Shown here one piece after another: positions 1 to 64,000 of a DNA stretch of 64,000 bases (position 1 is its first letter; every line of letters begins with the position of its first letter). Where the stretch lies: the NCBI GenBank assembly GCA_947177165.1, contig CAMWTP010000017.1, forward strand, positions 1 through 64,000, read 5' to 3'. This DNA is from an uncultured Lachnospiraceae bacterium (lineage in GTDB: Bacteria > Bacillota > Clostridia > Lachnospirales > Lachnospiraceae). The position numbers and the translations under genes were made by a program. Below the pieces are notes generated by a model that saw only the letters and a program-made list of their open reading frames with translations, ran no database searches and was not told where the DNA came from.

Positions 1-32
1 GAATGAGATTTTCATTTTGCAAAAGACGATAT

Positions 33-65
33 TTAGAGATAAATTAGAGATAAATTAGAGATAAA
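33..65 (+). promoter_or_regulatory. three tandem 11-bp repeats before a response regulator gene
   Basis: The unit TTAGAGATAAA occurs three times head to tail with no spacer (33-43, 44-54, 55-65). A possible -10 (TAAAAT, 71-76) follows. OmpR-family regulators usually bind direct repeats spaced one helical turn apart, so an autoregulatory site is likely. Binding by the adjacent regulator is inference. Confidence 0.6.
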
Positions 66-93
66 TACGATAAAATATATTGCAAAATATCAA

Positions 94-134
94 AAGGAAC
101 TGTAGAAGCATCACTTATTTTCCTACAGTTCCTT
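94..134 (+). other. 12-bp hairpin in the 5' leader of the response regulator gene
   Basis: AAGGAACTGTAG (94-105) pairs perfectly with 123-134 around a 17-nt loop. The stem ends a few bases before the GGAGG (141-145) of the regulator gene and has no U-run. It is better read as a leader structure affecting translation or stability, or as the 3' end of an upstream transcript, than as a strong terminator. Confidence 0.5.
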
Positions 135-153
135 ATCTATGGAGGCGTCAACA

Positions 154-828
154 ATGCGTATACTACTCGCGGAAGATGACAAGAAACTAAATGAATCTCT
201 CACAACCCAGCTGCTTTCCAGAGGATTTGATGTGGATTCCTGCTATGACGGCGAGGAAGCTCTGTACTATGGCGAACAGAATATCCATGACGTGATCCTG
301 CTCGACAGAATGCTTCCCCACATGGAAGGCTCGATCGTGTTGACAAAGCTCCGCCAGCAAGGCATCAGTATCCCCATCATTCTCATAACAGCGCTCGGTA
401 CATTAAATGACAAAGTGACTGGTCTGAACCTTGGTGCGGACGATTATCTGGTAAAGCCTTTTGCCTTCGAGGAACTGCTGGCGCGAATCCAGTGTGTCAC
501 CAGGCGTTCCCTCATCATCAACCAGGCTGATCTGCCTGGCTACTGTGATATCCAGTTTAACGAGGCAACAAATACCCTGACCGGTCCAAGCGGAAGCTGC
601 TCCTGCTCCAAGCGCGAGGGGGCAATGCTCGAGGTCCTGATCAAAAATGGCGGCCAGACTCTCTCCCGCAATATGCTCCTTCTGAAAATCTGGGGACCTG
701 ACAGCAATGTCGAGGAGGGAAACCTTGACAATTATATCTACTTTGTCCGCAGACGGCTCAAAGCAGTCGGAAGCCGGCTAAACCTAAGAACCATCAGAGG
801 AATCGGCTACTGTCTCATGGAGGAATGA
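154..828 (+). CDS. OmpR/PhoB-family response regulator
   Basis: Two-component response regulator of 224 residues. The receiver domain covers about residues 1-115, with the acidic pair D8/D9, phospho-acceptor D51 (VILLD), T79 and K101 (LVKPF). A C-terminal winged-helix domain covers about 128-222 and ends GIGYCLMEE. The ATG at 154 is preferred over the in-frame ATG at 139 because GGAGG (141-145) sits 8 nt before it. The cognate kinase follows after 7 nt, so the two are co-transcribed. Upstream 11-bp tandem repeats suggest autoregulation. The stimulus cannot be read from the sequence. Confidence 0.93.
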   Translation: MRILLAEDDKKLNESLTTQLLSRGFDVDSCYDGEEALYYGEQNIHDVILLDRMLPHMEGSIVLTKLRQQGISIPIILITALGTLNDKVTGLNLGADDYLVKPFAFEELLARIQCVTRRSLIINQADLPGYCDIQFNEATNTLTGPSGSCSCSKREGAMLEVLIKNGGQTLSRNMLLLKIWGPDSNVEEGNLDNYIYFVRRRLKAVGSRLNLRTIRGIGYCLMEE

Positions 829-835
829 CTTTGAT

Positions 836-2152
836 ATGAATACCATCAAAAAAGCACATATACATCTGACACTATTGAATGGCTGCATCACCACGCTCAT
901 TCTGGTCATTATGACACTCGTCTACCTGTTTATCTCTGAGAGCAACATGATGCAGAGCAAGATTTCTTCCTATCCAAGAGACATCTATCCGATCGCCTCC
1001 TACATCGAACAGCAGGATGTCATCAGCAACACATGGCTGTCACAGCTCGAGTCCAACAACCAGTATTATATATCCCTGATGGACAACGGCGCTGAATTTC
1101 TCTACAATGTCAACAAAGAAATCTCAATTGATGTCCGGCAGCAGGTGCTCAGCGCCGCATGGAATTACTACCACGATACCAGCATTCCCAAGACCATGCA
1201 TACCCTGTCACACGACAGCAATTATGTCTCCTATATCATGAACTACAAAAATGACACTAGCGGCACTTCATCAAAATACTATTGTTCTGTCATCAGCATC
1301 GAGAAGAACCATGCGAATCTGGAAATTCTATTGGCAGCGCCCCTTGACGACATCCAGGAGCAAATCACAAGACAGCGCTTTTTATTTCTTGGAATCATCA
1401 CGCTCGCGCTCATCGCAATCTGGATTTTCGCATGGATTTTTACCGGAAGACTCTTAAAACCCATAGAGGAGAGCCGGCTCCGGCAGAACCAGTTTATTGC
1501 CTCCGCCTCACACGAACTGCGCACACCGCTCGCGGTAATCCTGTCCTGTGCAGAAGCGGGGCTTACCAAAAATGAATCTTCGGAATTATTAACCATAAAA
1601 AACGAATCCCTGCGCACTTCAAGACTTCTGGGTGACATGCTCACACTGCTCAGCTGTGATACCGGACATCTCGATATCAATCCTGCATATACACAGCTTG
1701 ACACACTTGTTCTCAATGCATGTGAGGCTTTTGAAAACATGGCTGCCACCAAACATATACGCATCACGGCTGCGCTGCCTGAGGATATTCTTCCCGACTG
1801 TATGTGCGACAGCGAGCGCATTACACAGGTGCTCACAATCCTACTGCACAACGCTGTCAGCTATACGCCGGATGGCGGGACGATTGGCCTGTCCGTCGCT
1901 TATTTCCATTCGATTCACAAATCAACCCGTCATTTTGAAATCAAGATATCTGACACAGGTATCGGCATCAGCGACGAGGAAAAGTCTAAGATATTTGACC
2001 GCTTTTACCGCAGCGAAAAAGCCCGAAGCGATAAAAATCACTTCGGGCTTGGTCTGGCAATTGCCTATGATATTGTAACCGCACACCGCGGAACGCTCAC
2101 TGTGAGCGATACGCCTGGCGGCGGCACAACGTTTCTTATCACACTCAGTTAA
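836..2152 (+). CDS. sensor histidine kinase
   Basis: Membrane histidine kinase of 438 residues, partner of the preceding regulator. TM1 is about residues 13-32, followed by an extracytoplasmic sensor of about 145 residues and TM2 near 180-203. The HisKA motif SHELRTPL carries the phospho-histidine near residue 225. A HATPase_c domain shows the N box (LHNAVSY), G1 (DTGIG) and G2 (GLGLAIAY). No clear HAMP consensus is visible. GGAGGA at the end of the regulator gene serves as ribosome-binding site. The stop codon overlaps the stop of the convergent EF-G-like gene, and the ATP-lid region overlaps a terminator for that gene on the other strand. Confidence 0.93.
   Translation: MNTIKKAHIHLTLLNGCITTLILVIMTLVYLFISESNMMQSKISSYPRDIYPIASYIEQQDVISNTWLSQLESNNQYYISLMDNGAEFLYNVNKEISIDVRQQVLSAAWNYYHDTSIPKTMHTLSHDSNYVSYIMNYKNDTSGTSSKYYCSVISIEKNHANLEILLAAPLDDIQEQITRQRFLFLGIITLALIAIWIFAWIFTGRLLKPIEESRLRQNQFIASASHELRTPLAVILSCAEAGLTKNESSELLTIKNESLRTSRLLGDMLTLLSCDTGHLDINPAYTQLDTLVLNACEAFENMAATKHIRITAALPEDILPDCMCDSERITQVLTILLHNAVSYTPDGGTIGLSVAYFHSIHKSTRHFEIKISDTGIGISDEEKSKIFDRFYRSEKARSDKNHFGLGLAIAYDIVTAHRGTLTVSDTPGGGTTFLITLS
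2016..2050 (-). terminator. minus-strand intrinsic terminator inside the opposing kinase gene
   Basis: AAGCCCGAAG (2019-2028) and CTTCGGGCTT (2041-2050) form a perfect 10-bp GC-rich stem with a 12-nt loop. Read on the minus strand, the stem runs into TTTTT (complement of 2016-2020). This fits termination of the EF-G-like transcript about 100 nt after its stop. The same bases encode the kinase ATP-lid on the plus strand, where no U-run follows. Confidence 0.6.
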
Positions 2153-4239
2153 TCCTCACCGGACTCTGCAACCTTACTTGCCCTGGCCTTTACCTGTGCC
2201 TCCTGAATGTCGCTCGGTGTCTGCTCATATCGGGTGATTTCGTACTCGAAACTGCCGCGTCCTCCTGTCATGGAGCGAAGTACTGTACAATATCCAGTCA
2301 GCTCCATCATCGGAATGTCCGCCTCGATCACCTGTTTGCCGTTTCCAATCGGATTCATGCCAAGCACTCTGCCGCGTCTCTTGTTCAGATCTCCCATGAT
2401 ATCACCTGTATAGCGTTCGGGCGCTGTCACTTTGAGCGATGCGATCGGCTCAAGCAGAACCGGTCCTGCCTCCATAAAGCCCTTCTTAAACGCCTGAATC
2501 GCCGCTGTCTTAAATGCCATTTCTGAGGAGTCCACTGCGTGGTATGATCCATCATATAAGATACCCTTCACACCCACGACCGGATACGCAGCCAGAGGTC
2601 CCTTCACCACAGATTCCTGCATACCTTTCTCGACAGCCGGGAAGTAGTTCTTTGGAACTGCTCCGCCCACAACTACCTGCTCAAACACATACGGCTTCTC
2701 CAGGTCGCCTGACGGCTCAAAGCGCATCTTGACATGACCATACTGCCCATGTCCGCCGGACTGCTTCTTGTATTTGTACTCCACATCGGATTTCTTCTTA
2801 ATCGTCTCGCGGAACGCAATCTTCGGATCGCTCAGCTCAATCTCGCACTTGTACTCGTTGACAAGACGGCTCTGTATAATCTCAAGCTGCTGGTCTCCAA
2901 TGCCGTACAGCAATGTCTGCCTGTTTTCCACATCATTGACAACTTTCAAAGTCTGATCCTCATGCGACATCTTCTGCAATGCCTGCGATACCTTGTCAAT
3001 ATCGCCCTTGTTCGGCACCTTATAGCGCTTTGCCGTATAAGGTTTGGAGATCTCAAATTTGCCATACTCGATCACAGTCGCCTTCGTGGAAAGGGTATTT
3101 CCTGTCCTTGCAGCTGTGAGTTTTGCAATCGCTCCGATATCGCCGGCATGAAGCTCACTGATCTCAATCGGCTTGCTGCCCTGCAGAATATAAAGCTTAT
3201 TGACTTTTTCCTCCACATCTTTGTCCTTATTGTATATCGTATCATCTGACTTAAATACACCAGAACATACCTTAATCAGAGAGTATTTTCCAATAAACGG
3301 ATCGACAATCGTCTTGAACACATATGCAGATTTTGCCTTTGAAAAGTCATAATTTGCCTCGAACACTTCATTGGTCTTCATATTGAAGCCTGCAAGCTGT
3401 CTGTTCTCCGGGCTCGGCATGTATTTCACAATGTCGTCGAGCAGTGTATATGTACCCTGGCATAACAGGCTTGAACCCATACTGATCGGCACGATCGAGC
3501 TGTCGATCACGTTTGTGCGGAGCGCCGCACGAATCTCATTTTCAGAGAACGTCTCACCGCCGAAATAGCGATCCATAAACTCCTCGCTTGTCTCAGCGAC
3601 TGCCTCCATCAGCGTATCTCTGTAAAGGTTCAGATTGTCCCTGCTGTAGTCAGGAATCTCGCACTCCTCCACATCTTTGCCTTTCCAGCGGTTTCCTGTC
3701 TCACTCACGACATTGACATAGCCCACAAACTTCTCATTCTCCCTGATCGGGAAATGGAACGGGGCAATCTTCTTGCCGTACATTTCCGTGAGCTTCTCAA
3801 CAACATTCTTGAACGACGCATTGTCCGCGTCCATTCCTGTAACATATATCATTCTCGGCAGCTTATATTTCTCGCACAGCTCCCAGGCTTTCTCCGTTCC
3901 TGCTTCAACGCCGGACTTACCGGATACCACGATAACTGCTGCATCTGCTGCACTGATTGCCTCCTCAACTTCACCTATGAAATCAAAATATCCGGGCGTA
4001 TCGAGAATATTGATCTTTACACCTTCCCACTCAATCGGTACAACTGAAGTACTGATTGAAATCTTTCTTTTCTGCTCTTCCTTCCCAAAATCACTGACAG
4101 TATTGCCGTCCTCCACTCTTCCCATACGCGAAGTGATACCAGACAGATATGCCATTGATTCCACGAGACTCGTCTTTCCAGCCCCGCCGTGGCCTAACAA
4201 TACAATGTTCCGAATCTTATCCGTTGTGTAAATGTTCAT
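2149..4239 (-). CDS. elongation factor G-like translational GTPase
   Basis: EF-G-type GTPase of 696 residues with all expected domains: G domain (about 1-275), beta-barrel II, then domains III, IV (GGHGQYGHVKM near 510) and V (ending with the ARASK-type tail). G1 is GHGGAGKTS and G3 is DTPGYFDF. The G4 motif, NKxD in canonical EF-G, reads TGMD. This suggests a paralogue of the EF-G-like group rather than the housekeeping factor, and no rpsL/rpsG/tuf genes are adjacent. GGAGGTA precedes the ATG by 6 nt. A perfect 20-bp palindrome sits directly upstream, so expression is probably repressor-controlled. Ribosome function (translocation, recycling or rescue) is inferred from family only. Confidence 0.9.
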   Translation of the reverse strand: MNIYTTDKIRNIVLLGHGGAGKTSLVESMAYLSGITSRMGRVEDGNTVSDFGKEEQKRKISISTSVVPIEWEGVKINILDTPGYFDFIGEVEEAISAADAAVIVVSGKSGVEAGTEKAWELCEKYKLPRMIYVTGMDADNASFKNVVEKLTEMYGKKIAPFHFPIRENEKFVGYVNVVSETGNRWKGKDVEECEIPDYSRDNLNLYRDTLMEAVAETSEEFMDRYFGGETFSENEIRAALRTNVIDSSIVPISMGSSLLCQGTYTLLDDIVKYMPSPENRQLAGFNMKTNEVFEANYDFSKAKSAYVFKTIVDPFIGKYSLIKVCSGVFKSDDTIYNKDKDVEEKVNKLYILQGSKPIEISELHAGDIGAIAKLTAARTGNTLSTKATVIEYGKFEISKPYTAKRYKVPNKGDIDKVSQALQKMSHEDQTLKVVNDVENRQTLLYGIGDQQLEIIQSRLVNEYKCEIELSDPKIAFRETIKKKSDVEYKYKKQSGGHGQYGHVKMRFEPSGDLEKPYVFEQVVVGGAVPKNYFPAVEKGMQESVVKGPLAAYPVVGVKGILYDGSYHAVDSSEMAFKTAAIQAFKKGFMEAGPVLLEPIASLKVTAPERYTGDIMGDLNKRRGRVLGMNPIGNGKQVIEADIPMMELTGYCTVLRSMTGGRGSFEYEITRYEQTPSDIQEAQVKARASKVAESGED

Positions 4240-4254
4240 TGCAGCTACCTCCTA

Positions 4255-4304
4255 TTTGTGAGTGCACTCACAAATCCAGAAAAAAATTTCCCTGAGTGCG
4301 CTCT
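4255..4304. promoter_or_regulatory. palindromic operator pair upstream of the EF-G-like gene
   Basis: TTTGTGAGTGCACTCACAAA (4255-4274) is a perfect 20-bp palindrome directly upstream of the ribosome-binding site. A weaker copy, TGAGTGCGCTCT (4293-4304), lies 34 bp further out, about three helical turns. The TGAGTG...CACTCA form resembles TetR-family operators. The regulator is not in this window. Confidence 0.5.
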
Positions 4305-4331
4305 TCGTTATATAATGATAGTTCACCATGC

Positions 4332-4495
4332 TAGAGCGTGTTTGAAAAATCATTCCTGCCACCTGTACGCCCCATTTTGCGTGATATTTGCACCAAACTC
4401 AGTCAACATAGCCCGCTATGCCTCCTTCGTTTTGTACAAATCTCCCACAAACTGTGACGCACATCTGACAGAAAGCATTTTTCAAATACGCTCTA
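4332..4495. mobile_element. MITE-like palindromic element, about 164 bp
   Basis: The ends are inverted copies: TAGAGCGTGTTTGAAAAAT at 4332-4350 and its complement at 4477-4495 with one mismatch. Similarity continues inward with interruptions for most of both arms, so the whole unit can fold into one long imperfect hairpin. It starts and ends in TA, as Tc1/mariner-derived MITEs do. An apparent reading frame crossing it (4258-4530) has no family features and is taken as chance. Confidence 0.6.
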
Positions 4496-4868
4496 ATCCG
4501 CATGACCTAACTATTACAAGTTTACTATAATTTTTCAGACAATTCAATCATTTTTGTGCAATTTGCATACTTCATTTTGCATAAAATCCTATTCAAAATT
4601 TCGTCACTATTGCTGAAACTTAATTCTTGACAACTCATTTTAACGCGCTAATCTCCGCTGCTGTCCAGATTCATGTACCAATTCCGGAACAGATCTATAA
4701 AGCAGTTGACTTTAACGCTTTAAAGTGCAATAATTATCAGTGGCACAGTGCAGTTCTTTCGTCACAACATTATCAATGTTACAATACTGTGTTATGATAC
4801 ATTTGTTTATCAATCACCTGTTTACACAGGTACTTTTATGATATATTTCAGAAAGGACACAATGAGCT
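4496..4868 (+). promoter_or_regulatory. non-coding region with candidate tyrA promoters
   Basis: AT-rich and without a credible gene. Two sigma-A-like candidates face tyrA: TTGACT (4706-4711) with N17 and AATAAT, and TTATCA (4770-4775) with N17 and TATGAT (4793-4798). No T-box or other leader fold was recognised. Confidence 0.4.
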
Positions 4869-5969
4869 ATGAATATGAATAAATTCGGTTTTATAAGTCT
4901 TGGGCTGATCGGCGGCTCCATCGCACTTGCGATCAGACAGATTTGTCCCCATGCACATATCACTGCCTATGCACGCAGGCAGTCCACACTGGACGAAGCG
5001 CTTGCCGCCGGCGCGATTGACACTGGCACCACTGAAATAAACGAACTTTTCGCTGACTGTGATATGATATTTCTATGCGCCCCCGTCGCTGTTAATAACC
5101 AATTTCTGGAACAACTGAAGCCTTTCATATCCGAAAAGACAATCATCACTGATGTCGGAAGTGTGAAGGGTTCTATCCATGAGGCCGTCTCGCAGCTTGG
5201 ACTGGACAGCCATTTTATCGGCGGACACCCCATGGCTGGCAGCGAGAAAACAGGTTTTGCCAATGCCAGTCCTATTCTTCTGGAAAACGCGTATTATATC
5301 CTCACACCCACAGAAACCGTGAGTCAGGACGCTGTCGCGGAGTACTATTCTCTTGTGAAAAAAATGGGGGCGATTCCTCTGATTTTAAACCACAGGGAGC
5401 ATGACTATGTGACTGCTGCCATCAGCCATGTGCCGCATCTTGTCGCCGCCGCGCTCGCCAATCTGGTGCACGACCACGATTCCGCTAGTGAGACGATGAA
5501 GATGATTGCTGCCGGAGGCTTCAAGGACATCACGCGCATCGCCTCCTCCTCGCCCGAAATGTGGGAGTCGATCTGTATGTCCAACACCGAAAACATTGCC
5601 GGTCTGCTGGATGATTACATCGATTCGCTGCAGACCATCAGCAAAGCCGTGCGGGCAGGACAGACAGGCTTTACCTACGACTTATTTGCCGCATCGAAGG
5701 AATACAGGGATTCCTTTGCAGACCTGCCAAAAGGTCCAATCAAAAAAATCTTTGCATGTTATGTGGATATCCCTGACGAGACTGGTTCCATCGCCTCACT
5801 CGCCACGCTGCTTGCCAAAGCCGATATTTCCATCAAAAATATCGGGATCATACACAACCGGGACTTTGAGGAAGGTGTGCTCCGGGTTGAATTTTACGAC
5901 CAGACCTCGTTGGACGAGGCAGTCGTCCTGCTGCAGGGTCTGCACTATTCCGTGTATCAAAGAAAATAA
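4869..5969 (+). CDS. tyrA: prephenate dehydrogenase with ACT domain
   Basis: Catalyses NAD+-dependent oxidative decarboxylation of prephenate to 4-hydroxyphenylpyruvate in tyrosine synthesis. The protein has 366 residues. The N-terminal Rossmann motif GLIGGSIA lies near residue 11. The catalytic-domain signature GGHPMAGSEKTGF lies near 115-130, followed by the helical dimerisation part. A C-terminal ACT domain covers about 295-364 (YVDIPDETGSIASLATLL), as expected for feedback regulation by tyrosine. AGAAAGGA lies 10 nt before the ATG chosen here. An out-of-frame ATG at 4862 opens only a six-codon frame. The gene stands alone rather than in an aro operon. Confidence 0.93.
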   Translation: MNMNKFGFISLGLIGGSIALAIRQICPHAHITAYARRQSTLDEALAAGAIDTGTTEINELFADCDMIFLCAPVAVNNQFLEQLKPFISEKTIITDVGSVKGSIHEAVSQLGLDSHFIGGHPMAGSEKTGFANASPILLENAYYILTPTETVSQDAVAEYYSLVKKMGAIPLILNHREHDYVTAAISHVPHLVAAALANLVHDHDSASETMKMIAAGGFKDITRIASSSPEMWESICMSNTENIAGLLDDYIDSLQTISKAVRAGQTGFTYDLFAASKEYRDSFADLPKGPIKKIFACYVDIPDETGSIASLATLLAKADISIKNIGIIHNRDFEEGVLRVEFYDQTSLDEAVVLLQGLHYSVYQRK

Positions 5970-6079
5970 AACGCTGAGAGCACACCGGGCAGTGTTCCTT
6001 GATCCATGCCAGGTTCCACATAAAAGACACAGGGCTTGCATAAAATATTTTATAATTTATTGCTGTCACGAGGTTTTTT

Positions 6080-6553
6080 ATGTGGGCTAAATTAAAACCG
6101 TATTTCATTTCAATCTTTATCGCTCTCGGTGTCGGCGGTCTGTCAGCTTTTCTGATCCGCAAAAACGTGTACATCTATTCATTGCTGCGCAAACCGCCTC
6201 TGGCTCCACCTGCCATATTATTTCCGGTCGTGTGGACACCACTCTACATATTGATGGGCGTCGGCAGTGCCCGCATCTGCGCGCAGAGGGCAAGATACCC
6301 CGACGATGTTTTTGATGCCCTGCTCAACTACACACTCCAACTGATTTTTAATTTCCTGTGGCCTGTCATCTTTTTTAATATGCATACTTTTCTGTTCGCA
6401 TTTATCTGGCTTGTCGTTCTCTGGATCAGCATTTTAAAAATGGTGTTCAAATTCAGCAGGCTCGACACCACCGCAGCCTACCTTCAGATACCATATCTAT
6501 TGTGGGTGACTTACGCCGGATATCTGAATTTTATGATTTATCTGCTGAATTAG
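6080..6553 (+). CDS. tspO: TspO/MBR family membrane protein
   Basis: Homologue of the translocator protein/peripheral benzodiazepine receptor family, which binds tetrapyrroles and cholesterol-like ligands. It has 157 residues and five predicted membrane spans. Family signatures include KPPLAPPAILFPVVWTPLY near residues 43-61 and the aromatic-rich C-terminal part. It lies 110 nt after tyrA, possibly with its own promoter. Physiological role in anaerobic Firmicutes is not established. Family membership is clear. Confidence 0.88.
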   Translation: MWAKLKPYFISIFIALGVGGLSAFLIRKNVYIYSLLRKPPLAPPAILFPVVWTPLYILMGVGSARICAQRARYPDDVFDALLNYTLQLIFNFLWPVIFFNMHTFLFAFIWLVVLWISILKMVFKFSRLDTTAAYLQIPYLLWVTYAGYLNFMIYLLN

Positions 6554-6761
6554 TAATCCATCCGGCCAGTAACTGCACTGGCAGTACAATTTCCGGCCTG
6601 ATTGAGCCAGACCAGGTAAAAAACTGTTATAAACGATTTCAATGTATTCTGCCAGACAGAATCATGGTAGAATCATCCTGTGAGGCAAGGAACTGAAAAG
6701 ATTCCGCCAAGCAGGTTTGCGCAAACATAAGTTTATCATTCGTAATTGCATGGAGGTTCAG

Positions 6762-7505
6762 ATGAAATACAAAAACGCAAAGGATATCTTTCCCGAAAAT
6801 CTGTTGAAACAGATACAGCGGTATGTCTCCGGAGAAGTAATCTATATCCCTGCCGGAAAAGAGCGGAAATCATGGGGCGAGACATCCGGGTATCATCAAT
6901 ATCTGTCAGAACGCAACAGAGCGATCAGACAGGAATACAAAGACGGCGCCGACGCAGAAAGCCTTATGTCAAAGTATCATCTTTCCTTCGAATCAATCAG
7001 AAAAATTCTATACCAGAAGGAGGATATTATTTTGGATTACAAGACATCGCTTACATCAGCCAGGGACTATGCGGCATGCGGAAAAATTGACGAGTGGATT
7101 CACACGTACCTGAAGTCAGACGGCCACAACGAAGCGTTTTCCGACGGACTGAAACTATTTGACCGATACTACATCGGGCCAATGGTAATGCCGACGGAAC
7201 TGTTTCACCGCTGCTGTGGTCCGGAAGAAAACATGACCTACCACATTGATGCGCAGTGGTTCTATGCCCATGTGGCAGACCTGAAAAAGGTTCTCGAGAC
7301 CAATCAGGATATGCCGCCGCTGATTGCACATTATGTAGAGCACGATTTTGAATTAAATGACGGCAATCACCGGCTGGAAGCTTACAAGCAGCTCAACTGC
7401 CAGGAAATCCCGGTTATCATCTGGATCACCGAGGAGGAAGAGTACCAGGAATTTTGCGAAAAATACGGGGAGTATATGAAGGATTCTAATATAATCCGCA
7501 AATAG
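6762..7505 (+). CDS. CD3324-type HTH protein fused to a ParB/Srx-like domain
   Basis: The first 85 or so residues match the CD3324 family (Mor-like helix-turn-helix: KNAKDIFPENLLKQIQRYV, then a SESIRKILY-like recognition helix region), normally a stand-alone protein of about 90 residues. A further 160 residues follow. They contain ELNDGNHRLEAYKQL and IPVIIWI, which resemble the DG-x-HR-x-EA signature of the ParB/sulfiredoxin fold. The ATG at 6762 is chosen for GGAGG 6 nt upstream, giving 247 residues. Regulatory DNA binding is likely. The activity of the C-terminal domain is unknown. Confidence 0.75.
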   Translation: MKYKNAKDIFPENLLKQIQRYVSGEVIYIPAGKERKSWGETSGYHQYLSERNRAIRQEYKDGADAESLMSKYHLSFESIRKILYQKEDIILDYKTSLTSARDYAACGKIDEWIHTYLKSDGHNEAFSDGLKLFDRYYIGPMVMPTELFHRCCGPEENMTYHIDAQWFYAHVADLKKVLETNQDMPPLIAHYVEHDFELNDGNHRLEAYKQLNCQEIPVIIWITEEEEYQEFCEKYGEYMKDSNIIRK

Positions 7506-7573
7506 TTTTCCCGAATACACTATTTCGTGAAACAAAAACGGGCAGAACCTGCTGCAGGGAGCTGCAGGAACAT

Positions 7574-7627
7574 AAATGACACATCTTGCGCAGAAACAGA
7601 CATGGCAGGATGTGTCATTTGTTTTTC
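7574..7627 (+). terminator. intrinsic terminator
   Basis: AAATGACACATC (7574-7585) pairs perfectly with GATGTGTCATTT (7609-7620) and is followed by GTTTTTC. It ends the HTH/ParB-like transcript and separates it from the convergent yihY-type gene. Confidence 0.75.
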
Positions 7628-7695
7628 TACAGTGCCTAAGGAACTGCCTGACTCAGAAAATCTGCTGGGGCGGGGAAGATGATAATTTCCCAAAA

Positions 7696-8538
7696 TCATA
7701 GAATCTGCGACAGGTAATCATCCACATAACCATCAACGATCCACTTGTTGACCAGCGCACCGCAGAAGAAAATATACATACAGAAATACAGCCAGATCAT
7801 CACGATCACAATGCTCGTCAGGCTGCCATACATGGAAAAACCGCCAAAATAATCGATATAGACAGAAAAACCAAAGGAGTACAGTGTCCAGAATACTGAC
7901 GTGACCACTGCTCCGGGATAGTGCTCCTTCCATGAAACCTGATTGTTCGGCAGAAGGCTGTACATCGTGCAGAATACGATCGAGATCATACCCGCGACAA
8001 AGATGTGGCGTATCCAGCTGAAAATATGCCACAGGCTCGCAGCCGGGCCATTGTCAGGTATTATCCACTTTGCCAGTGTATTTCCAAAGACAAGCACTCC
8101 TGCTGAGAGCAGTATCGCAAGCAGCAGAAAGATTGTGTAAAACGAAGCCTTCAGCCTCAGAAGAATGTATCCTCTCGTCTCCTCGACCTCATAGATATGA
8201 TTTAGTCCTCTGATCAGAGCCAGCACTCCCTTTGACGCTGACCACACAACCACGACGGCAGAAACGGACAGCAGTGTCACATGATTTCCGTGATAGCTGT
8301 CAACAATACTCAGCAAGAAACGATATATTTTATCCGGAATAACAGCCTGTGAGATACTGACCATCTCCTTCCTGTCAAACAAGTCATGCGGCAGCATACC
8401 GCTGACGATCATCACCATCGGTATCACTGACACGAACAAAAAGAACGCAGCACCAGAGGCATAGGTTCCCACCTCTGCCTCATTAAAAGTTCTACGCATC
8501 TCTTTTTGCAGCCTGTATAGCTTTGTGATTGTTGACAT
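7696..8538 (-). CDS. YihY/BrkB-family membrane protein
   Basis: Integral membrane protein of 280 residues with about six spans and the family signature GAAFFLFVSVIPMVM near residue 28. The C-terminal half contains YPGAVVTSVFWTLYSFGFSVY and the typical GSLTSIVIVMIWLY. The family was once called ribonuclease BN but is not a nuclease; its transport or envelope role is unresolved. The ATG shares one base with the stop of the upstream SpoIID-like gene (TAATG), indicating translational coupling. GGGGAG lies about 10 nt upstream. Confidence 0.9.
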   Translation of the reverse strand: MSTITKLYRLQKEMRRTFNEAEVGTYASGAAFFLFVSVIPMVMIVSGMLPHDLFDRKEMVSISQAVIPDKIYRFLLSIVDSYHGNHVTLLSVSAVVVVWSASKGVLALIRGLNHIYEVEETRGYILLRLKASFYTIFLLLAILLSAGVLVFGNTLAKWIIPDNGPAASLWHIFSWIRHIFVAGMISIVFCTMYSLLPNNQVSWKEHYPGAVVTSVFWTLYSFGFSVYIDYFGGFSMYGSLTSIVIVMIWLYFCMYIFFCGALVNKWIVDGYVDDYLSQIL

Positions 8539-10028
8539 TATATGTTTAGCTCCCCGATATCCTTTATGCTTCCATTATAATAATATGCCAAAATCTGTGC
8601 AGCTGTTAATCCTCTGTCAGCCAGATTTTTCGCCCCGTTCTGTGACATGCCGCATCCGTGCCCGAATCCTGCACCATGCACTACGATCTGTTTTAGATTA
8701 TCTCCCTTTTCCCCGTTATTATCATATATTTTTTCTATGTAAAAATAGGCGCTCGGAAGAATATCTCCCATAATGTAACTGCTGCTGTCATTTTTCGTCA
8801 CAACATCCTGCACACCGCAAAGCGCCTGCCTGACCGCATGCTGGGATGTTACACTTACCCTGAAATGCTCCGTCTCTATCATGATCCCTGCGACCATGCC
8901 GCTTTTTCTGCGATTCAATATCCTGATATCCCTGACCGCGTCTTCCATGGGAAGCTGGTCAGACGCAAGATACTGCGACCGGATTTTCACGGTCTCCGGA
9001 TGTAACTGCGAAAGTGTGTAGAGCTTCTGCAAAAATGTCTTTACCGCATCCCCCTCCAATGATTTGCCATACGTCCAGCGGTACCACGCCTCATGATACT
9101 CCACATCTGTCTCGTTCCCGTTGTCGATATACTGCTGGTAGGCCTGTTCCCCCTCCTCACTGTTCGATGCATAGATTTCTTCTCCCGTCTCAATCAGGTA
9201 GTCGTCTGCAGCCGATGTCATGTCACCCCACACGCCCGCCCCGCCGTTATACCCGCTCGAAGTCGAGTAGTAAAAACTCTCTACGATCTCTCCCTCGTAT
9301 GTAAGCACCTGATTTCTGGTCGCATCTACCGCCTCAACCGCGCTCTGTGTCTCTTCACAATTCATATAAACCTGAAACGATGTGCTGTCATCCATGTGTG
9401 CTTTCCATTCAGGATAGGCGTAACTCTGTTTGTGGAAATACGTGTACGTTCTCGCAGTGACCGCCTGTGCCTTCAGCGCCTCGTCAGGATACGCAGATGG
9501 CATCTCGCTCGGAACCACACCGTATAGATACTCCTCCACCAACAGTTCATTGACCACAACGATTCCCTCCGCCTCAGGATAGCATTCCAGTATGCCCCGA
9601 TACTGTGGAGAACTGTTTCTCCCGATATCATTGATCTGGATTCTGCCGCCGTTTTTACCGGCAATACAGACCATCTGGTCATCCTGAAAATCACCTGCCC
9701 TTAAGACTACTTCTGAATCCGGTTCATACTCTGTCGTCTCTCCATCATGTGTGATTACCATGCCCTCACTGCCTGTAATATGCAGTTCTGTGTGATAAAT
9801 TCCCTGATAGCCCTGATTCATGAGAAGAATTCTCACATGCTCATCAAATGGTGTTTCCGGAACATTCTCTTTTATCATCATTTCCTCCGCGGTCTCACCC
9901 GGAATCGTTGGCATCTCCTCCTCCTTCTCCTGCGTCTCCTCCGCAATACTCTCATCTGTATCTGACAGCTGGACACTGCACCTGTATAGCCCAAGCGCGA
10001 TCACAGTCCAGACCACAACAATCAACAA
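8538..10028 (-). CDS. SpoIID/LytB-domain protein
   Basis: Membrane-anchored protein of the SpoIID family, lytic-transglycosylase-type enzymes that cut denuded glycan strands. It has an N-terminal membrane anchor, an acidic linker, and a SpoIID core from about residue 150: GVVPSEMPSAYPDEALKAQAV with its conserved Glu, then YYSTSSG, and GFGHGCGMSQNGAKNLA near the C terminus. The given start is TTG at 10028 but it lacks a ribosome-binding site. AGGAGG at 10067-10072 is ideally spaced (8 nt) from an in-frame ATA at 10056-10058, which would add a basic segment before the anchor. No ATG/GTG/TTG exists between the upstream stop and 10028. It is probably vegetative or sporulation-related and is coupled to the YihY gene. 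Confidence 0.85.
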   Translation of the reverse strand: MLIVVVWTVIALGLYRCSVQLSDTDESIAEETQEKEEEMPTIPGETAEEMMIKENVPETPFDEHVRILLMNQGYQGIYHTELHITGSEGMVITHDGETTEYEPDSEVVLRAGDFQDDQMVCIAGKNGGRIQINDIGRNSSPQYRGILECYPEAEGIVVVNELLVEEYLYGVVPSEMPSAYPDEALKAQAVTARTYTYFHKQSYAYPEWKAHMDDSTSFQVYMNCEETQSAVEAVDATRNQVLTYEGEIVESFYYSTSSGYNGGAGVWGDMTSAADDYLIETGEEIYASNSEEGEQAYQQYIDNGNETDVEYHEAWYRWTYGKSLEGDAVKTFLQKLYTLSQLHPETVKIRSQYLASDQLPMEDAVRDIRILNRRKSGMVAGIMIETEHFRVSVTSQHAVRQALCGVQDVVTKNDSSSYIMGDILPSAYFYIEKIYDNNGEKGDNLKQIVVHGAGFGHGCGMSQNGAKNLADRGLTAAQILAYYYNGSIKDIGELNI

Positions 10029-10100
10029 CTTTTTGGAGAACCCTTTTACATAAAATATTTTCTATTCCTCCTGATACTGCTTAAATTAAATCTATAAAAA

Positions 10101-10161
10101 TACAGGGTTGAAAGTCTTTCTTAACAGGCACTGTATACAGTACCTTAACTTCAACCCTGTA
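10101..10161. repeat. 61-bp inverted repeat with central palindrome
   Basis: TACAGGGTTGAA (10101-10112) and its complement (10150-10161) form a 12-bp stem, extendable with a bulge. The loop contains the palindrome ACTGTATACAGT (10130-10141). It lies between the ncRNA 3' end and the SpoIID gene on the minus strand. It could be a processing site or regulatory hairpin; no U-run follows. Confidence 0.5.
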
Positions 10162-10172
10162 CCTTATACCAC

Positions 10173-10389
10173 AAAAGCAGCCCGCTAAGGCTGCTTTGCT
10201 TCTTGTGTATCCCCGAAACGCCGGCTCTTGTATTTTGACTCCTAGCCAATGCTAGGTGGGCAACCGCAATCTTTCTCGCTGCCTTCCCCTGGCCAATATT
10301 GGGGGGCATGACATTGATCAGACAATGTAGGAATCCCGTTTAAAGTGATGTAGGTTCAAAATGACAAGAGTTATCGCACATTTCAGATT
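10173..10389 (-). ncRNA. structured non-coding RNA (possibly raiA-type)
   Basis: A roughly 215-nt transcript is predicted between a near-consensus promoter and a final stem (10174-10182 with 10189-10197, followed by TTTT). A long-range closing stem joins 10356-10370 and 10225-10238 (CTCTTGT..ATTTTGA, 14 pairs, one bulge). Inside are at least three local hairpins: ACATTG/CAATGT (about 10310-10327), CCCC/GGGG around CCAATATTGG, and CCTAGC/GCTAGG. The multibranched layout and motifs such as TTTAAACGGG and TTGCGG recall conserved Clostridia RNAs (raiA-type). It is less like the rod-shaped 6S RNA. The family name is a guess; the RNA itself is well supported. Confidence 0.65.
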
Positions 10390-10395
10390 AACTAT

Positions 10396-10424
10396 AGTAT
10401 ACCCCATCATTCTGAAAATATCAA
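10396..10424 (-). promoter_or_regulatory. sigma-A promoter of the ncRNA
   Basis: On the minus strand TTGATA (10419-10424), a 17-bp spacer and a perfect TATACT (10396-10401). The start site is expected near 10389. No reading frame follows. Confidence 0.75.
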
Positions 10425-10598
10425 CCTATAATCCTGTTGCATCTTTACTAATATTTTACATGAAAATTTTGTCAATTTACATATAGACTTTTTGTGAAGT
10501 TAATGCATATCATTTGTACACTCTCCAGACCGCATTTTTTACATCACAGCATATCCTGTCAGACCGTGACCAATTTTTCCTACAGCTCCTTAATCCGG

Positions 10599-12134
10599 CT
10601 ACCATATTATTTCAGACCAGTCGCTGATTCCGATGTAGGATTTTGCCCATTCCATATGCAATTCCGAATTTTCACCGTCCATCTCGTCATAAATCCTCTG
10701 TGCAAATGCGTCAAGGCTGGAATCCATTCCCGGATCACTGTATGCCAGCAGATACATCATCTCATCGATCAGCGGATTATCCTTCACTGCCGCATAGGAT
10801 GCACACATTGCCGCCGCCTGAACCTCGCTCCCCTGCGCATTCGTCAGGCCGATCTCACTCAGAATGATGTGCCGCACATTTCCGTCCGTGCCAAGCATGG
10901 CCGGTGTCTGCATAAAATCCGTCAGAACGGAAAGATTCTGAAACGTGACAATCTGTCCAGTTCTGACCTGATCCGCATAGACTGCACCGTCCTCACAGCC
11001 TGACATATCCCAAAATTTTGCATAACCCATGGGATTTGTATATGGGTGCTGCGATACTCCCCAATCGATATTACCGCCCTGTCTGATCAGCGCATTGAAT
11101 TTTTCAAGGAAGTCTTTTCCATCCATACACTGATCATATCCCTCGTCATCAGGTGTCAGGTTTTTGTCCCAGATCTGATCCAGGCAGACATAGACGCGTG
11201 CATTCGCGTTCGTGCTCATGATCGCATTGTACATAACCCGGAACGCCTGCGTGTACTCCCTGATATAAGTATCCCAGTCCGTCCATGCCATATAGTTCCA
11301 CCTGCGGGTGTTGACCTCATTTCCTATGATCCAGTTCTCTCCTCCCAGGGAATTCGCCGCATAATATTCCATAAACGATGCAAGCGCTTTGACGCCTTCC
11401 TCATCGGACGCATTAAACATATAAAACATCGGTTGTTCAACCTTCGCCGGATCCGCCGCCATCGCCTCCGTCCTCGACATCGGATGCGTCAGTGCAGCAC
11501 TGTCTCCCGTATTCAGCACCTGCACCGTCTTAAATCCCGATGCAAGCACTGGTCCATAAGTACCATCCAGATAAAGATTGTTGAATTCCTCGCCCTGTGT
11601 TGATTTCTTGGACCGCGGCTGCCGCGCCAGCGTATTCCACGCAAGCGCCTCGGGATTGGTAATATATGTGGGCTCTGTCACCATAGATACAGCGCCGCCG
11701 TTTTTGATTCCGATCGCGAACTTCGAGTACAGTCTCGTATCCTCCTGTCTGAAATTGACTGGAAAATCAAAACATTGAACAGGCTGGGATGAATCAAAAA
11801 CCATCGACTTTATGACATCCGTGTCACTTGTGAGTTCGTATTCATAGGGGTCCAGCTCAAACAGATAGAGCATTCCGTCATCCGGGGCAGGCAGCAGGTT
11901 ATCCAGCACTGCCATGTATGTCACGGTACCGTCCTTTTCCACGGTGCAGCTGACATTGTGCGATACGGCCGTCTGAACTCCATCTGAGCCGGCGGCATCA
12001 CTGATACCATTTTCCTCCAGAGTCTGCGCGTCAACAACTTCGGCGGCATAGGTGTCGCCACCCATGCCGCCAATGAACATCCCCGCCATCAGACACGCCA
12101 ATATAATTCCTTTTCTCTTAAAAAATTCCTGCAT
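10599..12134 (-). CDS. secreted DUF5722-domain protein, glycoside hydrolase-like
   Basis: A 511-residue exported protein with a signal peptide (GIILACLMAGMFIGGMGGDTYA). After an N-terminal beta-rich segment, the DUF5722 region from about residue 190 looks like a TIM barrel. It has an Asn-Glu pair in IIGNEVNTRRWNY and a later Glu in HIILSEIGLTN, the arrangement of acid/base and nucleophile in clan GH-A hydrolases. Substrate unknown, likely a glycan. It follows the two-component operon on the same strand after a gap of 114 nt, so it may be a regulatory target. The stop is followed by about 170 nt with no strong terminator. Confidence 0.8.
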   Translation of the reverse strand: MQEFFKRKGIILACLMAGMFIGGMGGDTYAAEVVDAQTLEENGISDAAGSDGVQTAVSHNVSCTVEKDGTVTYMAVLDNLLPAPDDGMLYLFELDPYEYELTSDTDVIKSMVFDSSQPVQCFDFPVNFRQEDTRLYSKFAIGIKNGGAVSMVTEPTYITNPEALAWNTLARQPRSKKSTQGEEFNNLYLDGTYGPVLASGFKTVQVLNTGDSAALTHPMSRTEAMAADPAKVEQPMFYMFNASDEEGVKALASFMEYYAANSLGGENWIIGNEVNTRRWNYMAWTDWDTYIREYTQAFRVMYNAIMSTNANARVYVCLDQIWDKNLTPDDEGYDQCMDGKDFLEKFNALIRQGGNIDWGVSQHPYTNPMGYAKFWDMSGCEDGAVYADQVRTGQIVTFQNLSVLTDFMQTPAMLGTDGNVRHIILSEIGLTNAQGSEVQAAAMCASYAAVKDNPLIDEMMYLLAYSDPGMDSSLDAFAQRIYDEMDGENSELHMEWAKSYIGISDWSEIIW

Positions 12135-12248
12135 TGCAAACTTCCTTTTCGATCTGATCGTATGGTAGATAAAATATATCCGTTAATAAAATCGATTATA
12201 TTATACAATTAACGACTGTTACTGTCAATGTCCGCGCTTTAACTTTCC

Positions 12249-14828
12249 TTAGCTGTAATCCTTAACTTCCCCCATTTCCGGAACATACGCGGCCGGAAGC
12301 TCCACAGACGGTGCGCAGCGGTCAAATACCAGCACTACCTTGAACAGATCGCCATCCACAACAATGCGCATATCGCCGCCCGTCAGTTTCATCAGACTCT
12401 GCGCTATGGACAGTCCCAGTCCGTGCCCCTCCGTATTCCGCGACTTATCCCCCCGCACAAAACGCTCCATCAACTCCTCGCCGCTGATGTTCAGCGGGTA
12501 TTTGGAGATATTTCGAAATGTGATGCTCACGCTCCGCTCCGTCGCTTCCAGATTTACATATACCCTCGAACCCTCCTGTGCATACTTGCAGATATTGTTC
12601 ATCAGATTATCAATAACGCGCCATACATGCCTGCCATCTGCCATGATATATACTGGTTCCTCCAGCTTGCTGACGATCAGTTCCAGCCCCGCGACCGATA
12701 ACTTTTCCTCAAATTCCCCCACTGTCTGCGTCACAAACACCCCCGCCTCAAGCTTCTGGCTGTCAACAGCCAGATTTCCGGTAGATGCCTTGGAGGCTTC
12801 CACTAAATCTTCGATCAATTTCTTTAATTTTGACGACTGCCGCTCTAGCACTTCGAGATACCCTGCTGCCTTGTCATTGTGAAGCTCCTCCTTGGAGAGC
12901 AGATCCACATAATTGATGATGGAAGTGAGCGGCGTCTTGATATCGTGTGACACGTTCGTGATCAGTTCTGTCTTGAGACGCTCGCTTTTCATGCGCTCGT
13001 CGACCGCCTTGGACATGCCCTCGCTGATCTTATTCAGGTTCTCCCCATGCTTTTTGCAGTCCCAGAACATCTTTTCCGTATCGACCTTGTACGTGAGATC
13101 CCCCTCAGCCATACATTGTCCCGCCTTCTGCAGCTTGTTGATCTGAATGATGAGCACACACACGGCTGTACAGATGACCAATCTCTCGATCAGATAGAAA
13201 GCACCCGCGCCCTCCTCAAAAGCAGCCAGGACCACCAATTCCATGACAGAAACCGCCCCGATCAAAAATATCGCTTTCCAGAGCAGCCCGATATGTCTGA
13301 AAATAGTCACAATCAGGCTGCGGATCCAACTGTAAATTCTGTAGCAAACACTGTTTCTCCACCATTTTCCCGCCTTCACCCGCACACACAGACTGAGCAG
13401 ACAGGCAATCGCAATTATTGTCATAATGGCACCGAACAGGCCGCATATTCCCAGGCTGATGTAAGCAACTTTCCATATATCCGCTTCTTCCAGGAGCCAC
13501 AGCGCCAAAACTGCCAGACACAATTCCGCTCCGCACGCAAACACACTCAGTATGTCAAGCGGAATCCTGTCAAACCAGGTGAGCACAATCCCATCCACTG
13601 TCCTGCGGTGTCCCGCCGCGTACACCAGAAAACCAAATGACAGCACGATCATAACGACACCAATCACAAATCCCTGAAACAGATTCCTGTCTGCAATATC
13701 GTAAAAGCAATTGATAAACCAGCTCTCCTGATTGTACAGGCTGTCCGCACGGCCGGACGGCACAGTGTCCGGAACGAGTGACACCACCCAGTACGCATCC
13801 GCCTGAATATCCTCACGCACCACAAGCGTGAAATCCTCGTTGAGATAGTAGCCTGCCTTCTGGACAAAGAAACCGTCTGGAATGTTATCAGAATCGATCA
13901 GCGTAAGTTCATCACCGCCTATGCTCCGGATATTGTCCAACAGGATCGTTCCCCAGTCTCTGCAGCCAAATTCCATGCTGTTCAATTCCGCGAGATTCAC
14001 GATACTTCCCTTGCCGTCTCCATCAAGAACATTCTCGATTTGATCGGTCACGGCAGACGACGCAGAATCTTCCTGCCTGCTCTCCCCGGCTGTTGCTTCT
14101 GCATCTGCAGATTCCTCTGCCCATATTGTCCCGTCAGCCGGACTTTTATAGCTCAGCCTATATCCCATCTGATTAAAATCATAATTATAATTGTAGACAG
14201 TCTTTCCGGCGCTGCCGTCATAGCACAGGGACACATTCTGCACTGGATAATAGTTTCCTTCCGCGCGATAATACACAATTCCCTTTGTCACGTCATAACA
14301 TATTCTGTCCGCATACAGATACGACCAGCCCGAATCCTCGATCAGATTATTACTCTCAACGGTCAGCACCGTAATGTCATCATAATTACCGTAATATTCC
14401 ATCACTTCGCTCGATCTGGAACCGTTTGCCGTCTCGACAAACAGATAGAGGAAAAGCTCATCGGGATTGATAGCAGCAAGCTCCTGCTCTGTCATATTCG
14501 TGTCCAGATACGTGAGCTTGTCATGAAAATCCACTCCTTCGAGACCGTTCGACTTGATAATCCCATACTTGAAAAACTCTCTGCGCAGGCTCTCCGCATA
14601 AGAACTGTTTCCCCGGTTGCCAAACGCCCTGACGGAATAGTTCATATTGGCATACCGATAGGCGTCCCTGAGCGCCTCCTCACGCGTCATCTCCCACAGA
14701 CCATCACATACGCCATACACCAGACAGATTCCCAGCACAGCGGTTCCCATCACCGAAACGATACAGAGCAGCCATGCCATGAATTTAGCTATTATAGAAT
14801 ATCTTAACCTTTTCACCTTAAACATCAC
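12249..14828 (-). CDS. large multi-span sensor histidine kinase
   Basis: An 859-residue kinase. TM1 (about 16-40) precedes an extracytoplasmic domain of about 340 residues, then a block of about five further spans (about 383-565). HisKA has NVSHDIKTPLTSIINY near residue 635. HATPase_c has an N box (NLMNNICKYA) and GHGLGLSIAQSL. It is co-oriented with and 11 nt downstream of its response regulator gene. The sensor domain is not recognised. The extra membrane block resembles kinases that sense membrane or envelope states. Confidence 0.9.
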   Translation of the reverse strand: MMFKVKRLRYSIIAKFMAWLLCIVSVMGTAVLGICLVYGVCDGLWEMTREEALRDAYRYANMNYSVRAFGNRGNSSYAESLRREFFKYGIIKSNGLEGVDFHDKLTYLDTNMTEQELAAINPDELFLYLFVETANGSRSSEVMEYYGNYDDITVLTVESNNLIEDSGWSYLYADRICYDVTKGIVYYRAEGNYYPVQNVSLCYDGSAGKTVYNYNYDFNQMGYRLSYKSPADGTIWAEESADAEATAGESRQEDSASSAVTDQIENVLDGDGKGSIVNLAELNSMEFGCRDWGTILLDNIRSIGGDELTLIDSDNIPDGFFVQKAGYYLNEDFTLVVREDIQADAYWVVSLVPDTVPSGRADSLYNQESWFINCFYDIADRNLFQGFVIGVVMIVLSFGFLVYAAGHRRTVDGIVLTWFDRIPLDILSVFACGAELCLAVLALWLLEEADIWKVAYISLGICGLFGAIMTIIAIACLLSLCVRVKAGKWWRNSVCYRIYSWIRSLIVTIFRHIGLLWKAIFLIGAVSVMELVVLAAFEEGAGAFYLIERLVICTAVCVLIIQINKLQKAGQCMAEGDLTYKVDTEKMFWDCKKHGENLNKISEGMSKAVDERMKSERLKTELITNVSHDIKTPLTSIINYVDLLSKEELHNDKAAGYLEVLERQSSKLKKLIEDLVEASKASTGNLAVDSQKLEAGVFVTQTVGEFEEKLSVAGLELIVSKLEEPVYIMADGRHVWRVIDNLMNNICKYAQEGSRVYVNLEATERSVSITFRNISKYPLNISGEELMERFVRGDKSRNTEGHGLGLSIAQSLMKLTGGDMRIVVDGDLFKVVLVFDRCAPSVELPAAYVPEMGEVKDYS

Positions 14829-14839
14829 CCTTTTCCCAT

Positions 14840-15532
14840 TTATTCTTCCAATTTGTAACCTCGTCCCCAGACAGATTTCAGGTATCGCGGCTCCGCCGGA
14901 TTGTACTCGAGCTTTTCCCGCAGATGCCTGATATGGACTGCAACCGTGTTCTCTGTGCCGTACGGGCTGTCATTCCACACTGCCGCGTAAATCTGTGACG
15001 GAGAGTACACTTTTCCCGGGTTTTCCATGAGAAGTCTCAAGATATCGTATTCAGTCGGCGTCAGCGCTGCCTTTTCACCGTCGAGCGTCACCTCCTTGGT
15101 GCGGTCGTCAAGCTCAATGCCGCCTATGGTAAGTATCTCACTCGCCTTCGGCATCACCCCGCTGCCCAGCTGCATATAACGCCGGAGCTGGGATTTCACC
15201 CGCGCCTGAAGCTCCACCGGATTAAACGGCTTCGTCACATAATCGTCCGCACCGATGTTAAGTCCCAGCACTTTGTCCGTATCCTCACTCTTGGCTGTCA
15301 GCATGATAACAGGCACATTGCTCTGCTCCCGCAGCTTCACCATCGCCGTGATGCCATCCATTACAGGCATCATGATATCCATGAGCACCAGATGAATCTC
15401 CTCCCTCGAAAGCACCTCCAAAGCTTCCTTTCCATTATAAGCCTCATACACCTGATACCCCTCAGCCGTCAGATAAATCTTTAACGCCGACACAATATCC
15501 TTCTCATCATCACACACCAGTACATTATACAT
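14840..15532 (-). CDS. OmpR-family response regulator
   Basis: A 230-residue regulator. The receiver domain starts MYNVLVCDDEKD, with phospho-Asp in LVLMDIMMP and Lys in VTKPF. A winged-helix output domain follows (LTPTEYDILRLLMENPGKV). The ATG at 15532 is chosen over an in-frame ATG seven codons upstream because GGGGAGAG is correctly spaced from it. It is first gene of the RR-kinase operon. Confidence 0.92.
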   Translation of the reverse strand: MYNVLVCDDEKDIVSALKIYLTAEGYQVYEAYNGKEALEVLSREEIHLVLMDIMMPVMDGITAMVKLREQSNVPVIMLTAKSEDTDKVLGLNIGADDYVTKPFNPVELQARVKSQLRRYMQLGSGVMPKASEILTIGGIELDDRTKEVTLDGEKAALTPTEYDILRLLMENPGKVYSPSQIYAAVWNDSPYGTENTVAVHIRHLREKLEYNPAEPRYLKSVWGRGYKLEE

Positions 15533-15626
15533 TTTTCTCTCTCCCCGGTTCATATTTACATATAAAAGTATATCCTACATATTTTTAAGTTCCAATTAGG
15601 TAAATGTTTAAGATTTATTTAAGAAT

Positions 15627-17096
15627 TTATTTCCAAAAATTGTACCGCTTCATCATTTCCTCGTCCTCCCTGGAATCTCCCACTGCAGCTGCATCCTTTG
15701 CGGAAATATCCAGCCAGCGGCACAACACCTCCGCCCCGCGGGCTTTGCCAGCGTCCGCAGAGACAATCTGCAGACAATTTTTTTCTATATAATAGCGCAC
15801 TGCCTTCCTATCCGATACATGCCCCATCACCATCTCCGCCTCCTGCCACAGCCATGGTCTGTGCGCTGGGCGCAGCAGTGTGACTTTATAAAGCTTCCCG
15901 CAGTTCCGGTAAGTCAGCACGCGAAAACAGCATTCTTTCTTCAACGCCGAAAGGTCTGCAAGCCACGTATCCTCCAGTTCATAAAAGGTTTCTCTTTTCT
16001 GTTCCAACACAAGATGCGCCCCTCCGGCAAAAATGCCTCCTGCAAACAAGTGGCGGATTTTGCGGCAGCGCTCCATAGCTTCCCTGTAGGGCAGCGTCGT
16101 TGCAAAAAGCAGATGCACTTTCTGTCTCGCAAGGATCTCAAGACCCGCCATAACATCCGGCGCCACATCTGCAATGCGCGGTTCTCCGCCGTAATCCTTT
16201 GAAGGCAGCAAGGTTCCATCGATGTCCAGAAATACTGCTTTTGGGCAGCGCGGAATCCGAAACAGCGGATAGGGGCCGAACAATACCTGATTCATAAAGT
16301 CCCCTCTCCCTCCATATGCAAGATAACAGGAACACTGCTTCCGGCTGCATTCCGGAATTGGGAAATCCTCCAATGTAGCCCAGTTCTTCTCCAGCGTTGA
16401 GCTGATATTGCAAGTGCGGAGCCTGCCATCTGCCTCCACAAACAGGCGGTTTTGGCACATGGCCGCATTCGATGACACCCGCATGAGTTCCCGCACAAAA
16501 TAAGGGTCAATCTCCTCAAACGCCTCCCGCTCCTCCTGTGTATAGGAACGCCGCAGACCGTCCATCTTGTTGACCCATAAGTAAATATCATTTAGTTCCT
16601 GTTTCAACGCTTGCAGCAGCGGCAGATTTTCCGGCACACCGACACTTCCCGCACAGAGCGGAATACCATAGTTTCGGAGCTCCCTGCACTTAGCCGCAAA
16701 TTCTGACACAGTTGTCATTTCTGGATGAAATGTAGCCCAAAGCCTTAATTTCTCCGGCACACCCCCTGCCTTTTCAAAACTGCTTAGAAATTCACTGACA
16801 GAAAAACTGAGATTGGTCTGTATCCCTGCCGCGTCAATATCCGCAGATGCGCTGAGCTGTGCCATCCCCTCCCAATACCAGCGATGTATCATCGCCTCAC
16901 CGTAGGGAACCACCATCAATGCCCCGATATGAAGCGCTTTTGCCCTCTTCTGCAGATTTTTAACAAAAGCCCACCACTGCACCCTGTCCCTGTCAAGTTC
17001 CCGCTCAGATATGGGATGCTTGGAAAACGGGCAATATGAACAGTGATAATTACAGCTTTTCAGGCTGCCGCGGTATAGAATCATGCGCTTGTCCAT
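15627..17096 (-). CDS. STM4011-type radical SAM protein fused to a HAD domain
   Basis: 489 residues. The N-terminal radical SAM domain (about 1-280) has the cluster motif CNYHCSYC (Cx3Cx2C) near residue 15. Later cysteines (CQNR, CNISS, and the group CSRKQCSCY near 250) could hold an auxiliary cluster or a structural site. From about residue 284 a HAD-superfamily domain begins: FLDIDGTLLPS (motif I, DxDGT), FATTLP (motif II) and VGDSREDEEMMKR (motif IV). It ends only a few residues after motif IV, shorter than usual. GGGAGG lies 6 nt before the ATG. The gene overlaps the upstream radical SAM gene by 47 bp. The reaction is unknown; the fusion suggests the modified product is dephosphorylated. 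Confidence 0.8.
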   Translation of the reverse strand: MDKRMILYRGSLKSCNYHCSYCPFSKHPISERELDRDRVQWWAFVKNLQKRAKALHIGALMVVPYGEAMIHRWYWEGMAQLSASADIDAAGIQTNLSFSVSEFLSSFEKAGGVPEKLRLWATFHPEMTTVSEFAAKCRELRNYGIPLCAGSVGVPENLPLLQALKQELNDIYLWVNKMDGLRRSYTQEEREAFEEIDPYFVRELMRVSSNAAMCQNRLFVEADGRLRTCNISSTLEKNWATLEDFPIPECSRKQCSCYLAYGGRGDFMNQVLFGPYPLFRIPRCPKAVFLDIDGTLLPSKDYGGEPRIADVAPDVMAGLEILARQKVHLLFATTLPYREAMERCRKIRHLFAGGIFAGGAHLVLEQKRETFYELEDTWLADLSALKKECCFRVLTYRNCGKLYKVTLLRPAHRPWLWQEAEMVMGHVSDRKAVRYYIEKNCLQIVSADAGKARGAEVLCRWLDISAKDAAAVGDSREDEEMMKRYNFWK

Positions 17097-18387
17097 GTAA
17101 AACCTCCCATTCCTGCATTGATTTTGCCACCTCCGGAGAGATCAGCTGCGGTCCAAGATAATCGGAGAGGCCAAGACCGCTTTCCGTCAGTGTTACGTAT
17201 CTTCGCAGTCTGGTGCCGCACACCACAGCAAGGCCCTGCTCCATCCATTCCCGCAGCAGGGGAAAATCTTCCATCACATCTCTTCCGAATAGTTCCCGAT
17301 ACCGCCCCAGATCGATTCCAGGACGAATCAACAGATGGCGGATCACATAACGTCTTTTCTGTTCCTCCTCCGACAGGATAATTCCGTGTGTAATTTTCAT
17401 AAAATCCTTTGTGTTTTCATAATCATTCAGCCGCGCCAGGCACTCGTTTCTGGTGATGGCATAGGGACTGCAGAAATGAAGCTTTCCCAGATAGCTTCTC
17501 CCGCCACATCCCAGACCGATTGAAGTGCCAAAACCGCATTCCGAGAACGCCCGCCCAGTATCCCGCCGCACAAACCGCCGCATGGAATCCTGACAGAACC
17601 CTTCTCCGTGCAGGAATCCGCACGCAGCCTGATACTGTGCATAAGCCGCCTCCGGCTCCAGGACAGCCCCCTCCCGTTCCATCCGTGCCCCATGCTTTAC
17701 ATACAGAGGATACAAAAAAATTTCCTCCGGCTCAAACCGCAGAACTTCCCTTAAAGATTCCAGCAGGCTTTCCTTTGTCTGCCCCGGAATCCCATAGATA
17801 AAATCGACATTGACACACGGAAAATCAAAAGCCTTTATCAATTCCAACGCTTCCCTTGCCTTTCGGGCATTGTGCTGCCGTCTCAGCGTCAGAAGCTCCC
17901 CGTCGTTGAAGCTCTGGATTCCCATGCTGATTCTCGATACCCCTGATTGTCTTAAGATTTCAAGTTTCTCTCTGGTCGTCTGATTGGGAGCGGTCTCCAC
18001 AACCAAGTCCCGCTTCCCGCCAAACCGAAAATGTTCCTTCAAAATGCCAAACATCCGCTCAAGCTGACTCTCTGTCAAAAACAGGGGCGTTCCTCCGCCA
18101 ATGACCAATTCGGAAAACTCCGTCCGGACAGAATCCAGTACCTCCTGATACTGCCTGCTCTGGCATTCGACAGTGTCCAGATACTTGTCCACCGCCTCCT
18201 GACACAGCCCGGTCACGGAAAACAGATTGCAGTAACCACACTTTGACTGGCAAAAAGGAATATGAAGATACAGACCATGCCCTTTGCCCGCCAGCATCGA
18301 GGCATAGTCCTGAAAACAAATATCTGTCAGCGGGCGGTATGCAGTTTTATGCGGATAGCTATACATATATTGAACATATGGATTCAT
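17050..18387 (-). CDS. STM4012-type radical SAM protein (HemW-like)
   Basis: 445 residues with LYLHIPFCQSKCGYCNLFS near residue 40 (Cx3Cx2C). The HemN/HemW-type motifs GGGTPLFL and ISMGIQSFNDGEL follow, and VNVDFIYGIPGQT near 200. The C-terminal helix-turn-helix-like region resembles HemW, a heme chaperone family, so simple annotation as coproporphyrinogen oxidase would be misleading. Context with STM4011-, 4013-, 4014- and 4015-like genes identifies the STM4012 group. Likely uses SAM and a [4Fe-4S] cluster. Substrate unknown. Confidence 0.82.
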   Translation of the reverse strand: MNPYVQYMYSYPHKTAYRPLTDICFQDYASMLAGKGHGLYLHIPFCQSKCGYCNLFSVTGLCQEAVDKYLDTVECQSRQYQEVLDSVRTEFSELVIGGGTPLFLTESQLERMFGILKEHFRFGGKRDLVVETAPNQTTREKLEILRQSGVSRISMGIQSFNDGELLTLRRQHNARKAREALELIKAFDFPCVNVDFIYGIPGQTKESLLESLREVLRFEPEEIFLYPLYVKHGARMEREGAVLEPEAAYAQYQAACGFLHGEGFCQDSMRRFVRRDTGRAFSECGFGTSIGLGCGGRSYLGKLHFCSPYAITRNECLARLNDYENTKDFMKITHGIILSEEEQKRRYVIRHLLIRPGIDLGRYRELFGRDVMEDFPLLREWMEQGLAVVCGTRLRRYVTLTESGLGLSDYLGPQLISPEVAKSMQEWEVLHGQAHDSIPRQPEKL

Positions 18388-18472
18388 AATTTTCGCCCCT
18401 TCTTATCTTACAGGAAAAACTGTCTGTGCAGCCCGCAGTTCTATTTTCGCAGTCTCTTACAGAAGCAAGTCC

Positions 18473-19354
18473 TTATATAAAAAAGTGTTTATAAGGAATC
18501 GTATTGACAGCCGGATGGTTGACGCCGTGGAACTGACAGCCATCCTCCCCATAACAGGTCCCGTGGTCAGAGCAGCAAATCACAAACGTATTCCCCCGCA
18601 GATTTTTCCACTCTGCAAACAACCGGCCCAGCTCCCCGTCCACATACCGGAGCGCTGCCGCATGACTCTGCATGCTGTCATTCGAAGCGCCCTCCAGATA
18701 AAAGTAGTTGGGATAATGGATTGCATCCACGTTCAGATACAGAAAAATGCGCTTCTCCGCGTCTGCCTTGGATAACTTTCCCAATATAAAATCCACCTGA
18801 TTTTTCGTGCTGTCCTTCACTGGACAGCCAAAGGATGGATTCCAATAGCTTTTCTGAAAATAGGAGGGAAATACCTTGCCCAAATCCGAGCGCTTGTCAA
18901 AAAATGCGACACCGCCCACACACCATGTATCATAACCATCTTTTTCAAGCCCCTCCATGATTGTGCTGCCCGAAAAGCCGTACGCTCCCTCTGGCGTTTT
19001 CCTGCCAAGCCCAATCGCTTTGGGAAAAAACAGAAGTTCCCGGTCTGCTACATTTTTCGCGTCATACCGACAGGGCAAAAATCCTGCAAACATCGCATGA
19101 TGCGATGGATAGGTAAAATTTCCCGGCGCCTGACACTTCTGCCATGGTCCATACTGGTTCAGCACAGGAGTACCGCCGGAAGCCTCCTCCTGAACCGCCA
19201 CATCGTAGCGCAGCGTGTCCAGACACACAAACAAAATATCCGAAGTCCCCACTACCTGTGTCATGTCCACCGAAGACTTTTGATGCTTCCCGGAAGACGT
19301 AAATAAACGCACAGGTACTTCCTGTGCCGTTGACGCAGCTGTATCCTCACTCAT
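18473..19354 (-). CDS. STM4013/SEN3800-type sulfatase-fold hydrolase
   Basis: 293 residues of the alkaline phosphatase/sulfatase superfamily. The metal-binding start is ILFVCLDTLRYD (near 40), the nucleophile region is NFTYPSHHAMFAG, and the second metal site is CCSDHGTCYGEDG with a later His in FHGVNHPAVNT. A metal-dependent phospho- or sulfo-hydrolase or transferase is likely. The ATG at 19354 is preferred over the one seven codons upstream because AAGGAG lies 9 nt before it. Third gene of the operon. No signal peptide, so it acts in the cytoplasm. Confidence 0.8.
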   Translation of the reverse strand: MSEDTAASTAQEVPVRLFTSSGKHQKSSVDMTQVVGTSDILFVCLDTLRYDVAVQEEASGGTPVLNQYGPWQKCQAPGNFTYPSHHAMFAGFLPCRYDAKNVADRELLFFPKAIGLGRKTPEGAYGFSGSTIMEGLEKDGYDTWCVGGVAFFDKRSDLGKVFPSYFQKSYWNPSFGCPVKDSTKNQVDFILGKLSKADAEKRIFLYLNVDAIHYPNYFYLEGASNDSMQSHAAALRYVDGELGRLFAEWKNLRGNTFVICCSDHGTCYGEDGCQFHGVNHPAVNTIPYKHFFI

Positions 19355-19381
19355 GATCGCATTCTCCTTTTCCATTATATT

Positions 19382-20425
19382 TTATTTGCCACACAGCCAT
19401 TGCCGCATCATCTCTGCCTGATGACCGTAAATGCTGTTTTTATTGTAAATATCCTGATAAATCAAGTCACCCTGCGCATTCATCTCTATGATTCGCGGCT
19501 TCATGCTCCCTTTTTCCAACAGGATATCTATGCCGGCACTCCTAAGACCAGGATAGATCTCCATACTCTTCTGACACAGCTTTGCGATGTCATCAAGCGT
19601 ATGCGCCGGCAGTTTCAGCGCAGCAGTCTCCAAAGGCCGGTTGTTCAAATGGAGATTCGTAATCGGTCCCTTTGAGAGCCTTCCCAACAGGAAATCTAAT
19701 CTTCCATCCTGCACCACCGCCCGCAAATCATAGGAGTAACCTTGATATTCTGCTTTGGCATACCACTGCTCCACAATGCAGTCCATCTCCAGAATCCGGT
19801 CAAGAAGCGGAAAGACTTCCTCCGTCTTAGAAAAACGCCGCAGGCATTTGGTATTCACGAAAGTGCCGTCCGCCTGTAACAGCGCACAGCTATAGAGCGC
19901 CATCCGCCCGGTCTGCGGCTGCCAGCGCAATGCAGATACACCCGCAGCGCCGGAACCCTTGACCGGCTTAATAAACACCTGATGCATCCGCTGTCTGTGC
20001 ATCTCCTCAAAAAGCAGTTCTGCAGTAAGTTTCCCTGTGTTCAAACAAACATAAGTTTGCATTATCTCCGTCACCGGCAGTCCAGCCTGCTGCAGTCTTG
20101 CCTTGCACGCCCGTTTATCCAGCAATTCTATCATCGCAGATGGTATATTCAAAAACGTCATCTTTCGCTTTTGTGCGTAACTGCCCAATTCTTCAAGCTG
20201 TCGTATGTATCCGTCTGCCAGACCGTTCAACTCCTCAAGCGAGCAGCTTGACCAAAGCGGCGGATCGATTTTTACAAACAGCTCCTCCGCCACAGGCAGC
20301 CGCCTGCAGTCATTCCAACTGTTCCAATCCGTAAACACGATGGGAAGCCCTTTCTGTTCTGCCGCTTTTTCCAGATAAATCGTCCTCTTGGTACCAGAGC
20401 TCCCCAGCAATACCACCTGTCTCAT
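19382..20425 (-). CDS. STM4014-type ATP-grasp protein
   Basis: 347 residues. Glycine-rich VFIKPVKGSGAAGVSALRW (near 150-170) and the C-terminal metal/ATP motif IIEMNAQGDLIYQDIYN fit the ATP-grasp fold, which ligates a carboxylate to an amine or thiol through an acyl-phosphate. The N-terminal pre-ATP-grasp domain starts MRQVVLLGSSGTKR. The start overlaps the stop of the upstream gene by 4 bp (ATGA), showing tight coupling. Substrate unknown. Confidence 0.78.
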   Translation of the reverse strand: MRQVVLLGSSGTKRTIYLEKAAEQKGLPIVFTDWNSWNDCRRLPVAEELFVKIDPPLWSSCSLEELNGLADGYIRQLEELGSYAQKRKMTFLNIPSAMIELLDKRACKARLQQAGLPVTEIMQTYVCLNTGKLTAELLFEEMHRQRMHQVFIKPVKGSGAAGVSALRWQPQTGRMALYSCALLQADGTFVNTKCLRRFSKTEEVFPLLDRILEMDCIVEQWYAKAEYQGYSYDLRAVVQDGRLDFLLGRLSKGPITNLHLNNRPLETAALKLPAHTLDDIAKLCQKSMEIYPGLRSAGIDILLEKGSMKPRIIEMNAQGDLIYQDIYNKNSIYGHQAEMMRQWLCGK

Positions 20426-21312
20426 TCTGTCAGCATGGCGTTTCTATAAATTTCACCCTTATACTCTCTTGCTTCTTCCTGCTCAGAAACATCCACTTCC
20501 ATTGGCAGTGCTCCCAGCTTCTCTGCCATGTCATCAGACAGATAGTTATAGTGCAGATCCAGTTTCCCGATATTCGGCCATGCAGGAACTTTTTCCAAGA
20601 GCAGCGCGCCTCCCTTATCTGTCAGTGTGCCGTTCGACAAATCGAGCGTGCTAATCTGCCCCATGAATTTACTGTCGAGGACGATCGCTGTCAGCTCATC
20701 CTGTATCTCACTGTTTGTGATTCCAAGATACGTAAGTGCCGGAAAATCTGCCTGCTCTAAAAGTTCCTTGATCGTATCCTCATCCCCGTCGAAACCATAA
20801 TCCTCAATACCAATAAAAAGAAGAAGCTTTTTCAGTTTTGGAAGCTTTGCCTTCTGGATCGACTGTATGACATCCTTCGAAAGCCCTCCGCAGATGATCG
20901 TCAGCGCCTCAAGTTCCTCATGGCAGATATCCCCCAGCTCCAAATCCATACTGCCCTTAATGGTCAGCTCCTTCAGCTGCGGCATTGCCTCCCAGAGCTT
21001 ACTGTAATCTCCCTGAATAATCCATGACACTTCACATTCCTCAAACCCCATATTGCCGATAAACAATTTCTCAATATGGGAAAATTTCTCTGCATTTGCC
21101 ACAATCGCATCGATGACTGCCTGGCAGCTCTCCTCATATGCACCTCCCCAATTGCCAATTACCAGCTCTTTCAGGTGCGGAAAATGTTCACTCTCCATAA
21201 TTTCTTCAATCATCGTCGCAGGACCTTTTCCCTGTTCATACTCCCCATAATCATAGAAAAATGTCTTTTTTGTTAAATCGACATTTTCCTCTTCCACCAT
21301 TGAAAATTGCAT
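20422..21312 (-). CDS. STM4015-type leucine-rich-repeat-like protein
   Basis: About 296 residues, acidic, with repeated LKELVIGN, LEALTII, LKKLLLFIG, LTYLGITN and ISTLDLSNG units typical of an LRR solenoid. Probably a scaffold or recognition subunit rather than an enzyme. The second ATG (21312) is preferred because AGGAGG is about 8 nt before it. First gene of the five-gene operon, preceded by a good promoter. The residual region between it and the MATE gene is only 78 bp and holds no precursor-peptide gene. Confidence 0.75.
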   Translation of the reverse strand: MQFSMVEEENVDLTKKTFFYDYGEYEQGKGPATMIEEIMESEHFPHLKELVIGNWGGAYEESCQAVIDAIVANAEKFSHIEKLFIGNMGFEECEVSWIIQGDYSKLWEAMPQLKELTIKGSMDLELGDICHEELEALTIICGGLSKDVIQSIQKAKLPKLKKLLLFIGIEDYGFDGDEDTIKELLEQADFPALTYLGITNSEIQDELTAIVLDSKFMGQISTLDLSNGTLTDKGGALLLEKVPAWPNIGKLDLHYNYLSDDMAEKLGALPMEVDVSEQEEAREYKGEIYRNAMLTE

Positions 21313-21338
21313 ACGCATGCCCTCCTTTTTTTATAACA

Positions 21339-21367
21339 ATTATACTACCATGGTAAGAAATAAGCAA
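21339..21367 (-). promoter_or_regulatory. sigma-A promoter of the STM4015-STM4011-like operon
   Basis: Minus strand TTGCTT (21362-21367), 17-bp spacer, TATAAT (21339-21344). The spacer holds the palindrome TACCATGGTA, a possible operator core. Confidence 0.65.
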
Positions 21368-21390
21368 CTGTTGTCTGTCGCTTCGCGGTA

Positions 21391-22752
21391 TCAAAACGAT
21401 GTTCCGTTTGCGGCAGACAATTTTCTGACCACAATAAAGTAACTGATCACAAGGATCACATCCGCTCCCGCCCACGCCATGATCTCCGCATAAAAGATGC
21501 CATTCTCTCCAACCAGCCGGGGCAAAAGCAGAGCGCTTGCAGTGCGCATGATAAACTCCGCGACGCCGGAAAGCATCGGCAGCACTGTATTTCCCATGCC
21601 CTGTATCGCAGCTCTCGTCACATGCAGTATGTACAGTACCGGCAGACAGACACTCATAATCGCCAGATAGCGATACGCAACCGCAAGTGTCGCTTCCACC
21701 GTCTCTGGAGCGCCGGAAATAAACAGCCCCAACAAAAATCTGCCAAACCCCAGCATGCACGCCGCGATCACAACAGATGTCAGAATCGCAATCACCACTG
21801 CCGCCCGCATACCGTCATGGATGCGCTTAATCTTTCCCGCACCCATATTCTGCCCCATATACGTCACCATGGCATATCCGTAGGAAGTCGCCGCAATCTC
21901 CAGCAGACCGTACAGCTTGTTTGTAGCTGTAAAGCCTGCGATAAAGATCACGCCAAAACCGTTTACCACAGCCTGCACGATCATGCCGCCGACCGCTATG
22001 ATCGCATTCTGAAACGCCATAGGAAAACCCAGATACATCAGCGCTCCCGCCAGTCCGGCGCTCATCTTGAAATCCCCTGGCTGAAAACGCAGCAGTTCAA
22101 TCTTTCTGATATGCCAGATGCAGAAAACGCTCGACACCAGCTGCGCGATCAGCGTCGCAGCCGCAGCCCCGGCTATTCCCCAGCCAAAGCCGATGACAAA
22201 CAGCATGTCCAGCAAAATATTCACGACTGACGCGACAATCATGGCATTGAGCGGCGTCCGTCCGTCACCCAGCGCGCGCAGGATACATGCCAGCAGATTG
22301 TACAGCATCACGACCGGTATCCCCATAAACATAATCCGCAGATACAAAATCGTGCCATCCCAGATGTCTGGCGGCGTCTGTAATATCCGCAGCAGCGGCT
22401 CTGCCATAAGCTGTCCCGCCGCGACGAGAACCAGCGCCGATAACGCGGCAATCACTGCAGATCCGGCGACGGATTTTCTCAAAGCATCGTTCTTTCCCGC
22501 CCCAAACTCCTTTGCCATCATGATGCCAAAGCCCTGCGTGAATCCCTGAATGATTCCCAGCATCATCCAGTTCATCCACTCCGCGGCGCCGAGCGCCGCC
22601 AGCGCATTGACACCGAGCACTTTTCCAACGACCATCGTGTCAACCACAGTGTATAACTGCTGAAATATATTTCCCGCCATCAGCGACAATGCAAATGTTA
22701 AAATAATTGAGGAGGGCTTTCCCTCTGTCATATTTTTAATTTTTACCGCCAT
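21391..22752 (-). CDS. MATE-family multidrug/metabolite exporter
   Basis: A 453-residue inner-membrane transporter with 12 predicted spans in two homologous halves. Its start, KNMTEGKPSSIILTFALSLM, is typical of the DinF/NorM-like clade of Clostridia. It exchanges Na+ or H+ for organic cations or metabolites. The ATG at 22752 is chosen for GGAGAG 6 nt upstream, not the TTG five codons earlier. It precedes the STM4015-like operon by 78 bp on the same strand, but that operon has its own promoter. Read-through and a role in exporting its product are possible. Confidence 0.9.
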   Translation of the reverse strand: MAVKIKNMTEGKPSSIILTFALSLMAGNIFQQLYTVVDTMVVGKVLGVNALAALGAAEWMNWMMLGIIQGFTQGFGIMMAKEFGAGKNDALRKSVAGSAVIAALSALVLVAAGQLMAEPLLRILQTPPDIWDGTILYLRIMFMGIPVVMLYNLLACILRALGDGRTPLNAMIVASVVNILLDMLFVIGFGWGIAGAAAATLIAQLVSSVFCIWHIRKIELLRFQPGDFKMSAGLAGALMYLGFPMAFQNAIIAVGGMIVQAVVNGFGVIFIAGFTATNKLYGLLEIAATSYGYAMVTYMGQNMGAGKIKRIHDGMRAAVVIAILTSVVIAACMLGFGRFLLGLFISGAPETVEATLAVAYRYLAIMSVCLPVLYILHVTRAAIQGMGNTVLPMLSGVAEFIMRTASALLLPRLVGENGIFYAEIMAWAGADVILVISYFIVVRKLSAANGTSF

Positions 22753-22792
22753 ATTTTCTCTCCACAATCCTTACTGTTACGAAACAAAAGCC

Positions 22793-22831
22793 AAGGTTCT
22801 TTCTGAATAGCAGCTATTCAGAAAGAACCTT
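22793..22831. repeat. perfect 18-bp hairpin, left partner of a flanking pair
   Basis: AAGGTTCTTTCTGAATAG, loop CAG, and the exact complement. It lies between two divergent genes, so it is not a terminator for either. A near-identical hairpin lies at 24777-24815, on the other side of the AAA/PD-(D/E)XK gene. Confidence 0.7.
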
Positions 22832-23050
22832 CTTATAAAAATTACTATTTAAGAATATCATTGCCGCCCTGACATGTCAATCATACAATATACATTTGTC
22901 ACTAAATGCCTTTCATACGTATTACTGTTCGCGTCCTCTGATTTTGGCACATTTTGTTGATTAAAAGCGACAACAAGTTTACTATTTCATCCCATTTGTG
23001 TTATACTGTTATTGTTCACTACTGTTTCAGCTAATATGGAGGGCATAACC

Positions 23051-24754
23051 ATGGATTATCACAAGAAAAAAATACCAATTGGAATCGACCGTTTCAAGAA
23101 ACTCCGTGAGGAAGACTTTTACTATATTGACAAATCAGGTATGATACGAGACCTACTCTATTCATGGGGTGAAGTAAATCTTTTTACAAGGCCGCGGCGT
23201 TTCGGAAAGTCGCTAAATCTTGATATGCTCAAAACCTTTTTTGAAATCGGGGCTGATCCTTCTTATTTTGAAGGCTTGGAAATTATGCAGGAAACTGGGC
23301 TTTGTGAGAAATATATGGGTAAATTTCCTGTCATTTCCATCACCCTGAAGGATGTGGAAGGACTGACCTACGAATCAGCGGTCAAAGCAATGGGTGGAAT
23401 CATTCGAAAGGAAGCACGCAGACTCCAGTTTTTGCTTGACAGCGATAAACTGTCCGACTGGGATAAGGATTATATGAAATCTTTTTTCAGCTTAAGTATG
23501 GATGCAGAGCTACAGAGAGAAAGCCTGGCAGTATTCTCAGAATTGTTATACAAACATTTTCATCAAAAGGTCATCCTTTTGATTGACGAGTATGATGTGC
23601 CTCTCGACAAAGCCTGGCAGCATGGATATTATCATGAAATGGTCAGCCATATCCGCTCCCTTTTCAGCAATGCCTTAAAGACAAACGATTATCTCCACGC
23701 AGCCGTGATCACCGGCTGTCTTCGGATTGCAAAAGAGAGCATCTTTACCGGATTAAACAATCTTAATGTAAATACTGTTGCTGACACAGGCTTCGCACAA
23801 TATTTCGGTTTTACAGACAACGAAGTGCGGAATATGCTGCACTATTATGAACTTGACGAATTTTATGAATCCATTAAGGCGTGGTATGACGGTTATCGTT
23901 TTGGTCAATTAGAAATCTACTGCCCATGGGATGTCATTAATTACTGTTACAAACTACTTGAAAACAGAAACCGCAAACCGGAAGCCTTCTGGGCAAACAG
24001 CAGCAGTAATTACATCATACAGGACATCCTCTCCCATGCTTCCGAAACCGCAAAGGAACAGATTGAGCGTCTGATCTCAGGCGAATCCATCGAACAGCGG
24101 ATCATCCCGGAACTGACTTATACAGACCTGAGCAACGAAGACATCACAATCCGGGAAACATATCTCTGGAGTGTACTGTATTCCACTGGATATCTGACTG
24201 AAGCACCTGAGGAGACAGGAAACGGCCTGCACAGACTTGTCATACCCAACAGGGAAATCCTTCAGATTTACCGTGATAAGATACAGTCATGGTACAATAT
24301 CAATGTCCGCAGGGATACACAGAAATGGCAGGCATTCTGCGATGCCGTGAAAACAGGCAGCGCTGACAAAATCCAGGAATTATTTAACGCCTACCTGAGC
24401 CACACCATCAGCATCCGCGACACCTTTGTAAAAAAGGAAATGAAGGAGAACTTTTATCACGGAATGCTCCTTGGCATCCTGCAGTGTGACGGCAGCTGGG
24501 TCATCAAATCCAATCAGGAGTCAGGACTTGGATACTGCGATATCCTTCTGCTGGTACCTGGCGACAAAATCGGCTGTGCCATAGAACTGAAGTATGCAGA
24601 AAACGGTACTTTTGACCCCGCCTGTGAGGAGGCTCTGACACAGATTGATGCGAAAAAATACACAGACTACCTGCAGCAGGAAGGCATGGAAACCATATAT
24701 ACCTACGCTGTAGCCTGCTATAAAAAGAGCTGCAGGGTCGTCTGCAGAATCTGA
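23051..24754 (+). CDS. AAA-ATPase-like / PD-(D/E)XK_9 protein
   Basis: 567 residues. The N-terminal AAA-ATPase_like domain starts KKIPIGIDRFKKLREE, with a P-loop-like TRPRRFGKSLNLDML (near 55) and Walker-B-like VILLIDEYDVPLD (near 180). The C-terminal PD-(D/E)XK nuclease-like domain has GYCDILLLVPG and CAIELKYA (D...ExK, near 505-530). These genes occur in many copies in gut Clostridia and Bacteroidetes; function is unproven, with mobility or defence suggested. The ATG at 23051 follows GGAGGG by 7 nt. Flanking matched hairpins suggest it moved as a unit. Confidence 0.85.
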   Translation: MDYHKKKIPIGIDRFKKLREEDFYYIDKSGMIRDLLYSWGEVNLFTRPRRFGKSLNLDMLKTFFEIGADPSYFEGLEIMQETGLCEKYMGKFPVISITLKDVEGLTYESAVKAMGGIIRKEARRLQFLLDSDKLSDWDKDYMKSFFSLSMDAELQRESLAVFSELLYKHFHQKVILLIDEYDVPLDKAWQHGYYHEMVSHIRSLFSNALKTNDYLHAAVITGCLRIAKESIFTGLNNLNVNTVADTGFAQYFGFTDNEVRNMLHYYELDEFYESIKAWYDGYRFGQLEIYCPWDVINYCYKLLENRNRKPEAFWANSSSNYIIQDILSHASETAKEQIERLISGESIEQRIIPELTYTDLSNEDITIRETYLWSVLYSTGYLTEAPEETGNGLHRLVIPNREILQIYRDKIQSWYNINVRRDTQKWQAFCDAVKTGSADKIQELFNAYLSHTISIRDTFVKKEMKENFYHGMLLGILQCDGSWVIKSNQESGLGYCDILLLVPGDKIGCAIELKYAENGTFDPACEEALTQIDAKKYTDYLQQEGMETIYTYAVACYKKSCRVVCRI

Positions 24755-24776
24755 ATGATATCAATATAAAAACGTC

Positions 24777-24815
24777 AAAGTTCTTTCTGGATAACAGTTA
24801 TTCAGAAAGAACTTT
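24777..24815. repeat. 18-bp hairpin, right partner of a flanking pair
   Basis: AAAGTTCTTTCTGGATAA, loop CAG, then a complementary arm with one G-T position. It differs from the hairpin at 22793-22831 at only a few positions and has the same loop. It may also end the preceding transcript. Confidence 0.7.
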
Positions 24816-24869
24816 ATCTGTTCTGACCTGTACAACTCTGGAAACCAGCATCATCATCACCCAATATCG

Positions 24870-25472
24870 CTATCTCGTATAGAAATCATGTCCCCCGTAT
24901 GAAAATAGAAATGTCAGGTTGCTGTCAAACCACTCTGCGTTCTCAGGCGCAACTAACTTTCGCGCCATAAAAAACAGCGCGCCATCCGACACATCCTCTC
25001 CCTTGAGAGCGCTGTATACGACTTCTTTCGTCTCCTCCGATACCTTTACCTGATTGATAAATCCGTTTGACACCGGAGAGAACTGTGTCACATTTTTCGC
25101 CTTCTGATACACCACATCTGTAACATTGTTCGGAAATCTCCTGCTTTTGACGCGGTTGATCACGACATTCGCCACCAAAAGTTTCCCTTTTCTGTCCTCG
25201 CCGCCTGCTTCCGCCTCCACGATCCTCATCAGCGTGTCCAGATCCTGTTCAGAGACATCGATACAATAGCGCTGCTTCATTGTCTCATAGGAAATGATCC
25301 GCTCTACAGATTCAAACTGTTCAAGCTCCACATTCTCCGTTACCACTGCCGCCGTCGCTGTTTCCCGCCGCTCAACACTCTCCGCCTGCACATCATACTG
25401 CTTTGAGAAAATCAATAATCCAGTACAGATCGTATATGCGATGAACAGAAGGATATTGCTTTTCGAGTACAT
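24870..25472 (-). CDS. SleB/CwlJ-type cell wall hydrolase
   Basis: 200 residues with an N-terminal signal anchor and a Hydrolase_2 domain from about residue 75: LMRIVEAEAGGEDRKGKLLV (catalytic Glu region), NVVINRVKSRRFPN and TQFSPVSNG. The family cleaves peptidoglycan, classically spore cortex, but similar proteins are vegetative. Single gene with its own short leader. Confidence 0.88.
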   Translation of the reverse strand: MYSKSNILLFIAYTICTGLLIFSKQYDVQAESVERRETATAAVVTENVELEQFESVERIISYETMKQRYCIDVSEQDLDTLMRIVEAEAGGEDRKGKLLVANVVINRVKSRRFPNNVTDVVYQKAKNVTQFSPVSNGFINQVKVSEETKEVVYSALKGEDVSDGALFFMARKLVAPENAEWFDSNLTFLFSYGGHDFYTR

Positions 25473-25611
25473 AATCTATTGTTCTTTCCTTTCCAATTTG
25501 CAAATCTTAATGAGACCCTGTTTCCAATTTTACCTTTTATTAGTCTATTCGCTTGTCCTATAAAAAATACTAAAAACTTTCTAAATTAAGAAATAATGTC
25601 AAATCCCCTGA

Positions 25612-25641
25612 TTGCAGCCGGCACTCAGAATATGCTATAAT
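25612..25641 (+). promoter_or_regulatory. promoter of the LytTR/GHKL operon
   Basis: TTGCAG (25612-25617), 18-bp spacer, TATAAT (25636-25641), 67 nt before the start codon of the response regulator. Confidence 0.55.
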
Positions 25642-25707
25642 CCTTACAGCACAGCGGCCCGGAAAAATCAGAACCGCGAGTCCAAACCCAAAACCGGAGG
25701 AATCCAC

Positions 25708-26451
25708 ATGCTTCAGGTTGCAATATGCGATGATGAACAATTTTACAGGAAAACAATACAAAACCTTCTGATACAGTACCTTCAGCAAAAGAATCTGGAA
25801 TATACGATTCACCTTTACCAGTCCGGAGAAGAATTCTTATCCCAGCGTGAAAACAGTGTAAAATATGACATTGTTTTCATGGACATCAGCATGAAAAAGC
25901 TCGACGGAATCCAGACCGCCTCGCAGATCCGGGCTTTTCACAGCGACACGCAGCTCGTGTTTGTGACCGCCTTTATCGACTACGCGCTGGAAGGCTACAA
26001 GGTCAATGCAGTGCGCTATATCATGAAGGATACACTGGATACCGCAATCCCGGAATGCATGGATGCCATCCTGCAGAAAATGCAGCTGGCGCAGGTTACA
26101 TTCTCTTTCATGAACGGGGAAACAACACTCTATACTGACAATATCCTCTACATCGAGAGCCAGAAGCACAAATCCTTTTTCTATTATATGCAGCCCGGCA
26201 CTGCGAATACGAATGCTGTCCATTCCGGCATCGTGACCTATCAGATCTATGAAAAGTTAGATGTAATTGAACAGCAGCTTTCTGAACATGGATTCTTAAG
26301 GATTCACAAAAGCTACCTTGTCAACATGAAGCACATCCGCAGACTCAGCAACTATACAGCTTTTCTCGACACAGGGGCAGAACTGCCTGTCCCTCGCCTG
26401 CGGTATCAGGCTGTCAGGAAGCTGTTTGTCACATACAAAGGAGTCATGTAA
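25708..26451 (+). CDS. LytTR-family response regulator
   Basis: 247 residues. The receiver has acidic residues in AICDDEQ, phospho-Asp in DIVFMDISMKK and VTAF. The LytTR DNA-binding domain (about 145-245) has DNILYIESQKHKSFFY and FLRIHKSYLVNMKHI. Start at 25708 is fixed by GGAGG 7 nt upstream. The kinase gene follows after 25 nt. The class often controls peptide signalling, bacteriocins or surface factors. No signal peptide gene is visible here. Confidence 0.92.
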   Translation: MLQVAICDDEQFYRKTIQNLLIQYLQQKNLEYTIHLYQSGEEFLSQRENSVKYDIVFMDISMKKLDGIQTASQIRAFHSDTQLVFVTAFIDYALEGYKVNAVRYIMKDTLDTAIPECMDAILQKMQLAQVTFSFMNGETTLYTDNILYIESQKHKSFFYYMQPGTANTNAVHSGIVTYQIYEKLDVIEQQLSEHGFLRIHKSYLVNMKHIRRLSNYTAFLDTGAELPVPRLRYQAVRKLFVTYKGVM

Positions 26452-26476
26452 ATTTTGTACAGAACAGGGGGTATTT

Positions 26477-27787
26477 ATGGTAGATAATATACTGCGATGT
26501 CTGGTTTTGACTTTTATGATGGGAACCAGCTGTCAGCTGTTTTTTGAGACAGTCGTCCCCAGGCGCAGATGGCGGCATCAATGGATTGAATACACGACAA
26601 TCCCGGCTTTTGCAGCGGGGGGCATGATCATCTCTTTCACACAGATTCCGCCCTATATCCTGCAGCCTGTCCGCCTGATCATCATTGTGGCGGTTGTCGC
26701 ACAGATTTATTTTCAATTGCACATCGCCAGAAATCTGATTTTGTCAGTACTGTACTGCGGCATTTATTGGAGTATTTCATCTGCTATTATGTCTGTATTT
26801 TATTTATTTCTTGGTTTCGTCCTTGCAGATGAGTTCCTGTACAGAATAACGGAAAATCTGACAGAGGCAGCAAACCTGTGTCTGATGATGGCATTCCACT
26901 TCCACTACAAGAGCCGCATCCGTGGAATGGCCGAATCGCACTGGAAGAAGTTTATTCTCCTCCCTTTTCTGTGTCTGGCCACTATCGTTGCAGTTAATCT
27001 GCTCTCTGCTGACAATCCAGCGATGAACAAATACGCTGCACTTGCCACAGCTTCCGGAATTTCCATCCTGAACATGTTTCTCTTTTATTATACCATGCGC
27101 ATCCTGGAAAAGGAAGAAACGCTGCAAAAGATGCAGCTGAACGCAGAACGCATGCGCAATCAGATGGACATGTACCGCACAATGCAGATACACTATGAGC
27201 GGCAGAGACAATTCCTGCATGACTACAAAAACCAGCTGAACTGCATACAGGGACTTCTCGACTGTGGTCAGACTGCGGAAGCGTCGGAATATATCACCCG
27301 CATGACAGGAAATCTGAGGGCACAATTTGGTGATGTCAACACCAATCACACAGTTGTGAATATCATTTTGAATCAAAAATATCAGACCGCCCGCAATAAG
27401 AAGATTACCATGACTTTCGTCATCAACGACCTGTCTGAACTGACCATTCCAGAGGAAGATCTGGTCACACTCCTGACCAACCTGCTTGACAATGCGATTG
27501 AGGCTTGTGAAAAGTTTGACGATAAAGACACATCTGTCAGGAAAACGATACAGTTCAAGATGGTGATCGAAGAGCATCAGCTCATCCTATCTGTCCGCAA
27601 TCCGGTGGACAAACCAGTATTGATCAAAAACAACACTGTTGTCACCAGCAAAAAGGACGCTGTTTATCACGGAATCGGACTGTCAAATGTCGATGCCGTT
27701 GTCAGAAAGTACCATGGAACCAGTGTCTTAAAATGCGAAGGCGGATGGTTTTCTTTTGCTGCAATGTTTCCGTGTGACATTCCATGA
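26477..27787 (+). CDS. GHKL-domain sensor kinase (AgrC-like)
   Basis: 436 residues. About six N-terminal spans are followed by a coiled linker, a non-canonical phospho-accepting motif FLHDYKNQLNCIQGLLD (His near 240) and a GHKL ATPase domain (LLDNAIEACEKF; GIGLSNVDAVVRKYHG). AGGGGG precedes the ATG at 26477. Partner of the LytTR regulator. Confidence 0.9.
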   Translation: MVDNILRCLVLTFMMGTSCQLFFETVVPRRRWRHQWIEYTTIPAFAAGGMIISFTQIPPYILQPVRLIIIVAVVAQIYFQLHIARNLILSVLYCGIYWSISSAIMSVFYLFLGFVLADEFLYRITENLTEAANLCLMMAFHFHYKSRIRGMAESHWKKFILLPFLCLATIVAVNLLSADNPAMNKYAALATASGISILNMFLFYYTMRILEKEETLQKMQLNAERMRNQMDMYRTMQIHYERQRQFLHDYKNQLNCIQGLLDCGQTAEASEYITRMTGNLRAQFGDVNTNHTVVNIILNQKYQTARNKKITMTFVINDLSELTIPEEDLVTLLTNLLDNAIEACEKFDDKDTSVRKTIQFKMVIEEHQLILSVRNPVDKPVLIKNNTVVTSKKDAVYHGIGLSNVDAVVRKYHGTSVLKCEGGWFSFAAMFPCDIP

Positions 27788-27836
27788 TTTTAAGCGTCGT
27801 TTTTTGCTGTCCAGGCGCCGATTCCTGCCGGTGCCA

Positions 27837-27865
27837 TTGCCTCTCCCTTCGAGTGAAAATATAAT
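27837..27865 (+). promoter_or_regulatory. promoter of the lipoprotein gene
   Basis: TTGCCT (27837-27842), exactly 17 bp, TATAAT (27860-27865), 46 nt before the start codon. Confidence 0.6.
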
Positions 27866-27910
27866 AAAAGCGTAACATAAATAATAAAACAAAACGAAGG
27901 GAGAACAAAT

Positions 27911-28687
27911 ATGACAACTGCAAGTAAAATAATCGCATTTGTGATGACAGGCGTCCTGCTGCTGAGCGGGTGTGGGAAGAAGGAAGCAGAAACTGCTCCG
28001 GCCACACCGCCGGAAACCATAGAATGCGTCATGGAGGCTATCAGAGAACTGGATATGGAGACATTGAACAATTACACAGACAACTATGTCCAGACCTACT
28101 GCAACTGGATTGGCGTCCCTGTGGAGAATGAGTACCGCACCTTCAATGAGCTGCTGCAGCCCGGCTCCAAACACAGCAGCCGGTATCAGTCCGCCTACAT
28201 GCTGAACCAGAAAATAATGGAAAACCTGACCTGGAACATCAACGATGTGCGCGAGGAGGATGATTCCGCAGAAATCGATATGGAAATCACCAACATCGAC
28301 ATGTCACAGGTTATGGGAATTTACACAGTCCAGATATTGGACAATATGCTGGAAAGTCCGGGAATTGGCATCACACAGTTCGTTAAGGACATGTCTGATC
28401 TGGCCACAGCAAAGGAGGATCTCATTTCCATCATTGACGGATTGGATAGCAGCGATCTCAGCACCATCAATGTCACCGTTTCCGCATATCAGGATGACGG
28501 ACAGTGGAAAATCCATCTGACACACGACTTTATCAATGCGTTTTCGGGAAATATGTATACTGACGATTACGCTGAGGATATCGAACAGCACATCGACGAC
28601 CTGGAAGCACAGATGGAAAATAAGGTCGACAAATGGGTGGAAGGCATAGAAAATAAGGTCAGCAAATGGACAGAACAGTTTGAATAG
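27911..28687 (+). CDS. hypothetical lipoprotein
   Basis: 258 residues with a lipobox (VLLLSGC) and a charged region after Cys21. The rest is acidic with a likely alpha/beta fold (IECVMEAIRELDMETLNNYT; DDGQWKIHLTHDFINAF), similar in style to DUF4878/NTF2-like lipoproteins. The C-terminal 40 residues form a heptad-like amphipathic helix. Function unknown. Own promoter; possibly a target of the preceding LytTR system. Confidence 0.8.
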   Translation: MTTASKIIAFVMTGVLLLSGCGKKEAETAPATPPETIECVMEAIRELDMETLNNYTDNYVQTYCNWIGVPVENEYRTFNELLQPGSKHSSRYQSAYMLNQKIMENLTWNINDVREEDDSAEIDMEITNIDMSQVMGIYTVQILDNMLESPGIGITQFVKDMSDLATAKEDLISIIDGLDSSDLSTINVTVSAYQDDGQWKIHLTHDFINAFSGNMYTDDYAEDIEQHIDDLEAQMENKVDKWVEGIENKVSKWTEQFE

Positions 28688-28805
28688 GCAATTTTATGTA
28701 CACTTGACAAATGCCTGTCCTGCACCTACAATACAGATATCAGACAGATATCTAAATCTGTCGACAATAAAGGAACGATTGGTCTGTCTAACGGAGATTT
28801 TTGCG

Positions 28806-29606
28806 ATGAAAGGTGTATTTGAGGCAAAAAGAAAGGATGGCACGGTATACTACCGTGCTTCCATTACCTATAGAAGAAAACACATCAGTCTCGGCGGATT
28901 CGACACTATGTCCGCTGCTAATGCCGCGTACCTCGAGGCTGACAGGCTGCTGAACCGCGACAAACTAAGCGTTAACCAGTACCGGGACACATCCCCCCTT
29001 CCTTTTGAAAAGTGGGTGATCCTCATCAATTTCCGCGACAACGGTATTTATTTCGCCACACCCATCTATGCACGCCAGAAATTCTTTTACTACTATCTGT
29101 CCCCCACAGATGTGCTGAAATTTGACATTGATGATTTGTTTTATTACGCATCACGCAAGATCATGAAACGCAACGGGCACCTCTTTGTAGCTGATTACGG
29201 CATGCAGGTAAATATCCTGAACCGATACGGTATCCGAAGCTTTGCCGTTGCGGGAAAGGACTATCTGTTCCTGAATGATGACGACACCGATTTCCGGCAT
29301 GAGAATCTTGCAATCATCAACCGCTATCAGGGTGTCGCCGAGGTTTCCTACAAGGGAAAAAAGAAATATCGTGCGCGCATCAATGTCCCCGGCTACTACG
29401 TGATCGGTCACTACCACAGCGAGACAGATGCCGCAATCGCTTACAACAAAGCAATTGATATTCTAAAAAAAAGAGGCGTGCAGAAAAACTACACGCCCAA
29501 CTATATTGACGGGCTATCTCCGTCAGTGTACGCGGATATCTATTCCCATCTCAAAATATCGGACAAAATATTGAACTATACATTGCCAGACAAAAAAGAG
29601 CCCTGA
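28806..29606 (+). CDS. AP2/HNH-like DNA-binding protein
   Basis: 266 residues. Two AP2-like units are visible: YRASITYRRKHISLGGFDT with SAANAAYLEADR (near 15-45), and YRARINVPGYYVIGHYHSE with DAAIAYNKAIDIL (near 195-225). Before the second is a degenerate HNH-like stretch ending DFRHENLAIINRYQGV. This layout resembles HNH-AP2 homing-endonuclease-type proteins of phages and gut Firmicutes. The expected catalytic His pair is not evident, so it may bind DNA without cutting. ATG chosen by the ACGGAGA ribosome-binding site. Confidence 0.65.
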   Translation: MKGVFEAKRKDGTVYYRASITYRRKHISLGGFDTMSAANAAYLEADRLLNRDKLSVNQYRDTSPLPFEKWVILINFRDNGIYFATPIYARQKFFYYYLSPTDVLKFDIDDLFYYASRKIMKRNGHLFVADYGMQVNILNRYGIRSFAVAGKDYLFLNDDDTDFRHENLAIINRYQGVAEVSYKGKKKYRARINVPGYYVIGHYHSETDAAIAYNKAIDILKKRGVQKNYTPNYIDGLSPSVYADIYSHLKISDKILNYTLPDKKEP

Positions 29607-29625
29607 TACAGCTCTTTTTTGTCTG
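29587..29625. terminator. bidirectional intrinsic terminator
   Basis: Perfect 15-bp stem CAGACAAAAAAGAGC (29587-29601) with 29611-29625 and a 9-nt loop. It has A- and T-runs on both sides and lies between convergent genes. The stop codon of the AP2/HNH-like gene falls in the loop. Confidence 0.85.
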
Positions 29626-29644
29626 ATTTTTTATCTAATTGATT

Positions 29645-30973
29645 TTATTTCGCATAGTCCTTAAAACTCATAATCATTGTGGCATCGCCGGTTATCCCTT
29701 TGATGGCAGCATCAGTATCATACTGCCACATGCCAAACTCGTATGGATACTCCGGTTCCTCGCTATCCTGCGCAAACCATACATCATAATCCTGCAGATC
29801 CTCCATGTCCACCATGGTCAATAGCCACTCTTTGTCACCGTAGATCATAGGCGTATAACCTGCATCTTCCACCCTGTCCATAAACGCTTTGGCAATCTGT
29901 GTCCTGTCAGACATGTCAAGCGCCTCGATCCGCGCCATATCCTCATCGACATTTTCCATGACAAAGACCACAGGATATTTTACTTTGTATCCTGAAATAG
30001 CATCGAGCACTTCATCAGCCTCTTCCCTCGCCTCCGCTTTGCTGACCGCCTGTGAACAGAAATAGACACCAATGTCAAGCCCCGCCTTTTTTGCCGCCTC
30101 AAGATTATCCTGGAAATTTTCGTCCGACACAATATTTCCGCTGCTGTAACCTCTGGCACCGACTTTCAGCATGACAAAATCACAGCCCGCGCTCTTTAAT
30201 TTGCTGAAATCGACATCGCCCTGATTCGCCGAAATATCGACACCACATGTTGATACAGGCTTGCCATCCTCATAGTAATTCATGAACGGCTTCTGATAAG
30301 TAAGTTTCGAAAAATCGTACTTATTCCGGGGAATGTCCTCATTGATATCCACCCACTCCTTAGTGCCGTCCGCATGCCTCACCTGAATGCGTGTCACTTC
30401 TTCCTCGTCCTCGTCTTCGCCTTCTTTTTCATCGTCGTCCTTTTCTTTATCCTTATCCGACTTGTCCGTATCGCTCCCGGTTTTCTTATCTCCGCTAATA
30501 TCTTCCTTGGTTGTCATGTCATAGACTGAGGTTTTTCCGTTTGACAGCTCGTCAGCTGTCTTGGATTTGTCAGTGCTGCCAGACGTATTCGCTGAGCCGT
30601 CAACGACTGTTTCGCCTGTAGTCTGATTTGTCACCGTACCGTTATTTCTGTTTGAAGCAGAAGAATTTTTCTCCCTCCCTGTATCTGGAAGCGTCCATAT
30701 ATCGAGATCATCCGACGTCAGTCTGCTCTCCGCAATGATGCTCTCCGAAGCGTTTGCGTCCATCTTCTTACTCTCTTCCGCTGCTTTGGCCTCCCTCTGT
30801 GCAACTGCTGCGGCATAACCGCTCCCATCCGACCTGGACTGCGACTGGTTCGCCCAAAAGACAAGCGCTGTCACTCCAAGGATAACCGCCGACATAATCA
30901 GTGCCATATACACATAAGTTATCCTGGAGCCTGAACCATGCTCTTCCTCATAATAATCATCGTGCAGCTTCAT
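29645..30973 (-). CDS. membrane-anchored GH25-like lysozyme
   Basis: 442 residues: short cytoplasmic tail, one TM (about 22-42), a long Ser/Thr- and then Lys/Asp/Glu-rich linker, and a GH25 muramidase-type barrel from about residue 240 (CGVDISANQGDVDFSKLK). The family normally uses an Asp near the barrel start (present, GVDIS) and a DxE pair on a later strand. Here that strand reads VVFVMENVDE, so the Glu is kept but the Asp is Val. Activity may be altered or lost. The predicted location is the outer face of the membrane. Confidence 0.85.
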   Translation of the reverse strand: MKLHDDYYEEEHGSGSRITYVYMALIMSAVILGVTALVFWANQSQSRSDGSGYAAAVAQREAKAAEESKKMDANASESIIAESRLTSDDLDIWTLPDTGREKNSSASNRNNGTVTNQTTGETVVDGSANTSGSTDKSKTADELSNGKTSVYDMTTKEDISGDKKTGSDTDKSDKDKEKDDDEKEGEDEDEEEVTRIQVRHADGTKEWVDINEDIPRNKYDFSKLTYQKPFMNYYEDGKPVSTCGVDISANQGDVDFSKLKSAGCDFVMLKVGARGYSSGNIVSDENFQDNLEAAKKAGLDIGVYFCSQAVSKAEAREEADEVLDAISGYKVKYPVVFVMENVDEDMARIEALDMSDRTQIAKAFMDRVEDAGYTPMIYGDKEWLLTMVDMEDLQDYDVWFAQDSEEPEYPYEFGMWQYDTDAAIKGITGDATMIMSFKDYAK

Positions 30974-31284
30974 ATAAATAATCCTCCGTTTCTATCTGCA
31001 AAATAATACCAAAAGTATGACAGTCTGTCAAAGACTTCATTCGGAATTTCAACTCATTCCCGCATATGCTATCATGATTTACATAATAGATTTACGTAGT
31101 TTATTATATAGCATTTCATCTACAATTTCAATTATTTTCTGAATATTCATCTCAATTTTATTAAAAATTTATCAAAACATATGTTTTCCACAGATATGCA
31201 GTTCCTACAATGCACGTATATACATTTTCCTGCAAAAATGATAAAATTACTTACAAAACAACAATTGTGAGGTAAACTGATCCT
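30974..31284. promoter_or_regulatory. divergent intergenic region with a 13-bp palindrome
   Basis: AT-rich spacer between the divergent GH25-like and apbE genes. It contains the palindrome TGACAGTCTGTCA (31018-31030) close to the GH25-like start. No gene or recognised riboswitch. Confidence 0.4.
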
Positions 31285-32400
31285 ATGAAAAATATCTTTG
31301 TACCGATTCGGCTTTTTTTGACTGTTTTTGTTTTCCTGATCTCCGCTCCCCTAACCGGCTGCTCTGGAAACCGTTCCCTAACCCCGGTCTCCCGGACAGG
31401 ATTTGCTTTTGATACGGTCGTCACCATCACAATCTATGACAGGCACAAAACAGATGTACTTGACCACTGCCTTGCACTCTGCGAGAAATACGAATCTCTT
31501 TTCAGCACAACGCTCGAGGGTTCCGAAGTGTGGAATATCAATCACGCAGGCGGAAATAGGACACCCGTCTCCTACGACACGGCATCCCTGATCCAGTCAG
31601 CACTGTATTACTGTGACCTGAGCCAGGGCATGCTTGACCTCACACTGCGCCCCGTGGCAGAAGAATGGGACATCTCCGGGCAGATGAAGAAAGCAGACGC
31701 AACTGCGGATTATGAATATTATATCCCCTCCCAACAGACGCTTTCCGAACTATTAAAGCATGTAGATTATAAGAATGTCCTCCTCACGGATGCCGATGGA
31801 AATGAAATCGGCTATACGGATACCCTATCCGATGATGACAGCTACTTTGTCTCCATGAAGGACACACACAGTGCCATCGACCTCGGTTTTATCGCGAAGG
31901 GCTATATCGCAGACTGTTTAAAATCATATCTGTTGTCAGAAGGCATTGACAGTGGTATCATCAGTCTCGGCGGCAATATACTGCTCATCGGCACCAAACC
32001 GGACCGCTCAAGTTTTAACGTCGGCATCCAGAGACCGTTTGGCGCTGCCAACGAAGTCATCACCACGATTCGGGGAAATGACACTTCTGTCGTTTCTTCC
32101 GGCTGTTATGAGCGCTATTTTACAACTGGCGCGGATAAAACAGACAGGACAATCTATCATCATATCTTTGATACGACGACAGGATGCCCTGCCCAGAATG
32201 ACCTTCTCGGCGTCACAATTCTCTCGGACTCCTCCATGGAAGGCGATGCACTCAGCACCTACTGTTACCTTCTCGGTTTGGAAAAAGGTCTGGAATATAT
32301 CAACAGCCTTGAAAATGTCGAGGCGCTGTTTGTGACAAAAGACTACGAAATTATTCAAACATCATATTTGCAAAACACTGACGAATCAGATTCGCGATAA
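31285..32400 (+). CDS. apbE: FAD:protein FMN transferase (ApbE), lipoprotein
   Basis: 371 residues. Transfers FMN from FAD to Thr of partner flavoproteins such as RnfG/NqrC-type subunits on the outer face of the membrane. Lipobox LTGC near residue 27; FDTVVTITIYD; flavin-binding SAIDLGFIAKGYIAD near 200; and HHIFDTTTGCPA with the conserved His and Asp near 290. No Rnf or FMN_bind gene is adjacent; a decayed FMN_bind-like fragment lies at 51.1-51.2 kb. Confidence 0.92.
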   Translation: MKNIFVPIRLFLTVFVFLISAPLTGCSGNRSLTPVSRTGFAFDTVVTITIYDRHKTDVLDHCLALCEKYESLFSTTLEGSEVWNINHAGGNRTPVSYDTASLIQSALYYCDLSQGMLDLTLRPVAEEWDISGQMKKADATADYEYYIPSQQTLSELLKHVDYKNVLLTDADGNEIGYTDTLSDDDSYFVSMKDTHSAIDLGFIAKGYIADCLKSYLLSEGIDSGIISLGGNILLIGTKPDRSSFNVGIQRPFGAANEVITTIRGNDTSVVSSGCYERYFTTGADKTDRTIYHHIFDTTTGCPAQNDLLGVTILSDSSMEGDALSTYCYLLGLEKGLEYINSLENVEALFVTKDYEIIQTSYLQNTDESDSR

Positions 32401-32421
32401 ATGCTGAGGCTGGGAAATTGT

Positions 32422-33195
32422 TCAAAGCTGAAATAATCTTTCCGTATTTTTCCTTGCATTTTCCACTAAGGTATCCTCAGAAACTTTCATATATTTCGCA
32501 AGCTCTCCCGCGACGTACACGATATTCTGCGGTGTGTTCGTCCTGTCAAGTCCCGGCACATTCCGCGGAGTGAGATATGGTGCATCGGTCTCGATCAATA
32601 TGCGGTCTAACGGAATAAGGTGTACTGCCTCGCGCAGTTCTTTCGCACGCCGGTCATCGCAGATCCATCCGGTAATTCCGATAGAAAATCCCATGGAAAG
32701 GTATCTGTCCAATGTTTCTTTATCACCCGTAAAACAGTGCACTACAGACTTTTCGCAAATCTTCTGGTGTTTCTTAAATCTTTTCACAAAGTCCTCCGCG
32801 GCACTGCGCTCATGCAAAAATAAAGGTTTATTCAGCTTTTCTGCGAGTACAATATGTTTCTCCAGACACCGGATCTGATTCTCTCTGGCAGAGAACATTC
32901 TGTCGTAGTCCAGTCCGCACTCGCCGACTGCAACGATCTTTTTATTTTCAGATATGATCTTCTCTATCCTTGCAAAATCTTCCTGCGAAGCCCTGTCCGC
33001 ATTGTGCGGATGAATCCCGGCTGTGCCGTAGGCATCATGTGTCCTTATGAACTTGTCAATCTTTTGATTCTCCTTGGGATCTGTGCCTGTCAAAATACAA
33101 CACACGCCGTTGTCTCTGGCATCCTGAATCACTTTTTCCGGGTCAGGGAACTGCTTGCAGAACAAATTTAACCCGATATCGTAATATTTTATCAT
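32422..33195 (-). CDS. tatD: TatD-family metal-dependent hydrolase
   Basis: 257 residues. It begins YYDIGLNLFCKQF, as in TatD proper (DIGVNL) rather than the DxHxH start of the YcfH group. Metal-ligand regions follow: TAGIHPHN, AVGECGLDY (Glu), FLHERSA (His), VVHCFTG (His) and IETDAPYL (Asp). A DNase/deoxyribonuclease activity is the usual assignment. Single gene convergent with apbE. Confidence 0.9.
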   Translation of the reverse strand: MIKYYDIGLNLFCKQFPDPEKVIQDARDNGVCCILTGTDPKENQKIDKFIRTHDAYGTAGIHPHNADRASQEDFARIEKIISENKKIVAVGECGLDYDRMFSARENQIRCLEKHIVLAEKLNKPLFLHERSAAEDFVKRFKKHQKICEKSVVHCFTGDKETLDRYLSMGFSIGITGWICDDRRAKELREAVHLIPLDRILIETDAPYLTPRNVPGLDRTNTPQNIVYVAGELAKYMKVSEDTLVENARKNTERLFQL

Positions 33196-33299
33196 CTCAA
33201 ATACCTCTTTTCACAAAATCTATTCACAACCTGAATTGCTTTCATTATACAATATCATCTGCAGCGCAGCAACCTTCACAATGTATTTTGCAAAACGCA

Positions 33300-34490
33300 T
33301 CACCTGTAATCAAACCGGATATTCAAATACCCCTCCTCAAATTTTGCACCGGCTGCCTCCATTCCAACAAACTCTGGCGGTATCGGAAATCTGCGGGTTT
33401 CGTTTCGCACGCCCACCAGCAGTTCATCTTTCTCCTGCTCAAGCCGAAGCTCTTCTTTGTCGGCAAACGGCAGATAGATTCTGAGGCTTTTTTCCTCCGC
33501 GTTCACTTCATATATTTTCCGCTGAAACAGCACATCGTTGGGATTACATACGCAAAAAATCTGCTCTCCCAGACGCTCCAGCATCTCCAAAGTGCGCAGC
33601 TCGCACTGCTGCAGCTCCACATAAAAGCGGGGTACTTCACTGAAACTTTCCGCTATTTCCCGCAAAGCTTCCTCCTGCATCTGCATCCATTTGCTAAAAT
33701 ATCCCTCCATCGCCCGCTGGGGATAAATATGATTTACGATCACTGCATCCACATTATAATGATACAGGTACAGGCAGGTAAAATTGCGCTTCGCCTCGCT
33801 GATCACAATCTTCTCCGGCGTCGTGACCACGCGCAGGCTCACAATCTCCTTGTCCAGCAAAAGCGCCTGCAGACGCTTCATCCGCTCCATCAGGAACTCA
33901 ATGTCATCAAACACACTGTCCTTTGGCATGGGAACCTTCATCGTCTTCTCGATGACTCTGCCGACTGTCCTGGTCGCTGTCCGCTCAATTGGAAGAATCC
34001 TTTTCACAAAACCCGACAGACGCTCGGGATATTTCAGAAGGGACAAGGTCTCCCCCGTGGGCGCACAATCCACGACAATCGTGTCATAAGCCTGCGAGGT
34101 ACAATTTATTGTATCATAGACACCACTCTCATACACATCCAATATCTTAAACATGGAAAAGAGTTCTTCCAGTCCTGGAAATACCAATAACTCCTCCGCT
34201 TCAATTCCTCCCCCGCCTCTAGCAGTGAGCAGCTGTCTGATATAATCCTTTAAATTTCCCCAGCTCTTCTCGCTCTCATACACGGTGTCGATTTCCACTG
34301 CGTAGAGATTCTCTGTAATTTTCACCGGTTCTTTCCCGACTTTCTGGTCAAAGGAATCCCCCAGACTGTGCGCCTGGTCTGTGCTCATTATAAGCACCTT
34401 CTTTCCGTCTTTTGCTATCTTTGACGCGGTCGCTGCCGCCATACTGGTCTTCCCCACGCCGCCTTTTCCTGTATAGATAATAATCCTCAT
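33300..34490 (-). CDS. ArsA/Get3-family ATPase with HSP20-like tail
   Basis: 396 residues. Deviant Walker A GKGGVGKTS at the N terminus, switch region STDQAHSLGDSFD, VVDCAPTGETLSLLKYPE and VVTTPEKIVISEAKR. The C-terminal 80 or so residues form an ArsA_HSP20-type domain. ATG at 34490 is selected by GGGGG 7 nt upstream. Third gene of the operon. The DCAPTGE signature of the ArsA/Get3 family is present, but the arsenite-binding cysteine triad of E. coli ArsA is not evident and there is no arsB nearby, so arsenite export is unlikely. Confidence 0.85.
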   Translation of the reverse strand: MRIIIYTGKGGVGKTSMAAATASKIAKDGKKVLIMSTDQAHSLGDSFDQKVGKEPVKITENLYAVEIDTVYESEKSWGNLKDYIRQLLTARGGGGIEAEELLVFPGLEELFSMFKILDVYESGVYDTINCTSQAYDTIVVDCAPTGETLSLLKYPERLSGFVKRILPIERTATRTVGRVIEKTMKVPMPKDSVFDDIEFLMERMKRLQALLLDKEIVSLRVVTTPEKIVISEAKRNFTCLYLYHYNVDAVIVNHIYPQRAMEGYFSKWMQMQEEALREIAESFSEVPRFYVELQQCELRTLEMLERLGEQIFCVCNPNDVLFQRKIYEVNAEEKSLRIYLPFADKEELRLEQEKDELLVGVRNETRRFPIPPEFVGMEAAGAKFEEGYLNIRFDYR

Positions 34491-34506
34491 CGTCCGCCCC
34501 CCTGTT

Positions 34507-34737
34507 TTATACAATGTCAACTTTCTTCACTTCCGGTTCTTTCTTATCATCCGGCTCACTGTCCTCGCATTTCCTGTATTCTTTCACCACATCTGCTGCG
34601 ATTTCTACCGCCATCATTTTCAGTTCCTTTTCAATCACATCCAAGTGCCTGCCCACCTTTTCCGGAAACAGGGCATATATGGCCTTTCTCTGATATTCTC
34701 CTGCCGTTTTCAGTCGATTCAATATTTCCCTATTCAT
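34507..34737 (-). CDS. small hypothetical protein between two ArsA-like genes
   Basis: 76 residues, mostly one or two amphipathic helices (NREILNRLKTAGEYQRKAIY; VIEKELKMMAVEIAADVVKE) and a Lys/Glu/Asp-rich tail. The ATG overlaps the TAG stop of the upstream ArsA-like gene by 8 bp, so translation is coupled. No family recognised. It may be a partner or client of the two ATPases. Confidence 0.72.
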   Translation of the reverse strand: MNREILNRLKTAGEYQRKAIYALFPEKVGRHLDVIEKELKMMAVEIAADVVKEYRKCEDSEPDDKKEPEVKKVDIV

Positions 34738-35908
34738 TTTCACCGTTTCCTTTCTCAAACTGGATACACAGTATTCCGCCTTCAAACTTTGCACCTGTCA
34801 CCGTATAACTGCGGAGTATGTTGGGAAGCGGAATGCTGCGCTTGAAGTTTCCTGTCTTAATCACAAGATCCGCCGCTGCCTGGTACAAGTCGATATCTTT
34901 CTTGTCTGCGCAGGGCAGAAAAACCTTTAACTGGTATCCCGCTTCCGTCTGTTCAAAACACTCCCGCTCCGTGATGTTCCTCACTGCAAATATGTCCTTA
35001 TCCGCCAATACATCCTCCACAATTCTCCGAATGGCCTTCTCCCCCCTGAGTTCCTCGTCATACCACGGGATTTCATAAACTGTCAGGGCGGCAAAACTCT
35101 CTTTGATACAGGCGATATATTCCTTTTGAATGGCAATCCACTGCGTAAAAAAACCATTGTCCAGGTCCTGCGGCAGAATCCTGTTGATATAGATTCCGTC
35201 GACATTGAAATTGTAGAGATTCAGGTACATATAATTGCGTTTCGTCTCCTCCACTACCATTTTTTCCGGCGTTGTCACAATTCTCACGCTGGTGACGGCA
35301 CGGTTTTTCAACAGTTCCTGCAGCTCCACCAATTTCACAAACATCTTCTCGATCTCATTCATGGCAGTTCTGTTGGGCATCTCAATCTGAAACGCTGCTT
35401 TGGAAACAGGCGCCAACACCCGCACGGCCACCTTTCCAATCGGGAAAAATTTTTCCATATACCACGAAAGCAGCTCGGGAAATTTTAACAGGGACAAAGT
35501 CTCGCCCGTGGGTGCACAGTCCACGATGATTCTCTCATAATCCTCTTTGCGATAAATGTCCGCAATCTTGAGCAGGGAAAACAGTTCCTCCATCCCTGGT
35601 ATCATTCCCAGATTCTGCATACTGCCCTCCTCCGTCTCCGGGAAAAGACTGGCAAGATAACACATAACAGCAGTAAAATCATGCTCCATCACATACTCTG
35701 GGTCAATCTCATAAAGATCCAGATTGGGTGATATTGTTTCCGCCTCCTTTCCCAGCCTGTGCTCAAAGATGTCACCCAGATTATGCGCCATGTCGGTGCT
35801 CACGAGGAGGGTTTTCTTTCCTTCCTCCGCACTTTTGACAGCGTGAGCCGCCGCGACACTGCTCTTCCCAACACCGCCTTTGCCTGTAAAGATATAAATT
35901 CTTTTCAT
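34730..35908 (-). CDS. ArsA/Get3-family ATPase with HSP20-like tail (second copy)
   Basis: 392 residues, similar in layout to the downstream paralogue: GKGGVGKSS, STDMAHNLGDIFE, IVDCAPTGETLSLLKFPE, VVTTPEKMVVEETKR and a C-terminal ArsA_HSP20-like domain (IPLPNILRSYTVTGAKFEGG). ATG at 35908 follows GGAGG by 6 nt. First of the three coupled genes, behind a leader that can form alternative hairpins. Confidence 0.85.
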   Translation of the reverse strand: MKRIYIFTGKGGVGKSSVAAAHAVKSAEEGKKTLLVSTDMAHNLGDIFEHRLGKEAETISPNLDLYEIDPEYVMEHDFTAVMCYLASLFPETEEGSMQNLGMIPGMEELFSLLKIADIYRKEDYERIIVDCAPTGETLSLLKFPELLSWYMEKFFPIGKVAVRVLAPVSKAAFQIEMPNRTAMNEIEKMFVKLVELQELLKNRAVTSVRIVTTPEKMVVEETKRNYMYLNLYNFNVDGIYINRILPQDLDNGFFTQWIAIQKEYIACIKESFAALTVYEIPWYDEELRGEKAIRRIVEDVLADKDIFAVRNITERECFEQTEAGYQLKVFLPCADKKDIDLYQAAADLVIKTGNFKRSIPLPNILRSYTVTGAKFEGGILCIQFEKGNGENE

Positions 35909-35967
35909 GTTATCCTCCATTCCTTTTCTGTTGTTATATGGTTCCTGCATCCTACGCACAAATGTAC

Positions 35968-36064
35968 CGGGCTGCCAAAATCATTCTTTAGCCGAATAGT
36001 TCTTTAATCAAATAGTTCTTTTCTCGAAGTATTTGTTCTGTTTTAGGCAGCCCGACGGCTGCCT
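35968..36064 (-). promoter_or_regulatory. leader with mutually exclusive hairpins and direct repeats
   Basis: AGGCAGCC/GGCTGCCT (36045-36052, 36057-36064) forms a tight hairpin. The segment 36046-36054 can instead pair with CGGGCTGCC at 35968-35976. Between them, on the minus strand, AAAGAACTATT occurs twice and AAAGAATGATT once at 16-nt intervals. It could be an attenuator or regulator-binding leader for the ArsA operon. Confidence 0.4.
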
Positions 36065-36073
36065 GATAACATT

Positions 36074-36583
36074 TTACTCAATTATAATCTTGCGCACTTT
36101 TCTCGGAGTCTTCTCTTTCCCGTTCTCCTGTCTCAGGATTTCCATAATCTTGGAAGTCATTTTATAAAAGAGCTCCATCTCTTCTTTGGTGAAGGAACCC
36201 ATAACTTTCAAGCCATAGGAAACAAGCTCTCTGATCAGGGCCTCAAACTGCTCCATTCCCTTTTCACTGAATCCAATATTGACGACTCTCTTATCCTCCT
36301 CAGAGCGGGTCCGCACCACCAAACCATTCCGCTCCATGCGGCTGATAATTCCCGTTGCCGTATTCAGCGGCACATGAATATAATCCGCTATCTCGGTCAT
36401 ATTCACTTCGCTCTTTTGATAGAGCAGCCAAAATATAAAAACTTCATTCTTTGAACAATTCAGAAAGATATTTTCCCACAGATCGGAGGACAGCAGTTCC
36501 CGCACTTCCTCTATATAGTCTGTTATCATCCGGGAAAATTCTTCTGTTAATCCGTACTCTTCCAGCCTCATCATTCCATCCAC
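36074..36583 (-). CDS. MarR-family regulator
   Basis: 169 residues. A winged helix lies at about 45-115 (VNMTEIADYIHVPLNTATGI, ISRMERNGLVVRTRSEEDKR with the DxR wing motif). The start is uncertain: the GTG at 36583 has no strong ribosome-binding site, and in-frame ATGs follow at codons 4 and 5. It lies immediately upstream of the ArsA operon on the same strand and probably regulates it. Confidence 0.85.
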   Translation of the reverse strand: MDGMMRLEEYGLTEEFSRMITDYIEEVRELLSSDLWENIFLNCSKNEVFIFWLLYQKSEVNMTEIADYIHVPLNTATGIISRMERNGLVVRTRSEEDKRVVNIGFSEKGMEQFEALIRELVSYGLKVMGSFTKEEMELFYKMTSKIMEILRQENGKEKTPRKVRKIIIE

Positions 36584-36722
36584 TCATTGAACCGAATAAA
36601 AATTTGCAAATTACTTCGCGCTTCGAATTATATTTATCCTACTACAGAAATATGATCTTGTCAATAGCGCAATGATTCCCGCTTCATATGCGGATGTCTG
36701 AACAACAGCACCCTGCAGCCCC

Positions 36723-38141
36723 TCACGCAATATTCAGCAGCCTGATCAGCAAAACCCATGTCAATCCATAATACGCAACAACTGCAACCAGATCATTGAC
36801 TGTTGTGATAAGCGGTCCCGATGCAACAGCGGGATCTATGTTGATCTTGTGAAAAAACATCGGAACCAGGGTGCCGACCATACTGGATATGACCATGGAA
36901 ACCAGCAGTGCAAAGCCGACACAACCCGAAATCATAAAGGCGTTTCCCACGGGATTGTGCTTCAGCAGACAGATGTACAGCCCGATAAAAAGCACTGCCA
37001 TGATTCCAAGAAAAAGCCCGTTTGCAAACCCAACCCGCATTTCCTTGAATACAAGACCTGCCTTCTGTGCACCTGTCAGATTTTCATCCATCAGTACGCG
37101 GATCGTAACAGCAAGTGACTGTGTGCCGACATTTCCAGCCATGTCAAGTATCAGCGATTGAAAACAGATCACAATCGGCAGAACTGCGACGACCGTCTCA
37201 AAGATGCCTACAACAGAGGACACGCCCAGCCCCAGAAACAGCAGGACAATCAGCCATGGCAGACGTTTTTTCATACTCTGCAGCGTCGTCTCGTTCAAGT
37301 CTTCCTCAGCGGTCAGACCGGCAAGCTTTGCATAGTCATCGCCCAGTTCATCGTCAACCACATCGACGATATCCTGTGCCGTAATAATTCCTATAATCTG
37401 ACTCTGACTGTTTACAATCGGAATGGAATCCTCCGCATAATCCCTGATGCGCTCAATGCAGTCGCCAATCTTATCATGGGCATACACGTAAGGATACGAT
37501 GTGACAATCAGATTCTCAAGCACATCGCCTTCTCTCGCCGTGATCAGATCCTTCAAGTCTATCGCTCCATAAAAACGGCCCTCGCCGTCCGTCACATAAA
37601 TAGTGGAAATGTTATCATTCTCCCCTGCCTGGCGAATCAGATCGCGCATCGCCTGACGAATTGTCATCGTATTCTGAATGACGATAAAATTCGTGGTCAT
37701 CCTGCTTCCAATCTCATCCTCCTCATAAGAGAGAATCAGCTGCACATCCCGGCTCGACTCATCGTCCATCAGCCGAACCACCTGCGCCTGTGTGGAATCA
37801 TCCATCTCCTCCAGGACATCGACTGCGTCATCAGAGTCCATGTGGGAGATTACCTTTGCTACATTTTCCAGTTTCAATTCTTTCAGGTATTTGTCGACAT
37901 CCTCAATATAAGCAAACACCTCGGATACCTTCTGCGCGCCAAGTATCGGATACAGCCTTTGTCTCTCAGCCTCTGTCAACTGTTCCAGTGCCCCGGCTAT
38001 ATCATTGTCATGATAATCGGATATCTGGTCCAACAGTTCTTCGCTGCCGAGAGGACTGCGCATAATCCCCAACAATTCCGCAACAAAATCCGGTTCTTTT
38101 AAAATCGTTTTTCCATTTTCCTTCCAATTTTCTCTTTCCAT
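36723..38141 (-). CDS. mgtE: magnesium transporter MgtE
   Basis: 472 residues of normal length. Cytoplasmic N domain (LEQLTEAERQRLYPILG), tandem CBS domains (about 135-265; IGIITAQDIVDVVDDE), then five membrane spans with the pore signature (QSLILDMAGNVGTQSLAVTIR) and NDLVAVVAYYG. Dimeric Mg2+ channel gated by cytoplasmic Mg2+. No M-box riboswitch was recognised upstream. Instead there is a consensus promoter, a short reading frame and a terminator-like fold. Confidence 0.93.
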   Translation of the reverse strand: MERENWKENGKTILKEPDFVAELLGIMRSPLGSEELLDQISDYHDNDIAGALEQLTEAERQRLYPILGAQKVSEVFAYIEDVDKYLKELKLENVAKVISHMDSDDAVDVLEEMDDSTQAQVVRLMDDESSRDVQLILSYEEDEIGSRMTTNFIVIQNTMTIRQAMRDLIRQAGENDNISTIYVTDGEGRFYGAIDLKDLITAREGDVLENLIVTSYPYVYAHDKIGDCIERIRDYAEDSIPIVNSQSQIIGIITAQDIVDVVDDELGDDYAKLAGLTAEEDLNETTLQSMKKRLPWLIVLLFLGLGVSSVVGIFETVVAVLPIVICFQSLILDMAGNVGTQSLAVTIRVLMDENLTGAQKAGLVFKEMRVGFANGLFLGIMAVLFIGLYICLLKHNPVGNAFMISGCVGFALLVSMVISSMVGTLVPMFFHKINIDPAVASGPLITTVNDLVAVVAYYGLTWVLLIRLLNIA

Positions 38142-38183
38142 ATTCTGCCTCCTGTCCTTACCATCTTTCCGCCAAAAAGGCGC

Positions 38184-38239
38184 AAAAAAACACCGCTCCT
38201 GTTACCAATTGTATCGTATAGGAAATCAGATGCGGCGGT
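38184..38239 (-). terminator. weak terminator-like fold before mgtE
   Basis: On the minus strand ACCGC (38235-38239) pairs with GCGGT (38192-38196), and TCCT (38220-38223) with AGGA (38197-38200). An 11-nt bulge separates the two 5' arms. TTTTTTT (38184-38190) follows. It lies between the 34-residue frame and mgtE. A possible attenuator, but the stem is weak. Confidence 0.35.
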
Positions 38240-38255
38240 AAATGGGCAATATGGA

Positions 38256-38360
38256 TTAAGACGCAGTCTCCGAGGTAAAGCTTATGGCAGACTGCGCCAA
38301 TACGTTATCGTTTATACCGCCGCAAATATTACTTCGCCCTGTACGATCGCAACTGTCCAT
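38256..38360 (-). CDS. 34-residue peptide gene or leader upstream of mgtE
   Basis: Small frame starting MDSCDRTGRSNICGG, with two cysteines and a Ser/Thr-rich end. Initiation signals are very strong: GGAGGTG five bases before the ATG, and a consensus promoter 32 nt upstream. Such signals are unusual for a random frame. It could be a regulatory leader peptide of mgtE (as MgtL-like leaders control other Mg2+ transporters) or an independent small protein. No homologue is recalled. Confidence 0.55.
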   Translation of the reverse strand: MDSCDRTGRSNICGGINDNVLAQSAISFTSETAS

Positions 38361-38391
38361 AAATTCACCTCCAATCAACTGTTCTGGTAAA

Positions 38392-38420
38392 ATTATAAGC
38401 CTTAAAAGATATCTTGTCAA
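38392..38420 (-). promoter_or_regulatory. fully consensus sigma-A promoter
   Basis: Minus strand TTGACA (38415-38420), exactly 17 bp, TATAAT (38392-38397). Transcription should begin near 38385 and read the 34-codon frame and then mgtE. Confidence 0.85.
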
Positions 38421-38430
38421 ATTAATTCTG

Positions 38431-38664
38431 CTACTCCATACTGATTCCAGCAAAATCAATTTCAAGACCTTCGTATATTCCAGCTTTTACTTTATCCGAA
38501 AAAGTATATTCCTCAAAAGTATCATGTTCAAAATTGTAAACGGTAACACGCAGCTTCATCGGGTCGACAATCCAATACTCCCTGACATTTGCCATGCGAT
38601 ACTTGAAGAATTTCTTGTTATAAGGACGGCTTGAAGGCGATACAATTTCTATAACGGTATCGAT
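38431..38664 (-). pseudogene. truncated Uma2/DUF820-family endonuclease fragment
   Basis: The minus strand encodes 77 residues with the Uma2 C-terminal signature: VIEIVSPSSRPYNKKF, then VREYWIVDPMKLRVTVYNF. A TAA stop directly precedes the first recognisable residue and there is no start codon, so the N-terminal half is missing. It ends in TAG at 38431. A decayed remnant. Confidence 0.75.
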
Positions 38665-38815
38665 GCATTAGTAAATTGTAACCAAATTGTATGTGCAATT
38701 TGCCATATTTTTCATTTATTTTTTGTTCAATGTTCTATTTTTGCAAAAATTAAATGGAATATGTTTATGAATATGATATAATAAAACTATCTTATGAGCA
38801 GGGGTGCAACTACAA

Positions 38816-40450
38816 ATGAATAAACGCAGCATGAAAAAAAATAATATTTTATATATTGTGGCTTGTATTGCCATTTTCATATTTCTGATTGTCATCCTTT
38901 TTTATGACAGGTCAACCGATACCCGTCAGCAGCAGTCCGCCTATGCAGTCTCACAGTGGACAGACTACAGGACTACTTTCAATATGAAAAAAACGATTAT
39001 TTCAGGCACGATTACCGTTGATCCTTCTGTCGGCGATGTACTTGCTTTTTATACAATCCACCAGAATGTCAGGTTTTATGTCAATGACCAGCTCATTTAT
39101 GAATATCCCGTTGCCAACAACAATCCCTTATCAGATTCTCCGGGATACTGCTGGAACTTCATCAATCTGCCCTGGAACGCCAACGATATTGAAATTATTA
39201 TTTCCAGCCCATACCCATCCTACTTAAGGAATGTCCCGGCTATTTACATCGGAAATAATTTCTCTCTCCCCGCTCATATTATAACAAAGGATATTCTTCC
39301 CTTTGCACTCTGCATTATCATGCTTGTGCTGGGTACTGTGCTGGTATCGTTCCATTTGTTTATTTCGCGCAATATCAATACAAGCGGAAAACTGTTGAAG
39401 CTGGGAATTTTTTCCATATTTTTATCCATATGGTCCATCAATGAATGCAGCCTGACCACTCTGCTTCTGAAGAACAATCTGGTGACATCCTACCTGTCTT
39501 TCCTGTCGTTGATGCTGCTCGCCTGTCCGTTTGCCATGTTTGTTCAGACGTTTTATGAGGACGAGAGTCCGATATGGAACTGGTTTTATCAGATGAATCT
39601 CGCACAGATTTTTATTTGTATGCTGCTTGCAGTTACCGGCATTGCGGATCTGAGAGAGTCTATCTGGACTACCCACATCATGATGGCCACCCTTGCAGTT
39701 ATTATTATAATACAGTCCTACCGCCTTCTCAAAAACGGAGTGCATTCCCGCACTGTGAAGGTTCACATCACATGTATCATAATCTGTGTTGTAACCCTCA
39801 TGCTGGATATGTTTGGGTTTTACTCCGGCAGCTGGGACGGAAACACATTTGGACGCCTGGGTTTCCTCACCTATATCGTTGCACTGGGCATCTCCTCCGC
39901 AAGGGAAACCACTTCGCTCATGAAAATGGGACAGGAAGCAAACGCTTACCAGACACTTGCCTACACAGATCAGATGACCAACATGAACAATCGCACCTGC
40001 TTTAATGTAGACTTTGCCAAATTATCTGAGAATCCTGAAGATATTGCTGTGATTGATTTTGACCTCAACAATTTGAAACATGTAAACGATACCTTTGGCC
40101 ACAGTGCCGGGGACCTGTACATAAAGAGCTGCGCTACCATCATTTATGAAATTTTCAATGGAATCGGAAAGTGTTACAGAGTCGGCGGCGACGAGTTTGT
40201 TGCGCTGATTGAAAAGGCTTCTTCAATCGACATGACACACTATATGGCCATGCTTGAGTCGAGCGTCGATGCCTCAAACCGCGAAAATAAGGATTCTAAA
40301 ATGAAAATGCAGATCGCATACGGCTGCGCCGTTTATGACCCCGGTGCAGACAAGAATCTGGAGGATACCTACAACAGGGCTGATAAGATTATGTACGCAA
40401 ACAAAAAAGAGAAAAAAGAAAGACAAAAATATGAGCGTCAATCCTTTTAA
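38816..40450 (+). CDS. membrane diguanylate cyclase (GGDEF)
   Basis: 544 residues. TM1 is followed by an extracytoplasmic beta-rich sensor (about 35-165; 7TMR-DISM-like), seven or so spans (about 170-375), and a GGDEF domain (about 385-540) with an intact active site CYRVGGDEFVAL and DLNNLKHVNDTFGH. Makes c-di-GMP. The usual RxxD inhibitory site five residues before GGDEF is not evident. The ATG at 38816 is preferred (AGGGG upstream) over the GTG at 38804. Confidence 0.92.
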   Translation: MNKRSMKKNNILYIVACIAIFIFLIVILFYDRSTDTRQQQSAYAVSQWTDYRTTFNMKKTIISGTITVDPSVGDVLAFYTIHQNVRFYVNDQLIYEYPVANNNPLSDSPGYCWNFINLPWNANDIEIIISSPYPSYLRNVPAIYIGNNFSLPAHIITKDILPFALCIIMLVLGTVLVSFHLFISRNINTSGKLLKLGIFSIFLSIWSINECSLTTLLLKNNLVTSYLSFLSLMLLACPFAMFVQTFYEDESPIWNWFYQMNLAQIFICMLLAVTGIADLRESIWTTHIMMATLAVIIIIQSYRLLKNGVHSRTVKVHITCIIICVVTLMLDMFGFYSGSWDGNTFGRLGFLTYIVALGISSARETTSLMKMGQEANAYQTLAYTDQMTNMNNRTCFNVDFAKLSENPEDIAVIDFDLNNLKHVNDTFGHSAGDLYIKSCATIIYEIFNGIGKCYRVGGDEFVALIEKASSIDMTHYMAMLESSVDASNRENKDSKMKMQIAYGCAVYDPGADKNLEDTYNRADKIMYANKKEKKERQKYERQSF

Positions 40451-40495
40451 AATCAAAAAAAGCAGTTGCCATTATCACAACTGCTTTTTTTGATT
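40451..40495. terminator. bidirectional intrinsic terminator
   Basis: Perfect 18-bp stem (AATCAAAAAAAGCAGTTG, 40451-40468, with 40478-40495) around a 9-nt loop, with A- and T-runs on both sides. Ends the GGDEF transcript and the convergent FliD-like transcript. Confidence 0.88.
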
Positions 40496-40533
40496 AGGAA
40501 TTATTTTTAGGATTATTTAGGAGCTTCTTTATA

Positions 40534-41301
40534 TCAGAAATACCAACCACTGTTACTGCCATAGTTCCCGTAATTGTAGTAGGAGTAACCGCTGTTGTAA
40601 TTGCCGTATCCGTTAAAATATGAATTGCTCGTTCCGTATTTATTGTAAGTAGAGGTTGCTCCATACAGCTTACTCAATGATGTAAGACTGGCCGCTGAAG
40701 CGCTCTCTATGCTTTCCATCTTTGCACTGATCTTGTCTGCAAAACCGCCTTCCTTCGCAAACACCGCTTTCACCTTATCGAAACCAGCGGCTTCGAGCTT
40801 CTTCTCATCGATTGTAAGCTCACCAGAATCCGAAACAGTGATGCCGATTTCCTGTAAGGCTGTCTTGTTCGTTGACATGATATTGTCAAGCGCCTTCTTG
40901 AACGCAGTATTCGCGGTACCGCCAAGATCAACCAGATCATTGTAGACCGAATTGTAATCCGACACGAAATTCCTGATATACTTGTTCAGATTATTCTGAT
41001 CGTTCTCCTGCGCTTTCTTGCCTGTCTCATCGTCTGTGTAAGTCGTCTTGCCAATCTTGAGCATACTCTCCACATTCGTCTGTACACTGCTTGCATACTT
41101 CTCTATCCTCTCGTACTTCGCAAGCTGCTTGGTCTGTGTCAGGGCAGTCGACGCCGAGACAGGTCTCCTGGTTGAGCTTGATTTTGAGCTGCTGCCCGAG
41201 CCTGAAGTTCTGCTGCTGATTATTTTACCTGCGCGGCTTCTTCTGGCACTGCGCAAATTTCTCGCTCTTAAAAGTGCATTTCTTGAACTATTAATATTCA
41301 T
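40534..41301 (-). CDS. FliD C-terminal-like protein with Gly/Tyr/Ser/Asn-rich tail
   Basis: 255 residues. N-terminal 50 residues are Arg/Ser-rich. Residues about 85-215 resemble the C-terminal part of the flagellar cap FliD: NKYIRNFVSDYNSVYNDLVD, LQEIGITVSDSGELTIDEKK and FAKEGGFADKISAKMESIE. The last 40 residues are low-complexity Gly/Tyr/Ser/Asn. It lacks the D2/D3 domains and is half the length of FliD. No other flagellar gene is nearby. Perhaps a secreted filament- or surface-associated protein. Confidence 0.65.
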   Translation of the reverse strand: MNINSSRNALLRARNLRSARRSRAGKIISSRTSGSGSSSKSSSTRRPVSASTALTQTKQLAKYERIEKYASSVQTNVESMLKIGKTTYTDDETGKKAQENDQNNLNKYIRNFVSDYNSVYNDLVDLGGTANTAFKKALDNIMSTNKTALQEIGITVSDSGELTIDEKKLEAAGFDKVKAVFAKEGGFADKISAKMESIESASAASLTSLSKLYGATSTYNKYGTSNSYFNGYGNYNSGYSYYNYGNYGSNSGWYF

Positions 41302-41510
41302 ACTATATTCCTATCCTTTCCTATCCGCATTTCTATGCTTTTTTGTAAGGTCAGGTTCCATCCTTGTTTACGTAATATATATCGGCTTTCCCCGCTAAAA
41401 TGTTAACATAGTATTCGAAAAAACTTTTTAAATTGTAACATGTTTTCTGAAAATTCAGTACAAAAAGAGCTGTCTGCCGAAAATACCGGCAATCAGCCCT
41501 TTCTTTCACA

Positions 41511-43043
41511 TTATTCTATCTCTGAATCCGCTGTTTTCTGATTTACTGCCAGATTCACACCATCCAGTCCATTTACAGTAATGTTTCTATTGACCTTAGC
41601 ATCATAGGACTCAGCATTGATGATATTTGCCAGATCTATCCCTGTCGCCTCCTTCATGGACGCAAACAGCTTTGCCATCACTGCCGGGACATTCCCTGCC
41701 ACCTGGTCAACCCCATTGGAACCGCCGTCCCCGCCGATGATTGTAATCTTGTCGATCTGTGACAACGGTTCTGCGATCTTCCCTGCAATATCAGGAAGCA
41801 CTTTAATCATCATCTCAGCCACAGCCGCCTTGTTATACTTCGCGTACGCTTCCGCCTTCTTCTCCATGGCTTCCGCCTCAGCGAGTCCTCTCGCCTGTAT
41901 CGCCTCAGCCTCAGCGACACCCTTTGCCCGCACTGCTGCGGCCTCAGCCTCACCGTATGCCCGGATACCCTGAGCCTCCTGCTCTCTGGAGTAGCGGTCT
42001 GCCTCCGCCTGTGCCTTTCTCGCTTCCGCTTCCCTCTGCGCCTCAAACTGCTGTGCCTCGGCTTCCTTCTGGCGCTGGTACAGCGCTGCGTCCGCTTTCT
42101 GCTGTGCCGCGTACTTCTCTGCCTCTGCCTGCTTCTTTACCTCTGCCTCAAGTGCGCGCTCCCTGACTGCAACCTGCTTCTGCTTCAGCTCGATCTCGCG
42201 CTCCTGCTTTGCGATATCCGCATTTGCAGTGGTGATCTCGATCGTTTTACGCTGCTCTTCCTTCTGAATCGCGTAAGCAGCATCTGCCATCGCCTTCTTG
42301 GTGTCCGCCTCCATCTGCAGTTCTGACTTCTTGATGGCAAGTTCATTCTGCTTCTTCGCAATCTCAGTCTGTGCCGCCACTGCCGCGTCATTTGAGTCCT
42401 TGTCCGCCGCTGCCTGCGCTACCTTGATGTCGCGCTCACTCTCGGCTCTCGCAATCGCTGCCGCCTTCTTGATCTTCACAATATTGTCAATACCGAGATT
42501 CTCAATGACATCATTGCCGTCAACAAAGTTCTGCACGTTGAAACTGATAACATCCAGCCCCATCGCCGCAAGATCCGGCTCCGCATTCTCCTTGACCAGC
42601 TCCGCAAATTTCTGGCGGTCTGATACCATTTCCTCCAGACGCATACGCCCTACGATCTCACGCACATTGCCCTCGAGAACCTCCCTTGCCACGCCCGCTA
42701 TGTACTCTGTATTTTTGTTCAGAAAGTTCTCCGCCGCAAGCCTTAATTTGTCCGGCTGGTTGCTGATCTTGACATTGACCGTGGCATCCACGTTGATATT
42801 GATATAATCAGCCGTGGGAACTGCGTTGCTTGTCTTGACGTCAATGGGAATCAGCCTGAGATTTAACTTGTCAAGTCTCTCAAAAAATGGAATCCGTATA
42901 CTCGCTTTTCCGATCACAACCTTCGACTTTTTCTTGATACCTGAGATAATAAACGCCATATCGGGCGGTGCCTTCACATATCCCAGACATAATAGCAAAA
43001 CCAAACCTGCGATCACCACTACTGCAATCACTGCACCTGTCAT
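41511..43043 (-). CDS. flotillin-type SPFH/band 7 protein
   Basis: 510 residues. N-terminal hydrophobic anchor (IAVVVIAGLVLLLCLGYV), SPFH domain (about 25-200), then a long Ala/Glu/Lys/Gln-rich coiled coil with repeated EAEA/AEAEA units, and a C-terminal NITVNG region. Membrane-microdomain scaffold that oligomerises at the inner face. GGAGGAGAACGAG precedes the ATG. It sits in the middle of the FliD-like/DUF6033 cluster on the same strand. Confidence 0.92.
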   Translation of the reverse strand: MTGAVIAVVVIAGLVLLLCLGYVKAPPDMAFIISGIKKKSKVVIGKASIRIPFFERLDKLNLRLIPIDVKTSNAVPTADYININVDATVNVKISNQPDKLRLAAENFLNKNTEYIAGVAREVLEGNVREIVGRMRLEEMVSDRQKFAELVKENAEPDLAAMGLDVISFNVQNFVDGNDVIENLGIDNIVKIKKAAAIARAESERDIKVAQAAADKDSNDAAVAAQTEIAKKQNELAIKKSELQMEADTKKAMADAAYAIQKEEQRKTIEITTANADIAKQEREIELKQKQVAVRERALEAEVKKQAEAEKYAAQQKADAALYQRQKEAEAQQFEAQREAEARKAQAEADRYSREQEAQGIRAYGEAEAAAVRAKGVAEAEAIQARGLAEAEAMEKKAEAYAKYNKAAVAEMMIKVLPDIAGKIAEPLSQIDKITIIGGDGGSNGVDQVAGNVPAVMAKLFASMKEATGIDLANIINAESYDAKVNRNITVNGLDGVNLAVNQKTADSEIE

Positions 43044-43068
43044 CTCGTTCTCCTCCTTCGCTCATGAA

Positions 43069-43146
43069 CCGGAACTTCGTATATTCCGGTATATAAAAAT
43101 GTATGTAACCATTCAGAGCATATCACTCCAAATGGCTACATACATT
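43069..43146 (-). promoter_or_regulatory. two hairpins between the DUF6033 and flotillin genes
   Basis: ACCGGAA/TTCCGGT (43068-43090) and a 16-bp stem AATGTATGTAACCATT (43098-43113) with 43131-43146, one mismatch. They may terminate or process the upstream transcript or regulate flotillin expression. Confidence 0.45.
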
Positions 43147-43188
43147 GTATCATAATTTTATACTCCTGTCACTTTGTAGAAAATGTTT

Positions 43189-44025
43189 TTAAATCGTGGA
43201 ATCAAACTTCCGCCCTACCTGTCTCTCATAGCTTGACAGGATATCCCTTCTAAAGAGATTGTCTGCATTCTCAATCTGACTGATCAAATCCTCAATGGAA
43301 TCCGCCGTGAATGTCACTTCATTGTCATCGTCACTTTCGTAGAATTCCTCCCGGATCTCTTTTTTCTCCGCCCGGCCGGCTTCCAGCTTCTCCTGCTGCT
43401 TTTTCTGTTCCGCCTTCTTTGCGGCTTTCTTCTCCTCAGCCTTTTTCGCGGCTTTCTTCTTTGCAAGCCGTTCCTGTGCAGTTTTGTTCTGTGCCTTGAA
43501 CGACTGGTCCATCGTCGCAAAGAACGATGTCGCACCATTGTCATACACATTCATACCGCAGCTCTTGACGTTCAGCCCCATATTGGCCAGTTTGGTCTTT
43601 AGCTGGTTCAGTCCGTTTGCACCCTGTGAGATTGCACTCTCATACTGCTTTCGGTAGTCTTCATCCACCGCCATGCGCTCAATCTTCTCCTCGTCAATCA
43701 GGACCACCATCTTATTCGGATTGGAATATTTGGAAGCGTTTGCCTTGGCAAATTCCTTCTGGTCCTTGCTCACGAGTATAAAATCCAGATTGCCGTATTT
43801 CTTTTTCAACTGCTCGTAATACTTTGCTGCCTCCTCCGTCAACTCCGGACTGCCGATGGTCCTGCCATTGACCTTTGTCTTTCTGACAGTTTCTGTGGAG
43901 CCATCCGGCTTTGTGATCGCGATGTCCTCCGTCTTCTCGTCTGACCTTTTGTTTGTCTTTGATGTGTTGTAGTAAGCAGAAACGCTCTCTGCAACAGCGG
44001 GCGTACCCGCAGATATGGTACTCAT
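43189..44025 (-). CDS. DUF6033-family protein
   Basis: 278 residues. It starts MSTISAGTPAVAESVSAYYN. A middle domain (about 60-165) contains AAKYYEQLKKKYGNLDFILV and NPNKMVVLIDEEKIERMA. A strongly basic Lys/Ala/Glu coiled-coil stretch (about 185-230) precedes an acidic end. The N-terminal style matches the neighbouring MNIS.. and MNIN.. proteins. No membrane segment or classical signal peptide. Function unknown; same strand as its neighbours. Confidence 0.72.
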   Translation of the reverse strand: MSTISAGTPAVAESVSAYYNTSKTNKRSDEKTEDIAITKPDGSTETVRKTKVNGRTIGSPELTEEAAKYYEQLKKKYGNLDFILVSKDQKEFAKANASKYSNPNKMVVLIDEEKIERMAVDEDYRKQYESAISQGANGLNQLKTKLANMGLNVKSCGMNVYDNGATSFFATMDQSFKAQNKTAQERLAKKKAAKKAEEKKAAKKAEQKKQQEKLEAGRAEKKEIREEFYESDDDNEVTFTADSIEDLISQIENADNLFRRDILSSYERQVGRKFDSTI

Positions 44026-44112
44026 AGTTCATCCCTCCCTGATTTTTTTGCGGCTAAAATCCGTTTTAGCCGGTACCGTTGTCTCTCAACTTTATTCAAT
44101 TGTTTATATACT

Positions 44113-44574
44113 TTACGCTTTCGCCTTAAAGCCCGCGCTCTCCGCCTCCGGCGTCCAGAATATACTGTTATATCTTATCTGCTCCTCAATCTCGCTGACA
44201 TTTGTTGTCCGTATTACCGAACGGCTTGTCATCCGTCCGCCCAGCATTCCTGTCCCGCTGAACCGGTCCGATGCACAGATCTCCGTGCTGATATTATTAT
44301 AGTTATTCATATGACAGATACAGCTTACAATATACCCTCCAGTAACTGCAATGATGTCATTCAGAGTTTTCATACAATATGGAAGCATTGTCAGATTATT
44401 TTCAAGCCATTGCTCGATCTTTTTGTCCTTCGTCGCCCTGTAATACAGCCGCTCGCTGATTTCTACACGATATCCTTCCGCTCTCATACAATCAAAGCAC
44501 TTTTTGACATATTTCGCATATTCATATGGATTTTTGTACCTGACATCCGAATCCTTATTATCTTCCTTCAGCAT
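44113..44574 (-). CDS. hypothetical protein
   Basis: 153 residues, no recognised domain. N-terminal part is charged and helical (YEYAKYVKKCFDCMRAEGYR). The C-terminal part contains RSVIRTTNVSEIEEQI. It lies 14 nt after the upstream 191-residue gene and 87 nt before the DUF6033 gene, so it is co-transcribed. Confidence 0.65.
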   Translation of the reverse strand: MLKEDNKDSDVRYKNPYEYAKYVKKCFDCMRAEGYRVEISERLYYRATKDKKIEQWLENNLTMLPYCMKTLNDIIAVTGGYIVSCICHMNNYNNISTEICASDRFSGTGMLGGRMTSRSVIRTTNVSEIEEQIRYNSIFWTPEAESAGFKAKA

Positions 44575-44588
44575 GCAATCAACTCGCC

Positions 44589-45164
44589 TTATGCCTTGAT
44601 ATCAATGGGAGTGTACTGTCTCTCGAGATACATCTGAGTCATCTTCTCCTGCTCCATAATTTCTGGCAGTTCTTCGTCAAGCTCTTCCCTGACGGTCATG
44701 CTGTCTGCAAGCATTTCATCAAGCGTCTCCTGCAATGCATCCTCCGGCATATCCTCAAGCAGTTCGTCAAGAATACCGCCCTCGTCCTCGATACCGAGCG
44801 CCTCCTTGGCAAGCTCCTCACGCCGTTCCTCAGCAGTCTTAGGCTCGAGCTTCTCAGCCGCCTCGGCAATCTTCTCTCCGCGCTCTATCGCCTCGTCCAT
44901 GCAGTGCATCATCTGCTCCTGGTTGAACTGCTTCTTAACCGCATCAATCTGGTCGTTATAATTGTTGAATAACTCCAGTTTCTCTGCTATCTCGTCCATC
45001 GTTGTACAGTGCTTATTTTTGAGTTCTGCCTTCTTTCCCTCAAAAAAGTCGATCTGCGACTGCGTCTTCTGGAATCTCTCGATCTTCTCCTCCGTGCTCT
45101 TCAGTCCTATCCCGTAATGCTGTGTCAGAACTGAAAGCGGACTATTTGCCATTGAAATATTCAT
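44589..45164 (-). CDS. hypothetical coiled-coil protein
   Basis: 191 residues, acidic and almost wholly helical (STEEKIERFQKTQSQIDFFE; a long Glu-rich second half with ILDELLEDMPEDALQETLD). First gene of the cluster running to the FliD-like gene. The N terminus MNISMANSPLSVLTQHYG resembles those of the other cluster members. Function unknown; a chaperone- or secretion-adaptor-like role is only a guess. Confidence 0.68.
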   Translation of the reverse strand: MNISMANSPLSVLTQHYGIGLKSTEEKIERFQKTQSQIDFFEGKKAELKNKHCTTMDEIAEKLELFNNYNDQIDAVKKQFNQEQMMHCMDEAIERGEKIAEAAEKLEPKTAEERREELAKEALGIEDEGGILDELLEDMPEDALQETLDEMLADSMTVREELDEELPEIMEQEKMTQMYLERQYTPIDIKA

Positions 45165-45375
45165 ACTGAACCCCTATCACTTTCTTGTTTCACTGCTAAC
45201 ACAAGTTTCCATAATCACACAACAATATGATTTTCTATATGTTATATCGGACTTTATTGGAAAAGAATCAACCTGTTTTTGGAATTTTGCCACGAAAAGT
45301 CAATCTGCTATCGCAGTCCTCTGCTGCCTCCCGCCGAAATTACATCTCAATTTTCCCTCACAAAAGTATATCCGC

Positions 45376-45407
45376 AAAAAAGAGCCTCCAATAATCAGAA
45401 GCTCTTT
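45376..45407 (-). terminator. intrinsic terminator of malQ
   Basis: Minus strand AAAGAGC (45401-45407) pairs with GCTCTTT (45379-45385) and continues into T residues (45376-45378). It lies 18 nt after the malQ stop. Confidence 0.65.
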
Positions 45408-45424
45408 CCGCTTATAAAATATGA

Positions 45425-46981
45425 TTACTCAGTCTCGATGTCCTCTTTTTCGTCCTCTTCCTGAACAATCCTCTTTTCGTTGCTCCAATTCAACCGTCCG
45501 TATCTCTTGCAGAGATCATGAATTTCCTCTTTCAGCTTGTCCGTCAGCTCTTTTCCCTTTAACCGCCACTTCCAGTTCTCCCCCACTGTGGACGGTGTGT
45601 TGATACGACAGGTGTTGTCATATCCCAGATAATCCTGCATCGGAATCACACACAGCTTTGCGCGGCTGCGCATCGCCATGCTGATCAGAGATTTGTACAG
45701 CAGCTTTTTCGGCGTATACTGATCACACAGATAGTCTCTGGCCGTCTCCAGATCCTCCTTCGGAATACTGTCAAGCCAGCCCACAATCGTCTCATTGTCA
45801 TGCGTTCCAGTATAAACAACACAGTTTTCTATGTAGTTATGCGGCAGATAATCATTGGCGCTCCCCGAATCGCGCGTGTCAAATGCGAACTCCAATACCT
45901 TCATCCCCGGGAAACCGCTCTCCTGCACCAGCCAGCGCACCGAATCTGTCACAAACCCCAAATCCTCCGCGATGACTTCCTTCCAGCCAAGCGCCCGCTC
46001 CATATGGCGGAACAGATCAATCCCCGGTCCTTTCTCCCAGTGGCCATTCACCGCAGTCTCCTCTCCGTAAGGGATGGAATAGTACTCATCGAATCCCCGG
46101 AAATGATCAATCCGCAATACATCACAAAGGCGGAAGCTGTACTCCAGTCTCGAAATCCACCACTGATATCCCGTCTGTCTGTGGTAATCCCAGCGGTACA
46201 GCGGATTTCCCCACAACTGCCCATCAGCGGAAAATCCGTCAGGCGGACAGCCGGCTACAGCCACAGGCAGATTCTCCTCGTCAAGCTGGAACAATTCAGG
46301 GTGCGCCCATACATCCGCACTGTCCATTGACACATAGATCGGGATATCCCCAATCAGCTGAATCCCGTTTTCATTCGCGTAGTCCTTCAACTCTTTCCAC
46401 TGCTTCTGGAACATATACTGTAAATACTGCTGGAACTCAATATCAAAATACAGCTCTCTTCTGTAATAGTCCAGGGCATTTCCCCATCGAAAACGAATAT
46501 CCTCCGCCCACTCCGTCCACGGCACACCGCCAAACCGGTCTTTCACCGCCATAAACAATGCATAGTCTGCCAGCCACCACCGATTCTCCTCCACAAACCG
46601 CAGATATGCCGGATTGTGGCTCACATCGCTCCGCTCGTATGCCTTGCGCAGCAGCGGGTAGCGGCTCTCATACATCTTTCCGTAGTCGATCGTTCCCGGC
46701 TTCTCCCCAAAATCTGCCTCGTCACACTCTTCCTTCGTCAGCACACCTTCCTCAATCAGCGCCTCCAGGCTGATAAAGTACGGATTGCCTGCGTAGGTTG
46801 AAAAAGACTGATACGGTGAATCCCCATAACTGGTAGGTCCCAGCGGCAATATCTGCCAATAGCTCTGTCCCGCCTCCTTCAGCCAGTCCACAAACTCATA
46901 CGCACTCCTTGAAAAGCATCCAATACCGTACTTTGACGGCAGACTGGTAATCGGCAACAAAATTCCTGCTCCTCTTTCCAT
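45425..46981 (-). CDS. malQ: 4-alpha-glucanotransferase
   Basis: 518 residues, GH77 amylomaltase that transfers alpha-1,4-glucan segments. Signatures: GILLPITSLPSKYGIGCFS at the start, QILPLGPTSYGDSPYQSFS, VWAHPELFQLDEE, LRIDHFRGFDEYY with the catalytic Asp, VIAEDLG with the acid Glu, and YTGTHDNETIVGW. The C-terminal extension is acidic. Stands alone, not with a glycogen or maltose operon in this window. Confidence 0.93.
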   Translation of the reverse strand: MERGAGILLPITSLPSKYGIGCFSRSAYEFVDWLKEAGQSYWQILPLGPTSYGDSPYQSFSTYAGNPYFISLEALIEEGVLTKEECDEADFGEKPGTIDYGKMYESRYPLLRKAYERSDVSHNPAYLRFVEENRWWLADYALFMAVKDRFGGVPWTEWAEDIRFRWGNALDYYRRELYFDIEFQQYLQYMFQKQWKELKDYANENGIQLIGDIPIYVSMDSADVWAHPELFQLDEENLPVAVAGCPPDGFSADGQLWGNPLYRWDYHRQTGYQWWISRLEYSFRLCDVLRIDHFRGFDEYYSIPYGEETAVNGHWEKGPGIDLFRHMERALGWKEVIAEDLGFVTDSVRWLVQESGFPGMKVLEFAFDTRDSGSANDYLPHNYIENCVVYTGTHDNETIVGWLDSIPKEDLETARDYLCDQYTPKKLLYKSLISMAMRSRAKLCVIPMQDYLGYDNTCRINTPSTVGENWKWRLKGKELTDKLKEEIHDLCKRYGRLNWSNEKRIVQEEDEKEDIETE

Positions 46982-47140
46982 TACTATAATTCTCCTTTAC
47001 ATAACAGAATATATTCCTATCATCTCTATTGTAACAATACTGATTCAAAAAAGCAATTGGATAATCTCATTTCTCATTACTATTCACAGCTCCCAAGCCG
47101 TGATAACAACAAACCAAGAAGCTGCCTGATAAGTGTTCTT

Positions 47141-47899
47141 TCAGTGATGTCCGTGCGAACCGGAATGTTTGTCTGTATGCTGTGTCGAATGGCTGTCTGC
47201 CGCATTGGAACCGCCATGCCCCTGACAGGTCCTGATCCTGTCCTGGATTTCCCCCATTGTCATGCCGTGACAGTCCTCCACAGTGATGCTGGCATCATAC
47301 TGCGCCAATTCCAGAAAAGCCCTGTATTTTCCAAAGGACATCTCATGCTGGTGCGCCTCATCCATACAGGCTGCGTCGCTGCTGTATGTCAGTGCGCCTA
47401 ACGCCTGAAAGCTGTCATTCGCGTTGATCTGTTCCAGCATAACATCTGAATGTTCCGAGATCACTGTCACCACCAGCTGCGAATCCCGGTTCAGAAAGCG
47501 GATGTAATAGGCATCCTGCAGCAGACGGTCGATCGCCTGCTGATAAGAAATGTTTTTCAGCGGAACATGCTCCAGGATATCCTGTCCGTCCTCGTTGTAG
47601 CCTTTGACAGACACTACCCTGCCGAAACAGTTGACGGAAAGCTCGATGGACGGGTTTACGTCAATGCTGATATATGAAACTGGTCTGCTGTACACAGCAT
47701 AGCCGCCAGTCCCAGCCAGCAAAAAAATGCAGATGACAGCCATGACATACCGCAGCGCTGTGTATGGTTTCCACTGAAAAATTCCGCGGCCCTGTTTTGC
47801 CCGCTGCGTCTCCAGATACTGCAGGGTATTTTGTTTCATCTCTTCTGTCGCCCGTATGTTCTCCATACTCTTCTGAATTTTGTTCTGCGCACTACTCAT
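47141..47899 (-). CDS. RsgI-like anti-sigma factor with His-rich tail
   Basis: 252 residues: cytoplasmic N-terminal region, one TM (about 47-70), then an extracytoplasmic RsgI-type domain (YISIDVNPSIELSVNCFGRV; FGKYRAFLELAQYDASITVE). The last 25 or so residues are rich in His/Ser (DSHSTQHTDKHSGSHGHH), unusual for the family and suited to metal binding. The ATG at 47899 overlaps the sigma gene stop (ATGA) and follows GGAGGTG by 7 nt. It presumably sequesters the cognate ECF sigma factor until a signal arrives. Confidence 0.85.
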   Translation of the reverse strand: MSSAQNKIQKSMENIRATEEMKQNTLQYLETQRAKQGRGIFQWKPYTALRYVMAVICIFLLAGTGGYAVYSRPVSYISIDVNPSIELSVNCFGRVVSVKGYNEDGQDILEHVPLKNISYQQAIDRLLQDAYYIRFLNRDSQLVVTVISEHSDVMLEQINANDSFQALGALTYSSDAACMDEAHQHEMSFGKYRAFLELAQYDASITVEDCHGMTMGEIQDRIRTCQGHGGSNAADSHSTQHTDKHSGSHGHH

Positions 47900-48375
47900 G
47901 ACCATTCACCTCCCAACTTTTCCCGCAGAATATCTTTTGCCCTGGAAAGCCATGTATAGACTGTATTCTCTTTTTTTCCAAGAATTTTCGCAATCTCCAC
48001 TGCCGAGTACTCCTCATAGTAAAACAGGTAAATTACATCTCGGTATTTTTCAGGCAGCTTCAGGACAGTCTCCAAAACCTCATTCGATGGTTCGTTCAGC
48101 ACCGCGCGCTCCTCCGACAGCACCTCGAGCGGAACCCATTTTTTGCGTGACAGGGCGCGCAGCCAGTCGGTGCAGGCGTTGATGGTCACACGCGCAAACC
48201 ATGCCTTCTCGTGCTCACTGCTCGCAAAAGAACCTTCATATAATAAATATTTCATATATACATTCTGAAATACATCCTCCGTGTCGTGCCTGTTCTTCAG
48301 ATGTACGAAACATATTCTACGCACCATGTCTGCGTAAGCATCCATGACACGGTTCACATCCTCTGTGCTCTTCAA
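47896..48375 (-). CDS. ECF-family RNA polymerase sigma factor
   Basis: 159 residues. Sigma region 2 (AYADMVRRICFVHLKNRHDT, EDVFQNVYMKYL) and region 4 (LPEKYRDVIYLFYYEEYSAV, EIAKILGKKENTVYTWLSRA). The start codon is TTG, with GGGGG 7 nt upstream. Followed with 4-bp overlap by its anti-sigma factor and preceded by the small His/Cys-rich gene on the same strand. Confidence 0.92.
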   Translation of the reverse strand: MKSTEDVNRVMDAYADMVRRICFVHLKNRHDTEDVFQNVYMKYLLYEGSFASSEHEKAWFARVTINACTDWLRALSRKKWVPLEVLSEERAVLNEPSNEVLETVLKLPEKYRDVIYLFYYEEYSAVEIAKILGKKENTVYTWLSRAKDILREKLGGEWS

Positions 48376-48423
48376 AAGTTTTCCCCCTCATCCACCTGAC
48401 ACCGCCGATCCGTCTCCCATTCA

Positions 48424-48467
48424 AAAGAGGCTGCCGGGAAATGAAATCATTCTCCGTCAGCCCCTCC
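48424..48467 (-). terminator. terminator-like hairpin between the small His-rich gene and the sigma gene
   Basis: Minus strand GAGGGGCTG near 48459-48467 pairs with CAGCCTC near 48427-48433 (one bulge), followed by TTTT. Could reduce sigma expression relative to the small protein. Confidence 0.45.
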
Positions 48468-48545
48468 TGACTAATCATCCTGCATTCTCACAATCCACGA
48501 AATACCGCCCTTATCTGCGGCGGCGCCAATGCAATAAACAGATGT

Positions 48546-48806
48546 TTAGTGATGATGCCCTCTGTGGTGTCCTGCCCCGCTGTAGCAGTAGGTGTCTGTG
48601 TGGTGCACTGTCCCGTCGCAGTCTACACCCAGCAGGCACACACCGTCCACATCACAGCTGCCATCGGCATAGCAGACCGGTGTGGGATTCTGAACCACTA
48701 CCCTGTGTGCCCTCCCGTGATGCGCAAACGCCACGCTCGACGAGCTTCCTGCCACGATCGCTGTCAAAGCCATCACTGCCGCTATTTTTGTTACATTTTT
48801 CCGCAT
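48546..48806 (-). CDS. secreted small His/Cys-rich protein
   Basis: 86 residues with a clear signal peptide (KNVTKIAAVMALTAIVAG, then SVAFA cleavage). The mature part of about 57 residues begins HHGRAHR, holds five or so cysteines (CYADGSCDVDGVC, VDCDG, TYCYSG) and ends HHRGHHH. Probably binds transition metal. The ATG at 48806 has GGAGG upstream and is preferred over the longer frame. First in the sigma/anti-sigma unit. Confidence 0.78.
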   Translation of the reverse strand: MRKNVTKIAAVMALTAIVAGSSSSVAFAHHGRAHRVVVQNPTPVCYADGSCDVDGVCLLGVDCDGTVHHTDTYCYSGAGHHRGHHH

Positions 48807-48834
48807 GTTGATTACCTCCGTTTTGAGAATGCAC

Positions 48835-48859
48835 ACGCGAAGATCTTCCCAGTGGTTCC
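48835..48859 (-). promoter_or_regulatory. candidate ECF-type promoter
   Basis: Minus strand GGAAC (48855-48859), 17 bp, CGT (48835-48837), just upstream of the ribosome-binding site of the His/Cys-rich gene. The GGAAC/CGT pattern is typical of ECF sigma factors, suggesting autoregulation by the downstream sigma factor. Confidence 0.4.
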
Positions 48860-49125
48860 GCGCACGCATTCAGATTGATTTCCTGTTTCATAAGTAATAC
48901 GCTCGAAAGAAGGCAATCCTTTCATTCTTAACTATAATTTTTTACTTTTCTTCAACAAGACACAGCCCAAAGCAAAAATGCCGGGAACCCGTTGTCATTC
49001 CCTGTCTATTATGCCTTTTTGCGCGCACATTGTCAATCAATCTGCCCATTGATACACTGCGCTATTCCGAACCAAAAATCAAAAGACAGGCATTGAGCAT
49101 CTGCAATAAAAACGATATAATACTC

Positions 49126-49157
49126 TTGACTCTCCCCCGCAGGGGATGGTTTATACT
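49126..49157 (+). promoter_or_regulatory. MerR-type promoter with 20-bp spacer and dyad
   Basis: TTGACT (49126-49131), a 20-bp spacer holding the dyad CTCCCCCGCAGGGG, TATACT (49152-49157). The overlong spacer with central dyad is diagnostic of MerR-family activation by DNA distortion. Drives the MerR gene itself. Confidence 0.8.
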
Positions 49158-49177
49158 TTTTAGCGAGGAGATTGCAA

Positions 49178-49978
49178 ATGTATCAGATAAGCCAGTTTTC
49201 AAAAATATCCGGTCTGACTGTTAAAGCGCTGCGCTACTATGATGAACAAGGTATGCTCAGACCGTCATACCGTGATGACGATACTTTGTATCGGTATTAT
49301 GATGAGACTGATTTAAAAAAAGCGCAGTTAATCAGGCTTCTCCGCTCATTGGATTTTTCAATATCGGAAATTAAAGAAGTGCTTGAAATGGTAAACAATG
49401 AAGCAGATTTAACTTATATTCTACAAGAGAAAATTGCAAATATTAACAAAAATATACTAAGGGAAAAAGAGTTAATTCAGAAAATAAATGGTTTATCTAT
49501 CCCCTGTGTAACGAAAACCGAGAGCCAAACGTACCAGATAACCCTGGAGGAAATTCCGGCATCCTTAGTAGCTTCAATACGATTTACAGGAAAATACAGC
49601 GAAATAGGTGAACATATTCCACTTCTTTACAAGGCTGTACAAGAGCATGTAAACGGAGCTGTTATAAATTGCTACTATGACGAGGAATGTATGGAACAGG
49701 CAGATATGGAATTATGTCTGCCTACGAAAAAGCAGGTTCCAGCAAATACAGTAAATTGCAGGTATTTACCCGCTATAAAGGCTGTTTGCACTACACATCA
49801 TGGAAGCCATGAAATGTTGCATTCTGCATACAAGGCACTATTCAATTATGTAAACGAACATGGTATAGCCGTGATAACACCTTTCAGAGAAATTTACGTG
49901 AAGGGCCCCGGAATGATATTTAAGGGAAACCCCAAAAATTATGTTACAAAAATACTATTTCCTTACAAAACACTATAG
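49178..49978 (+). CDS. MerR-family regulator with GyrI-like effector domain
   Basis: 266 residues. N-terminal MerR helix-turn-helix (QISQFSKISGLTVKALRYYD; LYRYYDETDLKKAQLIRLLR), coiled-coil dimer helix (about 75-112) and a GyrI-like/SRPBCC-type ligand-binding domain (about 120-266; LEEIPASLVASIRFTGKY). Architecture of BmrR/TipA-type multidrug sensors. GAGGAG lies 7 nt before the ATG at 49178. Followed by the BtrH-like gene, its likely target. Confidence 0.9.
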   Translation: MYQISQFSKISGLTVKALRYYDEQGMLRPSYRDDDTLYRYYDETDLKKAQLIRLLRSLDFSISEIKEVLEMVNNEADLTYILQEKIANINKNILREKELIQKINGLSIPCVTKTESQTYQITLEEIPASLVASIRFTGKYSEIGEHIPLLYKAVQEHVNGAVINCYYDEECMEQADMELCLPTKKQVPANTVNCRYLPAIKAVCTTHHGSHEMLHSAYKALFNYVNEHGIAVITPFREIYVKGPGMIFKGNPKNYVTKILFPYKTL

Positions 49979-49995
49979 AGAAAGAGGACTGCAAA

Positions 49996-51039
49996 ATGCA
50001 ACATGTTGTAAAAGATTTTATTCCACAAGGCGGGAAACACTGCATTACCAATTCATTGAAACAGATTTTTTCTTATTATGGCTATCCGTTATCAGAAGAA
50101 ATGATGTTTGGTCTGGCATCCGGGCTGTCTTTTTTATATTTAAACCAATCTTCTTCTCCTATGGTAAATGGAAGAATAAAAGTATTTGAATTTGAGAAAA
50201 AATTAGCGGACCGACTGAATATATCCATTCAGTGTAAGGCTGGCTCTGATTATAAAAAAATCAGTCAGCTGTCAAAAGATATGATCGACCAGAACAAACC
50301 AGTTTTGATATATGTGGATATGCCGTATTTGTCATATCTGGGCTTGAATAAAAACAGTCATTTCGGCGGGCACGCCGTCGTCCTTTTTGGATATGACGAT
50401 GCGTTAGAGCAGTTTTGGATCAGTGATCGGGATAATCACGATTATCCAGTCACAACGCCTTTGGGAGAAATAGCGGAGGATTACCACTTGGTTCGTTATC
50501 AGGAAATGGAGCAGGCACGCAGCAGCGCGCACAGACCTTTTCCCGCTAAAAACAAATATCTGTCATTTGATTTTCAGGGGTACAGGCCGATTGACAGGGA
50601 GATTGTAGCAGAGGCAATCGCCGAAACCTGCGATACTATGCTTAACCCCCCTGCTAAACTGTCAGGTGTAAACGGCATTTTGAAATTCTCAGCCGAAATA
50701 CTGAAGTGGGAAAAGTTCAGCCTTGACAAGTTAAAATTGTCCGGCACAACAAACTATTTTCAAATTAGCAAAGACGGTGGCACGGGCGGCGGTATCTTTC
50801 GAAAAATGTATGGAGATTTTCTAATCGAAGCCGCTGTAATATTGGATGATAAAAAGACAGCCCTGTCAGGGAAACAGTTCTTAGCGGTTGCAAAACAATG
50901 GGATAAAATAGCTGAGGATTTATGGCAGTTATCATTAAGCGGAAATGTCTCTTTACTGCCGAAAATTTCTAAAGAAATTCTGGACATATATCAGCAGGAA
51001 AGAGACCTATATCAGCATTTGCAAAGAGATTTCGTATAA
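49996..51039 (+). CDS. BtrH-N/DUF4872-domain protein
   Basis: 347 residues. The N-terminal BtrH_N domain (about 1-140) has a papain-like layout: QGGKHCITNSLKQIFSYYG with Cys near 17, and HFGGHAVVLFGYDD with His near 125. The C-terminal half resembles DUF4872. BtrH transfers an acyl side chain onto butirosin; the substrate here is unknown. It begins 17 nt after the MerR gene and shares its promoter. Base composition is AT-rich relative to the flanks, consistent with transfer. Confidence 0.78.
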   Translation: MQHVVKDFIPQGGKHCITNSLKQIFSYYGYPLSEEMMFGLASGLSFLYLNQSSSPMVNGRIKVFEFEKKLADRLNISIQCKAGSDYKKISQLSKDMIDQNKPVLIYVDMPYLSYLGLNKNSHFGGHAVVLFGYDDALEQFWISDRDNHDYPVTTPLGEIAEDYHLVRYQEMEQARSSAHRPFPAKNKYLSFDFQGYRPIDREIVAEAIAETCDTMLNPPAKLSGVNGILKFSAEILKWEKFSLDKLKLSGTTNYFQISKDGGTGGGIFRKMYGDFLIEAAVILDDKKTALSGKQFLAVAKQWDKIAEDLWQLSLSGNVSLLPKISKEILDIYQQERDLYQHLQRDFV

Positions 51040-51089
51040 TAATCACAATTTTGCCAGTGCATAACCAAGAGACTTTTCCCATATAAAAG

Positions 51090-51120
51090 TTGACATTGCC
51101 CCCCTTAAAAGCACTATCCT
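51090..51120 (+). promoter_or_regulatory. second MerR-like promoter with 19-bp spacer
   Basis: TTGACA (51090-51095), 19 bp including CCCCCC, TATCCT (51115-51120). It resembles the promoter at 49126-49157 but leads only into a gene remnant. Confidence 0.45.
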
Positions 51121-51126
51121 TTATCC

Positions 51127-51249
51127 ATGAACAATATCGACGCAGCAGAAGCAATTGTCTCCCGGTGTAGTTAACAAAATCGTGGATGAACAGCGAATTG
51201 ACGCAGACGCAATATCGGGAACGGCGCAGGTTAACGCCTTTTTCGATCC
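51127..51249 (+). pseudogene. remnant of an FMN-binding-domain gene
   Basis: After ATG at 51127 the frame gives AAEAIVSRCS-like residues and stops. Another frame continues KIVDEQRIDADAISGTAQVN, which resembles the end of FMN_bind domains (VDAVSGAT-type, here with Ile-Ser-Gly-Thr). A frameshifted, truncated remnant running into the convergent oxidoreductase gene. Confidence 0.4.
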
Positions 51250-52373
51250 AGCCACTCCTCAAACCGATGTTCAAAATCGATTTCTTCCTCCGTCCCTGCT
51301 TTAGGAAGTACAACCATTCTTTTCTCCCATGACGAGAGATAAGCCGCATTGGAGATCAGAAGGCTTTTTCTCCCCTCGGTTCCTGCCGCAATGCACTTTC
51401 CTGTACCCATACACTCATCCGCAAAGCTCTGGAGAATCTTCTGATACGGGTTCTCCACTTTGTCCGGGAGCAGTTCCGTCCATGTCCCCCTTATCTTTCT
51501 AAAAAAATCCGTGGAACTTTTGCGGTATTCCGCTTCCTTCTGCCCCAGCTCCTCGAAAAGCGTGCCGATTCTGATTGTTCCGTTCTCACATACGAGCATC
51601 GCCTCCTCCATGGAAATCTCAAGGCGGTTTATGCCCGGCGCGTCTCCCGTGGAAGTGACAAGGGTTCCGGTCGCGCCATTTTCCCACTCAAAATATAATG
51701 TCACATCATCCTCAACCTCAATATCGTGAAAATGCCCTTCTTTACAAAATCCCTGCACCCTTTGCGGCATTCCGCAGATCCACTGGAGGAGATCCAGATT
51801 GTGCGGACACTGGTTTAACAGAATTCCGCCGCCATCCTTTGCCCACGTCGCATGCCATGAGCTTGCGGTATAGTACTGGTCTGGCCTGTACCAGTCTGTC
51901 ACTACCCAGTTTACCCGCTTTAACGCGCCATACTTCCCACTGTGGACCAGTTCATACAACTGCTGGTACACAGGCAGTGCGCGCTGGTTGAAAATCATGC
52001 CGAAAATCCTGCCCGACTGCGCTGCCTCCTCCTCCATATGCCGCGCCTGTCTGCTGTATACGCCCGACGGCTTGTCGCTTAACACATGCAGCCCGTTTCG
52101 AAATGCCCTGACTGCCGATTCCTCGTGGACATAATGCGGTGTTGCGATCACGACTGCATCGATTGCCAGCGCTCCCTGCTCCACTGCGTCAAACAGCGCA
52201 TCTGCCGTCTCGTAGACAGGCATGCCCGACTGAATGGAGGGAAGCAGAATCTCCCTGTAATCTCCCCTGACTCTTGTGACAGCTCCAAGCTCCATTCCCC
52301 TTATCATGCCATTCTGAATGAGGGAAGCATACTTGCTGCCCATATTTCCCACACCGATTACTGCTGCTTTCAT
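51231..52373 (-). CDS. Gfo/Idh/MocA-family oxidoreductase
   Basis: 380 residues. N-terminal Rossmann motif AAVIGVGNMGSKYA, the conserved DKPSG near 100, and the catalytic-domain signature GGGILLNQCPHNLDLLQWICG near 175-195. NAD(P)-dependent sugar or inositol dehydrogenase-type enzyme; substrate unknown. The ATG at 52373 follows AGGAGG by 7 nt. Single gene, no sugar transporter nearby. Confidence 0.9.
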   Translation of the reverse strand: MKAAVIGVGNMGSKYASLIQNGMIRGMELGAVTRVRGDYREILLPSIQSGMPVYETADALFDAVEQGALAIDAVVIATPHYVHEESAVRAFRNGLHVLSDKPSGVYSRQARHMEEEAAQSGRIFGMIFNQRALPVYQQLYELVHSGKYGALKRVNWVVTDWYRPDQYYTASSWHATWAKDGGGILLNQCPHNLDLLQWICGMPQRVQGFCKEGHFHDIEVEDDVTLYFEWENGATGTLVTSTGDAPGINRLEISMEEAMLVCENGTIRIGTLFEELGQKEAEYRKSSTDFFRKIRGTWTELLPDKVENPYQKILQSFADECMGTGKCIAAGTEGRKSLLISNAAYLSSWEKRMVVLPKAGTEEEIDFEHRFEEWLDRKRR

Positions 52374-52737
52374 CCTGTATCCTCCTAACCTGGACAAGCC
52401 AGAACCAAAATTTTATCATGTTGCGCAAGATATCACCGTTAAGTGCCCACAATATACGGACTATTTTTTATAGTATAATCTTTTTTATTTTTCGATGCAA
52501 TAAGGATTTTGCTCTGTACCGTTACCGCCAAGTATTGAATAACTGTACAATCTTAACGAAAACTTTCTGATTTTCTGTCATACATTTGTAACTAAATCTG
52601 TGCTAATTTTGACATTTCATGTATTAATTTTGACATTTGAGTAGACACATCGCCTCTCCTGTGGTATTCTTGCTAAAACATGTTTGAAAAATGTTGTCCG
52701 CGGCGGCATTGAACTAAATCACAGCAAAGGAGATCTT
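52374..52737 (+). repeat. non-coding region with a 14-bp direct repeat
   Basis: No gene. TAATTTTGACATTT occurs at 52604-52617 and 52625-52638 (period 21 bp). A preceding motif ATACATTTGTAACTAAAT (52580-52597) matches 17 of 18 bases at 22890-22907, upstream of the AAA/PD-(D/E)XK gene. Confidence 0.5.
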
Positions 52738-53679
52738 ATGGGACAACTTGATTTATCATCAAACAGCCTCATTTCACATCCAGATGTATTCGCAGATATC
52801 ATCAATGTAGTCATATATAATGGCGAAACCGTGTTGAAAGAAAAACATTTACGACCTTTTTACCAAAACAGCAGCACTGCAAAACATAACCGCAAACTAA
52901 AAGGATTATATCGGGATAATTGTATGGAAGATATTCGAAACGGCCTCCGATATGTAATATGGGGAATCGAAAGCCAATATGTTCCTGACCAGACTACTCC
53001 TATTAAAGTAATGGGGTATGATTATACCGCATATGACAGACAGATTGAAGAATTTAAGGCACACAACAAAAACAATGAAATCGAAACTTATGTAAATGTT
53101 CTTATGCCCGGGCAGAAAATAAAACCTGTCATTACATTAGTACTTTACTACGGCACAGATGATATCCCTGACAGAATTACTGCCATGATGGACATACCTA
53201 AAGACGACGCTATTCGGAAATACATACAAGACTATCGTCTCAATATGATTCGGTTAAGAGATTTTTCCATGGAGCAAGCCGCTCTATTTCGCTCGGACTT
53301 TGCCTTTATTGCTAAATTTCTCTCAAAGTCGTATAATAAAAATAAGCAGTTAGAAGAATTAAGAAATAGCCAGCAGGTACTGATCCACACCAAAGATACA
53401 TTATTTACATTGGCAGCAATCACCAGAGATACACGATACTTAAAAATCAGCGAAACAAGCAAGGAGGAGTCAGAAGTGTGCGAGATAGCAGAAGCATTAG
53501 AAAAAATAGGTTACGAACAAGGCGCCCACCTGGAACGCGAAAAAGGAATTCAATCCACGATAGAAGTCTGCCGGGAGTTAAACGTAGAGCGAGACGCCGT
53601 ATTTGAAAAACTGTCTGAAAAATACCATCTCGAAAGCTGGGCAGCTGCAGAATACATGGACAAATACTGGGGGAATTAA
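52738..53679 (+). CDS. Rpn-family recombination-promoting nuclease-like protein
   Basis: 313 residues of the Rpn/PD-(D/E)XK transposase-like group: DVFADIINVVIYNGETVLKE, a central GIESQYVPD with a DYTAYD region, and PVITLVLYYGTD. C-terminal helical part ends KYHLESWAAAEYMDKYWGN. These proteins cut DNA and promote recA-independent recombination. AAGGAG precedes the ATG at 52738, chosen over the upstream frame opening. AT-rich composition, probably acquired. Confidence 0.82.
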   Translation: MGQLDLSSNSLISHPDVFADIINVVIYNGETVLKEKHLRPFYQNSSTAKHNRKLKGLYRDNCMEDIRNGLRYVIWGIESQYVPDQTTPIKVMGYDYTAYDRQIEEFKAHNKNNEIETYVNVLMPGQKIKPVITLVLYYGTDDIPDRITAMMDIPKDDAIRKYIQDYRLNMIRLRDFSMEQAALFRSDFAFIAKFLSKSYNKNKQLEELRNSQQVLIHTKDTLFTLAAITRDTRYLKISETSKEESEVCEIAEALEKIGYEQGAHLEREKGIQSTIEVCRELNVERDAVFEKLSEKYHLESWAAAEYMDKYWGN

Positions 53680-53764
53680 GGGATTTTCCAATCGGGAATG
53701 CGCTGCGCAGACAATCCTCCTCGCTGGTCTGTACTTGTCGCTCTTTGTAAATACCACGACTAAG

Positions 53765-53797
53765 CCGGCAGACTGTGATTTCTCACAAGTCTGCCGG
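53765..53797. terminator. hairpin terminator between convergent genes
   Basis: CCGGCAGACT (53765-53774) with AGTCTGCCGG (53788-53797), plus inner GTGA/TCAC around loop TTTC. U-runs are poor on both sides. Confidence 0.55.
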
Positions 53798-53810
53798 TTC
53801 TGCCTCCAGT

Positions 53811-54677
53811 CTAAGCCTTCTTCTTAATCGGAATCCATATCTCCGCATAATAGTTCTCGTCCTCTGTTCCTTTGGGATATTTGTCCGGTGCATCGTACAT
53901 CTCAACGCAGTATCCCGCCGCGAACTCATAATCCTGCAGTGCCGGAAGCCATTCTGAAAACACCTTGGTATTCACATCCTGCATTGTCTGCGAGAGAACG
54001 CCCCTGCACGGAAAGACTGCCCATGTGAACGCCGGAATCGTCTTCACCACAAATCCCTCCGGAATGTCCACAGACGGATTGTAGATATCAGCAATCAGAT
54101 ACTCAAACCGCTCATTTCCCATCTGCGGGTCAATGTTAATGCCAAACATTCCGCAGACATACTTTCCTTTTCCAGCCGCGTAGTGCTCCTGCCAGTACAG
54201 CGGAATATCCCGCTTCGCATTCTCGTAGCGAAACTCCTTTGACGACGCCAATACTGTAAAAGCTTCCTTTTTTGTGATCCTGTAATCCATCATGTAACCA
54301 CCTTTCAATGAAATTGTTAATTTCAGCGGTGCGAAAGCCTTGAGCATTGTCTTATTCTTGCGCACAATGGAAGGTGAATGCCCATGAAAACGGGTGAAAG
54401 CCTTGGTAAAGCTGTCAGGGGAATCATATCCGTATTTCATCGCAAGCTCCATGACGGTGGCATCGCTGGTGAGCAGTTCCTCCCCGGCAAGCGCCAGCCT
54501 GCGGTTTCTGATGTATTCTGTGATGGAGTACCCGCACAGGATACTGAACCCTTTGTGAAAATAAAACGGGGACACATTGACATGCTCTGCCACATCATAC
54601 ATCGTAATCTCCTCTGTTATGTGGCTCTCGATAAAACTGACTGCGTCCCTGATTATCTCTGTCCATTCCATGTTCAT
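53811..54677 (-). CDS. AraC-family regulator with GyrI-like domain
   Basis: 288 residues. Two AraC helix-turn-helix motifs in the first 105 residues (ITMYDVAEHVNVSPFYFHKG; MELAMKYGYDSPDSFTKAFT). GyrI-like effector-binding domain at about 130-286 (FTWAVFPCRGVL; CVEMYDAPDKYPKGTED; AEIWIPIKK). Senses a small hydrophobic ligand by family analogy. Downstream of the redox genes on the same strand, 28 nt after the 4Fe-4S protein stop. Confidence 0.9.
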   Translation of the reverse strand: MNMEWTEIIRDAVSFIESHITEEITMYDVAEHVNVSPFYFHKGFSILCGYSITEYIRNRRLALAGEELLTSDATVMELAMKYGYDSPDSFTKAFTRFHGHSPSIVRKNKTMLKAFAPLKLTISLKGGYMMDYRITKKEAFTVLASSKEFRYENAKRDIPLYWQEHYAAGKGKYVCGMFGINIDPQMGNERFEYLIADIYNPSVDIPEGFVVKTIPAFTWAVFPCRGVLSQTMQDVNTKVFSEWLPALQDYEFAAGYCVEMYDAPDKYPKGTEDENYYAEIWIPIKKKA

Positions 54678-54705
54678 CAGCCTCCTTCGCTGTGATTACA
54701 TGATA

Positions 54706-55557
54706 CTACACGGATTTCTCCGCGTCCCGACATTTCCTGTCCTGTTTTGTCAGACCGACATCGATCGCGTTTTTCGGGCAAATCTGCGCACATGCCCCGC
54801 ACCGGATACACTCGGCGGAATCCGGTTCCCGGACAGGATCGACCTCCATCTTGCATATATTTTTGCATTTTCCACAGTTCACGCACCGGTTTTTGTCAAC
54901 TTCCAGATGGCAAAGGCTGACTTTATTCATGAGGCCGTAGATTGCCCCGAGCGGGCAGAGTGTGCGGCAGAAAAAGCGGTATATAAATATGCAGCCCACA
55001 ATCGTCAGGAGCAGAATTGCCATTTTCAGGGAAAAGAGCGCGCCGATTGTCCGGCGAAGCTCCTCGTGGGTGCCAAGCAGCGGAATCCCGCCCTGCAAAG
55101 TCCCCGCCGGGCAGATATACTGGCAGAAAGCTGGTTTTCCCATGCCCATATAATTGGTCGCCGTGACTGGAAGCACGAAGACAAATACGACCAGAACCAG
55201 ATATTTGAGATACAAAAATATCTTTTTCAATCTCAGCTTCGGCGATGGAATCCTGTGTATCAGTTCCTGTATCAGCCCAAACGGACACAGCCAGCCGCAG
55301 ACGGCCCTTCCGAGCAGCACGCCGAATGCCAGCAGCACACCGACCACATAGAAGCTGAACTGAAATTCCATGGAACCGTTTACCGCCTGCAGTGCCCCGA
55401 TTGGGCAGGCAAACCCTGCTGCCGGACACGAATAACAGTTCAGTCCCGGGTTGCAGAACTGTTTCCACTTTCCCTGATAGATTTTCCCGCCCTTAAAATT
55501 CAGAAGATGCGCATTGGAATACCCAAACGCGATGATCTGGACAATTTTTCTCTTCAT
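54706..55557 (-). CDS. NapH/CcoG-like 4Fe-4S membrane protein
   Basis: 283 residues. About four membrane spans, with cysteine motifs in the loops (CYSCPAAGFACPIGAL; CGWLCPFG; CQYICPAG; CRTLCPLG) and a C-terminal 2[4Fe-4S] ferredoxin domain (CVNCGKCKNICKMEVDP; CIRCGACAQICPKNAIDVG). Passes electrons across or at the membrane to the redoxin partner. ATG at 55557 follows GGAGG by 5 nt. Operon with the CD1871A and TlpA genes. Confidence 0.88.
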   Translation of the reverse strand: MKRKIVQIIAFGYSNAHLLNFKGGKIYQGKWKQFCNPGLNCYSCPAAGFACPIGALQAVNGSMEFQFSFYVVGVLLAFGVLLGRAVCGWLCPFGLIQELIHRIPSPKLRLKKIFLYLKYLVLVVFVFVLPVTATNYMGMGKPAFCQYICPAGTLQGGIPLLGTHEELRRTIGALFSLKMAILLLTIVGCIFIYRFFCRTLCPLGAIYGLMNKVSLCHLEVDKNRCVNCGKCKNICKMEVDPVREPDSAECIRCGACAQICPKNAIDVGLTKQDRKCRDAEKSV

Positions 55558-55598
55558 GCCAACCTCCATAATTCCGCTCTGTGCACTTTTCACACGAT

Positions 55599-55745
55599 TT
55601 ACCCCAATCCGATACACTCAAGGCAGATGTTGACAGCTTTGTTCAGCACGATTTCCACTTCTCCCCTTGCTGTACCGTACACAAGAAACCCGCAGGCAGT
55701 CACTGCGATAATGATTCTGGCAAAACATTTCGACCTACTGCTCAT
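55599..55745 (-). CDS. CD1871A-family CXXC-motif small protein
   Basis: 48 residues: basic start, one membrane helix (FARIIIAVTACGFLVYGTA), then GEVEIVLNKAVNICLECIGLG with the CxxC. This matches the small CD1871A-type protein usually found between a redoxin and a 4Fe-4S membrane protein. The ATG overlaps the end of the redoxin gene by 11 bp, indicating coupling. The cysteine pair may be a substrate or relay in thiol-disulfide transfer. Confidence 0.82.
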   Translation of the reverse strand: MSSRSKCFARIIIAVTACGFLVYGTARGEVEIVLNKAVNICLECIGLG

Positions 55746-56361
55746 CCAGGTACTCCTCCACAAATGTTTTATAGCCTTCTACATTGGCGCCGACAATCGG
55801 TTCCCCTACAATCGCCCCGTTTTGATCGACAAAGAGTGTCGTAGGAACGCCCACAACCCATTTGAGGATATCATTAAAATCTGTATTTGCGATAATATTC
55901 GTATACTTAACACCTGCCGTCTCTGTGATCGTCACTGCCAGATCATGATGCTTTGTATCCTCATCACCAGAAATATCTATGATCAGTCCGACAATCTGAA
56001 CATTGTCCGGCATGGCATCAGCCCACTCGCCCAGCTCCGGCATCTCCGCGATACACGGCGGACAAAAAGTTCCCCATATATTCACAACCGTCAGATCCTT
56101 CTCTCCAAAAATATCTTCCGTAACAGTATTTCCATCCAAATCCTTTGCCGTGAAGGAGGGCATCTGACTTGGAATCCCCGTCCCGGCATTGGAACCGCTT
56201 TTCTCAGCTTCCTCTGTATTTCCTTCTGACACTGATACCGCTGACTCCGGGGATTTTGCTTTGTCCGTGTCGTTCACGGAAGCTTTTCCGCATCCTGCTG
56301 TCAGGAGAACGGTTATCAGAAACATACTTGTCACACGCAATAACTTATTTTTTTGTCTCAT
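55735..56361 (-). CDS. TlpA/ResA-like thioredoxin-fold lipoprotein
   Basis: 208 residues. Lipobox LTAGC (Cys near 23), Ser/Glu linker, then a redoxin domain with WGTFCPPCIAEMPELGEW (CPPC active site near 95) and GVPTTLFVDQNGAIVG. Extracytoplasmic thiol-disulfide exchange. First gene of the redox module; 18 nt after the alpha/beta hydrolase gene stop. Confidence 0.9.
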   Translation of the reverse strand: MRQKNKLLRVTSMFLITVLLTAGCGKASVNDTDKAKSPESAVSVSEGNTEEAEKSGSNAGTGIPSQMPSFTAKDLDGNTVTEDIFGEKDLTVVNIWGTFCPPCIAEMPELGEWADAMPDNVQIVGLIIDISGDEDTKHHDLAVTITETAGVKYTNIIANTDFNDILKWVVGVPTTLFVDQNGAIVGEPIVGANVEGYKTFVEEYLDEQ

Positions 56362-56379
56362 TAATATTAGTCTCCTTCT

Positions 56380-57597
56380 CTAATTATTCGCATTTTCCTT
56401 TAAAGTATTTTCACATCGACGGTCCGCAAATATTCTGACTTTCAATTCCCCACCGCCGCCTTCCAGAACCGCTGTCAGATCAGCGTGATTCAGCCAGGAC
56501 AACGATGGACTGTCCGTCTGCACAACAGGCTTCCATTCCGCACCAGCCCGCTGATTCACGATATGGACCAGACACCGCGCCCCACAGTCATCAATCCCTG
56601 TCAGTGTATATTCCGCCCGCATTCTGACACCTGTCTCTGCGCAATACTCCTGCGCATCACACCCCTCGGGAGAGATCGCCCCTTTGAAATACTTTGTGTC
56701 GCAGTAACCTGTAAAGTAAACGTCACTCTTCCACTGCTCCCCTGCGCCGCGCTCCTCGCAGCGCGTGATAAACACCTGAATCGTCAGAATCTCTTCCCTG
56801 TCCGCCAAAAACTGCTGAATGGAATCAAATATGGCCGCGCGCTGGTTCTCATCATATCCATGCCCCTGATTCCTCATGAGCTGTAAATGGCACTGCCCTT
56901 CCTTGTAACCTGCTTTTGCCCGTACGGCATAAGAGTAATGAACAATGGGGTCTGCCGTGCCATGAATGAGCAGAACCTTTCCCTGATATGCAGAGAGCTC
57001 CAGAAAGGGATCCATGCCGACTACGCCCTCATGAAATGCCCTTCCAAGCGCAGTGTTTCCACAGTCAATGATCTCCGGCACATTCTCAGGATCGTAGCAT
57101 GAGCCGCCCAGGCACCCTCTCCTGGCATGGTCGGGAATACACAATGCCGGTGAGAGCATAATCAGTCTTTTTACTGCTTCCCCACACCTGGCAGCAGTCA
57201 GACCAGAGACAAATCCTCCCTGGCTGTGTCCCAGCAGCACAAGGTGTCCGGCGTCCGCAAAAGGCTGGCTTTTGGCATAATTGATCACCGTGAGTAAGTC
57301 TTCCACCTCCGTTGCAATCGTCATATCTGTCGACTTCCCGTCACTTTTCGATGCCTCTGGCTCCCCAATACGTCCTCCGCCGCAAAAGCTGAAACAAAAC
57401 GCCAGATAACCAATTCTGGCAAAATCATGGCAAAATCCCACCATATCTGTATAGTTCCCTGTAAAACCATGACTCATGACCGCGACAGGATATCTCCTGT
57501 CCGCGGCAAAATCTTTCGGATAATACAGCATTCCGCGAATTGTCAGTCCCCCTCTTTCACAGGTAAACGGCTCCTCTTTGATACTGCTGGTACTCAT
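56380..57597 (-). CDS. alpha/beta hydrolase with C-terminal beta domain
   Basis: 405 residues. The hydrolase core (about 1-270) has MSHGFTGNYTDMVGF (oxyanion region), nucleophile elbow LLGHSQGGFVSG, LLIHGTADPIVH (Asp) and NQGHGYDE (His). The extra 130 C-terminal residues look beta-rich. Esterase or peptidase; substrate unknown. No signal peptide. 20 nt after the lipoprotein gene. Confidence 0.85.
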   Translation of the reverse strand: MSTSSIKEEPFTCERGGLTIRGMLYYPKDFAADRRYPVAVMSHGFTGNYTDMVGFCHDFARIGYLAFCFSFCGGGRIGEPEASKSDGKSTDMTIATEVEDLLTVINYAKSQPFADAGHLVLLGHSQGGFVSGLTAARCGEAVKRLIMLSPALCIPDHARRGCLGGSCYDPENVPEIIDCGNTALGRAFHEGVVGMDPFLELSAYQGKVLLIHGTADPIVHYSYAVRAKAGYKEGQCHLQLMRNQGHGYDENQRAAIFDSIQQFLADREEILTIQVFITRCEERGAGEQWKSDVYFTGYCDTKYFKGAISPEGCDAQEYCAETGVRMRAEYTLTGIDDCGARCLVHIVNQRAGAEWKPVVQTDSPSLSWLNHADLTAVLEGGGGELKVRIFADRRCENTLKENANN

Positions 57598-57617
57598 TGA
57601 AATCGCTCCTTTGTTTA

Positions 57618-58436
57618 TTATTTTTCCTTCCCTGTCCTGATTATCGAACAGATATCATCCAAAACATAATATTTCTGCGGATATATTCCCAGCCCATCAG
57701 GATAGATCTCATTGAGCCGGGCAGCATACGCTTCCTCACTGATATACGCATCGGCATCGTCCCAACAATATTCGTAAATCAAATACTTCTCCTCGTCGAT
57801 ATCTCCGCCAAACAGCATCGCCATTTTTACCGATATCGCGGAGGTATCCACATGCTCGCGATAGTTACCGCCGCCCACATAAACCCATTTACCATCCCGA
57901 ATTGCATATACCGTATCAGAATGAAATCGTTCATTCTCTCCGTACGAATCACTTACGTTGCAGATTAAATTTTCTCTCTCGATATAAGTAAAACGGCTGC
58001 GAAGCGGCTTCCATTCATCCAACACATGGTCATGAAATGTCAAAATAACCCGGCATCCGCCGTCCACCCTCACGTGTCCGTCATCAGGCCCGTAATCAAT
58101 CACGAGTTCGGGAATCTCGTCATCATCCACATAGATCAGACTGTATGCGCACAAATCCGCCCCTGTCAGTGTATCCAAATAGTTGAGATATGCCTGTTTC
58201 CACTCTTCCAGCTGCGAATCGCTCTGCAAAACGAGGGACTCGGTTTTCTCACTGCCCTGTCCCGAAAGATTCCCCGTGGCACTGATAGTTTCTGCCCTGT
58301 CTATCGGACTTACCGCTCCACCTTCAACCACCGTTTGGTAAGCATTATTATTTCCCATTACTAAAATACTTTGCCCGCATGCGCATAGATCGATGCAGAT
58401 ATAGCATATTATCATGATAAACAATGATTTTTTCAT
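57618..58436 (-). CDS. hypothetical lipoprotein
   Basis: 272 residues. Signal peptide with lipobox-like LCACGQ (Cys near 20). The mature part includes WKQAYLNYLDTLTGADLCAY, SLIYVDDDEIPELVIDYG and HVDTSAISVK. This style recurs in Lachnospiraceae surface lipoproteins, but no function is known. First of a run of co-oriented genes to 53.8 kb. Confidence 0.75.
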   Translation of the reverse strand: MKKSLFIMIICYICIDLCACGQSILVMGNNNAYQTVVEGGAVSPIDRAETISATGNLSGQGSEKTESLVLQSDSQLEEWKQAYLNYLDTLTGADLCAYSLIYVDDDEIPELVIDYGPDDGHVRVDGGCRVILTFHDHVLDEWKPLRSRFTYIERENLICNVSDSYGENERFHSDTVYAIRDGKWVYVGGGNYREHVDTSAISVKMAMLFGGDIDEEKYLIYEYCWDDADAYISEEAYAARLNEIYPDGLGIYPQKYYVLDDICSIIRTGKEK

Positions 58437-58650
58437 TCCTTTGTTCTCCCCACATAAGGCAATTTCCGCTTCAGCTCAGCAATCGCACCATAATGTAAGA
58501 TGTAAAATCTGCAGGAGCCGTCTCGGCAAGCAATCTTCTGTGCTCATCCTCCCACCCCATTATATTTACTGGATTATTGTCGCATGTTCACCTGACTGGT
58601 TCACGGATTCAGGTAATATTCATTTACTTTTCCACATATTCGACGTTCAG

Positions 58651-60825
58651 TTAAAACTTTACATACCATTCCTTGCCCTTGAGAACTCGGTTTTCAATAT
58701 CAATACCGTTCTCATTCTGCTGGATAGGCAGCTTCTCTATAATTTCGTCATCCTCCATTCTATGAGCATAATATCCATCGTTAGCACATTCAAACCATAT
58801 ATCACCCTTAATCAGATATTGACCATATTCATCCCTTGATAATGCATCCTCATCAATGAGCTTCAAAAAAGGCTGATACGAATTACCAGAAAGATACAAT
58901 TCAGCATATAGCATAAGTATCTCATACGGTGCTTTTTCCTTGTCCGCCCAATGAATCTTTCCATATCTTCCCATTCTGAAAGCACCTGCATATTTAATAT
59001 AATAATAACGCCAATCAAAGGTAGAATTGCTTTCACACTCTGACAAATAATCATTGATAACTTTCCGTAAAGCATCATCCGTGCAAAAATCAAGTTTTTT
59101 AAGTAATTTCAAAAGTATATCATGCGTTTTATCATACCCTGAAGCAGCTCCCTTATGGAACAAATTAATCCACGCTTTTGAAATATACTTTGAACCAATC
59201 TGATACCTCCAGCCATTTCTGTCAGTTTGTGTATAATCTCCTATCGAAAGCATTGCACAATCAATCAGATCTTTGTTACACTTATACAATTCCTGAAAAG
59301 CATTAAAATATTCTGGGTACTCAAGTCCCAATATACCAATCTGTCCATAAAGCAGCTCATGATCCTCTACTGCAAACAGTTCTTCAACCAAATTCGGATT
59401 TTTTTCGCCCCATTCAAGCTTAATACTCTCCTCTGAAAGCTGGTACAAATTAAAATTATTTTCAATCTTATCATCAATAATTCCGCGAATGATAATGGAA
59501 TCAACCTGTTTCAGAATGGACGGCATACGATTTCCAGATGTACGCTGCTCACTATCGCTGATTTCGTCCTCTGAATTTCTGCATAGATTATGTACAATCC
59601 GCAATCTTCTCGCAAAATCTTCCTCAGTAACCGCATCTTTATTAAGCAAGTAAACAACAATAGCATACAGCAGAACAACACGATTCAAAGGAAACGCTCT
59701 GTTTCTTGAACCATAGACATCTGCATAATTTCTCAGGCAATCACCCAAAATATCAATTTTACTGTCGAGCATAATCTTTCCAATCTCGTGTCTACTTGAA
59801 ATAAATCGACTTAAAAATCCAGAAGGTGTCGCATTTAGATATGATTCACACCAAATATCAAAGCATTTTTCCATATAACTCAGATTTTGGGCGGCATTCT
59901 CATTTTTAGAAGAAAAAAAGGCATCCAATAATTCAAACTCTGTAAACCTTCTCCCTTGCAGTGTACCTCCGCTTTTGTAACACAGTATATCGCAAATAAA
60001 ACGAAAATAGCATAAAAACTCATCGTCAATTACATTATCATTGCCACGATACTTCCAAAGCATATCTGTCCAGTCCGTATCTATTTTATTTAATATTCGC
60101 TTGCTGCTTTCTTCATCTATGCTTTTTAATGTATGTTCCATCTCCGCTTTAAAATGTTCAAATAAGGAAAGCGGCTTCCCTCTTGAGTTCATCTTGATAT
60201 ACAATTCATCTGACAATCCCATATCTCTTATTGGGAGAAAGTAAAAGCTGATTGCTCCATTTTCAAGTTTTTCCCATAAATCACCTATATCTGCAAAGGT
60301 GTGATGAATTTCATTGAGCATTACGAGCATAGCACTAATTGTAGAATCTTTCTTCCAGTCAAGAGGAAACCATGCCTGATCTATAATTTCCTCAGATAGT
60401 GTTTTCTCAAAAGACGGAATATATCCCACAAGAAAAGTACAAAAATCCCTTGCGCTATATCTTGTTTCATAACTAAAAAGACTCAGGAAAGCATATTTAT
60501 CCCTTTCAATCTTTTCACGTTTTGCCGCGTACCAATGAAGCAAGAAAAGTGTTGTTAATCGTTGCTGTCCATCTAAAGGTGTCATGATTCCCTGCTTATT
60601 TATATCTCCATAAATAAAATCAAGTGTTATCGGCTTCTCAGTTATCGCTTTATATAGAGATTCCAAAAATCTCTTACGAACACGAGAGCTTTCATTATCC
60701 ACCCTTCCCTGAGCGTAATCTCTCTGTATGATTGGTATAACAATCTTTTTGAGTTCAACCATTTCCTCTCCAACTGGAAAGCTTGTATTAAAAATATCAA
60801 TAAATGTGTGTTGATTCGCTGCCAT
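58651..60825 (-). CDS. DUF262-domain protein (second gene of a pair)
   Basis: About 724 residues. N-terminal DUF262 motifs: PIIQRDYAQGR, TPLDGQQRLTTLFLLHWY and KMNSRGKPLSLFEHFKAE. The large C-terminal half is helical with no HNH motif visible and ends NGIDIENRVLKGKEWYVKF. ATG at 60825 is preferred (GGTG 6 nt upstream); an alternative ATG at 60837 would overlap the preceding gene by 11 bp. AT-rich. Likely part of a two-component restriction-like system. Confidence 0.85.
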   Translation of the reverse strand: MAANQHTFIDIFNTSFPVGEEMVELKKIVIPIIQRDYAQGRVDNESSRVRKRFLESLYKAITEKPITLDFIYGDINKQGIMTPLDGQQRLTTLFLLHWYAAKREKIERDKYAFLSLFSYETRYSARDFCTFLVGYIPSFEKTLSEEIIDQAWFPLDWKKDSTISAMLVMLNEIHHTFADIGDLWEKLENGAISFYFLPIRDMGLSDELYIKMNSRGKPLSLFEHFKAEMEHTLKSIDEESSKRILNKIDTDWTDMLWKYRGNDNVIDDEFLCYFRFICDILCYKSGGTLQGRRFTEFELLDAFFSSKNENAAQNLSYMEKCFDIWCESYLNATPSGFLSRFISSRHEIGKIMLDSKIDILGDCLRNYADVYGSRNRAFPLNRVVLLYAIVVYLLNKDAVTEEDFARRLRIVHNLCRNSEDEISDSEQRTSGNRMPSILKQVDSIIIRGIIDDKIENNFNLYQLSEESIKLEWGEKNPNLVEELFAVEDHELLYGQIGILGLEYPEYFNAFQELYKCNKDLIDCAMLSIGDYTQTDRNGWRYQIGSKYISKAWINLFHKGAASGYDKTHDILLKLLKKLDFCTDDALRKVINDYLSECESNSTFDWRYYYIKYAGAFRMGRYGKIHWADKEKAPYEILMLYAELYLSGNSYQPFLKLIDEDALSRDEYGQYLIKGDIWFECANDGYYAHRMEDDEIIEKLPIQQNENGIDIENRVLKGKEWYVKF

Positions 60826-60826
60826 G

Positions 60827-62539
60827 TTATTCACCATCCTTTTCTATGCGTATAGGCTCGGACAGATATTCCGATAAAACCGAATTAACAGCAGTAATGT
60901 ATGCCACACGGTCAGCCTGTCCCCAAAAATGAAATTGATTCTGCTCTGAAGGCGTATAATACTTTAAAAAGATCATTTTGGTGCAAAAGGGGATATACCT
61001 TCCCTTTTTATCCATTTCAATGATCTTATTTCTCTTTACATCAAATGTAGAATTATTCAGAGCTGCATTATCACTCATATTAAGCAAAGCCAGGTTTGAT
61101 ATTGTATGCAAATATTCCGTATTTCCGCCAACCGAAAGCAGCCTTATGATTTCCTGCTGAACGCTTTCAAACTCTTTCCTGTCAAGTTTTCTTTTACTCA
61201 TACATATATCTATTTTTTCTATGATCTTTGTTACAGCAGCATTACTATCTGACAATGTCTCGATTGAATGTCTGTGCAAACGAAGCCACTCTTTCCATTC
61301 CTCCTGTTTTTTCATCCCCTCAGACTGCTGTGCGTGGATATGTTCCAAGCTCCATGCACCTTTTTCTTTGAATTTATCAAAAGGAAATCTCTGTGCCTCC
61401 TCATCTATCTGCCTTACCGACTCAATATTAAAGAGAAGTAGAAGTCTGCTTATTTTTACGTAGTCTCCTGGTGTATTGTAGTCCAATTCAGCATAGTTAC
61501 TATTTATGGCGATACTCTGCTTTATAAGTCCGTCAAGTTCATCAACAAATACGCTTTTGGTTCTATCCTTTGAAAGCGTATAAATACTCTGTAAAGAGAT
61601 CCCCGGGCAACGGGCTGCTATCAAATATCCAATCTTATGGTAAAGCACATGATTCTCAAACCAGTCCTTTAATATCAAAAATGTATGCAAAATTTCACGC
61701 CAAATATCGTTTAAATTTTCCTCTCTCCCTCTTTCATCAAAGTAGAAAAAAGTGTAGTATTTCTCCTTATTGCCCTGTGGCATTTGAGAAATCAAATTCA
61801 AGACAAGATCGATTCTGGTCTGATATTTTTCTGCATTCTGATTAGTTAAAAAACACCACAAAGATTCATTATGAAGTTCCTTTTCAATATTATCCCATTG
61901 AAGTGAGATTTCCTCCTGTTTTTCTCTATCCATATCAAAATTATTATCCCTACTCAAAAACATGGCTTTTACAAGTTCTGCACTCGTCAACGGAATTTTT
62001 CCTATATTCAGTCTTGCAAATAGAGCTATGGCATCCTCTGACTCCCCAACCTCATACCAGATAATTTTTACATTTTCATCAAAATATTTATTCAAATTAG
62101 TGAGAGTTGACTTTTTTTCTTTACTTTCAAACCATTCCAAGATAGTTTCATAGGCATTACAAATAAACCAAAAGTCAACATTCTCTTCTTTTTGAGTCAT
62201 ATCAACTTCCTTCAAAAAATCCTCTGACTTTATCCTTGTTTCATATCTCAGGTTAAACTTTGGTTCATCCAGAAAACCACTGCTCGCATTATACATATAT
62301 CTGTAAATCAGATATATTGTTGTAAGTCGCTGTTGTCCATCTATAAGCTCGTAGATTTCTCCATTCTTTCGCACAACAACAGGTTGCAAGCAATAATTCT
62401 TTGTCCCATTAGAATAAATATCTTCCAAAAGTCTGAAAACCTCATCTCTACCCCATCTGTATCCACGCTGGTATGACGGAACAAAAAAAGTACCTTCTAT
62501 TGCCCCCACAAGTTTCGTATCAAGTATTATCTCTGACAT
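60827..62539 (-). CDS. DUF262/HNH (DUF1524-like) protein (first gene of a pair)
   Basis: 570 residues. DUF262 motifs FFVPSYQRGYRWGRDEVFRL and ELIDGQQRLTTIYLI. The C-terminal HNH/DUF1524-like region has WSLEHIHAQQ and ISNLALLNMSDNAALNNSTF. This is the domain set of GmrSD-type type IV restriction enzymes (DUF262 NTPase plus DUF1524 nuclease), so degradation of modified phage DNA is plausible. Adjacent to a second DUF262 protein and AT-rich against its surroundings. Confidence 0.87.
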   Translation of the reverse strand: MSEIILDTKLVGAIEGTFFVPSYQRGYRWGRDEVFRLLEDIYSNGTKNYCLQPVVVRKNGEIYELIDGQQRLTTIYLIYRYMYNASSGFLDEPKFNLRYETRIKSEDFLKEVDMTQKEENVDFWFICNAYETILEWFESKEKKSTLTNLNKYFDENVKIIWYEVGESEDAIALFARLNIGKIPLTSAELVKAMFLSRDNNFDMDREKQEEISLQWDNIEKELHNESLWCFLTNQNAEKYQTRIDLVLNLISQMPQGNKEKYYTFFYFDERGREENLNDIWREILHTFLILKDWFENHVLYHKIGYLIAARCPGISLQSIYTLSKDRTKSVFVDELDGLIKQSIAINSNYAELDYNTPGDYVKISRLLLLFNIESVRQIDEEAQRFPFDKFKEKGAWSLEHIHAQQSEGMKKQEEWKEWLRLHRHSIETLSDSNAAVTKIIEKIDICMSKRKLDRKEFESVQQEIIRLLSVGGNTEYLHTISNLALLNMSDNAALNNSTFDVKRNKIIEMDKKGRYIPFCTKMIFLKYYTPSEQNQFHFWGQADRVAYITAVNSVLSEYLSEPIRIEKDGE

Positions 62540-62706
62540 AAGGAACCTCCATTTAATAAATTACTCAAACTTCTCACATCAAAAATGAAAGGTAAAAAAA
62601 CTTTTTTGGTATTTAATGCCATTATACCCCAAAACCAACAAAGCCACAAGTACCCGCTCATGGCTCCGTTAATCTTCTTAACTAATATAACTGCAAACTG
62701 CCATAC
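62540..62706. other. non-coding AT-rich stretch
   Basis: No gene, hairpin or promoter recognised, apart from the upstream region of the DUF262 pair. Confidence 0.3.
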
Positions 62707-62817
62707 TAACATCTCTCTTATCTGTTTTCCCATTTCAGACATACAGTATTCGACCTTTGTAGGAGCCTGTGGGTATTCCCTGTGAATAATAGGTTCATCT
62801 TTCTCCAACTCATTTAA
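62707..62817 (-). pseudogene. remnant of an HxlR-family regulator
   Basis: 37 residues (LNELEKDEPIIHREYPQAPT, then KVEYCMSEMGKQIREM) match the wing region of HxlR regulators (VxYxLxxxG). A stop codon lies immediately upstream and the frame leaves the family afterwards. Confidence 0.6.
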
Positions 62818-62896
62818 TTAATCCCTTTTCGTAAAAGTGTTCCTACTGCATAAAATTTTTAATGTATCATTCTGCATATGATTACCGATTTTGCTC

Positions 62897-63136
62897 TCAC
62901 TTAACAGCTCTGTGTACGGGAAGTTGTCGATTTGCCTGAACCGTATCTCGATGTGCCTCTGCATAAGTACGGCACAAATCGGGAAACCATCCATCTGTAT
63001 AATCCACTAAAACTCTATCTACCTTGTCCCATATATCAGAATTTTTTCCAGACATAATAAAATCCAAAAATTCTTCATCTCCTTTTGGATAAATACCATT
63101 CGGCATTCTCCTCTCATTAAATTCTGGTTTATACAT
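62897..63136 (-). CDS. hypothetical 79-residue protein, possibly a remnant
   Basis: Frame with natural-looking composition (NGIYPKGDEEFLDFIMSG; IWDKVDRVLVDYTDGWFPD) but no ribosome-binding site before its ATG and an Arg/His-rich end. It lies beside the HxlR remnant. Could be a degraded immunity- or antitoxin-like gene. Confidence 0.4.
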   Translation of the reverse strand: MYKPEFNERRMPNGIYPKGDEEFLDFIMSGKNSDIWDKVDRVLVDYTDGWFPDLCRTYAEAHRDTVQANRQLPVHRAVK

Positions 63137-63262
63137 TTAATTATAAAATATATTCCAGCCACTTACAATGCATACTTATCCTCATTTTCATCAGGAACAC
63201 AATACCGAAAAGGGAGTTTGATTTAACATGACATTTTCTACCCATAATGATATAATTTTTTA

Positions 63263-63293
63263 TTGACTTGAAGCGCGCTTCATAGTTTATGAT
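63263..63293 (+). promoter_or_regulatory. MerR-type promoter with perfect 14-bp palindrome
   Basis: TTGACT (63263-63268), 19-bp spacer starting with the palindrome TGAAGCGCGCTTCA (63269-63282), TATGAT (63288-63293). Classic layout for MerR autoregulation. Confidence 0.8.
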
Positions 63294-63314
63294 GAAACAG
63301 AAAGGTGGATTTAT

Positions 63315-63734
63315 ATGTATTCAGCAAAAGAAGCAGCCAAAATAACCGATTTATCGGCGGCAACTTTGAGATATTATGAAAATGAAAAATTAATGCCCAA
63401 AATAGCTAGAAACAGCAAAAAATACAGGCAATATACAGATGAGGACATTGAATGGATAAAAATGATACAGTGTATGCGTAGGGCAAATATCCCCATTCAT
63501 TCCATTAAGGAATATGTATCACTGTTAATACAGGGCGGAGAAACCCTTGAACAGCGTTTTGTCATGGTGCAGAATCATATGGAAGATATTAAAAAACAAA
63601 TGACAGATTTACAACATGCACTTGACCTGACACAAAAAAAGCTATCGTTCTATGAGAAACTTTTAGCGGATTCCTCCTATAAAAATATGCCATATAGTGA
63701 GGAATGGAAGTTATTTAATCATGGCGAAAATTAA
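63315..63734 (+). CDS. MerR-family regulator
   Basis: 139 residues. Helix-turn-helix (KEAAKITDLSAATLRYYENE; KYRQYTDEDIEWIKMIQCM) and a coiled-coil tail, no large effector domain. Belongs to the short MerR group (AdhR/NmlR-like) that often senses aldehydes or oxidants by a Cys; one Cys is present (IQCMRR). AGAAAGGTGG precedes the ATG. Followed by a tautomerase gene. Confidence 0.9.
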   Translation: MYSAKEAAKITDLSAATLRYYENEKLMPKIARNSKKYRQYTDEDIEWIKMIQCMRRANIPIHSIKEYVSLLIQGGETLEQRFVMVQNHMEDIKKQMTDLQHALDLTQKKLSFYEKLLADSSYKNMPYSEEWKLFNHGEN

Positions 63735-63762
63735 AGAGGAAAAACGGGGGAGGAAATTAGAA

Positions 63763-63975
63763 ATGCCATATATCACAGTAGAAAGCGGTGTTTTATCCGA
63801 TGTCCAAAAAGAGGAGCTGATTAAACAGTTAACGGAACTATCGTCTAAAATTATGAATATACCAGAGGAATTTTTTGTTACAACCATAAAAGAAGTGCCT
63901 GACAAAAACTTTGGCATTGGCGGCAAAACCATTGACAGGGTAAAAGAAGAGTATCTTCAGACACTTGGAAAATAA
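63763..63975 (+). CDS. 4-oxalocrotonate tautomerase-like protein
   Basis: 70 residues, MPYITVESGVLSDVQKEEL, with the catalytic Pro2 that becomes the N terminus after Met removal. The residue after IKEV is Pro-Asp-Lys-Asn, and GIGGKTI ends the fold. Hexameric keto-enol tautomerase by family. ATG at 63763 follows GGGGGAGG and gives the Pro start; the upstream ATG would bury it. 28 nt after MerR, same operon. Confidence 0.85.
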   Translation: MPYITVESGVLSDVQKEELIKQLTELSSKIMNIPEEFFVTTIKEVPDKNFGIGGKTIDRVKEEYLQTLGK

Positions 63976-64000
63976 ATGCAGGCTATTTCAATACCAAAAC

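Follow-up and report, generated by a model that had tools for sequence, protein, structure and literature searches.

The widespread bacterial gene set STM4011–STM4015 has been named and is so far without a function; the five NCBIfam families likewise carry names without functions. We studied the copy in an uncultured Lachnospiraceae bacterium, within a 64,000-nucleotide stretch of contig CAMWTP010000017.1 (the window). On balance, if only just, we believe that the set uses STM4015 as a dedicated carrier or substrate, and that its C-terminal glutamate is loaded by STM4014, with radical SAM and phosphatase processing to follow.

The window encodes five ORFs on its minus strand, between positions 15627 and 21318, in the order STM4015-4014-4013-4012-4011 (Table 1). 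In a profile search, all five proteins scored above the cut-offs of their NCBIfam families, so the original prediction identified them correctly. The overlaps that it gave are also right: the 4 bp overlap is between 4015 and 4014 and the 47 bp overlap is between 4012 and 4011, while gaps of 6 and 85 bp separate the genes at the remaining two junctions. Its gene content holds for the five families, but it overlooked a sixth function, a HAD phosphatase that is fused to the product of the last gene and lies outside the named NCBIfam set. We found the complete set in the same order and on a single strand in 75 of 80 related loci (contig ends truncate three of the remaining five), so the set is not due to chance, and the predicted operon is real and keeps its order elsewhere. 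The gene order in Salmonella and E. coli is identical to the window's.

Table 1. Features of the STM4011–STM4015 locus, by position in the window.
Feature	Position	Strand	Details
STM4015 homologue, LRR-fold, proposed carrier/substrate	20422..21318	-	298 aa; NCBIfam NF038076, 328.7 bits (cut-off 275)
Last 8 residues of STM4015 (YRNAMLTE-COOH), proposed attachment site	20425..20448	-	C-terminal Glu
Variable, mostly acidic linker from LRR domain to tail	20449..20490	-	From the alignment
STM4014 homologue, RimK/LysX-like ATP-grasp ligase (by predicted fold)	19382..20425	-	347 aa; NCBIfam NF038074, 327.3 bits (cut-off 175)
STM4013 homologue, alkaline-phosphatase-superfamily hydrolase	18473..19375	-	300 aa; NCBIfam NF038075, 392.1 bits (cut-off 250)
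STM4012 homologue, HemN/HemW-like radical SAM	17050..18387	-	445 aa; NCBIfam NF006067, 512.1 bits (cut-off 380)
STM4011-HAD fusion, whole ORF	15627..17096	-	489 aa
STM4011 domain, radical SAM	16245..17096	-	NCBIfam NF038073, 286.0 bits (cut-off 200)
HAD-IIB (Cof-type) phosphatase domain, C-terminus of STM4011	15627..16244	-	Pfam PF08282, 34.8 bits (gathering score 20.9)
MATE gene	21391-22767		Upstream of operon

STM4015 was predicted to be LRR-like, and its AF2 model (pLDDT 91.9) does have an LRR fold, although a Pfam search of the window's protein found no LRR domain. Its best match in the PDB is 2ra8, at 41% identity, followed by LRR proteins. The most striking feature of the family is its end. 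The C-terminal residue is glutamate in 102 of 103 distinct sequences, including the window's, and in four further ones; together these span at least five, and probably six, bacterial phyla. The last residue of each of the other four proteins is variable. Residues -22 to -9 have a median net charge of -4 across 101 homologues, with a range from -9 to +3. With this nearly invariant glutamate behind a variable, mostly acidic linker, STM4015 itself is the best candidate substrate. The statement that the operon contains no precursor peptide is therefore probably wrong.

STM4014 resembles a RimK/LysX-like ligase, judging from its predicted fold. The best match in the PDB for its AF2 model (pLDDT 92.7) is ArgX in complex with the carrier LysW, and LysX/ArgX structures hold Foldseek ranks 1–3. 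When the matches were realigned, the top nine were all LysX/ArgX or RimK: VIA entries 1 and 2 are LysX/ArgX, tied with RimK, and entries 3–7 are RimK. Searching the PDB with the sequence of STM4014 yielded nothing useful. At E ≤ 0.01, RimK is matched by 42 of 67 STM4014 relatives, MptN by 55, and CofF by 11. The window's protein scores far below the cut-offs for RimK (TIGR00768; 17.8 bits versus 143.4) and MptN (23.3 bits versus 350), and its NCBIfam matches at this threshold include no LysX family; LysX_arch is matched by just four of the 67 relatives, with a best E value of 5.2e-6. In LysX/ArgX, a GSWGR motif recognizes EDWGE. GSWGR is in none of 105 STM4014 sequences, and EDWGE, the C-terminal motif of LysW, is in none of 109 STM4015 sequences.

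STM4013 was described as a sulfatase-fold hydrolase. The fold is right (Pfam's match is Sulfatase), but the activity is probably a different one. Formylglycine sulfatases have a Cys or Ser nucleophile within C/S-x-P-S-R, while STM4013 has Thr88, at what we take to be the nucleophile position of the alkaline-phosphatase superfamily. Thr88 is invariant in two alignments (31/31 and 27/27 sequences). A pattern that tolerates Thr, Cys or Ser as the nucleophile matched 93 of 108 STM4013 sequences, and all five types of match that were listed have Thr; the 15 sequences that it missed, one of them a fragment, are outside this residue count. We therefore rejected a sulfatase, and STM4013 is more likely to be a phosphoester hydrolase.

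STM4012 and STM4011 are both radical SAM proteins, as predicted: besides exceeding their families' cut-offs, each has the CxxxCxxC cluster motif in 103 of 103 sequences. The closest PDB sequences to STM4012 are HemN (1olt) and NocN (9p2u), and it falls below the NCBIfam cut-offs for HemN (153.8 bits; cut-off 324.95) and HemW (162.2 bits; cut-off 205.4). STM4011 has five cysteines beyond the SAM domain (Cys214, 229, 250, 255 and 257) that are invariant in 30 of 30 sequences. The pattern of cysteines is found in 98 of 103 sequences. In SPASM/Twitch radical SAM proteins, this region has the cysteines of an auxiliary cluster; a Pfam search found no match to the SPASM domain. The HAD-IIB domain occupies residues ~285–489 of the fusion protein and has the motifs DxDGT and GDxxxD; among the fused relatives listed, the chain stops shortly past GDxxxD. 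HAD is fused to STM4011 in 66 of the 77 loci with STM4011; in Salmonella and E. coli, it has a gene to itself.

Because STM4015 has a C-terminal glutamate and STM4014 is ligase-like, we propose that the set encodes its own carrier and builds something on that protein's tail. The LRR domain of STM4015 would dock the enzymes, while its flexible tail would offer a free C-terminal glutamate. STM4014 might activate the carboxylate of this glutamate and attach an amino compound, probably an amino acid. The HemN-like STM4012 and STM4011 would then modify the tethered group, and STM4013 and the HAD domain may strip phosphate from a building block or an intermediate. The product would either be freed by a peptidase encoded elsewhere or be retained on STM4015 as a protein modification. 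The six functions of the operon, as given by NCBIfam and Pfam families, do not include a release peptidase. In general terms, this supports the original idea that radical SAM, ATP-grasp and hydrolase proteins form a modification pathway. More tentatively, and at somewhat less than even confidence, we suggest that this is a new class of system, found in at least five and probably six phyla, in which the C-terminal glutamate of an LRR protein is loaded by a LysX/RimK-like ligase and the group attached there is remodeled by radical SAM enzymes and phosphatases, two of each. If so, STM4015 was overlooked as the substrate because it looks like a scaffold and not like a precursor peptide.

We also considered that STM4015 is just a scaffold and that its terminal glutamate is a docking signal, with STM4014 joining two small molecules to make a soluble metabolite. 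Free C-termini bind PDZ-like sites, and in 101 tails only the final residue is invariant, while positions -2 to -8 vary. The LRR face is highly conserved in the alignment, small-molecule ATP-grasp ligases have folds similar to the STM4014 model, and two phosphatase-like hydrolases would suit phosphorylated small molecules. However, the nearest structural matches to STM4014 (LysX/ArgX, RimK and PsnB) act on the carboxylates of proteins or peptides, and a docking signal leaves its coincidence with a nearly invariant C-terminal glutamate unexplained. We think this explanation is unlikely, but it is a serious one.

It is less likely still, though conceivable, that STM4014 acts as RimK does, extending the C-terminus of STM4015 with amino acids, so that the LRR protein, modified by the radical SAM enzymes, is the end product and no metabolite is released. 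The RimK structures among the VIA entries and the lack of a release peptidase among the operon's protein families fit this idea. STM4015 also occurs in tandem copies and as a fusion to a WGR domain, as would suit a protein that has its own role. But a pure protein modification offers no easy place for the two phosphatase-like hydrolases, and neither the AF2 model nor the alignment hints at a role for a modified LRR protein.

The set is sporadic: it is in 7 of 299 genomes of the family and 8 of 398 of the phylum (both counts include the window's own genome), and in 154 of 5426 E. coli genomes. In a phage collection, we saw three matches; like the Salmonella copies, each shares about 50% identity with the query. 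Some copies are broken: B. finegoldii has a fragment of STM4013 and lacks STM4012, and in E. plexicaudatum, STM4012 is split in two pieces. Although sporadic occurrence and broken copies are what a degenerate or selfish remnant would show, a set held together by linkage alone, with no common function, is very improbable given the identical order in 75 of 80 loci, the radical SAM motifs that are intact in all 103 sequences, and a genome (G528) that keeps members of all five families even though they are spread over three contigs.

We looked for other members of the set. Five loci (L052, L058, L063, L085 and L094) have inserts between 4013 and 4012, including a HAD-like protein in L052 and an alpha/beta-hydrolase-like protein in L063. 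By eye, the inserts look unlike one another, so we rejected a conserved extra gene such as a release hydrolase. In six plasmid records, from Streptomyces, Methylobacterium and Deinococcus, a DUF6745 protein and a small companion adjoin the operon. The last residue of the DUF6745 proteins is Thr or Ala, and that of all six small companions is Asp. Neither is annotated in the operon regions of Salmonella, E. coli or Paenibacillus, so we consider them accessory only. The MATE exporter that was predicted beside the operon is present, but it is rarely conserved. The stretch immediately upstream is visible in 68 related loci, and just 4 of these have a MATE gene there on the operon's strand (two of the four are close copies of the window's); a MATE-like protein (>60 bits) is found anywhere in the locus in 6 of 80. 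So we rejected MATE as a dedicated exporter or conserved partner, and its presence is weak evidence of export. As for the shared promoter predicted at 21339–21367, there is a perfect -10 hexamer (TATAAT, 21344–21339), 17 bp from TTGCTT, but a consensus promoter scan did not list it because the first hexamer is too weak.

Among 5.39 million papers searched, two mention any of the STM4011–4015 names in their open full texts, and both do so in lists only. In the open literature, no text unites radical SAM, ATP-grasp, LRR, sulfatase and operon, and there is no mention of the SEN names, DUF6745, or 2RA8/Q64V53. Among the matches listed for carrier proteins, RimK and WGR, the titles and the beginnings of the abstracts hold nothing on the set. 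If STM4015 is a carrier, then a single mass measurement of the intact protein would open up the pathway. Carrier-protein biosynthesis would then extend to LRR proteins, beyond peptides and small zinc proteins, and would be newly combined with radical SAM chemistry.

Our proposal can be compared to three kinds of known systems. In the pearlin pathways (TglA, TmoA), biosynthesis takes place on the C-terminal end of a ribosomally made carrier, and tmo includes radical SAM chemistry (PMC9303977). The STM set, as proposed, would share the first feature with both pathways and the second with tmo. The STM operon differs in having an ATP-grasp ligase and a large folded carrier, and neither a PEARL ligase nor a protease gene. 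The alpha-L-glutamate ligases RimK, MptN and CofF share a fold and weak sequence similarity with STM4014, whose scores in the window set it well apart from both RimK and MptN. In LysW-type carriers, an amino compound is isopeptide-linked to the C-terminal glutamate. Unlike LysW, a small protein with zinc-binding cysteines, STM4015 is an LRR protein of ~290 amino acids. Also, the STM operon lacks a LysK-like peptidase, and its other enzymes are radical SAM proteins and phosphatases instead of enzymes of lysine or arginine. What the set has in common with LysW-LysX and ArgW-ArgX is a protein with a nearly invariant C-terminal glutamate, acidic residues close to its tail, and, encoded beside it, an ATP-grasp ligase with a predicted fold that comes closest to ArgX/LysX.

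In the window, five open reading frames run without large gaps on the minus strand, from 21318 down to 15627. Each passes the curated NCBIfam cut-off for one family: in order of transcription, these are STM4015, STM4014, STM4013, STM4012, and STM4011, as originally predicted. The predicted gene overlaps of 4 bp and 47 bp are also correct. A shared promoter had been proposed as well, and its -10 hexamer is perfect, but its first hexamer is weak and a consensus scan does not include this promoter among its sites. (The scan found 16 promoter-like sites here, versus a mean of 7.3 for shuffles.) The gene order is conserved elsewhere: 75 of 80 related loci have all five genes on one strand in this order. 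These loci are the best 80 of 114 obtained by searching GTDB species genomes with STM4013, and nearly all of them are labeled as Lachnospiraceae or other Clostridia. Among the five deviating loci, L043, L082, and L088 end at contig edges, and L096 and L098 are real exceptions. A MATE gene is directly upstream of the operon in 4 of the 68 related loci with that stretch visible. We also noticed in the window, by eye only, a large open reading frame that resembles the AAA-ATPase/PD-(D/E)XK proteins, which are common among gut anaerobes.

STM4015 proteins nearly always end in glutamate. When 32 diverse STM4015 proteins are aligned, Glu298 of the window's protein is the invariant last residue, at the chain end, and 102 of the 103 distinct C-terminal halves from all loci then in hand are Glu-terminated (109 open reading frames, none dropped). 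The sole exception, locus L048, has stop codons in the tail, and past them its unchanged frame ends with LLTE. Four more homologues also end with Glu (from Calothrix, Embleya NBC_00888, and E. plexicaudatum, and a second copy from S. cadmiisoli). As a control, the commonest last residue in the other proteins of these loci is R for STM4014 (11/97), L for STM4013 (51/100) and STM4012 (45/97), and R or K for STM4011 (9 each of 67). Across 101 STM4015 tails, the residue at -2 is T, G, S, or A and that at -3 is L, V, F, I, or Y; 95 of the tails have W or Y at -8. The variable stretch ahead of the tail has a median net charge of -4 (range -9 to +3). Tandem STM4015 genes, each with such a tail, are found in Streptomyces fungicidicus, Nonomuraea, and two Deinococcus. 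A distant homologue from a Calothrix plasmid (L177) has a long N-terminal extension and ends with RYCSVAE; the other four families were unmatched in the 9.2 kb read. Among solved structures, the only relative of STM4015 detected by sequence is 2ra8, a structural-genomics entry in PDB from 2007, and no mention of this entry or its UniProt id was found in the literature searched.

We also considered that an ATGA overlap with STM4014 might cause the terminal Glu. This is ruled out because 24 of the 101 cannot have the overlap and because, in G528 (a genome from another family of the window's phylum), the STM4015 gene is on another contig.

STM4013 had been described as a sulfatase-fold hydrolase. 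It does belong to the sulfatase/alkaline-phosphatase superfamily, but the nucleophile position is Thr (27 of 27 aligned; the motif pattern missed 15 of 108 sequences), which we take, from the superfamily, to suit phosphoester chemistry and to argue against a formylglycine sulfatase. In a different cassette, on Streptomyces albidoflavus plasmid NZ_CP109086 (L122), an STM4013 homologue is found with a MoaA-like radical SAM protein, a thymidylate-kinase-like protein, a small protein, and a NUDIX hydrolase; the 18.8 kb read shows none of the other four STM401x families. This setting hints that STM4013 might handle phosphorylated, nucleotide-like compounds.

Both radical SAM proteins have the CxxxCxxC motif (103/103 for STM4012 and 103/103 for STM4011). 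STM4012 is HemN-like, with HemN and the methyltransferase NocN as the nearest solved sequences, and scores below the cut-offs for HemN and HemW. STM4011 has five further invariant cysteines in the alignment. Rhizobium/Cupriavidus plasmids (L131-L133) encode an STM4012-like protein (about 30% identical) that is paired with a class I SAM methyltransferase and, in the two Rhizobium records read, is near cbb3 oxidase genes.

The window's last open reading frame exceeds the STM4011 family in length, with residues ~285-489 forming a HAD-IIB (Cof-type) phosphatase domain. HAD is fused to STM4011 in 66 of 77 loci having STM4011 (of the other 11, L043 is truncated at a contig end), and Salmonella and E. 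coli encode it as a gene of its own immediately downstream of STM4011. Both arrangements tie it to the pathway. In the records read from Paenibacillus, Streptomyces (two), Methylobacterium, and Deinococcus (two), no HAD was annotated beside the operon, though the plasmid annotation used is incomplete by its own description; in D. taeanensis, the third gene after STM4011 is a HAD gene.

The distribution of the gene set is sporadic. Counting the window's own genome, 7 of 299 genomes from the window's family have STM4013 above its cut-off, and 8 of 398 from its phylum have STM4015 above its own. Of 5426 E. coli genomes, 154 have STM4012, in all 154 places on the chromosome; in one of these genomes (hit H42, NZ_OZ546938.1), an IS1 element lies inside the match. 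The Glu-ended STM4015 proteins come from six phyla. STM4014 is next to STM4015 in Bacillota, Pseudomonadota, Actinomycetota, Deinococcota, and Bacteroidota. A sixth phylum, Cyanobacteriota, has one distant STM4015 homologue, with STM4014 absent from the 9.2 kb seen around it. A Bacteroides finegoldii plasmid (L123) keeps STM4015, STM4014, and a long STM4011, followed by a MATE gene; its STM4013 is a 77-aa fragment and STM4012 is absent. In 5.39 million open-licence full texts, the five STM names turn up in two papers, each time only in a list.

In E. plexicaudatum ASF492, the set is split over three distant places: STM4013 alone (L098, in a 6.3-Mb record), STM4015 with STM4014, and STM4012 with STM4011. 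The latter two share a contig, presumably the L098 record, and are separated by 1.2 Mb. This scattered copy (L185, L188) may not work, as STM4012 is in two adjacent pieces. In G528, STM4015, STM4014, and STM4013-4012-4011 are on three separate contigs, and STM4015 (L150) has a fused N-terminal WGR domain and keeps the tail. The persistence of all five families when unlinked argues for a joint function.

Beside the operon, plasmids of Streptomyces, Methylobacterium, and Deinococcus encode a DUF6745 protein together with a companion of ~100 aa. The companion ends with Asp in 6 of 6 cases, which is perhaps another acidic C-terminus of use.

Coordinates of features in the window and in related loci
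Locus	Position	Strand	Feature
Window	23012-24754	+	AAA-ATPase/PD-(D/E)XK-like
L118	5192-6656		DUF6745 protein and companion
L119	5531-6856		DUF6745 protein and companion
L120	12016-13337		DUF6745 protein and companion
L121	12106-13415		DUF6745 protein and companion
L129	10979-12276		DUF6745 protein and companion
L130	3737-5359		DUF6745 protein and companion
L122	6902-10351		STM4013 cassette
L123	5965-7908		Region of the STM4013 fragment
L131	8944-11261		STM4012-like protein and methyltransferase
L132	8887-11222		STM4012-like protein and methyltransferase
L133	6944-9252		STM4012-like protein and methyltransferase
L150	5544-6650		WGR-STM4015
L177	2014-3288		Distant STM4015

The near-invariant Glu end of STM4015 adjoins the gene for a ligase, STM4014, whose modeled fold is nearest to enzymes acting on a C-terminal Glu, so the two point to one predicted reaction. 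The tail was spotted first, and the structure search run afterward was a test that the idea could have failed. Among these enzymes, RimK extends ribosomal protein S6 by adding glutamates to its C-terminal Glu. As described in two papers (PMC10433800; PMC9303977), LysX links aminoadipate, through its amino group, to the gamma-carboxyl of LysW's C-terminal Glu, and the product is built on the LysW carrier and then released. STM4015 might instead be modified without release, or its tail might have a pure docking role. If STM4015 is a carrier that STM4014 would load at the C-terminal Glu, the two are still not a strict LysW/LysX pair, because the EDWGE ending of LysW is found in 0 of 109 STM4015 proteins and the GSWGR of LysX in 0 of 105 STM4014 proteins.
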